This document shows positions 1-43,817 of a stretch of 43,817 nucleotides of DNA, one piece after another. Positions within the stretch are counted from its first letter, which is position 1. Each line of letters opens with the position of its first letter. Under the pieces are notes generated by a model. The model did not search any database, had not been told where the DNA came from, and worked only from the letters and a program-made list of their open reading frames with translations. Source of the DNA: Bacteroidales bacterium (lineage in GTDB: Bacteria; Bacteroidota; Bacteroidia; Bacteroidales; Marinilabiliaceae); NCBI GenBank assembly GCA_017417385.1, contig JAFPZF010000041.1, forward strand, positions 1-43,817, given 5' to 3'. The translations under genes and the position numbers were made by a program.

Positions 1-800
1 ATTTTTTTAGCCTCACACAGAGGGCACGGAGACGCAGAGAGGTCGCCTGGCGGCGACGAGAGAGCACAGAGAGGGAAGGAGAGAGAAGAAGAGGACACGG
101 AGGACGAGCTGACGCTCGGGGGAGGACACAGAGGGCGCCTTCGGCGAAAGGGAAGCGGAGAGGAGTAGGGGAGACATAGTGTTTTTAAGGTCTCACACAG
201 AGGACACGGAGACACAGAGAGGTCGCCTAACGGCGACGAGAGAGCACAGAGAGGGAAGGAGAGAGAAGAAGAGGACACGGAGGACGAGCTGACGCTCGGA
301 AGAGAGCACAGAGGGTCGCCTGCGGCGGAGGGGAACACGGAGGAGGGGAAAGGTTAACATAAGATGGGACAGGTCTAATACAGGGCTAACCAAATTAGCA
401 ATGTGCAATTAGGAATTGGAATGGTCGGAGGGGCGGAGTCGTCAGAGTCGTCGGAGGGGTCGGGAACACGGAGGATTTTTTTAGCCTCACACAGAGGGCA
501 CGGAGACGCAGAGAGGTCGCCTGGCGGCGACGAGAGAGCACAGAGAGGGAAGGAGAGAGAAGAAGAGGACACGGAGGACGAGCTGACGCTCGGAAGAGAG
601 CACAGAGGGTCGCCTGCGGCGGAGGGGAACACGGAGGAGGGGGCGGAGTCGTCGGAGGTGTCGGAAGGGGTCGGAGGATCGGATGGTTTTATGCCTCACT
701 CAGAGGGCACGGAGGCACAGAGATTTTTAGATCACAGAGGCGAGCTGACGCTCGGAAGAGAGCACAGAGGGTCGCCTGCGGCGGAGAGGGAGACGGAGAG
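1..800. repeat. Intergenic hairpin-bearing repeat family, four copies
   Basis: Four related units start with CCTCACACAGAG or a close variant near 11, 191, 485 and 693. The first and third (about 1-120 and 474-592) look essentially identical. Each full unit carries purine-rich text of the CACAGAGGGCACGGAGAC kind plus short perfect hairpins: GTCGCC-TGGC-GGCGAC at 42-57 (loop TAAC in the second copy), CGAGC-TGAC-GCTCG, and CGCC-TGC-GGCG. Short GTCGGA-type microsatellite tracts lie between copies (about 423-460 and 645-680). Several reading frames stay open here on both strands, but they are low-complexity by-products of the repeats and none looks like a protein. The same family recurs at 15.3-16.16 kb. 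Confidence 0.85.
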
Positions 801-925
801 AGGGAAGCAATTAGCAATGAGGTGGAGGGTGGAGGGGGGCGGAGGGAAAAGAGTCGTCGGAGACACAGCGGGAGGTAAGGGGAATCCACTATTTTAATAT
901 ATGTATAGAAAGCTTAAGTATTGTA

Positions 926-955
926 TTTGTGGATTAACTATTTTTTGTAAATTTG
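926..955 (+). promoter_or_regulatory. Bacteroidota-type promoter upstream of the first NVEAL cassette
   Basis: TTTG at 926-929 is followed after 18 nt by TAAATTTG at 948-955, a full match to the Bacteroidota -7 consensus TAnnTTTG with a -33 TTTG at near-standard spacing. The surrounding stretch is AT-rich, unlike the repeats before it. A start near 962 would give a leader of about 100 nt before the 56-codon gene and about 270 nt before the NVEAL gene. Confidence 0.7.
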
Positions 956-996
956 CCGCTCGAAAACTGAAATGTAACCAGAGGGTGGTTTAAAGA

Positions 997-1034
997 GCGG
1001 CGGTTGCCTATCCGGCAAGATGCTCAACCGCCGC
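997..1034 (+). promoter_or_regulatory. Strong hairpin in the leader of the NVEAL operon
   Basis: The arms GCGGCGGTTG (997-1006) and CAACCGCCGC (1025-1034) are a perfect 10-bp inverted repeat around an 18-nt loop, in the predicted 5' leader between the promoter and the first small gene. No U tract follows, so this is not an ordinary intrinsic terminator. It could stabilise the transcript or control translation; the role is inference. Confidence 0.5.
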
Positions 1035-1065
1035 AGGAAGCCCCCTCATAAAAAGAAAGGAGTTC

Positions 1066-1236
1066 ATGGCAGAATATACGTACATAATCCGAAAAGGTTG
1101 CAAGACTCAAGGGAGTCTTCCCTTTGCCCTGTCCGTCTGGGTGAAACACGGACGTGGAACTTATTGTATCGTAGAACGGACGAAGGCGGTAATAATCAAT
1201 GAAGAAGCCTTTGTCAAACAATCGAAAATTCAATGA
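1066..1236 (+). CDS. Small 56-residue protein overlapping the NVEAL gene
   Basis: This frame encodes 56 residues beginning MAEYTYIIRKGCK and ending EAFVKQSKIQ. Three things support it as a real gene: a promoter about 110 nt upstream, an AAAGGAG sequence five nt before the ATG (unusual because Bacteroidota seldom use Shine-Dalgarno sites), and a stop codon (TGA 1234-1236) that overlaps the ATG of the NVEAL gene as ATGA, which suggests translational coupling. It has no signal peptide or membrane segment. It contains two Cys, one Trp and several basic residues. I do not recognise the family. The N-terminus loosely recalls arm-binding segments of Bacteroidetes tyrosine recombinases, so a remnant of such a gene is an alternative. 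Confidence 0.5.
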   Translation: MAEYTYIIRKGCKTQGSLPFALSVWVKHGRGTYCIVERTKAVIINEEAFVKQSKIQ

Positions 1237-1472
1237 AGAAGATTATGTCAATGCTTGCAGCTTCAGCGTTTGCAGTTGTAGCAGGTGTTAACGTGTACAA
1301 CGCACAGGTGACAGAGACGGCGATGAGCGACTTGCAGATGGAGAACATCGAGGCCCTGGCTGCAGAGCCGGAGGTGACGGTTGGTGGACCATGTGCAACT
1401 AATGTTGCTGGTCTCTGCCTTTGGACCAATCCTTATGAATTGTGGTTCGTGTACATGGATTATAGTCGTTAA
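1233..1472 (+). CDS. NVEAL-type small exported peptide, first copy
   Basis: The 79-residue product starts MKKIMSMLAASAFAVVAGV, a basic N-terminus plus hydrophobic segment typical of export. It continues to the segment VTETAMSDLQMENIEALA, where NIEAL matches the NVEAL signature that names this Bacteroidetes family. The remaining tail of about 35 residues is rich in aromatics, with two Cys (GGPC, GLC), two Trp and an end of MDYSR. Residues about 17-42 are almost identical to those of the second copy at 2672, whereas the tails share nothing obvious. A hairpin and a beta-propeller lipoprotein gene follow. The function of NVEAL proteins is not established; a precursor processed near the EALA/EA boundary is an inference. 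Confidence 0.8.
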   Translation: MKKIMSMLAASAFAVVAGVNVYNAQVTETAMSDLQMENIEALAAEPEVTVGGPCATNVAGLCLWTNPYELWFVYMDYSR

Positions 1473-1479
1473 TTGCATC

Positions 1480-1514
1480 GTTCTGAGAGGAAACCCTCTC
1501 GGAACCTTTTAATT
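1480..1514 (+). terminator. Intercistronic hairpin, possible attenuating terminator
   Basis: The arms GTTCTGAGAGG (1480-1490) and CCTCTCGGAAC (1495-1505) make an 11-bp stem with one G-U pair and a 4-nt loop, followed by CTTTTAATT. It begins 8 nt after the NVEAL stop and ends 16 nt before the likely lipoprotein start, so it could partly terminate transcription and lower lipoprotein output relative to the peptide. Confidence 0.65.
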
Positions 1515-1520
1515 CATTAT

Positions 1521-2570
1521 ATGATGATTAGAAATCTGATTATTTTTTCTTTCTTGATTATACTTGCTTCATGCTCAAACGTGGAGCAACCGCTACCAGA
1601 GACTCCTGTCAAGCATTTCGGGAAGGCGTACAAGATAAAAGCTAGGAAAAAGGCGGATTTTGAGAGCCTTGACATCTTGAAACCGAGGGAACTTGTCTGC
1701 AACTCTGAGTGGATCGCTACTATCGATGATGGAAGCAGAAGTGGTTGTGTATGCCTTATAAGTAAAGATTTCAAACGTTGCATTCGTGGATTGCAAGTAG
1801 GTCAGGGACCGAAGGACTTGTCTAATGCTGCGCGTCTTTGCGTCTTGAACGACACGATTTGTGTGATGGACTTCAACTTTAGGCGGATGATGTCTTTGAA
1901 AGTGTCAGATGACAGTATATATGTAACAAACACAAGCCTCGTTGATGCGATAGGAGGTTGGGGGCGGACGGCTCTTACTTGTGGTAGGTATCTGATGCCG
2001 ACTCTGGCGGACTCGTTATTCATCAAGTTGACTGATGACAAGGGGAATACGTTGTCATCTATTGGCTATCCGGATGACAAAGTATTATCTGAGTATAGCT
2101 ACACAGCGAGAAACTCGATATACATGAACACGTGTGTTGCAGTCTCGCCAGATGAGCGTCACTTTGCATACGGGGTGATGTACGCGGAGACGTATGGTTT
2201 CGGGAGCATAGTAGCTACAGACATCAGTTCAACAAAGACATACGTATATTCGTCGCCTATGATTGGTCACGTCATAGAAGATGGCAAGTTTCTTATCCCA
2301 GCGAAGACCTCCAGAGTTAACGTCATTTCTGTTACCGGGAATAACGACATAGCGATTTTTGCATATAGCGGAGAAGGCTATAAGGCGATGGCATCATCCG
2401 ACAATCTGCTTGTGTACAAGTGGGATGGGGCTCCCAAGTTTCGTCTCATACCTGATACCCCTGTGATGATTATTGCGGTAGACAATTCTCGTGATGTCTT
2501 GATGTGCATAGCTTATACGCCAGAAGCGCAGTACGTAGAGTACGACTTGAAGGCGGTAAAAGACCTATGA
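1521..2570 (+). CDS. 6-bladed beta-propeller lipoprotein (BF3164-like), first copy
   Basis: The frame is open from 1473, but that part encodes the hairpin. The ATG at 1521 (or the adjacent one at 1524) gives a proper lipoprotein signal: basic MMIRN, a hydrophobic run, lipobox LASC and the lipidated Cys at residue 18, for a 349-residue protein. The mature part contains VGQGPKDL, matching the GxGP-(E/D) motif of the BF3164/TolB-like 6-bladed propeller lipoproteins of Bacteroidetes, followed by beta-rich segments such as CVMDFNFRRMM and AIFAYSGEGYKA. It is expected in the periplasm or outer membrane. Its place directly after an NVEAL gene, repeated in the next cassette, suggests that the two proteins work together. 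The molecular role is unknown. Confidence 0.8.
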   Translation: MMIRNLIIFSFLIILASCSNVEQPLPETPVKHFGKAYKIKARKKADFESLDILKPRELVCNSEWIATIDDGSRSGCVCLISKDFKRCIRGLQVGQGPKDLSNAARLCVLNDTICVMDFNFRRMMSLKVSDDSIYVTNTSLVDAIGGWGRTALTCGRYLMPTLADSLFIKLTDDKGNTLSSIGYPDDKVLSEYSYTARNSIYMNTCVAVSPDERHFAYGVMYAETYGFGSIVATDISSTKTYVYSSPMIGHVIEDGKFLIPAKTSRVNVISVTGNNDIAIFAYSGEGYKAMASSDNLLVYKWDGAPKFRLIPDTPVMIIAVDNSRDVLMCIAYTPEAQYVEYDLKAVKDL

Positions 2571-2671
2571 GGCGAGAGGATTTGTTGTGATTCAGTTGCT
2601 TAATAGATTACCTTAGACTGAGGTAGTGATAATACGTGTAGAGACTTCCTTAGTCAAGATACAATAATTAA

Positions 2672-2923
2672 ATGAAGAAAGTTAATGGAATGGTTGCAGC
2701 TGTGGTAGTTGCAGCGGTAGCAGGGGTGAACGTGTACGAAGCGCAGGTAACTGAGACGGCGATGAGCGACTTGCAGATGGAGAACATCGAGGCTGATGCT
2801 TCATGCTCTCTGTCAGAGGGCGGAACAGTGGTGTTTAAGTGCGAAGGGAACACGGATGTCTGTTACGAAAAACATATTGGCGACTTTGCAATATGCTGCT
2901 CAGGAGAGAGGGTGAATATGTAA
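2672..2923 (+). CDS. NVEAL-type small exported peptide, second copy
   Basis: The 83-residue product begins MKKVNGMVAAVVVAAVAGV. It shares with the first copy the segment AQVTETAMSDLQMENIEA, and the DNA over that segment is almost unchanged. Here the NVEAL-equivalent motif reads NIEAD. The tail is quite different: it has five Cys (ASC, FKC, DVC, ICC), is fairly polar and ends GERVNM. A constant leader with a variable, Cys-rich tail is the reason for suspecting a peptide precursor. No TAnnTTTG box is obvious in the roughly 100 nt before it, so it may be read from the upstream cassette. A hairpin and a lipoprotein gene follow, as in the first cassette. Confidence 0.8.
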   Translation: MKKVNGMVAAVVVAAVAGVNVYEAQVTETAMSDLQMENIEADASCSLSEGGTVVFKCEGNTDVCYEKHIGDFAICCSGERVNM

Positions 2924-2929
2924 AAAGTC

Positions 2930-2969
2930 ATACCTATGCGGATATGCGCTAGTATGTCCGCATAGGTAT
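2930..2969 (+). terminator. Intercistronic hairpin in the second NVEAL cassette
   Basis: A perfect 13-bp inverted repeat has left arm 2930-2942 (contains ACCTATGCGGA) and right arm 2957-2969 (contains TCCGCATAGGT) around a 14-nt loop, 7 nt after the NVEAL stop and 27 nt before the lipoprotein ATG. The downstream U tract is weak (TTTCTAACTT). The position matches the hairpin of the first cassette although the sequence is unrelated, which points to a shared regulatory function. Confidence 0.6.
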
Positions 2970-2995
2970 TTCTAACTTATCAATTGATTACATCA

Positions 2996-4096
2996 ATGAA
3001 TAGCATTAAAACTATAGCGTTTTGCAGCGTTTTAGTAGTGTTTATAGTGGCAATGACATCATGTTCTAAGAGTGGACGTGACGAGCGTTCTGTTAATGAT
3101 GTTATTCTGACGGAAGTGGATTTGCCAGCACTGACCAATTCAGCGATAGAAAAGGTGAAGATAGACTTCGACAGTGTCTATGAGACACGGACGTTTGTCT
3201 ATCATGATACAATCTTGATTCAGTTTGACGAGAAAGTGACGGGGCATCACTTTTTCAACCTGTCTGTTGTCGGATCGAACAAGTGTTTCGCACAGTACTT
3301 TAAGCGGGGGCAGGGACCTCGCGAACTGTTAGCACCTTATGTGTTTGGCATTGAGGAGAACAGACTGAGGTTTTGGGATATGATGACGTCTAAACATGGA
3401 GTAATAAACATTGACTCGGCTATTGTGCATGGTAATAGTTATGAGCCGATGCTCACAAACCGTGAATTCCCTCTGACATATTGTAATTGCTGGCCAAACG
3501 ATACAACATGCGTTATGGTGAATGTGCAATATATGGAGGGTTTTTGCGCTGATTCTGTCAAAGAGTTTTTGGTTTATGACGTGCGGAACGATAAGTTTCT
3601 TGTTAATAGTGCAGACAACACTCAGTGCTTTCCATGTAATGTTACAGGATGTTCAGTGGTGTATAATAGAGAGAGGGGGAGGATGATGGCAGCCTATTCG
3701 AATCGTCCGATATATGCATTTTACAATTCAAAACTGGAATTGATCAAACGTTTTATTGGGCCAGAACCGGATGATGCTGTATTTAGGTTGGGCAATAAGA
3801 CTGAAGTTGTATTTGATGGATTACCAGATATTTATTATATGAGAATCACATGCACAGATAGGCATATAATCGCAGCCAACTATCGTTTGAGAAAGTCGAA
3901 ATATAGAGGTGAAAGCCATTTAACGACATGTGAAGTGTTTCTGATCGATTGGGATGGGAATATCGTAGCCCGAAAGAATATAGGACAAGGTCCTGTTAGC
4001 CTATCATACAGTGAAGAGACAAATACGCTTTATTGGACAGCATTAGATGAAGAGGAGCAAAGGTGTTTGTACAAGTGTAAGTTGGGTGGTGAATAA
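2996..4096 (+). CDS. 6-bladed beta-propeller lipoprotein (BF3164-like), second copy
   Basis: The ATG at 2996 is preferred to an in-frame TTG at 2984. It gives a 366-residue protein with a hydrophobic signal, lipobox MTSC and the lipidated Cys at residue 23. The motif KRGQGPREL matches the GxGPxE hallmark of the BF3164-like propeller lipoproteins, and a second GxGP (IGQGPVSL) sits near the C-terminus. The overall plan is that of the protein at 1521, but sequence similarity is low, so this is an old duplication or two independent members. Codon use here is more AT-rich and less biased than in the housekeeping genes downstream. The partner is presumably the NVEAL peptide just upstream. The role is unknown. 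Confidence 0.8.
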   Translation: MNSIKTIAFCSVLVVFIVAMTSCSKSGRDERSVNDVILTEVDLPALTNSAIEKVKIDFDSVYETRTFVYHDTILIQFDEKVTGHHFFNLSVVGSNKCFAQYFKRGQGPRELLAPYVFGIEENRLRFWDMMTSKHGVINIDSAIVHGNSYEPMLTNREFPLTYCNCWPNDTTCVMVNVQYMEGFCADSVKEFLVYDVRNDKFLVNSADNTQCFPCNVTGCSVVYNRERGRMMAAYSNRPIYAFYNSKLELIKRFIGPEPDDAVFRLGNKTEVVFDGLPDIYYMRITCTDRHIIAANYRLRKSKYRGESHLTTCEVFLIDWDGNIVARKNIGQGPVSLSYSEETNTLYWTALDEEEQRCLYKCKLGGE

Positions 4097-4352
4097 AGTT
4101 GTGTTCCATGAGTTGGAGGAGAATTGAAGGAGGGGAGACGGAGGGTGTCGGAGTGGTCAGAATCGTCGGAGTCGTCGGAGTAGTCAGAGTCATCGGAGTA
4201 GTCGGAGGGAATTACAAATGGCGGCTCAACGGAAGCGTCATTTGTAATGATGTCGAAGAGGACTTGTCTAATGGCAGGATATTAGTAAATTTGTGAAAAC
4301 GGAGTTGAAGCAGAAGTAGAGGTTATTTTACCAATAACAAGATAGATAGAGA
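4097..4352 (+). repeat. Spacer with GTCGGA microsatellite
   Basis: The 256-nt gap holds an imperfect microsatellite from about 4139 to 4210 built from GTCGGAG/TCAGAGT-like steps, the same sequence type that recurs at 15.3-16.2 and 23.64-23.73 kb. Short open frames across it are products of the repeat. Just before the next gene, GTTATT and AATAAC form a small inverted repeat near 4322-4338. No convincing promoter was seen. Confidence 0.6.
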
Positions 4353-4694
4353 ATGAAGTTCTGTTGTAGTGATTTTGAGGGGCATTATTATGTGGAGAAT
4401 CAGGTTGGTCCGAATTTCAGAATCGTAAGATTCACATCTCCAGTACTAACGGGCAGAGGAGACAAGTCGTTTTTTGCACATAATCCAGCGTTATTTAAGA
4501 CTAAGCATAAGCGGAATGACATTCGTTTCTTTATAACGATGGGCTATGAGAGATTTAGTCTACTTGAGACGGGTGCCTGCAATATAGCATTTTGTCCGTA
4601 TTGCGGGACGAATCTGTATGATTTCTATGTAGATGACGAATGTGCTAATGAAGTCGAGGGCAAGACATTCGATTTAGGACTGATAAAGAGATAA
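4353..4694 (+). CDS. Small cytosolic protein with a CxxC pair
   Basis: The 113-residue protein has no signal peptide or membrane helix. Near its C-terminal third it has AFCPYCGTNLYDFY, a CPxCG knuckle like half of a rubredoxin-type zinc ribbon. An early CC pair (KFCCSDF) could supply the other two ligands. That makes a small zinc-binding protein plausible, but the family was not recognised. Its stop and the ATG of the next gene overlap as TAATG, so the two are probably co-transcribed and translationally coupled. Confidence 0.65.
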   Translation: MKFCCSDFEGHYYVENQVGPNFRIVRFTSPVLTGRGDKSFFAHNPALFKTKHKRNDIRFFITMGYERFSLLETGACNIAFCPYCGTNLYDFYVDDECANEVEGKTFDLGLIKR

Positions 4695-5035
4695 TGGAGG
4701 GTGGATACATGGAGGAGAGTAGTAGGATGCCGACGGCGGAAGAGATGGGGGTAATAGAGTTTTTAGTCGACAAGGGCGGTTATAGTAAGGGCGATTGGAG
4801 ACGGGGACTTCGAGTAATAGATATGCCAGGAGGAATGGGGAGTTTAAGGATTTCGTATGATGATAAAGATAGCGAGAGGAAACTCGGAGATGAGGTAAGC
4901 AGCGTGCGATTCAAAGACATAGATGGCGTAGATGTGATAATGACGCTGTATGTTGATACAGAAGGTAAGTTGTATGAACTCGACGTGTGGAAAGTTGATT
5001 TCACAGATTTGATAAGAATGCCTGAGAGGTGGTAA
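4694..5035 (+). CDS. DUF6984-like small protein
   Basis: The 113-residue soluble protein starts at the ATG sharing one base with the upstream stop; a second in-frame Met lies at residue 6. It contains MPTAEEMGVIEFL, DMPGGMGSL and, towards the end, a segment close to YVDTEGKLYELDVWKVDF. This pattern matches my recollection of the DUF6984 family of small bacterial proteins, whose function is unknown and whose members often sit among small accessory genes. The pairing with a small zinc-knuckle protein may mean a minor accessory or toxin/immunity-like unit, but nothing in the sequence proves it. Confidence 0.6.
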   Translation: MEGGYMEESSRMPTAEEMGVIEFLVDKGGYSKGDWRRGLRVIDMPGGMGSLRISYDDKDSERKLGDEVSSVRFKDIDGVDVIMTLYVDTEGKLYELDVWKVDFTDLIRMPERW

Positions 5036-5101
5036 TTGTGAAAGGGGAATCCTCTCGCTTAATAGAGAGGGGGCTAAATGCGGCACAATAGTGGAGGCGG
5101 T

Positions 5102-5131
5102 TTTGAGAACGGCGATAAATCCGTATCTTTG
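5102..5131 (+). promoter_or_regulatory. Bacteroidota-type promoter of the SpoIIE-type phosphatase gene
   Basis: TTTG at 5102-5105 and TATCTTTG at 5124-5131 (TAnnTTTG) are separated by 18 nt. A start near 5138 leaves a leader of about 48 nt to the ATG at 5186, which favours that codon over the TTG at 5156. A small hairpin, CCTCTC/GAGAGG at 5051-5070, lies upstream and has no U tract. Confidence 0.7.
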
Positions 5132-5185
5132 TGGAGCAGACAAGGCGGGTGAGACTTGGAGGCGGAAGACAAAAGCGAAAGATAC

Positions 5186-7417
5186 ATGAAGCAAAGCGTC
5201 AGATATATAGCGTGCTTGATAGCATTGATATTCTGTGCCGTGGAGAGCGCATATAGCCAACAGGCAGGCGAAGGAGAGGTGTCGAAAACAGACAGTATAC
5301 TAAACTTAGTTGCCAAGACGGGAGACGAGATGGAGAAGGCGAGGCTATATAACGCCATAGTGCACCTAGGAACGACGTCGAGCGAAGACAGGATAAAGTA
5401 TTCAAAGCTATCGCTGGAGCACTGCCACAAAGACAGCTTCAGGCTCATAGCCGACAACAACAACTACATAAGTTACTCATACAATCAGTTGGCGAAGCCG
5501 AAAGAGTCCATCGGATATAGCCGAAAGTTGATAGGGATGTATGAAAAGCTTGGGAGACGGGATCGCGTGGGTGTAATGTACGGGCGCATGGCAGAATCCT
5601 ACAAGTATCTACAAAAGTCAGATAGCATATTTCATTATTACAATCAAGCACTGCGAGTCTATGAAGAACTGAAAGACACGGCAAACATTTCGGAGACGCT
5701 TTTTGGATTAGGGTCGGCGTATAGTGACTTTTCGTTCTACAAATCTGGGGAAGAGTATTTTAGAAAAGCCCTTGCGATAGATTCGGCGAGACATGGAGAA
5801 AAAGAGATAGCTCGCGACTATTATGGCATTGCGCACAGTGTCTCGGAAGGATTTTATAAGAACCTATCTCGGGGGATAATGGAGTTGAGGAAGGCGGCAG
5901 ATATATTTGACAGAACGCATATCGACGAGAATGACATACAGTACATTATATATAAAAATATATCATATACATATCTTGCGCACAGCTATATCATGTATGC
6001 GAAAGAGGGAGGGGCGGAGTATGCGGATAGCTGCAAGCAGTATTTAGACAAGGTAGGGACATTTTTTGACGACATAGGATTTGAAGGGCTGGCGGCAGTG
6101 ACTCGGCTGGCGTACGTCAGGTATCTGATATACAACGGGAAGTATAACGAGGCGCTACCGATAATGCTTGAGCTGGAGGCGCATCTTAACAACGGGGAGA
6201 TGTCAGTTGAGACGTTCACCTTTTACGATGCCCTTTATGAGCTTTATGAGAAAAAGAAAGATTATAAAAACGCCTGTATAGCATTGCGCAAACGATACGA
6301 GCGGGAGTTGGCAATGATAAACGACAGTGCATTGGCGAGCGCGGCGAATGCGAAGACGGAGATGGCGCTCTACTACGAGCGAAAGATCACAGATGCGGAG
6401 AAAGCGCGGATGGAGGTCGAGAGGGATCGGATGTATGTAGTCATCTGTTCGCTGGTCGGGGGTCTGGTGTTAGTCTCGTTGCTAGTTTTCTACATATTGA
6501 GAGCGTTGAGAATCAGGAAAAAAGCCAATCGGGAGCTGTCGGTGAAGAACACAATATTGGCAGATCAGAAAGAAGAGATAGAGGCACAGCGCGACACCAT
6601 CCAGAGGCAGAGGGACGAGATACAGGCGGGCATCAACTATGCGCAGCTCATACAACGGATGCTACTGACGCCGAGCGAGACCATCAGCAGCATCTTCCCC
6701 GAGCATTTCCTGCTCTACAAGCCGCGCAACACAGTCAGTGGTGATTTTTATTGGGTCGGGCAAAGCGGGGACAACAAAGTCTGCATAGTCGCAGACAGCA
6801 CGGGACATGGAGTGCCGGGGGCGTTCCTGAGCGTGCTAGGCATGTCGAACCTGAACTATATCGTAGGGCAGACGACAAGACCCGAGGAGATATTGAATCA
6901 GCTGCGTGAAGCCATAATAAAGAACCTGAGGCAGAGGGACGAGACGCCAGCGGAGTGGGAGGAAATGACAATCGGAGAGGACACCGACCTCTGCCATGAC
7001 GGGATGGACGTCGCGGCATACGTCGTCAATGAGAAGACGATGACCCTCAGCTATGCCGGGGCAAACAATCCACTCGTGCTAATCAGGGACGGCGGGATAC
7101 AGTTGCTAAAGGCAGACCGGATGCCAGTCGGTGTCTATGCCAGCCATGAGCCATTCAAGTCGACGACCGTCAGTCTGCAGGAGGGCGATTGCATCTACAC
7201 CTTCTCGGACGGATATCAGGACCAGTTCGGATACAGGACCGGTAAGAAGTTCATGAGCAAGCAGTTGCGGGAGCTGCTACTAGAGATATACCGGCGACCC
7301 ATGGACGAGCAGAAGAGCATACTCAACAAAACCTTTGAGGAGTGGCGTGGCCCCGTCGAGAATCAGACGGACGACGTAGTCGTGATGGGTGTCAGAATAG
7401 GCAAGGGCAGATGTTAG
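5186..7417 (+). CDS. TPR-domain, membrane-anchored SpoIIE-type PP2C phosphatase
   Basis: A likely Ser/Thr protein phosphatase of signalling pathways, 743 residues from the ATG at 5186. Order of parts: signal peptide ending near SAYSQ; a helical sensor region of TPR-like repeats to about residue 380; one transmembrane segment at about 417-440 (MYVVICSLVGGLVLVSLLVF); a coiled coil rich in Glu, Gln and Arg to about 482; and a C-terminal SpoIIE/PP2C domain. The expected metal-binding acidic residues are visible in VSGDFYW, VADSTGHGVPGAF, GMDVA, FSDGYQDQFG and TDDVVV. The layout puts the TPR part in the periplasm and the phosphatase in the cytosol. Its substrate, perhaps an anti-sigma or response regulator, is not encoded nearby. 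It has its own promoter. Confidence 0.85.
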   Translation: MKQSVRYIACLIALIFCAVESAYSQQAGEGEVSKTDSILNLVAKTGDEMEKARLYNAIVHLGTTSSEDRIKYSKLSLEHCHKDSFRLIADNNNYISYSYNQLAKPKESIGYSRKLIGMYEKLGRRDRVGVMYGRMAESYKYLQKSDSIFHYYNQALRVYEELKDTANISETLFGLGSAYSDFSFYKSGEEYFRKALAIDSARHGEKEIARDYYGIAHSVSEGFYKNLSRGIMELRKAADIFDRTHIDENDIQYIIYKNISYTYLAHSYIMYAKEGGAEYADSCKQYLDKVGTFFDDIGFEGLAAVTRLAYVRYLIYNGKYNEALPIMLELEAHLNNGEMSVETFTFYDALYELYEKKKDYKNACIALRKRYERELAMINDSALASAANAKTEMALYYERKITDAEKARMEVERDRMYVVICSLVGGLVLVSLLVFYILRALRIRKKANRELSVKNTILADQKEEIEAQRDTIQRQRDEIQAGINYAQLIQRMLLTPSETISSIFPEHFLLYKPRNTVSGDFYWVGQSGDNKVCIVADSTGHGVPGAFLSVLGMSNLNYIVGQTTRPEEILNQLREAIIKNLRQRDETPAEWEEMTIGEDTDLCHDGMDVAAYVVNEKTMTLSYAGANNPLVLIRDGGIQLLKADRMPVGVYASHEPFKSTTVSLQEGDCIYTFSDGYQDQFGYRTGKKFMSKQLRELLLEIYRRPMDEQKSILNKTFEEWRGPVENQTDDVVVMGVRIGKGRC

Positions 7418-7508
7418 AAAGGCGGCTGTGCTTGTCAGACGGAGTCGTCGAGGAAGACGGGGCAGTCGGTGGAAGTAAGAAAAAATACAGAAAGACAATA
7501 TTTTTTAG

Positions 7509-7516
7509 TACCTTTG
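7509..7516 (+). promoter_or_regulatory. Bacteroidota -7 box before holB
   Basis: TACCTTTG matches TAnnTTTG and lies 24 nt before the GTG at 7541 in an AT-rich stretch. No clear -33 TTG is present at the right distance. It may drive the six-gene run holB to the esterase homologue at 12822. Confidence 0.5.
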
Positions 7517-7540
7517 AAAGCTAAAAGCAAGATGAGGTAG

Positions 7541-8731
7541 GTGAGGTTTGCGGACGTCATAGGACAGTCGGAAGTCAAGCGGAGACTCGTCTCGATGCAC
7601 AGAGAGAACAGGTTTCCGCATGCGTTGCTGCTACTCGGCTCGGAGGGGTCGGGGGCGCTAGAGTTGGCGTACGCCATGGCGACATACGATGCTTGTACGG
7701 GCGACAAGAGCGGAGGAGACTCGTGTGGCGAGTGTCCGTCGTGCAAGAAGGCTCAGAAGATGGCGCATCCCGACATACACAGCATATTCCCGTCGATCAG
7801 GAAGAACGACAGCACGACGAGCGAGACGTTTCAGCCCGAGTGGCGAGAGGTGATGACGGCTGGAGGCTATTTCGGGCTGCCGGAGTGGACAGCAGCCATG
7901 AAGGGACTGAAGGCGACCGAAGTCGACGACGACGATGACACGGCTGGGGGAGGAAAGGCAGACAACAAGCAGGCGCAGATATTGAAAGATGCGGCAGTCG
8001 CGATACATCAGAGCCTGAGCCTGAAGCCATACGAGGCGAAGCGGCAGTTCATGATAATCTGGAAGCCGGAGCTGATGAACGAGGTCACGTCCAACAGCAT
8101 CCTGAAGATACTGGAGGAGCCGCCGACGGACACAGCGTTCATCCTCGTCAGCGAGGACACGGAGCGGATATTGCCGACAATACTCAGCAGGACGCAGGTC
8201 GTCGGGGTCCCGCCAATAGACGAGGGGAGCCTTGCGGAGGCGTTGGCGGCGCGGCTCGGAATCGGAGGAGACGAGGCGGCGCGGACGGCTCACATAGCGA
8301 GGGGAAACTTCGTAGCGGCGAAGCGACTCGTAGCCGGGGCGGAAGACAGGCGCCGAGGGCTCGAGATCTTCAAGGGCGTCATGCGTTCGGCGTGGAAGCG
8401 AGACGTCAAAGGGTTGTCTGACACGGCGGAGGAGATGAAGAAGCTCAGCAGGGAGCAGGCGAAGAACGTCCTGACGTACTGGAGGGGCCTATTGAGGGAG
8501 AGCTTCGTCATGAACCTCGAGTGTCCGCAGCTAAACTACATCAGCAAAGAGGAGGAGGAGTTCCTATCGAGATTTGCGCCGTTCATACACCTCGGGAACA
8601 TCGAGGAGCTGACGCGTCGATTTGACAAGGCCGCCGGCATGATAGAGCAGAACGGCAACATCAAGATGGTGATGCTAGACCTAGTCCTCAACTTGACAGC
8701 ACTAATCAGAAACTCTAAACGACCTGAATAA
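7541..8731 (+). CDS. holB: DNA polymerase III, delta prime subunit
   Basis: A clamp-loader subunit of the replicative polymerase, 396 residues. The start is GTG at 7541, because the nearby ATG at 7532 runs into a stop; it reads MRFADVIGQSEVKRRL, the usual beginning of this family. A degenerate P-loop (LGSEGSGALELA) lacks the Walker Lys, as is common for delta prime, which does not hydrolyse ATP. A four-Cys zinc module (C-x10-C-x2-C-x2-C) follows near residues 50-70. Next come SNSILKILEEPPTDTAFIL and LSRTQVV, the sensor/SRC-like region. An acidic linker (EVDDDDDTAGGG) sits between zinc module and sensor. It heads an operon with ricT, gldH, trmB and mrp, a neighbourhood familiar in Bacteroidetes. 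Confidence 0.9.
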   Translation: MRFADVIGQSEVKRRLVSMHRENRFPHALLLLGSEGSGALELAYAMATYDACTGDKSGGDSCGECPSCKKAQKMAHPDIHSIFPSIRKNDSTTSETFQPEWREVMTAGGYFGLPEWTAAMKGLKATEVDDDDDTAGGGKADNKQAQILKDAAVAIHQSLSLKPYEAKRQFMIIWKPELMNEVTSNSILKILEEPPTDTAFILVSEDTERILPTILSRTQVVGVPPIDEGSLAEALAARLGIGGDEAARTAHIARGNFVAAKRLVAGAEDRRRGLEIFKGVMRSAWKRDVKGLSDTAEEMKKLSREQAKNVLTYWRGLLRESFVMNLECPQLNYISKEEEEFLSRFAPFIHLGNIEELTRRFDKAAGMIEQNGNIKMVMLDLVLNLTALIRNSKRPE

Positions 8732-8747
8732 TATATATTCTATCGCA

Positions 8748-10520
8748 ATGGACGAAGAGATAAAAGAAGAAACGCAAGACAATATAGAAGAGGTACGCCA
8801 GGACGACACGACGGAGGAGCAGCCGTATACGGCGCCGAAGGAGGAGAACGTCGAGAGCGACGACATACCGAAGATACCATATCGCAAGGAGGACAGCAAG
8901 ACGCAGAGGGGGACTTGTGCAGTCAGGGGAGGGAAGCTCCACACATACGACTGGCTGGAGGACCTGCCAACGCCGCCGAATCCGTCGGACCTTGTCGAGG
9001 TGCAGTTCAAGAACACTCGGAAAGGGTATTTCAGAAATTCAGCGGGGATACAGTTGAAGAAGGGCGACATAGTAGCCGTCGAGGCGTCGCCGGGGCATGA
9101 CATAGGTGAGGTCACGCTCATGGGACGACTCGTGTATCTCCAGATGCATAAGAACCACATAAATCCGACGACGTATCCCTATAAGCGGATATACAGAGTC
9201 GCGCGTCAGACCGACATCGAGAAGTGGGAGGAGGCCAAGGGCCTGGAGCACACGACCATGCTCGAGGCGCGCCAGATAGCTCAGGACCTGCACCTCAACA
9301 TGAAGATAGGCGACGTCGAGTATCAGGGAGACAGGACGAAGGCCATCTTCTACTACATAGCGGACGAGCGAGTCGACTTCCGTGAGCTCATCAAAGTGCT
9401 GGCCGATCATTTCAGGGTGCGCATAGAGATGAGGCAGATAGGTGCTCGCCAGGAGGCAGGCAGGATCGGAGGCATCGGTCCGTGCGGCAGGGAGCTGTGC
9501 TGTGCGTCGTGGCTGACGAACTTCATATCCGTCTCGACACATTCGGCGAGGGTGCAGGACTTGTCGTTGAATCCGACGAAGCTGGCGGGTCAGTGCGGGA
9601 AGCTCAAGTGCTGTCTGAACTTCGAGCTGAGCGCGTACGTCGATGCGATCAGTTCGTTCCCGCCGACCGACAAGCCGCTCGAGACGGCAGCTGGGGACTA
9701 TTACTTCTACAAGTATGACATATTCAAGAGACTCATGTGGTATTCGCCACAGAAGGACTCCCTGAAGAACGTCGTAGCAGTCGAGGCCGACAGGGTACGC
9801 CTCATACAGGAGATGAACACCAAGGGAGAGCGTCCGGACGACCTCGGAGGCCTCTCGCTGAGCGTCGAGAGCGAGGATGACGGGTATTATGGACCGATAG
9901 AGCTCGAGGACGACCTGACGAGATTTGACTCGAAGGGAGACAGCAGGAACAGACGTCGTGGGCAGAACGGCAGGAACAACCGTCAAGACGGAAATCGCCA
10001 GGGAGGCAACAGGAACGGGCAGAACAGGCGAGGACAGGGAGAGACGCAGGGGAACAATCAGAACGGCGGTCAGAACGGAGCAGCCAACCAGAAGCCAAAG
10101 AACCAGCAGGGACAGCAGCAAGGTCAGCAACAGCAGGGACAGCAACAGGGTCAGCAACAGGGTCAGCAGCAGAGGCGTCAGGACAACGGCGACAAGAACC
10201 GCCAGAGGAGACAGTCGAGGCCGATGACACAGGCAGAGCGCGAGCAGGGGGCAGTGACGGCACAAGGTCAGCCACAGCAGCCACGCAATGAAAACAGGGG
10301 AGAAAACAGGGGAGAAAATAGGGAGAACAGGGGAGAGAATAGGAGAGACGGGAACAGGGATAACGGCAGGCGAGGCGACAACAGGCAGCAGAAGCAGAGG
10401 CGCCAGCAGAACGGACAGCCACAGGGCGACGGACAGCAGGAGCGGACTCAGCAGCCGCAGGCGCCGCGCCAGGACAATCCACAGCCACAACAACCGACAG
10501 GTCAGGATGGGAAAGAGTAG
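8748..10520 (+). CDS. ricT: RicT-like PSP1-domain protein with a long Gln/Asn/Arg tail
   Basis: This 590-residue protein has an acidic N-terminus and a central PSP1 domain (about residues 50-370). The domain includes the cysteine-rich stretch IGPCGRELCCASWL and GQCGKLKCCLNFE, the ligands known in RicT/YaaT-type proteins, which in Firmicutes bind Fe-S clusters and help RNA maturation. After about residue 395 the sequence becomes extremely low-complexity: RNRRRGQNGRNN-like segments, GQQQ repeats (about 450-480) and NRGEN repeats (about 510-535). The basic, disordered tail suggests RNA binding; this is inference. The stop is overlapped by the start of gldH (14 nt). Placement before gldH is typical for Bacteroidetes. 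Confidence 0.85.
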   Translation: MDEEIKEETQDNIEEVRQDDTTEEQPYTAPKEENVESDDIPKIPYRKEDSKTQRGTCAVRGGKLHTYDWLEDLPTPPNPSDLVEVQFKNTRKGYFRNSAGIQLKKGDIVAVEASPGHDIGEVTLMGRLVYLQMHKNHINPTTYPYKRIYRVARQTDIEKWEEAKGLEHTTMLEARQIAQDLHLNMKIGDVEYQGDRTKAIFYYIADERVDFRELIKVLADHFRVRIEMRQIGARQEAGRIGGIGPCGRELCCASWLTNFISVSTHSARVQDLSLNPTKLAGQCGKLKCCLNFELSAYVDAISSFPPTDKPLETAAGDYYFYKYDIFKRLMWYSPQKDSLKNVVAVEADRVRLIQEMNTKGERPDDLGGLSLSVESEDDGYYGPIELEDDLTRFDSKGDSRNRRRGQNGRNNRQDGNRQGGNRNGQNRRGQGETQGNNQNGGQNGAANQKPKNQQGQQQGQQQQGQQQGQQQGQQQRRQDNGDKNRQRRQSRPMTQAEREQGAVTAQGQPQQPRNENRGENRGENRENRGENRRDGNRDNGRRGDNRQQKQRRQQNGQPQGDGQQERTQQPQAPRQDNPQPQQPTGQDGKE

Positions 10521-10995
10521 GAGCATAGTCAGCATCTTAGTCATGCTCGTCGTGAGCTTGGCGTCGTGCACGAACAGAGGCGTCGTGTATGACGAGTTCG
10601 TGAGCATAGACAAGACGACGTGGGACAAGGACTCGCTAGCAGTCTTTCGGGCGACAGTGCCAGACACGACGACAGCGTATGACGTCGAGCTGCAGGTCCG
10701 GAACGACAACAGCTATCCGTATGCAAACCTTTGGCTGTTCGTCGACGTCATAGATGCCGCGGGTCATACGCGTCGGGACACCGTCGAGTGCATACTCGCC
10801 AATCCAGATGGCAGTTGGCGCGGTGCGGGATGGGGGTCGCTGTATACAGTCAGGTGTCCGTACATGATGAACGTGCGGTTTCAGTCGGAGGGAGCTTGTA
10901 CCTTCAGGTTGACGCATGGCATGAGGGCAGAGACGCTCGGAGGAGTGACCGACATAGGGCTCATAATCAGCAAGCACAAGACCGAGGAGCGATGA
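10507..10995 (+). CDS. gldH: Gliding-motility-type lipoprotein GldH
   Basis: The frame is open further upstream through the ricT tail, but the ATG at 10507 starts a standard lipoprotein signal: [21 protein letters not shown] with the lipidated Cys at residue 21. The 162-residue product has the GldH pattern: a Trp plus DSLAVF segment, [20 protein letters not shown], and a W-rich [12 protein letters not shown] region. GldH is a lipoprotein needed for gliding in Flavobacterium; in non-gliding Bacteroidales it persists without a settled role. Overlaps of 14 nt with ricT and ATGA with trmB imply co-translation. Confidence 0.85.
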
Positions 10996-11744
10996 GCAAG
11001 AACAAGTTGAAGAAGTTCGCCGACATGGCGAGTTACCCCCACGTCTTCGAGGCGGACTTTGAGAGCGTCATGAGGGACGGTTTCTCGATGAGGGGGAAGT
11101 GGCATGAGTGGTTTGGCAACGCCAACCCCATAGTGCTGGAGCTCGGGTGTGGGCGAGGAGAGTACACAGTCGGGTTGGCTCGGGCGGACAAGGACAAGAA
11201 CTACATAGGCGTCGACATCAAGGGGGCGCGTATGCATGCCGGTGCTACCGAGTCTCACGAGGAGGGGATGAAGAACGTAGCCTTTCTGAGGACTCGGATA
11301 GAGTTGATAGACAAGCTCTTTGCGCCGTCGGAAGTGGGAGAGATATGGGTGACGTTTCCCGACCCGCAGATGAGGAAGGCACGGAAGCGACTTGTCGGGA
11401 CCATGATGCTCGAGCGGTACAGACAGTTCCTGGTGCCTGGCGGTGCGATACACCTCAAGACAGACAGCAAGTTCCTCTACGAATACATGGAGGCCATGCT
11501 GAAGGAGAACGGCATCGAGGCCGAGGAGAAGACCGACGACCTGTATGCAGGTGGGGCCGAGGGGCCGGTGAAAGGCATCAAGACCTATTATGAGCAGAAA
11601 TGGATATCAGTAGGCTTGACAATCAAGTACATACGATTTACTATGCCAGAGGACATAAAACCCCTCGTCGAGCCAGACGTAGAAATAGAGAGAGACGACT
11701 ACCACAGTGTCGGTCGTGGAGTCAAGTTCAAATCAGCAGAATAA
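10992..11744 (+). CDS. trmB: tRNA (guanine-N7)-methyltransferase
   Basis: TrmB adds the N7 methyl group to G46 of tRNAs using S-adenosylmethionine. The ATG at 10992 overlaps the gldH stop as ATGA and gives 250 residues; the frame is open upstream, but only inside gldH. Family marks are [11 protein letters not shown], the SAM-binding [16 protein letters not shown] (about residues 48-63), [11 protein letters not shown], and the catalytic-region [16 protein letters not shown] followed by [12 protein letters not shown]. The N-terminal [18 protein letters not shown] is typical of Bacteroidetes TrmB. It is cytosolic and sits in the holB-mrp operon. Confidence 0.92.
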
Positions 11745-11757
11745 CAAACCAACAATT

Positions 11758-12831
11758 ATGCAATACTATCCTGCTCTTGTCATAGAGGCGCTACGGACCG
11801 TAGTTCATCCCGAGAAGGGGAAGGACATCGTCAGCCTAGGGATGGTCGAGGACGACATACGCATCAATGGCAACAGAGTAAGTTTTTCGTTACTATTCGA
11901 CAGGCCAAACGACCCGATGGTTGGCACTCTCAAGCAGAAGGCGGCGGAGGCCATCAAGCGACATCTTGGTCCTGAGGTAGAGATAGAGGGCAACATATTC
12001 GTCAAGATCAAGCAGAGGCCCAAGGCTGAGGACGTGCCGGTATTGCCTGGGGTGAAGAACATCATAGCAGTAGCGAGCGGAAAGGGAGGCGTCGGTAAGA
12101 GCACCGTCGCAGCGAACCTGGCGATAGCGTTGTCGCAGGCAGGGAAGAAAGTCGGGCTGCTTGATGCCGACATCTTTGGGCCGTCGGTGCCGTTGATGTT
12201 TGGTGTAGAGGATGCGCGACCCGTATTGAGTGACAAGTCGACGGAGACGCGACAGTTGATAGAGCCCATCAGCCAGTATGGGGTGAAGATGCTCAGCATA
12301 GGGTTCTTCGTCGAGCCAGGTCAGGCAGTAGTCTGGCGTGGGGCCATGGCGACGAATGCCATAAGGCAGCTAGTCACAGAGGGGGCGTGGGGTGACCTCG
12401 ACTACCTCTTGATAGACATGCCTCCGGGGACGTCGGACATACACATCTCGTTGGTAGGCCTCGTAAAGTTGACGGGAGCCATCGTCGTCTCGACGCCGCA
12501 GAAGGTAGCGTTGGCAGATGCTCGGAAGGGCGTCGATATGTTCATGAACGAGAAAGTCAACGTCCCAGTGCTTGGGATAGTAGAGAACATGGCGTGGTTC
12601 ACACCTGCGGAGTTGCCGAACAACAAGTACTACATCTTTGGAAAGGATGGGGCGAAGCAGTTGGCAGAGGAGCTAAACGTGCCGTTGCTCGGTCAGATAC
12701 CGATAGTACAGTCGATAAGGGAGGCCGGGGACACGGGACGTCCTGCGGCGCTCGAGAGCGACACGCCACAGGGACAGGCGTTTGCCGCATTAGCACAGAA
12801 ACTGATAGACTATAGAGAGATATGTCAATAA
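11758..12831 (+). CDS. mrp: Mrp/ApbC-type P-loop iron-sulfur carrier ATPase
   Basis: A 357-residue ATPase of the Mrp/NBP35 family, which carries and delivers Fe-S clusters to apoproteins. The ATG at 11758 (MQYYPALVIEAL) lies 13 nt after trmB; a GTG at 11707 inside trmB is less likely. The N-terminal 90 residues form a MIP18/DUF59-like domain (DIVSLGMVEDDIRING). The deviant Walker A motif SGKGGVGKST follows at residues 107-116, then LLDADIFGPSVP, YLLIDMPPGTSD and GIVENMAWFTPAELPNN. The CxxC found in some Mrp proteins after VENM is absent, as I recall for Bacteroidetes members. Its 3' end overlaps the next gene by 10 nt. Confidence 0.9.
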   Translation: MQYYPALVIEALRTVVHPEKGKDIVSLGMVEDDIRINGNRVSFSLLFDRPNDPMVGTLKQKAAEAIKRHLGPEVEIEGNIFVKIKQRPKAEDVPVLPGVKNIIAVASGKGGVGKSTVAANLAIALSQAGKKVGLLDADIFGPSVPLMFGVEDARPVLSDKSTETRQLIEPISQYGVKMLSIGFFVEPGQAVVWRGAMATNAIRQLVTEGAWGDLDYLLIDMPPGTSDIHISLVGLVKLTGAIVVSTPQKVALADARKGVDMFMNEKVNVPVLGIVENMAWFTPAELPNNKYYIFGKDGAKQLAEELNVPLLGQIPIVQSIREAGDTGRPAALESDTPQGQAFAALAQKLIDYREICQ

Positions 12832-14870
12832 ATAAGGTTGTCAACCTTTTCCTCCTTGCGATAGTCGTAGCCATAATGTGGTCGTGTGAAGAGCCGAGCC
12901 ACATGCGTCTTGGTGGGGTCTTGTCTGACGGCATAGTGTTGCAGCAGAATGCGAAGTCGGTCGTCAGGGGGCATGCGTCGCCTGGGGTGAGGATAACCGT
13001 CACGACAGACTGGGACTTCTCGGTGACGACGTCGGCGTCTGACGACAGTCTGTGGGCGGCGTACATCAACGTCCCGGCTGCGGACAACAGACGACACACC
13101 ATAACCGTAGCGGCGTCGGACACGCAGACAGTAGTCTCGAACGTCTTGATAGGCGAGGTGTGGCTGGCTATGGGTCAGAACAACATGGAGTTGCCGTTGG
13201 CTGGATGGGGGACAGACACCATACCGGGCTCGAAGAAGATAATCGAGGCGTCTGGGGACTCGTTGCTACACTTCTTCATGGTGTCTCCACGACTTGGGTA
13301 CTTGCCAGCTCGTCGGCTTGACGGAGTATGGCTGGAGGCGTCGGCGGATCACACGTCGAGGTTTGGCACGTTGCCATACATGTTTGCTAAGCATCTGAGG
13401 GACAGCCTTCAGGTCCCGGTGGGGATAGTCCAGACAGTATATGGAGGGGCGCCATTGATCTCGTGGGTCAATTCAGACTTGAACAAGGGAGACAAGAACT
13501 ATTCCGTCGAGATGGACTTGATAGCGAAGACAGAGTCGGAGTATGAAGTCTATCGAAGGTGGCTAGACTCGTTGCCATACATAGACATCAAGCCAGTCAA
13601 CGGTATAGACCCATTGGCGGACATCACGATAGGCGACGAGTACGTCAACCTGTCGTTGGTAGAGGCGACATATTGGAACAAGATACCGGTGCCGGGATAC
13701 TGGGAGAATCATGGGCTAAAAGGCTTTGACGGCGTTGTATGGTTTGTCAGGACCGTAGACCTGCCGCAGTCGTGGGTCGGTCAGGACTTGAAGTTGTACC
13801 TTGGAGCCGTAGATGACAGAGACGTCACGTATGTAAATGGGACGTGTGTCGGGAGCGTGACGGCGCCGGACCAGTTCTCAGTTGACAGAATATATGACGT
13901 CCCGTCGACAGTGTTCAGGAAGCCCATGTTGACGATAGCAGTGCGGGTGACGGATGACAGGTCGAAGGGAGGAATAATCGGGATGACCGACGGGTCGAAC
14001 ATACGACTGGAGAACCAGAAGGGGGAGACGATAGACCTTGAGGGGATGTGGAACTATAAGGTAGCGGCGCAGATAGACGGAGGGAAGCTGATACTGATGA
14101 ATGTCAAGGAGGACGTGTATGAGAAGCGACCGCGGATGAGCCTTGAGCTGTCGCCGGCGTCGCCGTCGATGGTATATAACGGGTTGTTGTCGCCACTTGC
14201 GGGATATTCATTTGGAGGAGTCATCTTCCATGCTGGGGAGGCGGACGTATGGTCACCACAGACGAGAAAGAACTTCCCGGACCTATTGCCGAAGGTGATA
14301 AAGTCAGTCAGGAAGCTCGTCAACGGGAAGCGTGAGACGCCGTTTGTCGTAGCGCAGATAGCGCCGGGAACATATAATGGATGTTCGTCGACGACGTCGG
14401 CGGAGGTGAGGAATTCATTTCCGATGAGTCTTGCGGGATTGGACAACGTCTATCTAGTCTCGACGCTGGACTTAGGAAGTCCGTTGACACTCAGGCCGCC
14501 GTATAAGGACATCGAGGCGCAGAGGATGGCGAGAGTCGCGTTGAAGCACGTGTATAACTGGGACTTAGGTAAGGTCGATTGTCCGGCACCAGTATCGGCG
14601 ACGTGTGCGAATCAGATAGTCAACGTAACGTTTGAGAATGCGGAGGGGCTGCGTCTGATGACCGAAGGAGTCAGTCAGTTCGAGTTGGCAGGTCCGGACA
14701 GTTTGTTCTATCCAGCGAAGGCACTCGTGACGGCGCCGAACGTGACAGTGTTCAGTCACATGGTGACGGAGCCGAGGTATGTACGATATGCAGGTCAGAA
14801 TTGCTCGTCGCATACGTTGGTCAATGCGGAGGGGCTGCCGTCTGTATCGTTTGTGATGCCAGTCGAGTAG
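12822..14870 (+). CDS. Sialate O-acetylesterase homologue lacking the expected catalytic residues
   Basis: The 682-residue exported protein begins with a hydrophobic signal ending in SC (Cys22), so it is probably a lipoprotein. It has the whole layout of Bacteroidetes sialate O-acetylesterases: an N-terminal SDGIVLQQNAKSVVRGHASPG segment, an SGNH-type esterase split around a jelly-roll insert (about residues 285-420, with YWENHGLKGFDGVVWF), and the late VYNGLLSPLAGYSFGGVIFH. The GQSNM motif expected to hold the nucleophile reads GQNNM (Asn120). The HP motif expected to hold the catalytic His reads LRP (Arg558). GES reads GEA. It therefore looks catalytically dead or altered, possibly a carbohydrate-binding pseudoenzyme. 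It is the last gene of the holB run. Confidence 0.8.
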   Translation: MSINKVVNLFLLAIVVAIMWSCEEPSHMRLGGVLSDGIVLQQNAKSVVRGHASPGVRITVTTDWDFSVTTSASDDSLWAAYINVPAADNRRHTITVAASDTQTVVSNVLIGEVWLAMGQNNMELPLAGWGTDTIPGSKKIIEASGDSLLHFFMVSPRLGYLPARRLDGVWLEASADHTSRFGTLPYMFAKHLRDSLQVPVGIVQTVYGGAPLISWVNSDLNKGDKNYSVEMDLIAKTESEYEVYRRWLDSLPYIDIKPVNGIDPLADITIGDEYVNLSLVEATYWNKIPVPGYWENHGLKGFDGVVWFVRTVDLPQSWVGQDLKLYLGAVDDRDVTYVNGTCVGSVTAPDQFSVDRIYDVPSTVFRKPMLTIAVRVTDDRSKGGIIGMTDGSNIRLENQKGETIDLEGMWNYKVAAQIDGGKLILMNVKEDVYEKRPRMSLELSPASPSMVYNGLLSPLAGYSFGGVIFHAGEADVWSPQTRKNFPDLLPKVIKSVRKLVNGKRETPFVVAQIAPGTYNGCSSTTSAEVRNSFPMSLAGLDNVYLVSTLDLGSPLTLRPPYKDIEAQRMARVALKHVYNWDLGKVDCPAPVSATCANQIVNVTFENAEGLRLMTEGVSQFELAGPDSLFYPAKALVTAPNVTVFSHMVTEPRYVRYAGQNCSSHTLVNAEGLPSVSFVMPVE

Positions 14871-14895
14871 AAGACAGACAGATAGAAAAGACAGA

Positions 14896-14930
14896 AGCGT
14901 CGTGACTTGACAGTTGCGACGCTATTTTTT
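14896..14930 (+). terminator. Intrinsic terminator of the holB-esterase operon
   Basis: AGCGTCG (14896-14902) and CGACGCT (14917-14923) form a perfect 7-bp stem around a 14-nt loop, followed by ATTTTTTAT. It lies 26 nt after the esterase homologue stop. Confidence 0.8.
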
Positions 14931-15093
14931 ATGCGGGAGAAGAAGGAGGTTTTTAGGCAGAAAAGGGGAAAAGGAGTATAAGAAAAAGGAAAATGTACGG
15001 AAAGTGAAAGAGGAGGGGAGCGGAAAGATGCAGAAAGTCCGAAAAGTGAAACAAAAAGTACGGAAATTGAAACGGCGTTATTGGGGGTCGGCG

Positions 15094-15101
15094 TAAATTT
15101 G
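15094..15101 (+). promoter_or_regulatory. Bacteroidota -7 box of the left putative small RNA
   Basis: TAAATTTG is an exact match to TAnnTTTG and is identical in both copies. The nearest plausible -33 TTG (15067-15069) is 24 nt upstream, slightly long for the consensus. The predicted start is near 15108. Confidence 0.6.
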
Positions 15102-15107
15102 CAACAG

Positions 15108-15235
15108 AAAACAAAACCGCTATGACCTAGATAAATAGGTTCGAACACACACGAAGAAAAGTCACATTCCGGGTTTCGCACACATGGGAATTGGTAGCAC
15201 TGGATTCCGAGGGGAGTCTGGTGCTACTTTTTTTT
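15108..15235 (+). ncRNA. Putative small RNA, left copy
   Basis: A transcript of about 125 nt is predicted between the TAAATTTG box and a strong terminator. It has no open frame of note. Three hairpins can be drawn: ACCTA/TAGGT around 15126-15141; ATTCC/GGAAT spanning about 15164-15191; and the terminator stem at 15194-15227. In the right copy the loop of the first hairpin has a change while its stem is kept. It is not a tRNA, although GGTTCGAA and TTGGTAGC resemble tRNA arms. The layout (Bacteroidota promoter, terminator, no adjacent gene) recalls Bacteroidales-restricted RNA motifs such as Bacteroidales-1, but I could not verify identity with any known family. Confidence 0.5.
15194..15235 (+). 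terminator. Intrinsic terminator of the left putative small RNA
   Basis: GTAGCACTGGATTCC (15194-15208) pairs with GGAGTCTGGTGCTAC (15213-15227) over 15 bp, with three G-U pairs and a GAGG loop, followed by eight T residues. Confidence 0.85.
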
Positions 15236-15298
15236 GCGAGTGGGTGAGGGAGGGAAGAAGTTGTTGGAGTTGTCGGTATTGTCGGAGAGGGTCGGAGC

Positions 15299-16165
15299 GC
15301 GCACAGAGTTTTTAAAGCCTCACACAGAGGGCACGGAGACACAGAGTTTTTTTAGAGCACAGAGGCGAGCTGGCGCTCGCAGAGAGGACACAGAGCAGTC
15401 AAGAGGGAATGGAGGTGTCGTAAACGTCGGAGATGTCGGAAGTGTCTGAATCGTCGGAGCGCGCACAGAGTTTTTAAGGCCTCACACAGAGGTCTCGGAG
15501 ACACAGAGTATATTTAGAGCACAGAGGCGAGCTGGCGCTCGCAGAGAGGACACAGAGCAGTCAAGAGGGGATGGAGAGGTCGAAAACGTCGGAGATGTCG
15601 GAATCGTCGGAGAGGGTCGGAGCGCGCACAGAGTTTTTAAGGCCTCACACAGAGGTCACGGAGACACAGAGTATATTTAGAGCACAGAGGCGAGCTGGCG
15701 CTCGCAGAGAGGGCACAGAGCAGTCAAGAGGGGATGGAGAGGTCGAAATCTTAGGAAGGTGTCGGAGTCGTCGGAGACGGTCGGAGTGCGCACAGAGTTT
15801 TTAAGGCCTCACACAGAGGTCACGGAGACACAGAGTATATTTAGAGCACAGAGGCGAGCTGGCGCTCGCAGAGAAGACACAGAGCAGTCAAGAGGGGATG
15901 GAGAGGTCGAAAACGTCGGAATTGTCGGAGGTGTCGGTATTGTCGGAGAGGGTCGGAGCGCGCACAGAGTTTTTAAGGCCTCACACAGGGGTCACGGAGA
16001 CACAGAGTTTTTTTAGAGCACAGAGGCGAGCTGGTGCTCGCAGAGAGGACACAGAGCAGTCAAGAGGGGATGGAGAGGTCGAAACCGTAGGAAGATGTCG
16101 GAGATGTCGGAGGTGTCGGAATCGTCGGAATTGTCGGAGGTGTCGGAATCGGAGTGGTCAGAAGG
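15299..16165 (+). repeat. Tandem array of five 162-172 bp units
   Basis: Five units begin GCGCACAGAG at 15299, 15461, 15624, 15788 and 15960, so the period grows from 162 to 172 bp. Each contains CCTCACACAGAGG text, a T-run, the perfect hairpin GCGAGC-TGGC-GCTCGC (one copy reads TGGTGCTCGC), then CAGTCAAGAGG and a variable tract of GTCGGA-type steps. Most of the length difference is in the GTCGGA tract. The units belong to the family at 1-800. Overlapping open frames of 70-115 codons here repeat the same low-complexity peptide and are not credible genes. Confidence 0.88.
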
Positions 16166-16331
16166 GGCGGAATAGAAAGAACGGAGTTTTTAGACAGAAA
16201 AAGGAGAATATGACTATAAGAAAAGGGACAATGTACGGAAAGTGAAAGAGGAGGGGAGAGAAAAGATGCAGAAAGTCCGAAAAGTGAAACAAAAAGTACG
16301 GAAATTGAAACGGCGTTATTGGGGGTCGGCG

Positions 16332-16339
16332 TAAATTTG
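16332..16339 (+). promoter_or_regulatory. Bacteroidota -7 box of the right putative small RNA
   Basis: TAAATTTG is identical to the left copy, with the same upstream sequence TTATTGGGGGTCGGCG. The predicted start is near 16346. Confidence 0.6.
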
Positions 16340-16345
16340 CAACAG

Positions 16346-16472
16346 AAAACAAAACCGCTATGACCTAGATGAATAGGTTCGAACACACACGAAGAAAAGT
16401 CACATTCCGGGTTTCGCACACATGGGAATTGGTAGCACTGGATTCCGAGGGGGGTCTGGTGCTACTTTTTTT
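16346..16472 (+). ncRNA. Putative small RNA, right copy
   Basis: A second, nearly identical copy of the predicted transcript. The differences from the left copy are one base in the first hairpin loop (GATGAA instead of GATAAA) and an A to G change in the terminator stem that still allows pairing. Changes confined to a loop or compatible with pairing fit selection on RNA structure, although two copies are too few for a covariation test. A recent duplication with little time to diverge is the alternative. Confidence 0.5.
16432..16472 (+). terminator. Intrinsic terminator of the right putative small RNA
   Basis: GTAGCAC (16432-16438) pairs with GTGCTAC (16459-16465), with the same inner stem as the left copy, followed by seven T residues. 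Confidence 0.85.
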
Positions 16473-17080
16473 GTGGGTGGGCGAGAAGGGAAGAGAAGGG
16501 AAGAAAATGGAGATAGTTGGGGATTGCGGTGAAAGGATGAGTATATTACATAGGTAGAAAGACGGACGAACGCTATACCAAGTCTAGTATAGGTCTAATC
16601 CAATTGGCAATGTGTAATGAGAAACTTGCAATTAGGAATTGGGGGGCGGAGAGGTCGGAGGTGGTGGAAGGGAACGGAGGACGATAGGGTGGAAGATCGG
16701 GAGGAGGAGAGGCGGAACGAAAAGGTTAATAGATGGTTAAATATGAAACAATATGTAGAGTGCTACGTACAAAGGGGGAGTGCTAACAGAAAAAAGGGAA
16801 AAACCATGGATCTTGGCATAAATCATAAAAGAGGAGGGGTGTCAGTAGAGGCATCGGGAAAGCTGGGAAGGATTGTGACCAGAGAAGAGATGATGAGAAG
16901 AATCGGCGCAAGGGGAAGGGGAGAAGCGGTGAAGAGGAGAGACGAAGAGGGAAGAGTAGGGAAGAGTAGGGGAAGAAATGGACAGTAGAGAAGAGGAGGA
17001 GTCGTAGAGGGTGACGGGATGTCAGAGCCAGAAGAATGAACAGAACCAAACGAGAGATAAACAAAAAAGTCATATAATCA
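16473..17080 (+). other. Gene-poor, purine-rich spacer
   Basis: The 608-nt stretch has strong G/A bias on this strand. Near 16575-16655 it repeats a short intergenic motif seen near 367-420: AGGTCTAAT, then CAATGTG, then CAATTAGGAATTGG. A 123-codon frame at 16617-16988 is dominated by Arg, Glu, Gly and Lys, has no recognisable motif, and looks like a by-product of the purine bias. No clear promoter for the giant protein gene was found. The sequence just before its ATG is AT-rich. Confidence 0.6.
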
Positions 17081-20000
17081 ATGAAAAACAGGTTACTACT
17101 ATTGTTAGTCGTGCTGTTGACCGTCGTCGGGAGCGTACGGGCGGAGGAACAGGCGACTTTCTTAAGTTTCTATTGTGGAGAGACCCAAATGGGGGATTAT
17201 GACGCCGAGGTAGAACAGCCATTTGAGGTGCGAATCAACAATTGTCTCATACATCCGATAAGTGATCTGCGCATCAGCGTCGTCGGGGATAACGGGATGA
17301 TAGAGCTGAACGATGCGGATGTGGACAATCCCGAGTTAGTATTCAAGGGACTGTTTGACGGGATAGCGACAGTGAAGCTGACAGGCAAGTCGAATCCCGT
17401 CAGGCCGTATTGGGAGAATGCGAAAGTAGAGCGTAGCTATACCGTCTATGTAGTGATGACAGTGGGTTCGCTGGACATGTGGACTACTATCGGCATTGTC
17501 GAGAGGCTGATAAACAACATCGGGACAGTCTCGAATACAGCGGCGAGCGTGCTGTATGTCAGAGCCGTAAGGGCGGCGTACAATAGACTTGGCGAGGCGG
17601 AACAGGAGAGGCTCAGCAATTACGAGCTCTTGACCTCAGCAGAGGAGCAGCAGAGCAGTTTTATGGCGGCGGTCACAGCCTTTGACAAGATGGTAGAGGA
17701 GCTCGACGGGTGGAGCGATACATTCGAGAGAGACGTCGCATCGGCACGGGCGGCATATAACAAGTTGAGCACGGAGCAGAAGAAGGTAGCCCAATATGAG
17801 AAGGACCTTGTCATGGCGGAGGAGTACATACCGGTGAAGGCTGTGGACGAGTTGATAAGGGAAATCAGAACAGATTATGATAACGTCGAGACGTGGAAGG
17901 CGCAGATAGACGCGGCGCGGACGGCGTACGACAAGTTGACCGACTCGCAGAAGGCGATAGTCAGGCACTATGAACAATTGGAGCGGGAAGAGAGTGCGTA
18001 TGCCGAGAGTCCTGCGAGGCTAGTCGAAATGATGATATACCAGATAGACTATTACGTGATCAATGACGAGACGAAGGCAAAGGCCAAGGCGGCGCGGGAG
18101 GCGTATGATGCGCTGAGCGCTGAGCTGAAGGCGAAAGTGGACAACTATGAAAGGCTGGAGATGGCGGAGAACTACATCGCTAACGGGCCGGCAGCAGAGG
18201 CTGTGGATGCGCTCATAGAAAGCATAAGGCAAGGAGACGACATCGAGGCCTGGGGGGCACAGATAGCAGCGGCACGTGCGGCGTACGACAAGCTAACGGA
18301 CGCGCAGAAGTTGCTTGTAAAACGTTATGAGTGGCTGACATACGAAGAGGAACGGTACTGGGTATATCCTGCGGATCAAGTCGAAAGGATGATAATGGAC
18401 CTACGCTATGAGGATGTAAATGACGAAGCGAAGGCTAAGGCGAAGGCGGCGCGGGATGCGTATGAAGCGTTGAGCGACGAGCTGAAGGCGAAAGTAGACA
18501 ACTATGAAAGGCTGGAGAGGGCGGAGAACTACATAGCGAACTTTCCGGCGGCGAAGGTCGTCGTAGACCTGATAGATGCGATAGGGTATCCGGAACTCAC
18601 GGATGCATGCAAGGCGAAGATAGCAGCGGCACGGGCGGCGTATGACAAGTTGACGGCGGCACAGAAGAGCTTTGTGAACAACTATAACAGGCTGGAGGAC
18701 TCGGAATACATGTATAACATAGAGCTACCGGCACGGGCAGTCATGAAAATGATAGACGAGTCGTGGCAAGGCGAGACCATTGACGAGAAGAAGGCGAGGG
18801 CAGAGGCTGCTCGGGCGGCATACGAAGAGCTGACTGCGGAGCAGAAGAAGCAAGTCTGGAACTACAGCACATTGGAATTCGTGGAAAGCTACGTAGTGGA
18901 CTATCCGGTGGCTAAAGCCGTCATGGACATGATAGATGCTATAGGCGATGTAGAGATTACGGACGCATTCAAGGCGCAGATAGATGCTGCTCGAAAGGCA
19001 TACGACAAGTTGACGGCGGCACAGAAGAAGTATGTGAACAACTATGATAAGTTGGATTATGTCGAGAGGCAATATGCAGAGCTGTTGGCTGAGGTCAATC
19101 CAGCTAAGGCAGTTGACGCATTGATAGACGCGATAGGGACAGTCGAGTACGGCAGGAGCGATATCAAGATAAATGAAGCGAGGAGGGCATACGACAAACT
19201 GACGGATGCGCAGAAGAGCCACGTAGAGAAGTATAGCACGCTGACGGCGGCGGAGGCAAGGTATGCAGAACTAAAGGCTGCTAAAGAGGCAGCACAGGCA
19301 GTCGACGACTTGATAGACCAGATAGGGAGGGTCGAGTACACCGAGACGTGCGAGGGCAAGATAGAAGCGGCACGTGGTGCGTATGACAACCTGACGGCAT
19401 CGCAGAAGACGTTCGTCGAGAGGTATAGCACATTGACGGCGGCGGAGACCGAGTATGCAGAGTTGAAGGCAGATAATGATGCGGCGGATGCAGTTGACGA
19501 GCTCATAGCCCAGATAGGTGTAGTCGAGTACACCGAGACGTGCAAGGGCAAGATAGAAGCAGCACGGGCGGCATACGACAACCTGACGATGTTGCAGAAG
19601 AGGCTCGTAGCGGGCAAGGAGATATTGACATCGGCGGAGGCGAAGTATGAAATACTGAAGGCCGACAACGATGCGGCGGACGCAGTTGATGCACTGATAG
19701 CCAAGATAGGGACAGTAGAGTACACCACGACGAGCAAGGGCAAGATAGAAGCAGCACGGGCGGCATACGACAACCTGACGACGGTGCAGAAGAACCTTGT
19801 AGAGAGCTATGAGACACTGACTGCGGCGGAGACGAGGTATGCAGAGCTGAAGACGGACAATGAGGCGGCAGTGGCCGTCGATGCGCTCATAGCCAAGGTA
19901 GGGACAGTCGAGTACACCGATGCAAGCAAGGGCAAGATAGATGCGGCGAGGGAGGCATACGACAAGCTGACGGACGCACAGAAGGCGCTCGTCGAGAAGT

Positions 20001-23000
20001 ATAGCACCCTGACGACGGCAGAGACGAAGTATGCAGAGCTGAAGGCAGACAACGAGGCGGCAGATGCAGTCGATGCACTCATAGCCAAGATAGGGACAGT
20101 AAAGTACAACAGCACCAGCAAGGGCAAGATAGATGCGGCGAGGGCGGCATACGACAACCTGACGGCCGCGCAGAAGACGCTCGTAGGCAAGTATAGCACA
20201 CTGACGGCTGCGGAGACGAAGTATGCAGAGCTGAAGGCCGATAATGATGCAGCAGCGGCAGTCGATGCACTGATAGCCAAGATAGGGACAGTAGAGTACA
20301 CCACGACGAGCAAGGGCAAGATAGATGCGGCTCGGGAGGCGTATGGCAAGCTGACGGAGGCGCAGAAGAGCCTCGTCAAGAAGTACAGCACCCTGACGAC
20401 GGCAGAGACGAAGTATGCAGAGCTGAAGACTGATAATGAAGCAGCAGCGGCAGTCGACGCGCTCATAGCCAAGATAGGGACAGTAGAGTACACCACGACG
20501 TGCAAGGGCAAGATAGATGCGGCGAGAGCGGCATACGACAAGCTGACGGACGCACAGAAGGCACTCGTGGACAGCTATGCGACGCTGACGGCGGCCGAGA
20601 ACAAGTATGCAGAGCTCAAGATCGACAATGACCTGGCGGACGGAGTTGACGTCTTGATAGCCCAGATAGGGACAGTCGAGTACACCAGCACGAGCAAGAG
20701 CAAGATAGATGCGGCGCGGACATCGTACGACAACCTGACGAAGGCGCAGAAGGCCCTCGTAGAGAGCTATGAGACACTGACGGCGGCTGAGGCGAGGTAT
20801 GCAGCACTGAAGGCAGACGTCGAGGCGGCAGCGGCAGTCGACGAGGTCATAGCCCAGATAGGGACAGTAGAGTACACAGCGACGAGCAAGAGCAAGATAG
20901 ACGCAGCGCGGACGGCATACGACAAGCTCAGCAAGGCGCAGAAGACACTCGTAGGCAAGTACGGCACGCTGACGGAGGCGGAGACGAAGTATGCAGAGCT
21001 GAAGGCAGACGTCGATGCAGCAGCGGCAGTCGATGCACTCATAGCCAAGATAGGGACAGTCGAGTACACGGCGACGAGCAAGGGCAAGATAGACGCAGCG
21101 AGGGCAGCGTATGACAAGTTGACCGCAGCACAGAAGACGATAGTCTCGAGCCTCGGGACGCTGACGACGGCGGAGGCAAAGTATGCAGAGCTGAAGGCCG
21201 ACAACGAGGCTGCAGTGGCTGTCGATGCACTCATAGCAGAGATAGGGACAGTCGAGTACACCAGCACGAGCAAGGTGAAGATAGACGCAGCACGGGCGGC
21301 GTATAACAAGCTGACCGACGAGCAGAAGAAGATAGTCGCCACACTATCCACGTTGACCGATGCAGAGAGCAAGTATGCAGCACTGAAGGCAGACAACGAT
21401 GCGGCGGCGGCAGTCGATGCACTGATAGCCAAGATAGGGACAGTCGAGTTCACCAGCACGAGCAAGGGCAAGATAGATGCAGCGAGGGCGGCGTATAACG
21501 GACTGACAGACGCGCAGACGAAGCTCGTCAAGAGCCTCCAGACATTGGTAGATGCAGAGGTCAGGTATGCAGAACTCGCATCGGACAACGACCACGTAGG
21601 TATGGTCGAGGGACTGATAGCCAAGATAGGGGCAGTAGAATATACCAACGCATGCAAGGCGAATATCGACGCAGCGAGGGCGGCATACGACAAGTTGACC
21701 GCAGCGCAGAAGTCGAAAGTCACGAGCCTCGGGACACTGACGGCGGCGGAGAGCAGGTATGCAGAGCTGAAGGCCGACAACGATGCGGCAGTGGCAGTCG
21801 ATGCGCTCATAGCAGAGATAGGGACAGTCGAGTACACAGCGACGAGCAAGGGCAAGATCGATGCGGCGAGGACGGCATACGACAGGCTGAGCACGACGCA
21901 GACCGCACTCGTAAAGAGCCTCGGGACGTTGACGGCGGCGGAGAGCAGGTTTGCAGAGCTGAAGGCAGACAACGAGGCGGCGGCGGCAGTCGATGCACTC
22001 ATAGCGCAGATAGGGGAAGTCGAGTACACCGATGCAAGCAAGAGCAAGATAGAGGCAGCGAGGAAGGCGTACAGCAACCTCTCGGAGGCGAGGAAGACAT
22101 TCGTCAAGGGCGTTGCCACGCTGAGCGATGCAGAGGTGAGGTATGAAGCACTCAAGGCCGACAACGAGGCGGCAGCGGCCGTTGATGCGCTCATAGCCAA
22201 GATAGGGACAGTCGAGCTGACGAGCACGTGCAAGGCAAATATCGATGCGGCGAGGGCGGCGTACGACAAGTTGACCGCAGCACAGAAGACGATAGTCTCG
22301 AGCCTCTCGATGCTGACGGCGGCGGAGAGCAAGTATGCAGAGCTGAAGGCAGACGTCGATGCCGCACAGGGCGTCGATGAGCTCATAGCCAAGATAGGGG
22401 CAGTCGAGCTGACGAGCACATGCAAGGCAAATATCGATGCGGCGAGGGCGGCATACAACGCCTTGACCGACGTGCAGACGAAGCTCGTCAAGAGCCTCCA
22501 GACCTTGATAGACGCAGAGGTCAAGTATGCGGAGCTCGAGGCTGGCAACAACAAGGTGGCAGCCGTCGAGGGACTGATAGCCAAGATAGGGACAGTCGAG
22601 TACACCAACGCATGCAAGGGCCTGATAGACGCAGCGCGGGCGGCATACGACAAGCTCAGCAAGGCGCAGATGGCCGAGGTCAAGAATATCGAGACATTGA
22701 CAGACGCCGAGGCGAGGTATGCAGAGCTGAAGGCCGACAACGAGGCTGCGCAGGCGGTCGATGACCTGATAGCCGAGATAGGCCTCGTAGAGTACAGCGA
22801 GACGAGCAAGGCGAAGATAGATGCGGCACGGGCGGCGTACGACAAGTTGAGCAAGACCCAGGCGGCGCTCGTCCTGAACATCGAGACCCTGACAGACGCC
22901 GAGGCGAGGTACATAGTGCTTAAGACCATGGCAGAGCAGATGGTGGCAGACAAGCAGACCTTCGAGGAGTACAAGGCGACAGTGAAGAAGCAGATAGAGA

Positions 23001-23548
23001 CCCTCGGCAGCGAAGATGACAGCCAGACAGTCAAGGACCTCATAGCGACGGCAGTGGCGGCAGTAGAAGCCCTCGCATACGACGAGACGACGACGCTGAA
23101 CGGGAACAAGTATGCGGTGGACGCGATAGCCACGAAGCTACAGCTCGACATTGCGACGGCGAAGTATGCAGAAGTCCTGGAGGCCATGAAGGCGACGTTC
23201 GAAGACTATAAGACGACGCTGAAGGGACAGGCTGACGAGCTCGGAATGGATGGCGACAGCCAGGCCGTCAAGGACATGATAGCAGCGGCGAAGACGGCGA
23301 TAGACCAGACGGAGTATGACGAAGCAAAGGACATCGTCGGGAACATGGATGCTGTCGCGGAGATAGTCAAGCAGTTGGCCGACGACGTCTCGAAGCAGAG
23401 GGAGGCGGAGCAGCACATGACGGCGATAGAGAACGTCGTGAGGGAGACCGTTGACGAGTGGTATGACCTCGGAGGACGGAAGCTCGCGGAGAAGCCGACG
23501 AGGAACGGGGTGTATGTTAGGAATTGTAGGTTAGTGAGAATCAAGTAG
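17081..23548 (+). CDS. Giant secreted repeat protein, 2155 residues
   Basis: It starts with a clear signal peptide (MKNRLLLLLVVLLTVVGSVRA, then EEQ). A beta-type domain of about 110 residues follows. Then come about 29 repeats of 59-64 residues (about 135-1955). The consensus has AVDALIAKIGTVEYT, KIDAARAAYDKLT, AQKxLV and LTAAExKYAELKADN: helical, Ala-rich, likely three-helix modules. Next are two longer repeats of about 77 residues (starting TFEEYKATVKKQ and TFEDYKTTLKGQ). The C-terminal motif WYDLGGRKLAEKPTRNGVYV ends in LVRIK, resembling Bacteroidales C-terminal sorting/anchor tails. The modules resemble helical repeats of large Gram-positive surface proteins. A rod-like stalk, adhesin or surface-layer element is inferred. 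No enzyme domain is visible. Confidence 0.85.
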   Translation: MKNRLLLLLVVLLTVVGSVRAEEQATFLSFYCGETQMGDYDAEVEQPFEVRINNCLIHPISDLRISVVGDNGMIELNDADVDNPELVFKGLFDGIATVKLTGKSNPVRPYWENAKVERSYTVYVVMTVGSLDMWTTIGIVERLINNIGTVSNTAASVLYVRAVRAAYNRLGEAEQERLSNYELLTSAEEQQSSFMAAVTAFDKMVEELDGWSDTFERDVASARAAYNKLSTEQKKVAQYEKDLVMAEEYIPVKAVDELIREIRTDYDNVETWKAQIDAARTAYDKLTDSQKAIVRHYEQLEREESAYAESPARLVEMMIYQIDYYVINDETKAKAKAAREAYDALSAELKAKVDNYERLEMAENYIANGPAAEAVDALIESIRQGDDIEAWGAQIAAARAAYDKLTDAQKLLVKRYEWLTYEEERYWVYPADQVERMIMDLRYEDVNDEAKAKAKAARDAYEALSDELKAKVDNYERLERAENYIANFPAAKVVVDLIDAIGYPELTDACKAKIAAARAAYDKLTAAQKSFVNNYNRLEDSEYMYNIELPARAVMKMIDESWQGETIDEKKARAEAARAAYEELTAEQKKQVWNYSTLEFVESYVVDYPVAKAVMDMIDAIGDVEITDAFKAQIDAARKAYDKLTAAQKKYVNNYDKLDYVERQYAELLAEVNPAKAVDALIDAIGTVEYGRSDIKINEARRAYDKLTDAQKSHVEKYSTLTAAEARYAELKAAKEAAQAVDDLIDQIGRVEYTETCEGKIEAARGAYDNLTASQKTFVERYSTLTAAETEYAELKADNDAADAVDELIAQIGVVEYTETCKGKIEAARAAYDNLTMLQKRLVAGKEILTSAEAKYEILKADNDAADAVDALIAKIGTVEYTTTSKGKIEAARAAYDNLTTVQKNLVESYETLTAAETRYAELKTDNEAAVAVDALIAKVGTVEYTDASKGKIDAAREAYDKLTDAQKALVEKYSTLTTAETKYAELKADNEAADAVDALIAKIGTVKYNSTSKGKIDAARAAYDNLTAAQKTLVGKYSTLTAAETKYAELKADNDAAAAVDALIAKIGTVEYTTTSKGKIDAAREAYGKLTEAQKSLVKKYSTLTTAETKYAELKTDNEAAAAVDALIAKIGTVEYTTTCKGKIDAARAAYDKLTDAQKALVDSYATLTAAENKYAELKIDNDLADGVDVLIAQIGTVEYTSTSKSKIDAARTSYDNLTKAQKALVESYETLTAAEARYAALKADVEAAAAVDEVIAQIGTVEYTATSKSKIDAARTAYDKLSKAQKTLVGKYGTLTEAETKYAELKADVDAAAAVDALIAKIGTVEYTATSKGKIDAARAAYDKLTAAQKTIVSSLGTLTTAEAKYAELKADNEAAVAVDALIAEIGTVEYTSTSKVKIDAARAAYNKLTDEQKKIVATLSTLTDAESKYAALKADNDAAAAVDALIAKIGTVEFTSTSKGKIDAARAAYNGLTDAQTKLVKSLQTLVDAEVRYAELASDNDHVGMVEGLIAKIGAVEYTNACKANIDAARAAYDKLTAAQKSKVTSLGTLTAAESRYAELKADNDAAVAVDALIAEIGTVEYTATSKGKIDAARTAYDRLSTTQTALVKSLGTLTAAESRFAELKADNEAAAAVDALIAQIGEVEYTDASKSKIEAARKAYSNLSEARKTFVKGVATLSDAEVRYEALKADNEAAAAVDALIAKIGTVELTSTCKANIDAARAAYDKLTAAQKTIVSSLSMLTAAESKYAELKADVDAAQGVDELIAKIGAVELTSTCKANIDAARAAYNALTDVQTKLVKSLQTLIDAEVKYAELEAGNNKVAAVEGLIAKIGTVEYTNACKGLIDAARAAYDKLSKAQMAEVKNIETLTDAEARYAELKADNEAAQAVDDLIAEIGLVEYSETSKAKIDAARAAYDKLSKTQAALVLNIETLTDAEARYIVLKTMAEQMVADKQTFEEYKATVKKQIETLGSEDDSQTVKDLIATAVAAVEALAYDETTTLNGNKYAVDAIATKLQLDIATAKYAEVLEAMKATFEDYKTTLKGQADELGMDGDSQAVKDMIAAAKTAIDQTEYDEAKDIVGNMDAVAEIVKQLADDVSKQREAEQHMTAIENVVRETVDEWYDLGGRKLAEKPTRNGVYVRNCRLVRIK
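19106..22942 (+). repeat. Near-exact 192-bp coding repeats inside the giant protein gene
   Basis: From repeat 10 onward the units are 64 codons each (repeat 10 itself is 63) and keep an unbroken 192-bp register for 20 units, with high DNA identity (GGGACAGTCGAGTACACC recurs constantly). The nine upstream units are more divergent. Repeats 22-23 closely match 27-28 (both with KLVKSLQTL followed by VEGLIAKIG), implying a five-unit block duplication. The periodicity also keeps long antisense frames open, which are not genes. Confidence 0.9.
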
Positions 23549-23580
23549 GGGAAAAGGAATTTATATATAAGGAGAAATAT

Positions 23581-23621
23581 GGGCGGCGGCTCTCTCGAAG
23601 GAGGGAGTCGCCGCTCTTTCC
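23581..23621 (+). terminator. Terminator after the giant protein gene
   Basis: GGGCGGCGGCTCTC (23581-23594) pairs with GGGAGTCGCCGCTC (23603-23616) over 14 bp with G-U pairs, followed by TTTCC. The T tract is short but the stem is strong, and it lies 33 nt after the stop. Confidence 0.65.
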
Positions 23622-23953
23622 AATTAGCAATTAGCAATTAGTCGTCGGAATCGTCGGAGTCGTCGGAGGGGTCAGAGTCGTCGGGAGTGTCAGAGGGATC
23701 GGAGTCGTCAGAGTCGTCGGAGGGGAACGGAGGAGGAACGGAGGAGGAAGGGGGAGAAGGGAAGAGGGGGAGAAGAGAAACGGCATAGAATGTGCATGAG
23801 GAGGAAAATGGTCTGCGAAGAAGAATGTTTCGGAGGGGACAGGGAGGGAGAACCAAGAAAAATTAGTAATATTGCGAGGTCGGAAAGACCGAAAAACGGA
23901 TCTCGACAACACGAAAGAAAACGGGCGAAGAGCCGAACAATAATATAGACAGC
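23622..23953 (+). repeat. Spacer with AATTAGC and GTCGGA microsatellites
   Basis: AATTAGCAATTAGCAATTAG is at 23622-23641. A GTCGGA/GTCAGA microsatellite follows to about 23730, then purine-rich filler. No gene was seen. TAATATTG near 23866 is one base from the -7 consensus and could serve the next gene. Confidence 0.6.
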
Positions 23954-24814
23954 ATGAAAAAGGCAGTGATAGCAGTCATGAGCATGATGACGCTCATGGC
24001 GAGTGCACAGAAGATAGAGGAGCACAGCAAGTGGTTCAACGGGTACGTAGTCCTCGAGGCGGCGGCGAGGGATGCGGGGAGCTTTGTCCTAATGGGGAAT
24101 ACGGAAATCGAGGGGACCACGATATACCTGACGCCGATAGCAGGCAAGGAAGGCGAGTACACCGCGAGGTGGGGCGAGGACGAGGAGACGAGCGTCATGC
24201 AGGTCAAGACCGTCGATGGCAAGAAGGCCATAGTAGAGATAGAGGGAGGCGAGGTCGTCACCGTCTTCAAGGAGACGAGCAAGGAGCTCGGAAATGCGAC
24301 GATGGACGAGTGGAAGACGAAGATAGAGGGACGGTACACCCTCGACAGCGAGACCGGGAAGAGCGTCGTCGTCGGTCGGGATGCGATAGAGATAGACGGA
24401 GTGAAGTATCCGTACGTCGCGGAGACGCATCACAAGATGCCGTGCCAGGTAGTCAACATCAGCGGAGACTCGGAGTGGGCAGGCACATGGAGGCTGAGGT
24501 ATGCGGACAATGGGCTCGAGATGAAGAGCTGCAAGAAGGACGAGAACCAGGTGTACAGGTCGGACAACAGGGCCAACTACAAGCTAATCTGGGCGGACGG
24601 GACGAAAGGCCGATGGGCATTCACGTCGAGCTGGATACTCGTGAACGACATAGAGTGGTTCAGCACCACGCAGCTACAGTTGATGGAAGAAGCGCTGAAT
24701 GCTAAGAAGGCTAAGAACGGCAGCCTGACGGCTACGGAGGCGCAGAACAGCCAGATGATAGAGCACTTCAAGAAGGTGGTGGAGAAGCGCGAGAAGGAAG
24801 GAAGAAGAAGGTAG
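23954..24814 (+). CDS. Secreted protein of unknown function
   Basis: The 286-residue protein has a short signal peptide, MKKAVIAVMSMMTLMASAQ, cleaved most likely after ASA, and no lipobox. The mature part alternates beta-rich and charged segments (KWFNGYVVLEAA, GTTIYLTPIAGKEGEYTARW, DGVKYPYVAETHHKMP, KGRWAFTSSWILVNDIEWF) and ends in a helical, strongly basic tail (EHFKKVVEKREKEGRRR). I recognise no catalytic motif or known family. Codon use matches its neighbours. It is flanked by terminators on both sides, so it is probably a single-gene transcript. A periplasmic or surface location is inferred. Confidence 0.7.
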   Translation: MKKAVIAVMSMMTLMASAQKIEEHSKWFNGYVVLEAAARDAGSFVLMGNTEIEGTTIYLTPIAGKEGEYTARWGEDEETSVMQVKTVDGKKAIVEIEGGEVVTVFKETSKELGNATMDEWKTKIEGRYTLDSETGKSVVVGRDAIEIDGVKYPYVAETHHKMPCQVVNISGDSEWAGTWRLRYADNGLEMKSCKKDENQVYRSDNRANYKLIWADGTKGRWAFTSSWILVNDIEWFSTTQLQLMEEALNAKKAKNGSLTATEAQNSQMIEHFKKVVEKREKEGRRR

Positions 24815-24820
24815 ATATAG

Positions 24821-24856
24821 AGGGGGCGGATGATGGTTCGCTCCCTTTCTTTTTTG
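24821..24856 (+). terminator. Terminator after the secreted protein gene
   Basis: AGGGGGCG (24821-24828) pairs with CGCTCCCT (24839-24846) with one G-U pair, followed by TTCTTTTTT. It lies 7 nt after the stop. Confidence 0.8.
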
Positions 24857-24990
24857 AGAAACGTAAAACCTGGAGAGGGACCCAAGAAATTCTGAATAGA
24901 GAGGGATAAACAGAATAGAGGGAGCGGGGAGGAAAAGAGGAAAGAAAAAAGATATATGGAGAAAAGGGCGAAAGGTTGCGAGAAAAAACT

Positions 24991-24998
24991 TAACTTTG
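24991..24998 (+). promoter_or_regulatory. Bacteroidota -7 box before carB
   Basis: TAACTTTG matches TAnnTTTG. A start near 25005 would leave a leader of about 80 nt before the carB ATG. No TTG is at the ideal -33 spacing, so the assignment is tentative. The leader includes AAAGGAGG at 25026-25033, too far from the ATG to serve as a ribosome site. Confidence 0.45.
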
Positions 24999-25084
24999 GG
25001 GGATTTTTGGGGGTTCTGTATCCACAAAGGAGGTAGGGCTCCGGAAGATTGAGAAACCAGAAAGCTAAAAACAAAGCAAGCAAA

Positions 25085-28000
25085 ATGACACACGAAGTAA
25101 GGAAAGTAGTGATATTAGGCTCGGGGGCGCTGAAGATAGGCGAGGCCGGGGAGTTTGACTACTCGGGGTCACAGGCACTGAAGGCACTAAAGGAGGAGGG
25201 AGTCCGCACCGTCCTCATCAACCCGAATATTGCTACGATACAGACGTCGGAGAACATAGCGGACAAGATCTATTTCCTGCCGGTGACGCCTTACTTCGTA
25301 GAGAGGATAATCGAGAAGGAGCGTCCGGACGGCATCTTGCTGTCGTTTGGAGGACAGACCGCGTTGAACTGTGGCGTGGCGCTGCACCAGTCGGGCGTCC
25401 TGAAGAAGTATGACGTCAGGGTGCTTGGCACACCGGTCGAGGCGATCATCGACACCGAGGACAGAGAGATCTTTGCAGACCTCTTGAAGGAGATAGACGT
25501 CAAGACACCGCAGAGCATAGCGGTGAACACCGTCGAGGAGGCGCTTGCGGCATCCGACAAGATAGGATTCCCGATAATAGTCAGGGCGGCGTACACGCTA
25601 GGCGGCATGGGCTCGGGCTTCTGCAACAACAAGGAGGAGCTCGTCCAGAGGGCCGAGAATGCGCTCTCGTACTCCAACCAGATACTCGTCGAGGAGAGCT
25701 TGAAGGGGTGGAAGGAAGTCGAGTATGAGGTCGTCCGAGACGCATACGACAACTGCATCACCGTCTGCAACATGGAGAACTTCGACCCGCTCGGCATCCA
25801 TACCGGCGAGAGCATCGTCGTCGCACCTAGCCAGACGTTGACGAACAGCGAGTATCATAAGTTGAGGGAGATAGCCATCAAGGTTGTCAGGAGAGTCGGC
25901 ATCGTCGGTGAGTGCAACGTCCAGTATGCGCTGGACCCGAACTCGGAGGACTACAGAGTCATCGAGGTCAATGCCCGATTGTCGAGGTCGTCGGCCTTGG
26001 CATCGAAGGCGACAGGATATCCGTTGGCGTTCGTAGCGGCGAAGCTCGGACTCGGCTATGGACTGTGGGAGCTGAAGAACTCCGTCACGAAGACCACGCC
26101 GGCGTTCTTTGAGCCAGCGCTCGACTACATAGTATGCAAGATCCCGAGATGGGACCTCGGCAAGTTCACAGGCGTCTCGAAGCAGATAGGCAGTTCGATG
26201 AAGTCCGTCGGCGAGATCATGGCGATCGGCAGGACCTTCGAGGAGGTCATCCAGAAGGGCTTGAGGATGGTCGGCCAGGGCATGCACGGATTCTGCGGCA
26301 ATCAGCCGCTCAAGGGCATCGACATCAAGGGCGAGCTGGCGGAGCCTACCGACAAGCGAGTCTTTGCCATCAGCGAGGCCATGGCAGCGGGCATGACAGT
26401 CGACGAGATACATGACATCACGAAGATAGACAAGTGGTTCCTCTACAAGTTGGCACATCTGGACGACATCCGAAGGAGGTTGGCCGAGAAGAGCAAGATA
26501 GAGGAGGTCAGCGACGATCTGCTGAAGGAGGCCAAGGTAGCGGGCTTCAGTGACTTCCAGATAGCGAGGATAGTCATGAAGGACAGCACTCGGAAGATGG
26601 AGGAGCAGCAGCTCGAGGTCAGGGAGAACAGAAAGAAGAGGGGCATAGTCCCAGTCGTCAAGCAGATAGACACCATGGCGGGCGAGTTCCCGGCGCAGAT
26701 CAACTACCTGTACCTCACGTACTCGGGCAAGGAGAACGACGTCAAGTACGTCGGTGACCACAGGTCAGTCATCGTCCTCGGTTCGGGAGCATATAGAATC
26801 GGTTCGTCAGTCGAGTTCGACTGGTGCTCGGTGAACGCCATCAACACCATCAAGCAGCAGGGTCTGCGCTCCGTCATGATCAACTACAATCCGGAGACCG
26901 TCAGCACAGACTATGACGTCTGCGACAGACTGTATTTCGACGAGTTGACAGAGGAGCGAGTTCTCGACATCATAGACCTCGAGAATCCGAAGGGCGTGAT
27001 AGTCTCGGTGGGCGGACAGATCCCGAACAACCTTGCGATGAAGCTATACAGGCGTAACGTACCAATACTGGGTACGTCGCCACTCAACATAGACAGGGCG
27101 GAGAACAGGTCGAAGTTCAGCAGCCTGCTTGACGAGCTCGGAGTCAACCAGCCGAAGTGGAGCGAGTTGACGACCATAGACGACATCTACAAGTTCGTCG
27201 ATGAGGTAGGGTTCCCAGTCCTCGTGCGTCCGAGCTACGTGCTCTCTGGCGCGGCGATGAACGTCGTCTCGAACAGGGAGGAGCTCGGGTACTTCCTGAA
27301 CCTTGCGGCTAACGTCTCGAAGGAGTTCCCAGTCGTCGTCTCGCAGTTCATAGAGCAGGCGAAGGAGATAGAGTTCGACGCAGTAGCTCAGGGCGGTGAG
27401 ATCATAGCGTACGCAATCTCGGAGCACGTAGAGTTCGCCGGAGTGCACTCAGGAGACGCCACCATAGTCTTCCCGCCGCAGAAGCTGTACGTCGAGACCG
27501 TCAAGAGAATCAAGAAGACAGCAAGGCAGATAGCGAAGGCGCTGGAGATCAGTGGACCGTTCAACATGCAGTTGATGGCGAAGAACAACGAGATCATGGT
27601 CATCGAGGTGAACCTGAGGGCGTCTAGAAGTTTCCCATTTGTCAGCAAGGTGTTGAAGGTGAACCTCATCGAGCTTGCGACGCGAGTCATGCTCGGGTTG
27701 CCAGTCGAGAAGCCGAGCAAGAGCCTGTTCGACATCGACTACGTCGGTATCAAGGCGCCGCAGTTCTCGTTCGCACGCCTGCAGAAGGCCGACCCAGTGC
27801 TGGGCGTCGATATGTCGTCGACTGGCGAGGTCGGTTGCATAGGCAACTCGTTTGACGATGCGGTGCTCGAGTCGATGCTCTCAGTCGGCTACAGGATACC
27901 GAAGAAGAACGTACTCATCTCGTCGGGTGGAGCGAGGAGCAAGATGGAGCTGCTCGATGCCGCCAAGCTGTTGAAGCAGAAGGGATATAACATCTATGCC

Positions 28001-28303
28001 ACGCATGGCACGCAGAAGTACCTCCAGGAGAACGGCGTCGAGAGCACGCTACTCTACTGGCCGGACGAGAACACGCAGCCTAACGTCGTCGACTACATCA
28101 GGGACAAGAAGATAGACCTCGTCATCAACATCCCGAAGAACCTGACTCACAACGAGTTGGCCAACGGTTATAAGATCAGGAGGGATGCGATAGACTTCAA
28201 CGTCCCGTTGATCACGAATGCGAGGTTGGCTAGTGCGTTCATCATAGCGTTCTGCAGGATGGGGCAGGATAGGATACCGATCAAGGCTTGGGACGAGTAT
28301 TAG
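25085..28303 (+). CDS. carB: Carbamoyl-phosphate synthase, large subunit
   Basis: CarB makes carbamoyl phosphate from bicarbonate, ammonia (delivered by CarA) and two ATP, feeding pyrimidine and arginine synthesis. The ATG at 25085 gives 1072 residues, the usual length; an in-frame start at 25049 adds an unconserved lysine-rich stretch. The two homologous halves are visible: VVILGSGALKIGEAGEFDYSG near the start and VIVLGSGAYRIGSSVEFDWCS near residue 560. Each is followed by an ATP-grasp region (VRAAYTLGGMGSGF; VRPSYVLSGAAMNV). The C-terminal allosteric MGS-like domain begins near NVLISSGGARSKMEL. No frameshift or missing region was seen. The partner carA is 3.7 kb downstream rather than adjacent. 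Confidence 0.95.
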   Translation: MTHEVRKVVILGSGALKIGEAGEFDYSGSQALKALKEEGVRTVLINPNIATIQTSENIADKIYFLPVTPYFVERIIEKERPDGILLSFGGQTALNCGVALHQSGVLKKYDVRVLGTPVEAIIDTEDREIFADLLKEIDVKTPQSIAVNTVEEALAASDKIGFPIIVRAAYTLGGMGSGFCNNKEELVQRAENALSYSNQILVEESLKGWKEVEYEVVRDAYDNCITVCNMENFDPLGIHTGESIVVAPSQTLTNSEYHKLREIAIKVVRRVGIVGECNVQYALDPNSEDYRVIEVNARLSRSSALASKATGYPLAFVAAKLGLGYGLWELKNSVTKTTPAFFEPALDYIVCKIPRWDLGKFTGVSKQIGSSMKSVGEIMAIGRTFEEVIQKGLRMVGQGMHGFCGNQPLKGIDIKGELAEPTDKRVFAISEAMAAGMTVDEIHDITKIDKWFLYKLAHLDDIRRRLAEKSKIEEVSDDLLKEAKVAGFSDFQIARIVMKDSTRKMEEQQLEVRENRKKRGIVPVVKQIDTMAGEFPAQINYLYLTYSGKENDVKYVGDHRSVIVLGSGAYRIGSSVEFDWCSVNAINTIKQQGLRSVMINYNPETVSTDYDVCDRLYFDELTEERVLDIIDLENPKGVIVSVGGQIPNNLAMKLYRRNVPILGTSPLNIDRAENRSKFSSLLDELGVNQPKWSELTTIDDIYKFVDEVGFPVLVRPSYVLSGAAMNVVSNREELGYFLNLAANVSKEFPVVVSQFIEQAKEIEFDAVAQGGEIIAYAISEHVEFAGVHSGDATIVFPPQKLYVETVKRIKKTARQIAKALEISGPFNMQLMAKNNEIMVIEVNLRASRSFPFVSKVLKVNLIELATRVMLGLPVEKPSKSLFDIDYVGIKAPQFSFARLQKADPVLGVDMSSTGEVGCIGNSFDDAVLESMLSVGYRIPKKNVLISSGGARSKMELLDAAKLLKQKGYNIYATHGTQKYLQENGVESTLLYWPDENTQPNVVDYIRDKKIDLVINIPKNLTHNELANGYKIRRDAIDFNVPLITNARLASAFIIAFCRMGQDRIPIKAWDEY

Positions 28304-28422
28304 AGAAAACCTCTATAAATTGCTTTTTCGGTGTTGCGGGAGCCGTAGAGAGGCGTCTGCACAGCGAGAGAGCCTGAGATCTGGAGCCTTCCAAACGGAA
28401 GATTAAGGAAAGAAGAATAAAT

Positions 28423-28458
28423 TGCAGGAGGGGCTTTTGTAGCTTTTCCTGCATTTTT
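28423..28458 (+). terminator. Strong hairpin plus U tract between carB and the CapA-family gene
   Basis: TGCAGGAGGGGCT (28423-28435) and AGCTTTTCCTGCA (28441-28453) form a 13-bp stem with three G-U pairs and a 5-nt loop, followed by five T residues. It probably ends the carB transcript. It ends only 15 nt before the next ATG, so the next gene needs read-through or a start very close to it; an attenuator role is possible. Just after the carB stop, CTCTATAAATTGCTTTTTC (28310-28328) matches the left end of the inverted-repeat element at 42981. Confidence 0.8.
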
Positions 28459-28473
28459 AAAATATAGAAGCTG

Positions 28474-29664
28474 ATGAAAAGAGTATTAGGACAGGTGGCG
28501 GCGACAGTTGCGATACTGGTTGCGGTAGGCTGGACGGGGATAGCGTGCAGCGGAGCGAGGGCGGCGGAGCAGGACACGACGCTCGTAGATAGCACGGAGG
28601 AAGTCGTGGCGCTCAACGACAGTGGCATCGTCAGGCTACTATTTGCCGGGGACATGATGCAACATGATGGGCAGATCAAGGCCGCATACGACACGGCGAC
28701 GAAGGGCTATGACTACTCCAGCTACTTCAGGTATCTGAGTCCGATAAGCCTCGACGCAGACCTTGCGATATGCAACCTCGAGGTGACGCTCGGCGGTGCG
28801 CCGTATAAAGGCTATCCGCAGTTCAGTGCGCCCGACGAGTATGCGCAGGAGATCATGGATGCAGGGTATGACATATTTCTGACCGCGAACAACCACTGCC
28901 TTGACAGGGGGAAGAAGGGACTCGAGAGGACCATAGATTGGCTGAAAGACAAGGACATACCTCAGATAGGGACGTATAAGGACAGTCTGGACAGGGCGAA
29001 GAGGTATCCCGCATTGACAGAGTACAACGGGGTCAAGTTCGTCCTCCTGAACTACACATACGGGACGAACGGGCTGAAGGTGAAAGGCGGTAACATAGTC
29101 AACTACATCGACAAGGCCGTCATAAAGAAAGACATAGCGAAGGCCAAGGCGCTGGAGCCCGACTACATCATAGCGTGCATGCACTGGGGGATAGAGTACG
29201 TCACGACGCCGAACAAGGAACAGAAAGACATGGCGAAGTGGCTCATAAACCAGGGCGTGGACCACGTCATAGGCGGGCATCCGCACGTCGTCCAGCCGGT
29301 CGAGATAATAGAGACCAAGGACGGGCGGAAGCATTTCGTCATCTATTCGCAGGGCAATGTCATCTCGAACATGCGGAAGAAGAACACCGACTTCGGAGTC
29401 CTCGTCGGGCTGACGCTTCAGGCGAAGGGTGACAGTGCGGACTACAACGTCACGGCGGAGACAGCATGGTATACGGCATATCACGTCGGTCGGCCGGACA
29501 ACACGAAGTTGAAGAACTTCGTCGCTTACCCATCGGGACTTGACGAGGCAGTATTGCCGGGTGACGAGGCTGAGAGGCTGGCGGAGGCCGTCAAGGACTG
29601 CCAGGCGATAATGGCTACGGGCGACAGCATAACGGAGAAGACGAGCAGGAACTGGGGATGGTAG
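28474..29664 (+). CDS. CapA-family (PGA_cap) metallophosphatase-like exported protein
   Basis: The 396-residue exported protein has an N-terminal hydrophobic segment ending GIACSG, a possible but imperfect lipobox. The rest matches the CapA/PGA_cap fold related to calcineurin-like phosphatases: LLFAGDMMQHDGQ, ADLAICNLEVTLGG, FLTANNHCLDRGKKGL, ACMHWGIEY and VIGGHPHVVQP, which supply the conserved Asp, Asn and His positions. Named for CapA of Bacillus poly-gamma-glutamate synthesis, the family is widespread in Bacteroidetes, where the substrate is unknown; no capBC genes are nearby. It sits between carB and carA, with a strong hairpin immediately before it. Confidence 0.85.
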   Translation: MKRVLGQVAATVAILVAVGWTGIACSGARAAEQDTTLVDSTEEVVALNDSGIVRLLFAGDMMQHDGQIKAAYDTATKGYDYSSYFRYLSPISLDADLAICNLEVTLGGAPYKGYPQFSAPDEYAQEIMDAGYDIFLTANNHCLDRGKKGLERTIDWLKDKDIPQIGTYKDSLDRAKRYPALTEYNGVKFVLLNYTYGTNGLKVKGGNIVNYIDKAVIKKDIAKAKALEPDYIIACMHWGIEYVTTPNKEQKDMAKWLINQGVDHVIGGHPHVVQPVEIIETKDGRKHFVIYSQGNVISNMRKKNTDFGVLVGLTLQAKGDSADYNVTAETAWYTAYHVGRPDNTKLKNFVAYPSGLDEAVLPGDEAERLAEAVKDCQAIMATGDSITEKTSRNWGW

Positions 29665-29981
29665 GGGGAGAGGGGAAGAAGGATAGGGAGAGAAGGGTAG
29701 AGAAGGAGAAGAAGGGAAAGAGAGGGAAGAAGGGGGAGAGAAGGGAGTATCCACGAGCGGAGAATAGAGCATAGGCGATGACCGAGGAGACATCCTACAT
29801 ACACGGACTAGAAGAGTACATCCGCCAAGGCGAGCCACAGAAGCAAGAGCGTGGTCGAGCCTGGCAGACGGCTATCGGACAAAAACAGGTGGACAGGGTC
29901 AAGACATCGTATAACCCGACTCGGAACAAACCGGAAGAGCATAGTAGAATAATTTGCAAATCAATTAATCAACAGATACAC
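29665..29981 (+). other. Polypurine spacer before the BspA-like gene
   Basis: From 29665 to about 29750 the strand is almost pure G and A (GGGGAGAGGGGAAGAAGGA and similar). The rest is open in the frame of the next gene from 29778, but the encoded residues have no signal peptide and look non-coding. No clear promoter; ATAATTTG at 29949-29956 only partly matches the -7 consensus. Confidence 0.6.
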
Positions 29982-31625
29982 ATGAAACAAGTATTGACAG
30001 TGATTTTTTGCATACTGATGTCAGTAGTGCAGGTGAAGGGAGAGATGGCGAGCGGCGACGGATGGACGCTGGCAGAAGACGGGACGCTGACAGTCGGGAA
30101 AAACTTTGATTACAGTTCGTCAAAGGAGTATCCGTGGTATGGCAACAGGGGAAGCATCGTGAGAGTGGTGTTTACGGGCGACGTGACGAGCATAGGCAGG
30201 AACGCTTTCGACTCTTACTCGACATTGACGAGCGTAGAGATCCCGAGCAGCGTGACGAGCATAGGGAATCATGCTTTCTTTCAATGCGCCAGATTGACGA
30301 GCGTAGAGATTCCGAACGGCGTGAAGAGCATAGGGGAATTGACTTTCAGTAGTTGTTGGATGATAACGAGCGTTGCGATCCCGAGCAGCGTGGTGAGCAT
30401 AGGAAGAGAAGCCTTCACGAAGTGTGGAAACTTGGCGAGCATAAAAGTCGACAAGGGCAACGAGAAGTATGACAGCAGGAATGACTGCAATGCGATCATA
30501 GAGACGGGGACAAACACCCTAATAGTAGCTTGCATGAACACGACAATTCCGAACGGAGTCAAGAGCATAGGGCGAGAGGCGTTCGATAGCTGCGACAAGT
30601 TGAAGAGCATAAAGATTCCGAGTAGCGTGACGAGCATAGGCGAGTTTGCATTCGATGGTTGCAGCGGATTGACGAGCATCGAGATTCCGAGCAGCGTGAC
30701 GAGCATCGCGGGAGCTGCATTCAAAGATTGCAGCGGGCTGACGAGCATAAAGGTAGCTGAGGACAACGAGAAGTATGACAGTCGTGACGATTGCAACGCC
30801 ATCATAGAGACGGAGACAAGCGTTCTCATCGCAGGCTGTATGAACACGACAATCCCGAGTGGCGTGACGAGCATAAAATGGTATGCCTTCTCTAACTGCG
30901 CAGGGCTGAAAAGCGTGGAGATCCCGAGCAGCGTGACGAGCATAGGGACGAATGCCTTCTATAGTTGCAGCGGACTGACGAGTGTGGTGATTCCGAGCGG
31001 GGTGACGAGCATAGGCAGTACGGCTTTCAGGTATTGCACAGGTCTGACGAGCGTGGAAATCCCGAGCAGCGTGACGAGCATAGGCGAATATGCATTCACA
31101 TCATGCTACAAATTGACGAGCGTGAAGACCTTGTCGAAGACTCCGCTAACAGTGAAGTCAAATATTTTTAGCACCGCCGACATGAGCAAGGCGACGCTAT
31201 ACGTGCCAGAAGATGCCGTCGAAGCATATAAGACAGCAGATGTGTGGAAGAATTTTGGAGAGATAGTCGGGATAGCTAAGACCGCTCAAGAGAAGGCAGA
31301 TGAAGAGGCATCGGAGGCGGTGGAGAAAGACATAGAAGAAATAGGAGAAGTGGAGAACACCGATGAGTGCAGGAAGAGGATCGAGACAGCGAGGGAGGCG
31401 TATGACAAGTTGACGGAGACGCAGCAAGAACTTGTAAGGAACTACTCGAAGCTTACAACAGCAGAAGAGACGTATGCAGCGTATGCCACAAGACCGATGG
31501 CCATCAAGACAGTCTGGGCAGTAGAAGGCGGCAGCTGGTATGACAAGAGCGGGAGAAAGTTAGCAGGGAAGCCGACGAGGAAGGGAGTGTATGTGCATGG
31601 CGGGAAGATAGAGATAGTGAAATAG
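29982..31625 (+). CDS. BspA-like leucine-rich repeat surface protein
   Basis: The ATG at 29982 is chosen because it starts a signal peptide (MKQVLTVIFCILMSVVQVKG); the frame extends upstream without one. The 547-residue product has an N-terminal GDGWTLAEDGTLTV strand segment. About twelve BspA/LRR_5 repeats of about 23 residues follow (IPSSVTSIGxxAFxxCSGLTS), interrupted twice by an insert containing KYDSRNDCNAIIE. A segment (residues about 430-495) matches the 64-residue module of the giant protein at 17081 (REAYDKLTETQQELVRNYSKLTTAEETY). The end is WYDKSGRKLAGKPTRKGVYV. BspA-like proteins bind host or matrix proteins in several Bacteroidetes; an adhesive surface role is inferred. Confidence 0.87.
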   Translation: MKQVLTVIFCILMSVVQVKGEMASGDGWTLAEDGTLTVGKNFDYSSSKEYPWYGNRGSIVRVVFTGDVTSIGRNAFDSYSTLTSVEIPSSVTSIGNHAFFQCARLTSVEIPNGVKSIGELTFSSCWMITSVAIPSSVVSIGREAFTKCGNLASIKVDKGNEKYDSRNDCNAIIETGTNTLIVACMNTTIPNGVKSIGREAFDSCDKLKSIKIPSSVTSIGEFAFDGCSGLTSIEIPSSVTSIAGAAFKDCSGLTSIKVAEDNEKYDSRDDCNAIIETETSVLIAGCMNTTIPSGVTSIKWYAFSNCAGLKSVEIPSSVTSIGTNAFYSCSGLTSVVIPSGVTSIGSTAFRYCTGLTSVEIPSSVTSIGEYAFTSCYKLTSVKTLSKTPLTVKSNIFSTADMSKATLYVPEDAVEAYKTADVWKNFGEIVGIAKTAQEKADEEASEAVEKDIEEIGEVENTDECRKRIETAREAYDKLTETQQELVRNYSKLTTAEETYAAYATRPMAIKTVWAVEGGSWYDKSGRKLAGKPTRKGVYVHGGKIEIVK

Positions 31626-31649
31626 AATTTCAGGCAAATAGAACCACAA

Positions 31650-31687
31650 GGGGTGCTGACAGAGACTCGCTGTCGGCACCCCATTTT
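31650..31687 (+). terminator. Intrinsic terminator after the BspA-like gene
   Basis: GGGGTGCTGACAG (31650-31662) pairs with CTGTCGGCACCCC (31670-31682) over 13 bp with one G-U pair and a 7-nt loop, followed by ATTTT. Confidence 0.85.
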
Positions 31688-31970
31688 CGTGCAGGGAGGA
31701 GAAAGAGAGAGGGGAGCGGAGAGAAAGTCGGGAGAGCATCAAGGAGGCAGAGATTAGCGATTGACAGATAGAGTTAATCGTTGATGTGTGAGGGACGGGG
31801 GAGGACGGGGAATTTTTACATAGGAGAGAAGTGAGGTCATGGAGGGGGAGAACGAGGAAGGAAGGCGAGAAAAGGGAAGAGGAGAGGAGGAGAAGGGGAG
31901 GAGAGGAGGCACGACAGGGCGAACGGTAGAGGCGAACAGAGAGATAGGGGGAGAGAAAAACGTGGTGCAA
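31688..31970 (+). other. Polypurine spacer upstream of carA
   Basis: The stretch is purine-rich on this strand throughout, interrupted near 31755-31800 by a more AT-rich segment (GCGATTGACAG, GTTAATCGTTGATG). A 135-codon frame from 31839 runs into carA in another phase and is Arg/Gly/Glu-rich, so it is not credited. No gene was seen. Confidence 0.6.
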
Positions 31971-32001
31971 TTGGCGAGAACGATTTTTTGTATTAAATTT
32001 G
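31971..32001 (+). promoter_or_regulatory. Bacteroidota-type promoter of carA
   Basis: TTG at 31971-31973 is followed after 20 nt by TAAATTTG at 31994-32001, an exact -7 match. A start near 32008 leaves a leader of about 27 nt. It shows that carA is transcribed independently of carB. Confidence 0.75.
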
Positions 32002-32034
32002 CCGAGATAAAAAGGAAAAAAAACAGGCCGACCG

Positions 32035-33129
32035 ATGACAGACATAAGAAAGAAGGCGCGATTGATACTCGAGGACGGGACAGTCCTGGAGGGATATTCG
32101 TTTGGCAGCGAGAAGTCTCGCGCAGGCGAGGTGGTGTTCAACACGGCGATGTCCGGGTATCCGGAGAGCCTTACGGACCCGTCGTATGCTGGTCAGATAC
32201 TGATATTCACGTATCCGCTGATAGGGAACTATGGCGTACCTCATGACGATGTGGACGCGGCAACGGGTCTGCCGAAGTTCTTCGAGTCGGAGAAGATACA
32301 TGTCTCGGGCGTAGTTGTCAGCGAGTATTCTCAGGAGTACAGCCATTGGAACGCGCAGCAGAGCCTGAGCGAGTGGCTCAAGAAGGAGGGCGTCCCGGCG
32401 ATAGAGGGAATAGACACGAGGGCACTCACGCAGAAGATCAGGGAGAAGGGCGCGATGCTCGGCAAGATAGAGTTTGACGGGGACAGCGTCGAGCTGCATG
32501 ACCCGAACAAGGACAACCTCGTAGCACAGGTCTCGACGAAGGAGGTCAAGACGTACGGCAACGGGCGTTATAAGATAGCGATGGTAGATACGGGAGCGAA
32601 GTATAACATCATCAGGTGTCTGCTGAAGAGAGACGTCACCGTCGTAAGAGTTCCGTGGGACTATGACTTCACGCAGATAGACTATGACGGTCTGATGCTG
32701 TCGAACGGACCTGGCGACCCGCAGATGTGTCAGGCTACGATAGCGAACATCAGGAAGGCCATCGAGATAGGCAAGCCAATCTTCGGCATCTGCCTGGGCA
32801 ACCAGCTGCTTGGGCTGGCGGCAGGCGGTAAGACATACAAGCTCCCATACGGACACAGGGCTCACAACCACCCGGTCAGGAGGTGTGGCACGAACCAGTG
32901 CTACATCACGAGCCAGAATCACGGTTTTGCGCTTGACACGGCGTCGCTCGGAGGTGAGTGGGAGGCTAGCTTCGTGAACATAAACGATGGTACGAACGAG
33001 GGCATCCGTCATAAGAGCAAGCCATATTTCTCGACGCAGTTCCACCCGGAGGCAAGTTCGGGACCTACGGACACCGAGAAGTTCTTCGACGAGTTCGTAG
33101 AGAACATCAGGAAGAGCAAGGGCGAGTAG
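32035..33129 (+). CDS. carA: Carbamoyl-phosphate synthase, small (glutaminase) subunit
   Basis: CarA hydrolyses glutamine and channels ammonia to CarB. The 364-residue length is normal. The N-terminal CPSase small-chain domain is clear: LILEDGTVLEGYSFGSE, VVFNTAMSGYPESLTDPSY and YPLIGNYGVP. The class I amidotransferase domain follows, with MLSNGPGDP, the nucleophile Cys253 in IFGICLGNQLLGLA, and His337/Glu339 in QFHPEASSGP. All expected catalytic residues are present. It has its own promoter close upstream and lies downstream of carB, with two surface-protein genes between, instead of preceding carB in an operon. The next gene starts 26 nt downstream. Confidence 0.95.
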   Translation: MTDIRKKARLILEDGTVLEGYSFGSEKSRAGEVVFNTAMSGYPESLTDPSYAGQILIFTYPLIGNYGVPHDDVDAATGLPKFFESEKIHVSGVVVSEYSQEYSHWNAQQSLSEWLKKEGVPAIEGIDTRALTQKIREKGAMLGKIEFDGDSVELHDPNKDNLVAQVSTKEVKTYGNGRYKIAMVDTGAKYNIIRCLLKRDVTVVRVPWDYDFTQIDYDGLMLSNGPGDPQMCQATIANIRKAIEIGKPIFGICLGNQLLGLAAGGKTYKLPYGHRAHNHPVRRCGTNQCYITSQNHGFALDTASLGGEWEASFVNINDGTNEGIRHKSKPYFSTQFHPEASSGPTDTEKFFDEFVENIRKSKGE

Positions 33130-33154
33130 AGACGTAAGAAAAATGTCGTTCTGA

Positions 33155-33538
33155 ATGGATAGCCTAGTCAGTTTTCTCATAGTAGCGGTCCTCGGGCTGG
33201 TCTCCTTCTTCATAGAGAACAAGAAGAAGGCAGATGAAGCGGCGGAGGAGGAACTGATGGCGGCGGTTCGGGCGAAGGCGCAGAGGGAAGCAGAGGAGGC
33301 GAGAGAAGGGAGAGAGAGAAGAGAAGGGAGAGAAGGAAGAGACTATGGATGGAGGGATGACGAGACGGAGCAGCGCGGTGACAATAGAATGATGACACCA
33401 GAGGAGGGAACTCGCGTCTCGGCGAGCGGACCCGAGTCGGCAGAGATGACAGTCGAAGAAGAGAAGCCGTTGATAGGGATAGAAGACGTCCGTCGGGCGG
33501 TAGTCCTGGATGCGGTGATGAAGAGGGTTGAATGGTAA
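33155..33538 (+). CDS. Small single-pass membrane protein of unknown function
   Basis: The 127-residue protein has a short N-terminus, one transmembrane helix (residues about 4-20, SLVSFLIVAVLGLVSFFI) and a long, highly charged, probably disordered region rich in Glu, Arg and Lys (helical at first, then Gly/Arg). The end is more ordered (PLIGIEDVRRAVVLDAVMKR). I do not recognise a family. It starts 26 nt after carA and overlaps the following glycosyltransferase by 7 nt, so it is probably the first gene of the polysaccharide operon or a linker between carA and it. Confidence 0.6.
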   Translation: MDSLVSFLIVAVLGLVSFFIENKKKADEAAEEELMAAVRAKAQREAEEAREGRERREGREGRDYGWRDDETEQRGDNRMMTPEEGTRVSASGPESAEMTVEEEKPLIGIEDVRRAVVLDAVMKRVEW

Positions 33539-34707
33539 AAGCAGCAGGTTTAATGGAGGAAGGAAAGCAGGGGCTTAAGGTAGCGATAGTGCATGACTGG
33601 CTCACCCAGATGGGCGGAGCGGAGAAAGTCTTGCGCTCGATTCTCGACCTATATCCCGATGCGGACATATTTAGCATAGTTGCGACAGAGGATATAAAGA
33701 AGAAGCTCGGCATAGAGCATGTTGCGGAGAGTTTCATCTGCCACTTGCCATTTGGCAGGTCGAAGTATCGTAACTACTTGCAGCTCTTTCCGTTGGCGAT
33801 AGAGGGCTTTGACTTGTCGAAGTATGACATAGTCATCTCGTGCTCCAGTTCGGTCGCGAAGGGCGTCCTTACGCACTCTAACCAGCTCCACATCTGCTAT
33901 TGCCATACACCTGCTCGGTACGTATGGGACTTGACGTGGCAGTATCTGAAGGAGAAGAAGCTGACGTCGCGCTGGAATCCGCTGACGCTGTATGTCAGGC
34001 GGGTGCTGCATAAGTTCAGAATATGGGACGTGATATCGTCCAACAGAGTCGGGCATTTCGTGGCGAACTCCAAGAACGTCGCTCGAAGGATCAACAGAGT
34101 CTATAGGAGGGATGCCACGGTCATATATCCGCCGGTTTATACACATCTATTCGTAAAGTCGACAGAGGAGAAGGAAGACTTCTACCTGACGGCGTCGAGG
34201 ATGGTGCCATATAAGAAGATCGACCTGATCGCGTCGGCGTTCTCGAAGATGCCGGACAAGAAGCTGGTCGTCATCGGTACTGGTCCTGAGGATGGCAACA
34301 TCAGGAAAGTTGCAGGCAAGAATGTCGAGTTCCTAGGATACGTCCCTAACGACAAGTTGAACGAGTACATGCAGAAGGCGAAGGCGTTCGTCTTTGCGGC
34401 GGACGAGGACTTCGGGATAGTCCCGCTGGAGGCTCAGGCGTGTGGCACGCCGGTGATAGCATACGGACATGGCGGGTGCCTGGAGACCATAAAGGACGGA
34501 GAGACAGGAGTCTTGTTCTGGAAGCAGGACGAGCAGTCGATAATAGACGCCGTAAAGACCTTTGAGGCAGAGGGTGCGAACAAGAAGTACACTGCTGACG
34601 CGTGTCGAGAATGGGCAGAAACTTTTTCCAACGAGAGATTTAAGACAGAATTTTCTAACTTTGTCAAAGAGAAGTGGACGGAGTTCCAGGAAGGACAAAA
34701 GTTATAG
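33532..34707 (+). CDS. GT4-family glycosyltransferase
   Basis: A cytosolic, membrane-associated sugar transferase of the GT-B fold, 391 residues (384 if the ATG at 33553 is used). The N-terminal domain starts KVAIVHDWLTQMGGAEKVL, a common opening of GT4 enzymes in polysaccharide clusters. The C-terminal domain has the glycosyltransferase group 1 pattern: YLTASRMVPYKKIDLIASAF, VVIGTGPEDGN, VEFLGYVPNDKLNEYM and the sugar-nucleotide motif EDFGIVPLEAQACGTPVIAY. The donor and acceptor cannot be inferred. The gene overlaps the preceding small membrane protein and lies 3 nt before the next glycosyltransferase. Confidence 0.9.
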   Translation: MVKAAGLMEEGKQGLKVAIVHDWLTQMGGAEKVLRSILDLYPDADIFSIVATEDIKKKLGIEHVAESFICHLPFGRSKYRNYLQLFPLAIEGFDLSKYDIVISCSSSVAKGVLTHSNQLHICYCHTPARYVWDLTWQYLKEKKLTSRWNPLTLYVRRVLHKFRIWDVISSNRVGHFVANSKNVARRINRVYRRDATVIYPPVYTHLFVKSTEEKEDFYLTASRMVPYKKIDLIASAFSKMPDKKLVVIGTGPEDGNIRKVAGKNVEFLGYVPNDKLNEYMQKAKAFVFAADEDFGIVPLEAQACGTPVIAYGHGGCLETIKDGETGVLFWKQDEQSIIDAVKTFEAEGANKKYTADACREWAETFSNERFKTEFSNFVKEKWTEFQEGQKL

Positions 34708-34710
34708 CTT

Positions 34711-35736
34711 ATGGAAAAAGTTCTGACAATAATAATCCCGACCTATAACATGCAAGAGTTTATACAGCGATGTATAAACTCTGTTTGTTCGTCGGAGGAG
34801 GCAGAGCGGATAGACGTCATCGCCGTAAATGACGGTAGCAAGGACCGCAGCCTGCAGATATTGCGTGAGGAGAGCAAGAAGCATAGCTGTCTAAGGATAA
34901 TAGACAAGCAGAATGGCAACTACGGGTCGTGTATCAATGCGGCGTTGCCGGAGGCGAAGGGGAAGTATGTCAAGGTCCTTGATGCGGACGACTGGGTAGA
35001 TACGAAAGACTTCACGGGGTACGTCAGGCACTTGAGCGAGACCGATGCTGACGTGTCGGTGACGCGGTTCAAGACCGTCTATCAAGATGGAGACGAGGAG
35101 GACTGGGCATTCGTAGGTCAGCGGACAGGGACGATGAGCGTCGAGGACTTCTTCTCGGAGGAGAAGAACATGACGTTGCCGATGCACAGGATAGCATACA
35201 GGACCGAGCTGCTGAGGCGGATAGGGTATGTCCAGACGGAGGGCATCTCGTATACCGACTCGGAGTGGGCGTATAAGCCCATGCTACATGCGGAGACAGT
35301 CGACGTCTCGGACTACAGCGTATATAGATATTTGCTGGGCAGGGAGGGGCAGACGATGGACCCGAAGGTCATGTTGCGGTCTATGTCTCAGGAGATAACG
35401 ATACTCGAGTCGATGTTGAAGTATCGAGGAGAATTGATAGGAGAGTTGAAGGGACGACAGAGAGGATTTGCAGACTTCGTCGTGTGCAGGAAGGCGTTGC
35501 TCATATATACACAGACGCTCCTGATGGCGGACGACAAGACATTTGACGCCAATATCGTCGAGAGCGTCGAGACGTTGCTGAAGCAGTATTCCGAGGAGCT
35601 GTATGAGAAGATGGAGAGTTTCGACAAGCGGTGCTTCATAGTCGGGCATTGGCGGGCGAAGCATCAGAGATATAATGCATTCGTAAGGCGCAGTATTCTG
35701 GCGGCGATGAAGACATATAAGAAGTTGAAGAGATGA
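34711..35736 (+). CDS. GT2-family glycosyltransferase
   Basis: A 341-residue GT-A fold transferase. The N-terminal domain shows TIIIPTYNMQEFI, DVIAVNDGSKDRSLQI and YVKVLDADDWVD, the last supplying the DxD metal/nucleotide-binding residues. The helical C-terminal half (about 200-341) lacks known motifs and ends in a basic tail (KTYKKLKR) that may contact the membrane. It begins 3 nt after the GT4 gene, and its stop overlaps the next start as ATGA. Probably one sugar of the repeat unit is added by each transferase of this cluster. Confidence 0.9.
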   Translation: MEKVLTIIIPTYNMQEFIQRCINSVCSSEEAERIDVIAVNDGSKDRSLQILREESKKHSCLRIIDKQNGNYGSCINAALPEAKGKYVKVLDADDWVDTKDFTGYVRHLSETDADVSVTRFKTVYQDGDEEDWAFVGQRTGTMSVEDFFSEEKNMTLPMHRIAYRTELLRRIGYVQTEGISYTDSEWAYKPMLHAETVDVSDYSVYRYLLGREGQTMDPKVMLRSMSQEITILESMLKYRGELIGELKGRQRGFADFVVCRKALLIYTQTLLMADDKTFDANIVESVETLLKQYSEELYEKMESFDKRCFIVGHWRAKHQRYNAFVRRSILAAMKTYKKLKR

Positions 35737-36680
35737 GTGGTCTTGTCAGCGTCATAATCCCGTGCTATAACAGCGAGAAGTATGTCGTCAAGTGTGTAGA
35801 TAGCATACTCGCTCAGACGTATAAGGAGATGGAGATAATCCTCGTCAATGACGGGTCGAAGGACAGGACGGGCGAGATACTCCATGAATATGCAGAGAAG
35901 GACTCGAGGGTGAAGGTCATAGACAAGGAGAATGGGGGATTGAGTGATGCGCGGAACAAGGGAATAGAAGATGCGACGGGGAAGTACATAGTATTCGTGG
36001 ACAGCGACGATTACGTCCTCGCGAACCACGTAGAGTCGCTGGTCACGTTGATAGAGAAGTACGACTGCAAGATGGCGATATCGCCGTTTGAGCTGGTCAA
36101 CGAGGGAGAGGAGATAGGAAGGCAGGCGGAGCATACGGAGCGGGTGTATGAGCCGGCGGAGTGTCTTGAAGACATGTTCTATCAGAGAACGTTTGAGACG
36201 ACGGCTCACGACAAGATATACAGGCGGGAGCTGTTTGACGAGATAAGATTTAAGAAGGGGCTGATATATGAGGACTTGTATATCATGCCGGACTTGATAA
36301 TGAGTTGTGAGCGGATAGCGTTCACGACAGAGAAGACGTATGCTTACGTCATGAGGAACGGGAGCATAGAGGGGTCGGGATTTACGGACAAGAAGTATAG
36401 CAGCGTCCGGGAGATAGTGGAGAAGATAGACAGGGACACGAGGCTTGACCCGATCAGGCGTGCGGCGGACTGCAGGATATTCTCGTTGATATCGAGGATG
36501 TATTTCAGCATGCCGGAGGAGCATCCGGAGCGAGGGCGAGTCTGGGAGGAGATGAAGAGGCGCAGGAAGGGAATAGCGTTCAACGGGAAGGCGAGGATGA
36601 AGAACAGGCTGGCGGCAGTCCTGACATATCTTGGTCCGAGCATAGCGGGGTACATCTATCGGAAGACGAAAACGAGGTAG
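35733..36680 (+). CDS. GT2-family glycosyltransferase, second
   Basis: The 315-residue protein is clearly GT2: SVIIPCYNSEKYVVKCVDSI, EIILVNDGSKDRTGEIL, GGLSDARNKGIEDATGKY and YIVFVDSDDYV with the DxD motif. The middle contains FETTAHDKIYRRELF and YEDLYIMPDLI, a pattern common in Bacteroidetes and Firmicutes capsule transferases. The C-terminus is basic. The ATGA overlap with the preceding gene and an 8-nt gap to the following acetyltransferase place it inside the operon. Confidence 0.92.
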   Translation: MSGLVSVIIPCYNSEKYVVKCVDSILAQTYKEMEIILVNDGSKDRTGEILHEYAEKDSRVKVIDKENGGLSDARNKGIEDATGKYIVFVDSDDYVLANHVESLVTLIEKYDCKMAISPFELVNEGEEIGRQAEHTERVYEPAECLEDMFYQRTFETTAHDKIYRRELFDEIRFKKGLIYEDLYIMPDLIMSCERIAFTTEKTYAYVMRNGSIEGSGFTDKKYSSVREIVEKIDRDTRLDPIRRAADCRIFSLISRMYFSMPEEHPERGRVWEEMKRRRKGIAFNGKARMKNRLAAVLTYLGPSIAGYIYRKTKTR

Positions 36681-36687
36681 GGGTAGC

Positions 36688-37422
36688 ATGAAGTATGTAG
36701 TCGCAATACTATTGTTCATACTACCGACGAGCATAGCCAGGCTGTTGGTGTTCGGCAGTCGATATAGGATAGGGCGGGGATGTCGGATAGGGTTTTCCAT
36801 AGTATTGTGTGAGCGGATAGCGATAGAGGGAGTGAGAGTCGGTCACATGAACATCATAGCGTGTGACACATTCGAGTCGAAGGGCGGCTGCGTGTCTCAC
36901 ATGAACGTCATAAAGGGGCGGTTCGACCTAAGGATGGGAGAGGGGTCGACGATACACAACCAGAACAAGATCACGTCGCCGGGATTCAACCCACACAAGT
37001 CGGCACTGACGATAGGAGAGAGAGTTTGGATAGGAGTCGGGCATACGTTTGACCTGACGAGTGACATAAAGATAGGCAATTGCACGACATTTGCGGGGAT
37101 GGGGACACAGGTGTGGACACACTCGTTCTATTTCAGCCAGACGTCGTCGAAGCGTTGCAGGGTAGACAAGCCGGTAGAGGTTGGCGACTACTGCAACATA
37201 GGTAGCAGGTCGTTGATCTGTCCTGGGGTCAGGATAGCGACAGGAGTCAGTCTTGGTGCTGGGGCGACAGCGTCGAAGAGCATAACAGAGGCTGGGCTAT
37301 ACGTACAGCAGGCGTTGAGGAAGATAGAGAAGTTTGACGCGGAGGCAGTCATAAGTCGTGCGGAGAGTTCAGAGGACGTGCTGGACGACTATCATATAAT
37401 CCACGAGTGGTTGGAAGGGTAA
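36688..37422 (+). CDS. Hexapeptide-repeat (left-handed beta-helix) acetyltransferase
   Basis: The 244-residue protein begins with a hydrophobic stretch, then shows hexapeptide-type turns typical of LbH acyltransferases: IGRGCRIGFS, VRVGHMNIIA, MGEGSTIHNQNKI, LTIGERVWIGVGH, IKIGNCTTFAGMGTQVWTH, VEVGDYCNIGSRSLICPGVRI and ATGVSLGAGA. The His in VWTHSF is a candidate catalytic base. It probably acetylates a sugar of the polysaccharide with acetyl-CoA. The C-terminal tail DDYHIIHEWLEG is repeated, slightly changed, in a fragment at 38596. It lies 13 nt before the polymerase gene. Confidence 0.85.
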   Translation: MKYVVAILLFILPTSIARLLVFGSRYRIGRGCRIGFSIVLCERIAIEGVRVGHMNIIACDTFESKGGCVSHMNVIKGRFDLRMGEGSTIHNQNKITSPGFNPHKSALTIGERVWIGVGHTFDLTSDIKIGNCTTFAGMGTQVWTHSFYFSQTSSKRCRVDKPVEVGDYCNIGSRSLICPGVRIATGVSLGAGATASKSITEAGLYVQQALRKIEKFDAEAVISRAESSEDVLDDYHIIHEWLEG

Positions 37423-37435
37423 GGGGGACGTCGAG

Positions 37436-38554
37436 ATGCTGATATTTGCCCTAATACTACTACTTTGTTCGACAAGTGCGTATGTTGCCCAGAAGAGTGC
37501 GGGCAAGAGCTCGTTGTTGTTCATAGTAGCCACGATGTTGGCGGTAATGGTGCCGGCAGGGGTAGCGGGACTGCGAGGGATACATTGTGGGGTGGACATA
37601 TTAGTATATTGCAAGCCGGCGTTTGACGACGTCAGTTATTACGACATATTTTGGAAGTATCATGAGGCGGAGGGCATGGATTTGTTCTTTGCAGCGCTGA
37701 TATATTGGACGGGCAAGTTGAGTGGGGACTTTAGCGTAGCGTTGTATAACATAGCGTTGGTAGTAGTATCGTTCTTCTACATAGCCAGTTACAAGTCTCG
37801 GAGAGAGGTGCCGATGTGGATAACCTACTCGTTGCTGATGATAGGGTATTATGCGTTGTCGTTCAACTTGATGCGTCAGTGCATGGCGATAGCGTTCTTG
37901 ATGATAGGGTATACGTGTCTGCTAAGGGGGAACAAATTCAAGAATTTCATATTATATCTCGTCATATCGTATTTTTTTCACAAGACGGCGGTCTTTGGTG
38001 GCTCGGTGCTATTGTTCATACATTATGCCTCGACGTTGTCGATGTGGAAGCGCATAGTGCTGGCGGTCATCTTCGTAGCAAGTTGTGTAGGGGTGCTAAT
38101 AGCGTTCAAGATGATATTGTCGACGATGGCGTTGCTCGGAGGAAGGTTCGAGTCGTATGAGGCATACGGAGGTAGTGGGGGCGCACATTTCAAGTCGGGT
38201 TTTTGCACGGTGTTGTTGGTAGGTGACATAATGTGCATGTGCTTGGCGGTCGTGTGTTATTACATGAAGATATTGACAGCGAAGGAGGCGTATGTGTATG
38301 GTCTGATATGCGTAGCGTCTGTGATGGCCGAGTCGCTCGGGATATACACATATTATGCGACACGAATCGGGATGTATTTTGCTGCGACACAGGCGTTCTA
38401 CCTGCCGATGATAGCGACGTCTGACAAACTAACGGAGCGGACGTCGTTCGTAGCGAAGGTGGTGGTGGTCCTAGTATTCATAGCTATATGGGTGAGGATC
38501 AGTGGCATGATGGGAGGAGCGGTGCCTTATAGCTCGTCGATACTCGACATATAG
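37436..38554 (+). CDS. EpsG-like polysaccharide polymerase
   Basis: An integral inner-membrane protein of 372 residues with roughly ten hydrophobic segments. The N-terminal LAVMVPAGVAGLRGIHCGVDILVY, a Gly-Leu-Arg loop followed by an Asp and Tyr, and the later LSFNLMRQCMAIAFLMIGY and ISYFFHKTAVFG are the marks of the EpsG/Wzy-like family, where Arg and His residues in loops matter. It probably polymerises the oligosaccharide repeat units at the periplasmic face. No flippase (Wzx) gene is visible in this window, so the cluster is incomplete here or uses one encoded elsewhere. Confidence 0.85.
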   Translation: MLIFALILLLCSTSAYVAQKSAGKSSLLFIVATMLAVMVPAGVAGLRGIHCGVDILVYCKPAFDDVSYYDIFWKYHEAEGMDLFFAALIYWTGKLSGDFSVALYNIALVVVSFFYIASYKSRREVPMWITYSLLMIGYYALSFNLMRQCMAIAFLMIGYTCLLRGNKFKNFILYLVISYFFHKTAVFGGSVLLFIHYASTLSMWKRIVLAVIFVASCVGVLIAFKMILSTMALLGGRFESYEAYGGSGGAHFKSGFCTVLLVGDIMCMCLAVVCYYMKILTAKEAYVYGLICVASVMAESLGIYTYYATRIGMYFAATQAFYLPMIATSDKLTERTSFVAKVVVVLVFIAIWVRISGMMGGAVPYSSSILDI

Positions 38555-38595
38555 GTCGTAGGGAGAATAGAAGATGGAGATACGATGGTGGCGAG

Positions 38596-38637
38596 TTGGA
38601 CGACTATCACGTAATCCATGAGCGGCTGGTGAGATAA
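38596..38637 (+). pseudogene. Remnant of an acetyltransferase 3' end
   Basis: The frame reads LDDYHVIHERLVR then stop. This closely matches the last residues of the acetyltransferase at 36688-37422 (LDDYHIIHEWLEG), with corresponding DNA similarity (GACGACTATCA followed by TAATCCA). Nothing upstream in the same frame matches, so it is a 3' scar of a second acetyltransferase gene, left by deletion or recombination. It sits in the otherwise empty 190-nt gap between the polymerase and acyltransferase genes. Confidence 0.55.
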
Positions 38638-38743
38638 ATGAGAGAACGAGATGCGTCGGATGAGAGCGCGCGTCGGACAGAGGTGAGCGGGCGAAAGCGG
38701 ATAAAGCAAAAGCAGAAGAAATCGTTAACACGTTTAATTTGAT

Positions 38744-39751
38744 ATGGAGATTCAGAGTAGTTGTGGGACGAAACAGCGCATAGCGACAATTGATATTCTT
38801 AAAGGGGTAGGCATCATACTTGTCGTGCTCGGACATGTTGATAATACAGCATTAGGAGAGTGGATATACACATTTCACATGCCATTGTTCTTCGTTGTCT
38901 CAGGGTTGCTGTTCAGGCCGGGGAAAGACGTCTATCTAAAGAAAGCGAAGACAATCTTGATACCATATTTCATATTTGCAGTCATATCGTATCTATATTG
39001 GCGATTTTTTGAGATAAGGTTTAGGCCACAAGACCCAAGTCTCGATATAAATGCCCATTTCCTCGATATACTATGGCAGCGGGAGGAGTTCAAGTTTAAC
39101 GTAGCGTTGTGGTTTTTGCCCTGCTTGTTTATAGCAACATCGTTATTGAACCTTATTACAACAAATATACGCAATAGAGTAGTAGTCAGTCTGATATGCG
39201 TCTTGTGGGTCTTGGCAGCAACACTGTATAGCCCCAGCACTCGATCATGCTGGATAATGGAGACATGGTGTGCGTTTCCTTTTGTCGTGTTAGGTTGGCT
39301 ACTCGGGAGGGAGCGGCTGTCGGAGATAGACAGCGCATTGGCGGCAGTCCCCAAGTATGTAAGGGCGCTGGCTGTCGTGCCACTGATAGCAGTCGTGTTC
39401 ATCCCTCATGGGGGCTCGATGATGGTTGCGAGGTATTCGATGGACAGTTATGCGTATTACTTTTTCGTTGCGCTGGTCTGCGTGGCATCAGTTTACGTGT
39501 TATCGACACTATTAGTATCGTGCAAGTGGCTTCGGTGGCTAGGGGTGAACACGTTGGCGATAATGTGTATACATGAGCCAGTGAAGCGCATAGTAATAAA
39601 GATGTTTTCAGTCGTAGCAAATATAGGCACGGATGAATTGCGAGGGTACGTTATTTGCAGCATAGCCGTAACAGCAGCAGTCTTGCTCATACTCGTACCA
39701 ATCTGCAAGTTGATAGATAAATACGTTCCGTGGGTCTGGGGACGAAGCTGA
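38744..39751 (+). CDS. Acyltransferase 3 (OafA-like) membrane protein
   Basis: The 335-residue integral membrane protein has about ten hydrophobic segments. The opening is diagnostic of the acyltransferase 3 family: IATIDILKGVGIILVVLGHV, with the catalytic-type His in GH, then EWIYTFHMPLFFVVSGLLF and a KAKTILIPYFIF segment. Members transfer acetyl or other acyl groups to surface sugars. Here it probably decorates the polysaccharide, complementing the soluble hexapeptide acetyltransferase. Its first part uses less biased, more AT-rich codons than most genes in the cluster, which may reflect later acquisition. An AT-rich leader precedes it, but no full TAnnTTTG box was found. Confidence 0.88.
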   Translation: MEIQSSCGTKQRIATIDILKGVGIILVVLGHVDNTALGEWIYTFHMPLFFVVSGLLFRPGKDVYLKKAKTILIPYFIFAVISYLYWRFFEIRFRPQDPSLDINAHFLDILWQREEFKFNVALWFLPCLFIATSLLNLITTNIRNRVVVSLICVLWVLAATLYSPSTRSCWIMETWCAFPFVVLGWLLGRERLSEIDSALAAVPKYVRALAVVPLIAVVFIPHGGSMMVARYSMDSYAYYFFVALVCVASVYVLSTLLVSCKWLRWLGVNTLAIMCIHEPVKRIVIKMFSVVANIGTDELRGYVICSIAVTAAVLLILVPICKLIDKYVPWVWGRS

Positions 39752-39780
39752 AAAGAACAATAATAAGAGAATCGTCGAAT

Positions 39781-41679
39781 ATGTGGAGAGAAAGGATAGT
39801 CAGCATAGTAGCGCTCGGACTGGCGTGGGGGGTGTCGGCCGTCGTCATGGCTCAGACAGTCAGCATCGAGCCATTGTTCAGTTCAAGTCAGAGGTTAAGC
39901 AACCCATACGGAATCTGTTCACACCTGGGGGACGATTTTGAGGTCGGGTATAGGAAGGCGGACATCTCGGCATGCAGTAGACTCGGAGTCGGGAACGTCC
40001 GGGCGGACATACGAAGTGAGATTTTTTATAGACAGGACAATCCGTATGGCGCGGTGAAGAGAGACCTTGCTGGGAGCGGAGTCACCTTCCTGCCGATACT
40101 GAGTCGGACGGTAGGGTGGAAGTTTGGATGGGAGCGAAGGGACGAGTACATGCGATACGTGAGGGAGTCGATGAACATGTTTGGCGACGCGCCAGTCTGG
40201 GAGTACATGAACGAGATAGACTTGGCGAATGACAATGGAGTCAGCAAGAAGGTCGTCTATGACGGGTACGTCAGGTTGTTGCCAGAAGTGGCAAAGGAAG
40301 TACATTCGAGGGGGAAGAAGCTCACGACGTCTGGAGCGGCGGAGGCAGTCGGATTCGTAGAGGAGATAAGGAAGCGGGGAGACTACATGAAGTACTTCGA
40401 CATATTCAACTTCCACACGTATACCAACCTATACACGCCTGAGAGCCGGTATGAGTATTACGGCAAGATAGCGAAGGCGTTGAAAGAAAGCTCGTTTGAC
40501 AAAGAAGTGTGGTTGACAGAGACGGGGTATCATACAGAGGCGGCGACCAGGAGGTTTGGGCAGTTCTTTCAGAACGTATTGCCACAGGTGCTGACGAGCC
40601 TCGGGATAGCGAGACGGGCGGAAGTCGCGATAGTGTGTGACCACGGGTACAAGCAATATGGGGCGACGGAGCAGACGGCGGGCATCATAAGCAGTCTCGG
40701 GTATCGGGAGAAGTATATACAGCTGAGCGAGATAGCGGAGCTGGACGTGAAGGAGACGCCAGTCCTATTGCCGTCGGTAGACGAAGGATTCCCATACGAT
40801 TATCTTGATGCACTGGTCGGGTATGTCAAGCGAGGCGGTACGGTAGTGTTCAGTTTTGGAATCCCGTTGTATTACGATCGTCAGCGAGGTGGAATTTTGG
40901 AGATGAAGGGAGCGGGCACTATCGGCAGATTGCATGCGGAGGCAGTATTGCAGTGGGGGGCGGACTTCAAGAAGACAGGATTGCCAGATACGCCGACAGA
41001 GTACAGGAGGGCTAAAGAGTATGAGAACACGAAGATAGACTGGCAGTCGGGATGGACGAACACGACCAGATACATGGGCGAAGGCGGGCTGAGAGGGAGA
41101 GACAGACTGATACCCATCGTGACGGGAGGGAATAGGAATAGACAGGCGGCAGTATGCGGGATATACAAGCTTGACAGTGACATGAAGGGAAACGTCGTCT
41201 TCTACACCAACATGGACTACACCCTCGAAGTCACCGAGGAGCTACAGGCGCGACGGTTGCCGAGGACCTACATACTCGCCTTTGCGAGCGGGATAAGCAA
41301 AGTATTCTGGTATAACCTGAGGGCGTTTGAAGAGAAGGTCGAGGACCCGGAGCATCACTATGGCATAGTCCACAAGGACATGACCGAGAAGCCTGCGTAC
41401 AGGGCGTACAGACATCTGACGGAGATGCTGACCGACGGCAGTGAGCGGCCTATGCTCGAGATGGAGACAGAGACCGGAGTGTATCATGCACGGTGGAGGC
41501 GCGCAGACGGCAAGACAGTCGACGCATACTGGACGACGTTCGGGACAGCGACCGTCAGCCTCGGGCGAAAACTGGCGAGGAGAGTAGAAAGCGTCTCGGA
41601 CCATGCGGGGAGAGCGAGGAAGTTAAGGGGAGAGGACGTCGAGGTAAGCAACTCCGTCACTTACATAGTCAGTCGATAG
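39781..41679 (+). CDS. Secreted glycoside hydrolase of clan GH-A type
   Basis: The ATG at 39781 gives 632 residues with a signal peptide ending VVMAQ; the frame extends upstream to 39730 without one. The (beta/alpha)8-type domain (about residues 40-310) has VWEYMNEIDL with the candidate acid/base Glu145, FNFHTYTNLYTPESRY, and VWLTETGYH with the candidate nucleophile Glu247. These are the NE and TE patterns of clan GH-A (GH39/GH5-like). The C-terminal 250 residues look beta-rich. At the end of a polysaccharide cluster it may trim or release the polymer made by its neighbours. The 3' end overlaps by 11 nt a convergent gene remnant on the other strand. Confidence 0.78.
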   Translation: MWRERIVSIVALGLAWGVSAVVMAQTVSIEPLFSSSQRLSNPYGICSHLGDDFEVGYRKADISACSRLGVGNVRADIRSEIFYRQDNPYGAVKRDLAGSGVTFLPILSRTVGWKFGWERRDEYMRYVRESMNMFGDAPVWEYMNEIDLANDNGVSKKVVYDGYVRLLPEVAKEVHSRGKKLTTSGAAEAVGFVEEIRKRGDYMKYFDIFNFHTYTNLYTPESRYEYYGKIAKALKESSFDKEVWLTETGYHTEAATRRFGQFFQNVLPQVLTSLGIARRAEVAIVCDHGYKQYGATEQTAGIISSLGYREKYIQLSEIAELDVKETPVLLPSVDEGFPYDYLDALVGYVKRGGTVVFSFGIPLYYDRQRGGILEMKGAGTIGRLHAEAVLQWGADFKKTGLPDTPTEYRRAKEYENTKIDWQSGWTNTTRYMGEGGLRGRDRLIPIVTGGNRNRQAAVCGIYKLDSDMKGNVVFYTNMDYTLEVTEELQARRLPRTYILAFASGISKVFWYNLRAFEEKVEDPEHHYGIVHKDMTEKPAYRAYRHLTEMLTDGSERPMLEMETETGVYHARWRRADGKTVDAYWTTFGTATVSLGRKLARRVESVSDHAGRARKLRGEDVEVSNSVTYIVSR

Positions 41680-42000
41680 GGATAGGGCGGACAACCCTGT
41701 CGTAGAAAGTATCAGGCTCGGGAGAAATAGGGTCCTTGTAGGACAGTTTGAAGACATTGCAGGAGGAGCCCGAGTTCAGAGCGTTCCAAAGATTTTCATC
41801 GAAGCGGCTGTTGATATTACGATAGAGTTCGTGAGTACAGCCGTTGTTGTTCAGACAGACGTCGTCGATAGCCATGCGGACGGCGGGAATCTCGTCGTAG
41901 CCCAGTCGAAGGACTGCATCGACGAGGAAGTAGTCGACGAGCTTGTCTGAGTTGTGCCAATACTCGACGAACATGTCGTAGGCGAAGGCGGCTATTTTGA
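41669..42000 (-). pseudogene. 3' fragment of a capsular polysaccharide synthesis (Caps_synth-like) gene
   Basis: About 110 residues read IAAFAYDMFVEYWHNSDKL, VDYFLVDAVLRLGYDEIP, VRMAIDDVCLNNNGCTHELY and VFKLSYKDP. These match the C-terminal part of Caps_synth (PF05704-type) putative glycosyltransferases, which normally exceed 300 residues and carry their DxD motif earlier; that part is missing. The frame continues to an ATG at 42037, but those residues lie inside the end of the gene at 41992-42966 and show no family resemblance. It is most likely a decayed remnant created when the neighbouring gene was joined here. A short functional protein seems unlikely. Confidence 0.7.
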
Positions 42001-42966
42001 GCGGCGGAATACGAGCCAGGGGATGATGCCTTGCCACTTAGTGTGAGGGTAGTCGGCGGGGTCTCCGATGTCGAGGCGTGAGCCGTCGACAGTACGGCAG
42101 AAGCTGTAGTCCTTGCCGCCAGTGATATAAATAGCGTCGGTGAAGCCATACTTGCGGAGAGCCTCGGCGAAGTTCCAGAGCGTCTCCTTGCCGCGCGTAG
42201 AGACGAGGAAGAGACGGTCTGAGTGATCGTCGGAGAGACGGGCGAGCGCCTTACGCTCCACCTTGCCGTGGAGGAAGAAACGAGGGGGCAGAGAGCCGTC
42301 GGAGAGAATCACCTGCTGGCGGAAGAAGGAGCCGCCGGAGGAGAGGACGAAAGAGAGGACATCGTCTGAGGGGGAGACGCCGATGACCATATTACCGTTC
42401 GTCATAGCGACATAGCCGAGGCGGCTGCGGTCTGGTTCGAGGCCGAAGATGCGAGAAGCCGTCCGGAAGAGACTCATACGGAGGCCGCCCTTGTCAGTCC
42501 CGGCGAGGCTGCCATAGGAGGCGACAGAGCCGAGGTAGGAGCCGTCGGCGTGGTGGTCGGCGCTACGGCAGTAGAGGATGACGGAGGTGTCGTCGAGGGC
42601 AGGCTCGGAGAACTCGATAGAGCCGATAAGCCCCGTAACCTCGTAGAGGTCGAAAGGGACGTCGAGAGACTCGGCGGAGGAGACGGAGACACCGAGCGGA
42701 GACTCGGACGGAGACCGGCGCAGCTTTGCAATATTCTCAGACGGGGAGGCTGCGACAGGCATGTGGGGGTCGGAGAGATAGAAGTAGAGGGCGAGAGTCG
42801 CGACGCCGAGGAGGGCGAGGAGTGCGACAGAACAGAAGATGAGGAGGCGCCTCCTATGGTGAGTGCGTGGGTAGACCTTCTTAGGGATGAAGGGGGTGTC
42901 GTCATAGCGTTCGATAGATATGACGGGTATTTCGGGTTCTTGTTGTGGATTCATAGTGTCATTCAT
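41992..42966 (-). CDS. Membrane-anchored protein resembling phosphodiester glycosidases (NAGPA-like)
   Basis: The 324-residue protein has a proline-rich cytosolic N-terminus with a basic cluster (RTHHRRR), one transmembrane helix (residues about 42-68) and a periplasmic domain. The domain contains GLIGSIEFSEP, YVAMTNGNMVIGVSPSDDV, GGSFFRQQVILSDG, RKALARL, FAEALRKYGFTDAIYITGG and IIPWLVFRR. This arrangement resembles the NAGPA/phosphodiester glycosidase fold (GG-FF, RxAL and the late DAIYLxGG), but the match is from memory and the catalytic set is unconfirmed. Its stop lies inside the Caps_synth remnant frame, so the two were fused by rearrangement. Upstream is the inverted-repeat element at 42981. 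Confidence 0.65.
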   Translation of the reverse strand: MNDTMNPQQEPEIPVISIERYDDTPFIPKKVYPRTHHRRRLLIFCSVALLALLGVATLALYFYLSDPHMPVAASPSENIAKLRRSPSESPLGVSVSSAESLDVPFDLYEVTGLIGSIEFSEPALDDTSVILYCRSADHHADGSYLGSVASYGSLAGTDKGGLRMSLFRTASRIFGLEPDRSRLGYVAMTNGNMVIGVSPSDDVLSFVLSSGGSFFRQQVILSDGSLPPRFFLHGKVERKALARLSDDHSDRLFLVSTRGKETLWNFAEALRKYGFTDAIYITGGKDYSFCRTVDGSRLDIGDPADYPHTKWQGIIPWLVFRRSK

Positions 42967-42980
42967 AGAATCATTGTTTT

Positions 42981-43181
42981 AAGGGAACTTCTATAAATTG
43001 CTTTTTCTTCGTTGGCGCTGCCTACATTCCTCACGCTCGGCAAATTGCAAGCAAGCTTGCTTTGCTCTCGCTTAATCGGAATGTTGTCACTTCGGACTTT
43101 GAAATCCTCATGTACTACAGTACACTCCGGTGTTCAAAGCCTCGAGCGCCTTGAAAAACCTAATTTCTAAGAACTCCCCTT
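42981..43181. repeat. 200-bp intergenic inverted-repeat element
   Basis: The left end AAGGGAACTTCTATAAATTG continues to CTTTTTC (42981-43007). It is an imperfect inverted repeat of the right end at 43153-43181, whose reverse complement starts AAGGGGAGTTCTTAGAAATT. Inside are the palindrome AGCAAGCTTGCT (43050-43061), a near-palindrome TGTACTACAGTACA, and alternating short inverted segments. It contains no open frame. The right end overlaps the last codons and stop of the LytTR gene. A partial copy of the left end follows carB at 28310-28328. It looks like a non-autonomous mobile or REP-like element. Confidence 0.7.
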
Positions 43182-43520
43182 TAAGCTTTCCTTGAGAGAC
43201 TGGAGAGGTTCTTTGGCGACCTTGATAGCAGGGAGGAAGGAGCCGAACTCCTTGCCGCCGAGGACGAGAGTCTGTTCGGGGACGCAGATGCTACGGATAT
43301 GAATCTTGTTGACAATGAGACTTCTGCCGACGCGGACGAAAGTGTTGCCCTGCAGGCTGTTGAGAGCTGCCTCCATATAGTGAAGCTGGAAAGTCAGAGT
43401 CTTGGTGAAGCCGCCAATCAGGAAGAAGGTAGAGTAGTTGCCATCCGCCTTGATATAGGCAATCTCTTCCGGTCGGACACGGAAGAGCTCGGTAGAAGTC
43501 TCGATTCGAAGATACTCCAT
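43167..43520 (-). CDS. Stand-alone LytTR DNA-binding regulator
   Basis: A transcription regulator of 117 residues consisting of a single LytTR domain and no receiver domain. The start at 43520 (MEYLRIETSTELFRV) is chosen because a -7 box lies at 43547-43554; the longer frame from 43559 would begin upstream of transcription. Family marks are ELFRVRPEEIAYIKADGNYS, TLTFQLHYMEAAL, FVRVGRSLIVNKIHI and GKEFGSFLPAIKVAKEPL. LytTR proteins bind direct repeats upstream of exopolysaccharide and surface genes, and in Bacteroidales stand-alone versions are common. The last codons (GSS and stop) come from the arm of the inverted-repeat element. Confidence 0.88.
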   Translation of the reverse strand: MEYLRIETSTELFRVRPEEIAYIKADGNYSTFFLIGGFTKTLTFQLHYMEAALNSLQGNTFVRVGRSLIVNKIHIRSICVPEQTLVLGGKEFGSFLPAIKVAKEPLQSLKESLKGSS

Positions 43521-43546
43521 AGTGTATCGGATTACTTTTATATCCA

Positions 43547-43554
43547 CAAAGGTA
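43547..43554 (-). promoter_or_regulatory. Bacteroidota -7 box of the LytTR gene
   Basis: On the minus strand the sequence reads TACCTTTG, matching TAnnTTTG, 26 nt before the ATG at 43520. No -33 TTG is at the usual spacing. Confidence 0.55.
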
Positions 43555-43559
43555 GGCAA

Positions 43560-43817
43560 AAGAGAGAGTAAAATCTGCTTTCATAACGTGATAAATTAAC
43601 GAGGGCGAAGGTAGGGCAGAGGAGGAAATACGTCAAGAGAGAGGGTAGGGCGATGTATGAAAGGCGTGGGATAATGTATGAAAGGCGGGAAGACGCATAG
43701 GGTGAGGGAGGGGAAGGACATAAGCAGCTGTAGGGATAATCACGGGAGAGCTTTAGAAAGTGAGGAGTAGGGGTAGGGTGGAAGAGAAGGAGGAGAGAAG
43801 GAGGAGAGAAGGGGAAG
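43560..43817. other. Purine-rich intergenic end of the window
   Basis: No gene was seen. ATGTATGAAAGGCG is repeated directly at 43652-43665 and 43673-43686 (21-bp period). The last 50 nt are almost pure G and A with GGAGAGAAGGAG-type repeats. Confidence 0.55.

Follow-up and report, generated by a model that had tools for sequence, protein, structure and literature searches.

Precursors of the conotoxin type consist of a constant signal and pro-region followed by a hypervariable, Cys-rich mature peptide. The NVEALA peptides of Bacteroidales differ from this type in that they are bacterial and that a partner gene goes with each precursor. Pfam holds these peptides as PF14055, under the spelling NVEALA and not "NVEAL" as the original prediction for this DNA had it. 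The entry names no function, and both the pairing with propeller lipoproteins and the tail families described below lie outside its model. Lipoproteins related to the propellers are found in PF15869 (TolB_like), PF17170 (DUF5128), PF16288 (DUF4934) and PF13970 (DUF4221, structure 3s9j), and these names are, like NVEALA itself, descriptive and have no function attached.

According to the portions of PMC6671954 used here, the bacteroidetocins (class IIf) resemble the NVEALA peptides in being short Cys peptides of Bacteroidetes with a leader and have a thiol oxidoreductase in most of their loci. They have, however, a GG leader of 15–16 aa and an ABC transporter/peptidase in the locus, whereas the leader described here is hydrophobic, about 43 aa long and without a terminal GG, the peptides go together with propellers, and the genome carrying our locus has no C39 peptidase match at E 1e-5. 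The GG-motif RiPP precursors of Bacteroidales with PCAT exporters, as presented in the consulted part of PMC10352776, share the layout of leader and core, but NVEALA peptides have no GG and do not require C39; the words "propeller" and "lipoprotein" are absent from the text of PMC10352776. Polymorphic toxin systems, in the sections of PMC3482391 considered, likewise have a constant front and a swappable C-terminal part and are diversified by cassette recombination; here, in contrast, the peptides are short, the propeller partner is large and no toxin domain was seen. In the open-licence literature no title on the peptide-propeller pairing and no paper with the names NVEAL or NVEALA turned up, an absence that is no proof, and papers containing the string PF14055 were taken to hold it as part of gene names (four of five on Plasmodium, by title). 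BF3164 is given as a putative lipoprotein in the excerpt seen of a table of Bacteroidetes-specific proteins. In the part of PMC10434189 seen, an iron-response table of B. thetaiotaomicron includes BT0662 (O-antigen ligase family) and BT0664 (6-bladed beta-propeller), with 0.132 and 0.353, respectively, printed by the fold changes, which we take as a lead only.

The window, that is the whole stretch of DNA analysed (43,817 nucleotides), contains two cassettes, each consisting of an NVEALA precursor gene followed by a propeller lipoprotein gene (Table 1).

Table 1. Features of the two NVEALA cassettes in the window
Feature	Position	Strand	Description
NVEALA precursor peptide 1	1233..1472	+	79 aa, intact ORF; PF14055 37.3 bits
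Leader of peptide 1	1233..1361	+	hydrophobic N-terminus, spacer, NIEALA end; from sequence
Shared segment AQVTETAMSDLQMENIEA, peptide 1 copy	1302..1355	+	sequence comparison
Tail of peptide 1	1362..1469	+	36 aa, 2 Cys in CATNVAGLC loop, aromatic end
Propeller lipoprotein 1	1521..2570	+	349 aa; lipobox LASC; GQGP at 1800-1811
NVEALA precursor peptide 2	2672..2923	+	83 aa, intact ORF; PF14055 26.7 / 30 bits
Leader of peptide 2	2672..2800	+	IEADA end; from sequence
Shared segment AQVTETAMSDLQMENIEA, peptide 2 copy	2741..2794	+	sequence comparison
Tail of peptide 2	2801..2920	+	40 aa, 5 Cys; from sequence
Propeller lipoprotein 2	2996..4096	+	366 aa; GQGP at 3308-3319, 3983-3994; PF15869 E 2.8e-6

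The original prediction had pointed to a nearly identical segment in both peptides with the DNA almost unchanged, and this was borne out: residues 24–41 are AQVTETAMSDLQMENIEA in both (18 of 18 residues), and the best 54-base stretch between the two genes has 50 identical bases, as compared to 25–28 in 12 mononucleotide-shuffled control pairs. Counted in frame, codons 25–42 agree in 48 of 54 bases, and their translations in 17 of 18 residues; the hydrophobic N-terminus (codons 1–24) shows a looser likeness (52/72 bases, 15/24 residues). Past codon 42 the peptides diverge abruptly, with identity in 27 of 111 bases and, at the protein level, in 3 of 37 residues, in agreement with the predicted wholly different tails, one aromatic with two Cys and one with five. 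In the leader of peptide 2 the L is replaced by D, yet the A-x-A end is retained. Peptide 1 lies above the PF14055 cut-off of 27 bits in both hmmscan (37.3) and the genome search (37), and peptide 2 lies at the cut-off (26.7 and 30 bits, respectively). Tail 1 presumably represents the mature peptide; its nearest relative (L043 2010-2246, genome G058) is a weak one with a raw score of 39. No clear relative was found in the set of 182 cassettes described below for tail 2 (best raw score 41), for propeller 2 (118) or for window cassette 2 as a whole. A small ORF at 1066-1236, which runs into the beginning of the gene for peptide 1, was dropped as a cassette part, as it had no Pfam match at E 1e-4 and a search of 15 genomes of the genus yielded, besides the ORF itself, no more than one weak match that contains stops.

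Both lipoproteins carry a lipobox Cys (LASC with Cys 18 in propeller 1, MTSC in propeller 2) and GQGP, so that a GxGP-type propeller lipoprotein does follow each peptide as had been proposed. Their starts were placed at the ATG codons 1521 and 2996 and not in the upstream TTG frames 1473 and 2984. For propeller 1, structure prediction gives a propeller fold with high confidence (pLDDT 90.8), and both proteins score below the PF15869 TolB_like cut-off of 29.2 bits (16.0 and 27.3).

The NVEALA collection comprises 235 distinct peptides in 118 loci, with Parabacteroides, Bacteroides, Phocaeicola and relatives as hosts. The search profile for the peptides was seeded on NVEA-like motifs, and the conservation of the motif at the leader end is therefore partly built in. 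The layout of a precursor with a dedicated partner gains support from the gene order, as the gene directly after the peptide encodes a propeller in 194 of 229 cases, compared to 40 of 607 other genes of the same loci; among the 35 peptides without a propeller directly after them, 16 precede another peptide. A propeller followed next in 192 of the 235 distinct peptides, in 185 of these the tail had 12 residues or more, and 182 cassettes from 70 genomes, with tails of at least 15 and propellers of at least 200 residues, formed the test set.

Between genomes, the similarity of the tails follows that of the propellers (r = 0.566). When the tails were shuffled within their genomes, r was 0.097 ± 0.034 and none of 1000 shuffles reached the observed value, which also holds for all six versions in which the matching was tested, one with the complete set and five with reduced sets (0/1000 each). 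For the leaders r was 0.050, a value reached by 318 of 1000 shuffles. The Spearman rank correlation is weak overall (0.063 for tail and propeller, 0.152 for leader and propeller). The best match of a tail in another genome led to the correct propeller in 113 of 160 cases (48.0 expected) and, at raw scores of at least 50, in 88 of 103 (31.1 expected); with the best leader match this was the case in 52 of 160 (48.0 expected). Part of this matching could stem from inheritance of the whole cassette instead of from binding.

Leaders are alike within one genome, synonymous codons included: in same-genome pairs with unrelated propellers 2381 of 3513 leader codons are identical (1391.3 expected), where the pairs, like cassettes from related species, are non-independent. 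As the tail tracks the propeller, the leader does not, and the leaders are alike genome by genome, tail and propeller therefore form a unit to which a shared leader is attached. The earlier description of the tails as variable holds insofar as leaders and tails behave differently, but 85 of the 182 tails fall into 28 clusters, every one of which spans more than one genome. The number of Cys residues is even in 154 of the 182 tails, compared to 84.6 ± 6.7 in a scatter model, and in 101 of 125 if one tail per cluster is kept; in the window it is two in tail 1 and odd (five) in tail 2.

Among the genes that recur in NVEALA loci, where families were named by eye or after a single representative, are thioredoxin-fold DUF1573 lipoproteins and an S26 signal peptidase. 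S26-represented families were found in loci of 28 of 78 genomes and Wzy_C-represented ones in 25 of 78, and RND/HlyD/TolC genes are close to some loci. Of the DUF1573 companions, 65 of 75 have a CxxC among their first 150 residues; the family matches StoA (E 5.9e-5) and shows a ResA/DsbE-like part in the predicted structure; the folds of propellers and companions are model predictions throughout. In addition, a divergently oriented sensor-regulator adjoins 28 of the 182 cassettes, namely 16 of the 18 with a tail of the largest family, compared to 12 of 151 others, and 40 of 52 such sensor-regulators have two membrane segments. A C-x6-7-C loop was considered as a hallmark of the sensor-linked tails, of which 26 of 28 have it, and was rejected since it is also present in 87 of 141 other tails, tail 2 of the window included. 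Because the loop is so common elsewhere, its presence is not enough to assign tail 1 to this class; exactly two Cys in such a loop are found in 25 of 28 sensor-linked tails versus 32 of 141 others.

These observations suggest that each cassette probably encodes a secreted peptide together with a cognate envelope lipoprotein that binds it. The precursor would enter the envelope via its hydrophobic N-terminus, and an enzyme, probably of the signal peptidase type, would release the tail by cleavage at or close to the A-x-A of NVEALA. In 175 cassettes the hydrophobic stretch and the ALA end lie 20–24 residues apart (5–95% range), and because 143 of 175 leaders carry a small-x-small site close after this stretch, cleavage there instead of at ALA is possible. 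The tail cysteines would then pair into disulfides and the freed tail would be bound by the six-bladed propeller encoded alongside, whereby tail and propeller would be inherited and exchanged as a unit; the leaders, for their part, are homogenised per genome. The original prediction had left open an export or a receptor partner, and of these a role of the propeller in binding appears likelier than one in export. Acidic residues after the lipobox Cys are a signal for surface export; this signal was not evident in the propellers, as such residues are not enriched in the 131 of 182 with a recognised lipobox (mean 0.79 in positions +2 to +6, compared to 0.81–0.94 for three families of companion genes).

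That peptide and propeller are matched as binding partners is quite likely in our view, and it turns two families without a function into a testable ligand-binder pair, for which the matching across genomes supplies dozens of natural pairs together with mismatched controls. Sensing as the purpose of the pairs is put forward tentatively; it is favoured because a sensor-regulator with two membrane segments lies divergently beside one tail class. More speculatively still, NVEALA might represent a large disulfide-peptide signalling repertoire of Gram-negative Bacteroidales with a shared bipartite leader and private propeller receptors, in which a two-Cys founding class would be wired to a trans-envelope sensor controlling the array and new pairs would be gained by recombination in the leader. 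If this is true, a genome could alter what it says and hears with its secretion route unchanged. A signalling function would mean that Gram-negative gut bacteria have a peptide language that has gone unrecognised, a killing function that they have a large unrecognised class of bacteriocins.

The latter would apply if the freed tail harmed related bacteria and the propeller lipoprotein protected the producer, which we consider unlikely but worth serious attention. Tandem polymorphic pairs and the tail-propeller matching fit such a toxin-immunity system, the 116 steps from propeller gene to propeller gene within the loci could reflect orphan immunity genes, and RND/HlyD/TolC genes near some loci as well as disulfide-type tails near a thiol oxidoreductase, the latter as in the bacteroidetocin loci of PMC6671954 (seen in part), point in the same direction. 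However, Pfam scans showed no toxin homology, the GG leader and the ABC transporter/peptidase that the same excerpt gives for bacteroidetocins set those loci apart, a C39 peptidase is missing from 5 of the 12 NVEALA genomes, immunity proteins the size of the propellers (about 350 aa) would be out of the ordinary, and sensor-regulators next to one tail class are better suited to signalling. We therefore lean towards signalling over toxin and immunity.

Instead of being a free messenger or weapon, the peptide might also sit with the propeller in an envelope complex, as its small subunit or its cofactor-binding partner, which seems improbable. The near-obligate pairing, the tail-propeller matching and a leader spacer of fixed length would be in line with this, as would the two cassettes of the window, which stand without adjacent regulator or companions; the extreme diversity of the tails and the tandem arrays with shared leaders would, however, be atypical of a housekeeping subunit, and the sensor-regulators and redox companions are left unexplained. 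Neutral inheritance of the cassette, with the tail as a decaying, unconstrained end linked to its neighbour, is very improbable: neighbouring genes do co-inherit, and in locus L061 a tail-less peptide (7665-7802) still has its propeller gene downstream, but the even Cys numbers, also with one tail per cluster, and the cross-genome tail clusters speak against it, and the leader is equally linked, yet is not tracked by the propeller.

Scarcely credible is that the peptides are bacteriocin or RiPP precursors leaving through a C39 peptidase transporter, with L-S-x-x-x-L-x-x-V-x-A as an altered form of the GG-leader motif LSxxELxxIxGG: LSDLALANVEA looks similar by eye and a C39 peptidase occurs somewhere in 7 of the 12 NVEALA genomes, but this was rejected as the route in general because the other five, among them the host (98.6% complete), a single-contig genome and one genome only 74% complete, have no C39 match at E 1e-5, and in addition C39 was neither recognised by eye among representatives of 26 listed companion families nor present among the 25 Pfam families listed per companion set (of 47 and 31), and the hydrophobic segment stands ahead of the motif.

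For the collection, contigs were scanned with a single leader pattern, which gave 313 stretches and 190 relatives, of which 80 were kept in 77 loci. From the PF14055 matches 40 regions were taken, and matches omitted include several of genomes G136, G288 and G315 as well as G299 and G446. The comparison set contained one genome per species, contigs were assigned to genomes manually from labels and contig names, gene calling followed a longest-ORF rule, and loci from the genus of the host, along with one further set of hits, were kept outside the statistics.

In the host genome, a profile of 57 leaders at E 0.05 recovered just the two peptides of the window, and PF14055 at E 10 gave one additional weak match (18.3 bits) in a 274-aa frame on another contig. 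No sensor-regulator was recognised among the ORFs flanking the window cassettes, where the contig ends 1.2 kb upstream, and genome-wide searches for S26, DUF1573 and Wzy_C gave no match on the window contig. DUF1573 matches are located on contigs C77 and C7. The two S26 genes of the host are located on contig C32 next to a gene read as dapB and are probably housekeeping genes because of this neighbour; a propeller gene is found about 3 kb ahead of them. Three propellers of the host, on C20, C27 and C32, have no NVEALA peptide ahead. The start of C20 has the Wzy_C match, and since this contig also carries TolC- and RND-like genes together with a propeller, a partial companion set with no detected peptide may exist there. 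Downstream of the window cassettes lies a gene for a TPR-SpoIIE phosphatase.

The original prediction held that constant-leader, variable-tail peptides are each paired with a propeller lipoprotein, and this layout proved to be real and general. We found 235 distinct NVEALA peptides among 118 loci. With eight contig-edge cases excluded, 194 of 229 peptides had a propeller-type protein encoded immediately downstream on their own strand, and 16 of 229 had another peptide there. Among the other genes of these propeller-rich loci (non-propeller, at least 100 aa), a propeller came next for 40 of 607. Sixty-five next-door proteins were scanned at E 0.01, with overlapping matches to TolB_like (33), DUF5128 (25), DUF4934 (16) and DUF4221 (5).

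Of the new results, the strongest is the matching of tail and propeller as one unit, with the leader belonging to the genome. Between-genome pairs were compared for 182 cassettes from 70 genomes, 48 of which hold at least two cassettes, and 1000 trials with tails permuted within each genome served as the null. Tail and propeller similarity correlated with r 0.566 (shuffled 0.097 ± 0.034), a value reached in none of the trials; for leader and propeller, r was 0.050 against 0.043 shuffled, reached in 318 of 1000. Each cassette was also paired with its best tail match in another genome. Its own propeller was then the one in its genome most similar to the partner's in 113 of 160 cases (48.0 expected) and, at a raw tail score of at least 50, in 88 of 103 (31.1 expected); pairing by best leader match gave the right propeller in 52 of 160 (48.0 expected). 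The overall rank correlation with the propeller is weak (Spearman 0.063 for tails, 0.152 for leaders) since neither tail nor propeller is related in most pairs; the signal comes from the related ones. The tail-propeller value was reached in 0 of 1000 trials in each of six versions of the test. One used the whole set; the other five kept only pairs with leader similarity below 0.30, left out the largest tail family, left out all 28 tail clusters, allowed no two propellers more similar than 0.5, or left out Parabacteroides-labelled genomes. Without the 28 clusters, r dropped to 0.161 (null 0.062). Two long tails (about 70 aa) from different genomes, at L127 and L050, share a similar GG-F-CTPIEC end; their leaders are unlike (similarity 0.27) and their adjoining propellers are related (0.25, background 0.04).

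Mean normalised leader similarity was 0.520 within and 0.322 between genomes, as opposed to 0.103 and 0.100 for tails. In 123 same-genome pairs with unrelated propellers, which are not independent of each other, 2381 of 3513 same-residue leader positions used identical codons where codon usage predicts 1391.3, and 117 pairs exceeded expectation; for the window's own pair, 21 of 28 same-residue leader codons are identical (10.5 expected). Such near-identical codons beside unrelated propellers suggest either copying of leaders from one cassette to another or the joining of new tail-propeller units to resident leaders. An array at L057 (genome G382) carries eight NVEALA peptides in 16 kb, with nearly the same leaders and different tails.

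The hydrophobic stretch stops a median of 23 residues (5-95% 20-24, n=175) short of the ALA end. Of 182 leaders, 176 have Ala at -1 and 170 have it at -3, which is partly built into the search profile; in window peptide 2 the middle residue is changed and A-x-A is retained. A-x-A is a site cut by signal peptidase I, and the S26 family is present in the loci of 28 of 78 genomes. Since a small-x-small site also lies close behind the hydrophobic stretch in 143 of 175 leaders, two-step processing is possible. A C39 peptidase was not found in 5 of 12 checked genomes, the window's host and G382 among them.

Cys counts are even in 154 of 182 tails (two in 63, four in 70, six in 21, odd in 28), compared with 84.6 ± 6.7 for Cys scattered at the same rate (highest of 5000 draws 109), and in 101 of 125 when one tail per cluster was kept; nine other residues show no comparable excess in the tails. 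Of the 75 DUF1573 companions, 65 carry a CxxC within their first 150 residues, and a 13-member alignment matched the thiol-disulfide oxidoreductase StoA (E 5.9e-5). The predicted model (pLDDT 84.1, pTM 0.58) has two parts, one like HYDIN-type domains, the other like ResA, DsbE and peroxiredoxins. Most bacteroidetocin loci (PMC6671954) likewise pair a Cys-containing peptide with a thiol oxidoreductase, an arrangement that would suit these tails as well.

A matched tail-propeller unit with a genome-owned leader favours a ligand (the tail) and its binder (the propeller). A divergently transcribed sensor-regulator adjoins 28 of 182 cassettes; the rate is 16 of 18 for the largest tail family (CxGxGSxDC) and 12 of 151 for the others with the upstream gene in view. 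Exactly two Cys in a C-x6-7-C loop are seen in 25 of 28 regulator-linked tails and in 32 of 141 others; the loop by itself is common (87 of 141 without regulator). Two hydrophobic segments occur in 40 of 52 regulators, the sensor part of shorter and longer members is weakly alike (E 4e-6 to 6e-4), and of three members scanned with Pfam one has a C-terminal winged helix, another a C-terminal histidine kinase, and the third had no match. These sensor genes lean the interpretation towards signalling, but pairs in tandem, propellers standing alone and thiol oxidoreductases would also be expected of a peptide toxin with its immunity protein.

Directly after the propeller of the 182 cassettes lie DUF1573 genes (37), another peptide (37) or another propeller (28). 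At L061 a peptide gene has an intact leader, its tail gone after LALANV, followed by a full-length propeller gene; here the peptide has decayed and its partner has survived. One iron-response table in PMC10434189 includes B. thetaiotaomicron BT0662 (O-antigen ligase family) and BT0664 (6-bladed beta-propeller), with 0.132 and 0.353 printed beside them; these gene kinds also occur in NVEALA loci.

Features of the window and other loci, and companion families (counted over 78 genomes; named from one representative or by eye)
Feature	Position	Remark
GC-rich direct repeats	window 1-900	upstream of peptide 1; 135 nt x3 (90 and 97% to first), 66 nt x4, spacings 162-294
56-aa ORF	window 1066-1236	stop overlaps peptide 1 start codon; no Pfam match, no convincing relative in genus
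Low-complexity stretch	window ~4120-4210	behind second propeller; similar to 1-900 repeats (by eye)
TPR + SpoIIE-type phosphatase protein	window 5156-7417	downstream of cassettes
TPR-SpoIIE relatives	L071 80-2284; L048 10077-12092	near NVEALA loci of two other genomes
Decayed peptide	L061 7665-7802	
Long-tail peptides	L127 7001-7345; L050 1899-2249	
Host propeller, no NVEALA peptide in front	L197 9039-10214	
Host propeller, no NVEALA peptide in front	L198 6759-7952	after TolC- and RND-like genes; contig also with Wzy_C
Host propeller, no NVEALA peptide in front	L199 5790-6824	like window propeller 1 (by eye)
DUF1573 lipoproteins		75 in 50 genomes
Transglutaminase-like lipoprotein, ~649 aa		51 in 38 genomes
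Sensor-regulator		52 in 35 genomes
S26 signal peptidase		32 in 28 genomes
Wzy_C protein		30 in 25 genomes
HlyD		17 genomes
RND		15 genomes
TolC		13 genomes

Window cassette 1 is nearest, weakly by tail and also by propeller, to the cassette at L043 (genome G058); in propeller similarity to it, the regulator-linked L134 4546 and L050 18521 rank fourth and fifth. No sensor-regulator was recognised beside cassette 1, where the contig stops 1.2 kb upstream, or, by eye, beside the L043 cassette. Cassette 2 has no clear relative. Other contigs of the host genome carry S26 (C32), DUF1573 (C77 and C7) and Wzy_C (C20). On C20, Wzy_C shares 12 kb with a propeller and with TolC- and RND-like genes, which resembles a companion set in which no peptide was detected.

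Searched with the PF14055 model, the window's family yielded NVEALA genes in 6 of 71 genomes (E 1e-3) and its order in 26 of 392 sampled genomes, 17 of 204 genera (E 1e-4); in the window's genus, the leader profile matched 13 of 15 genomes at E 0.05 but only 6 at 1e-4. Loci from a named-genome scan were mainly from Parabacteroides, Bacteroides, Phocaeicola, Prevotellaceae and Tannerella, plus one Parapedobacter contig. Two loci of Bacteroidales type, L119 and L120, lie on MAG contigs titled Clostridiaceae and Candidatus Stoquefichus, likely due to binning contamination.
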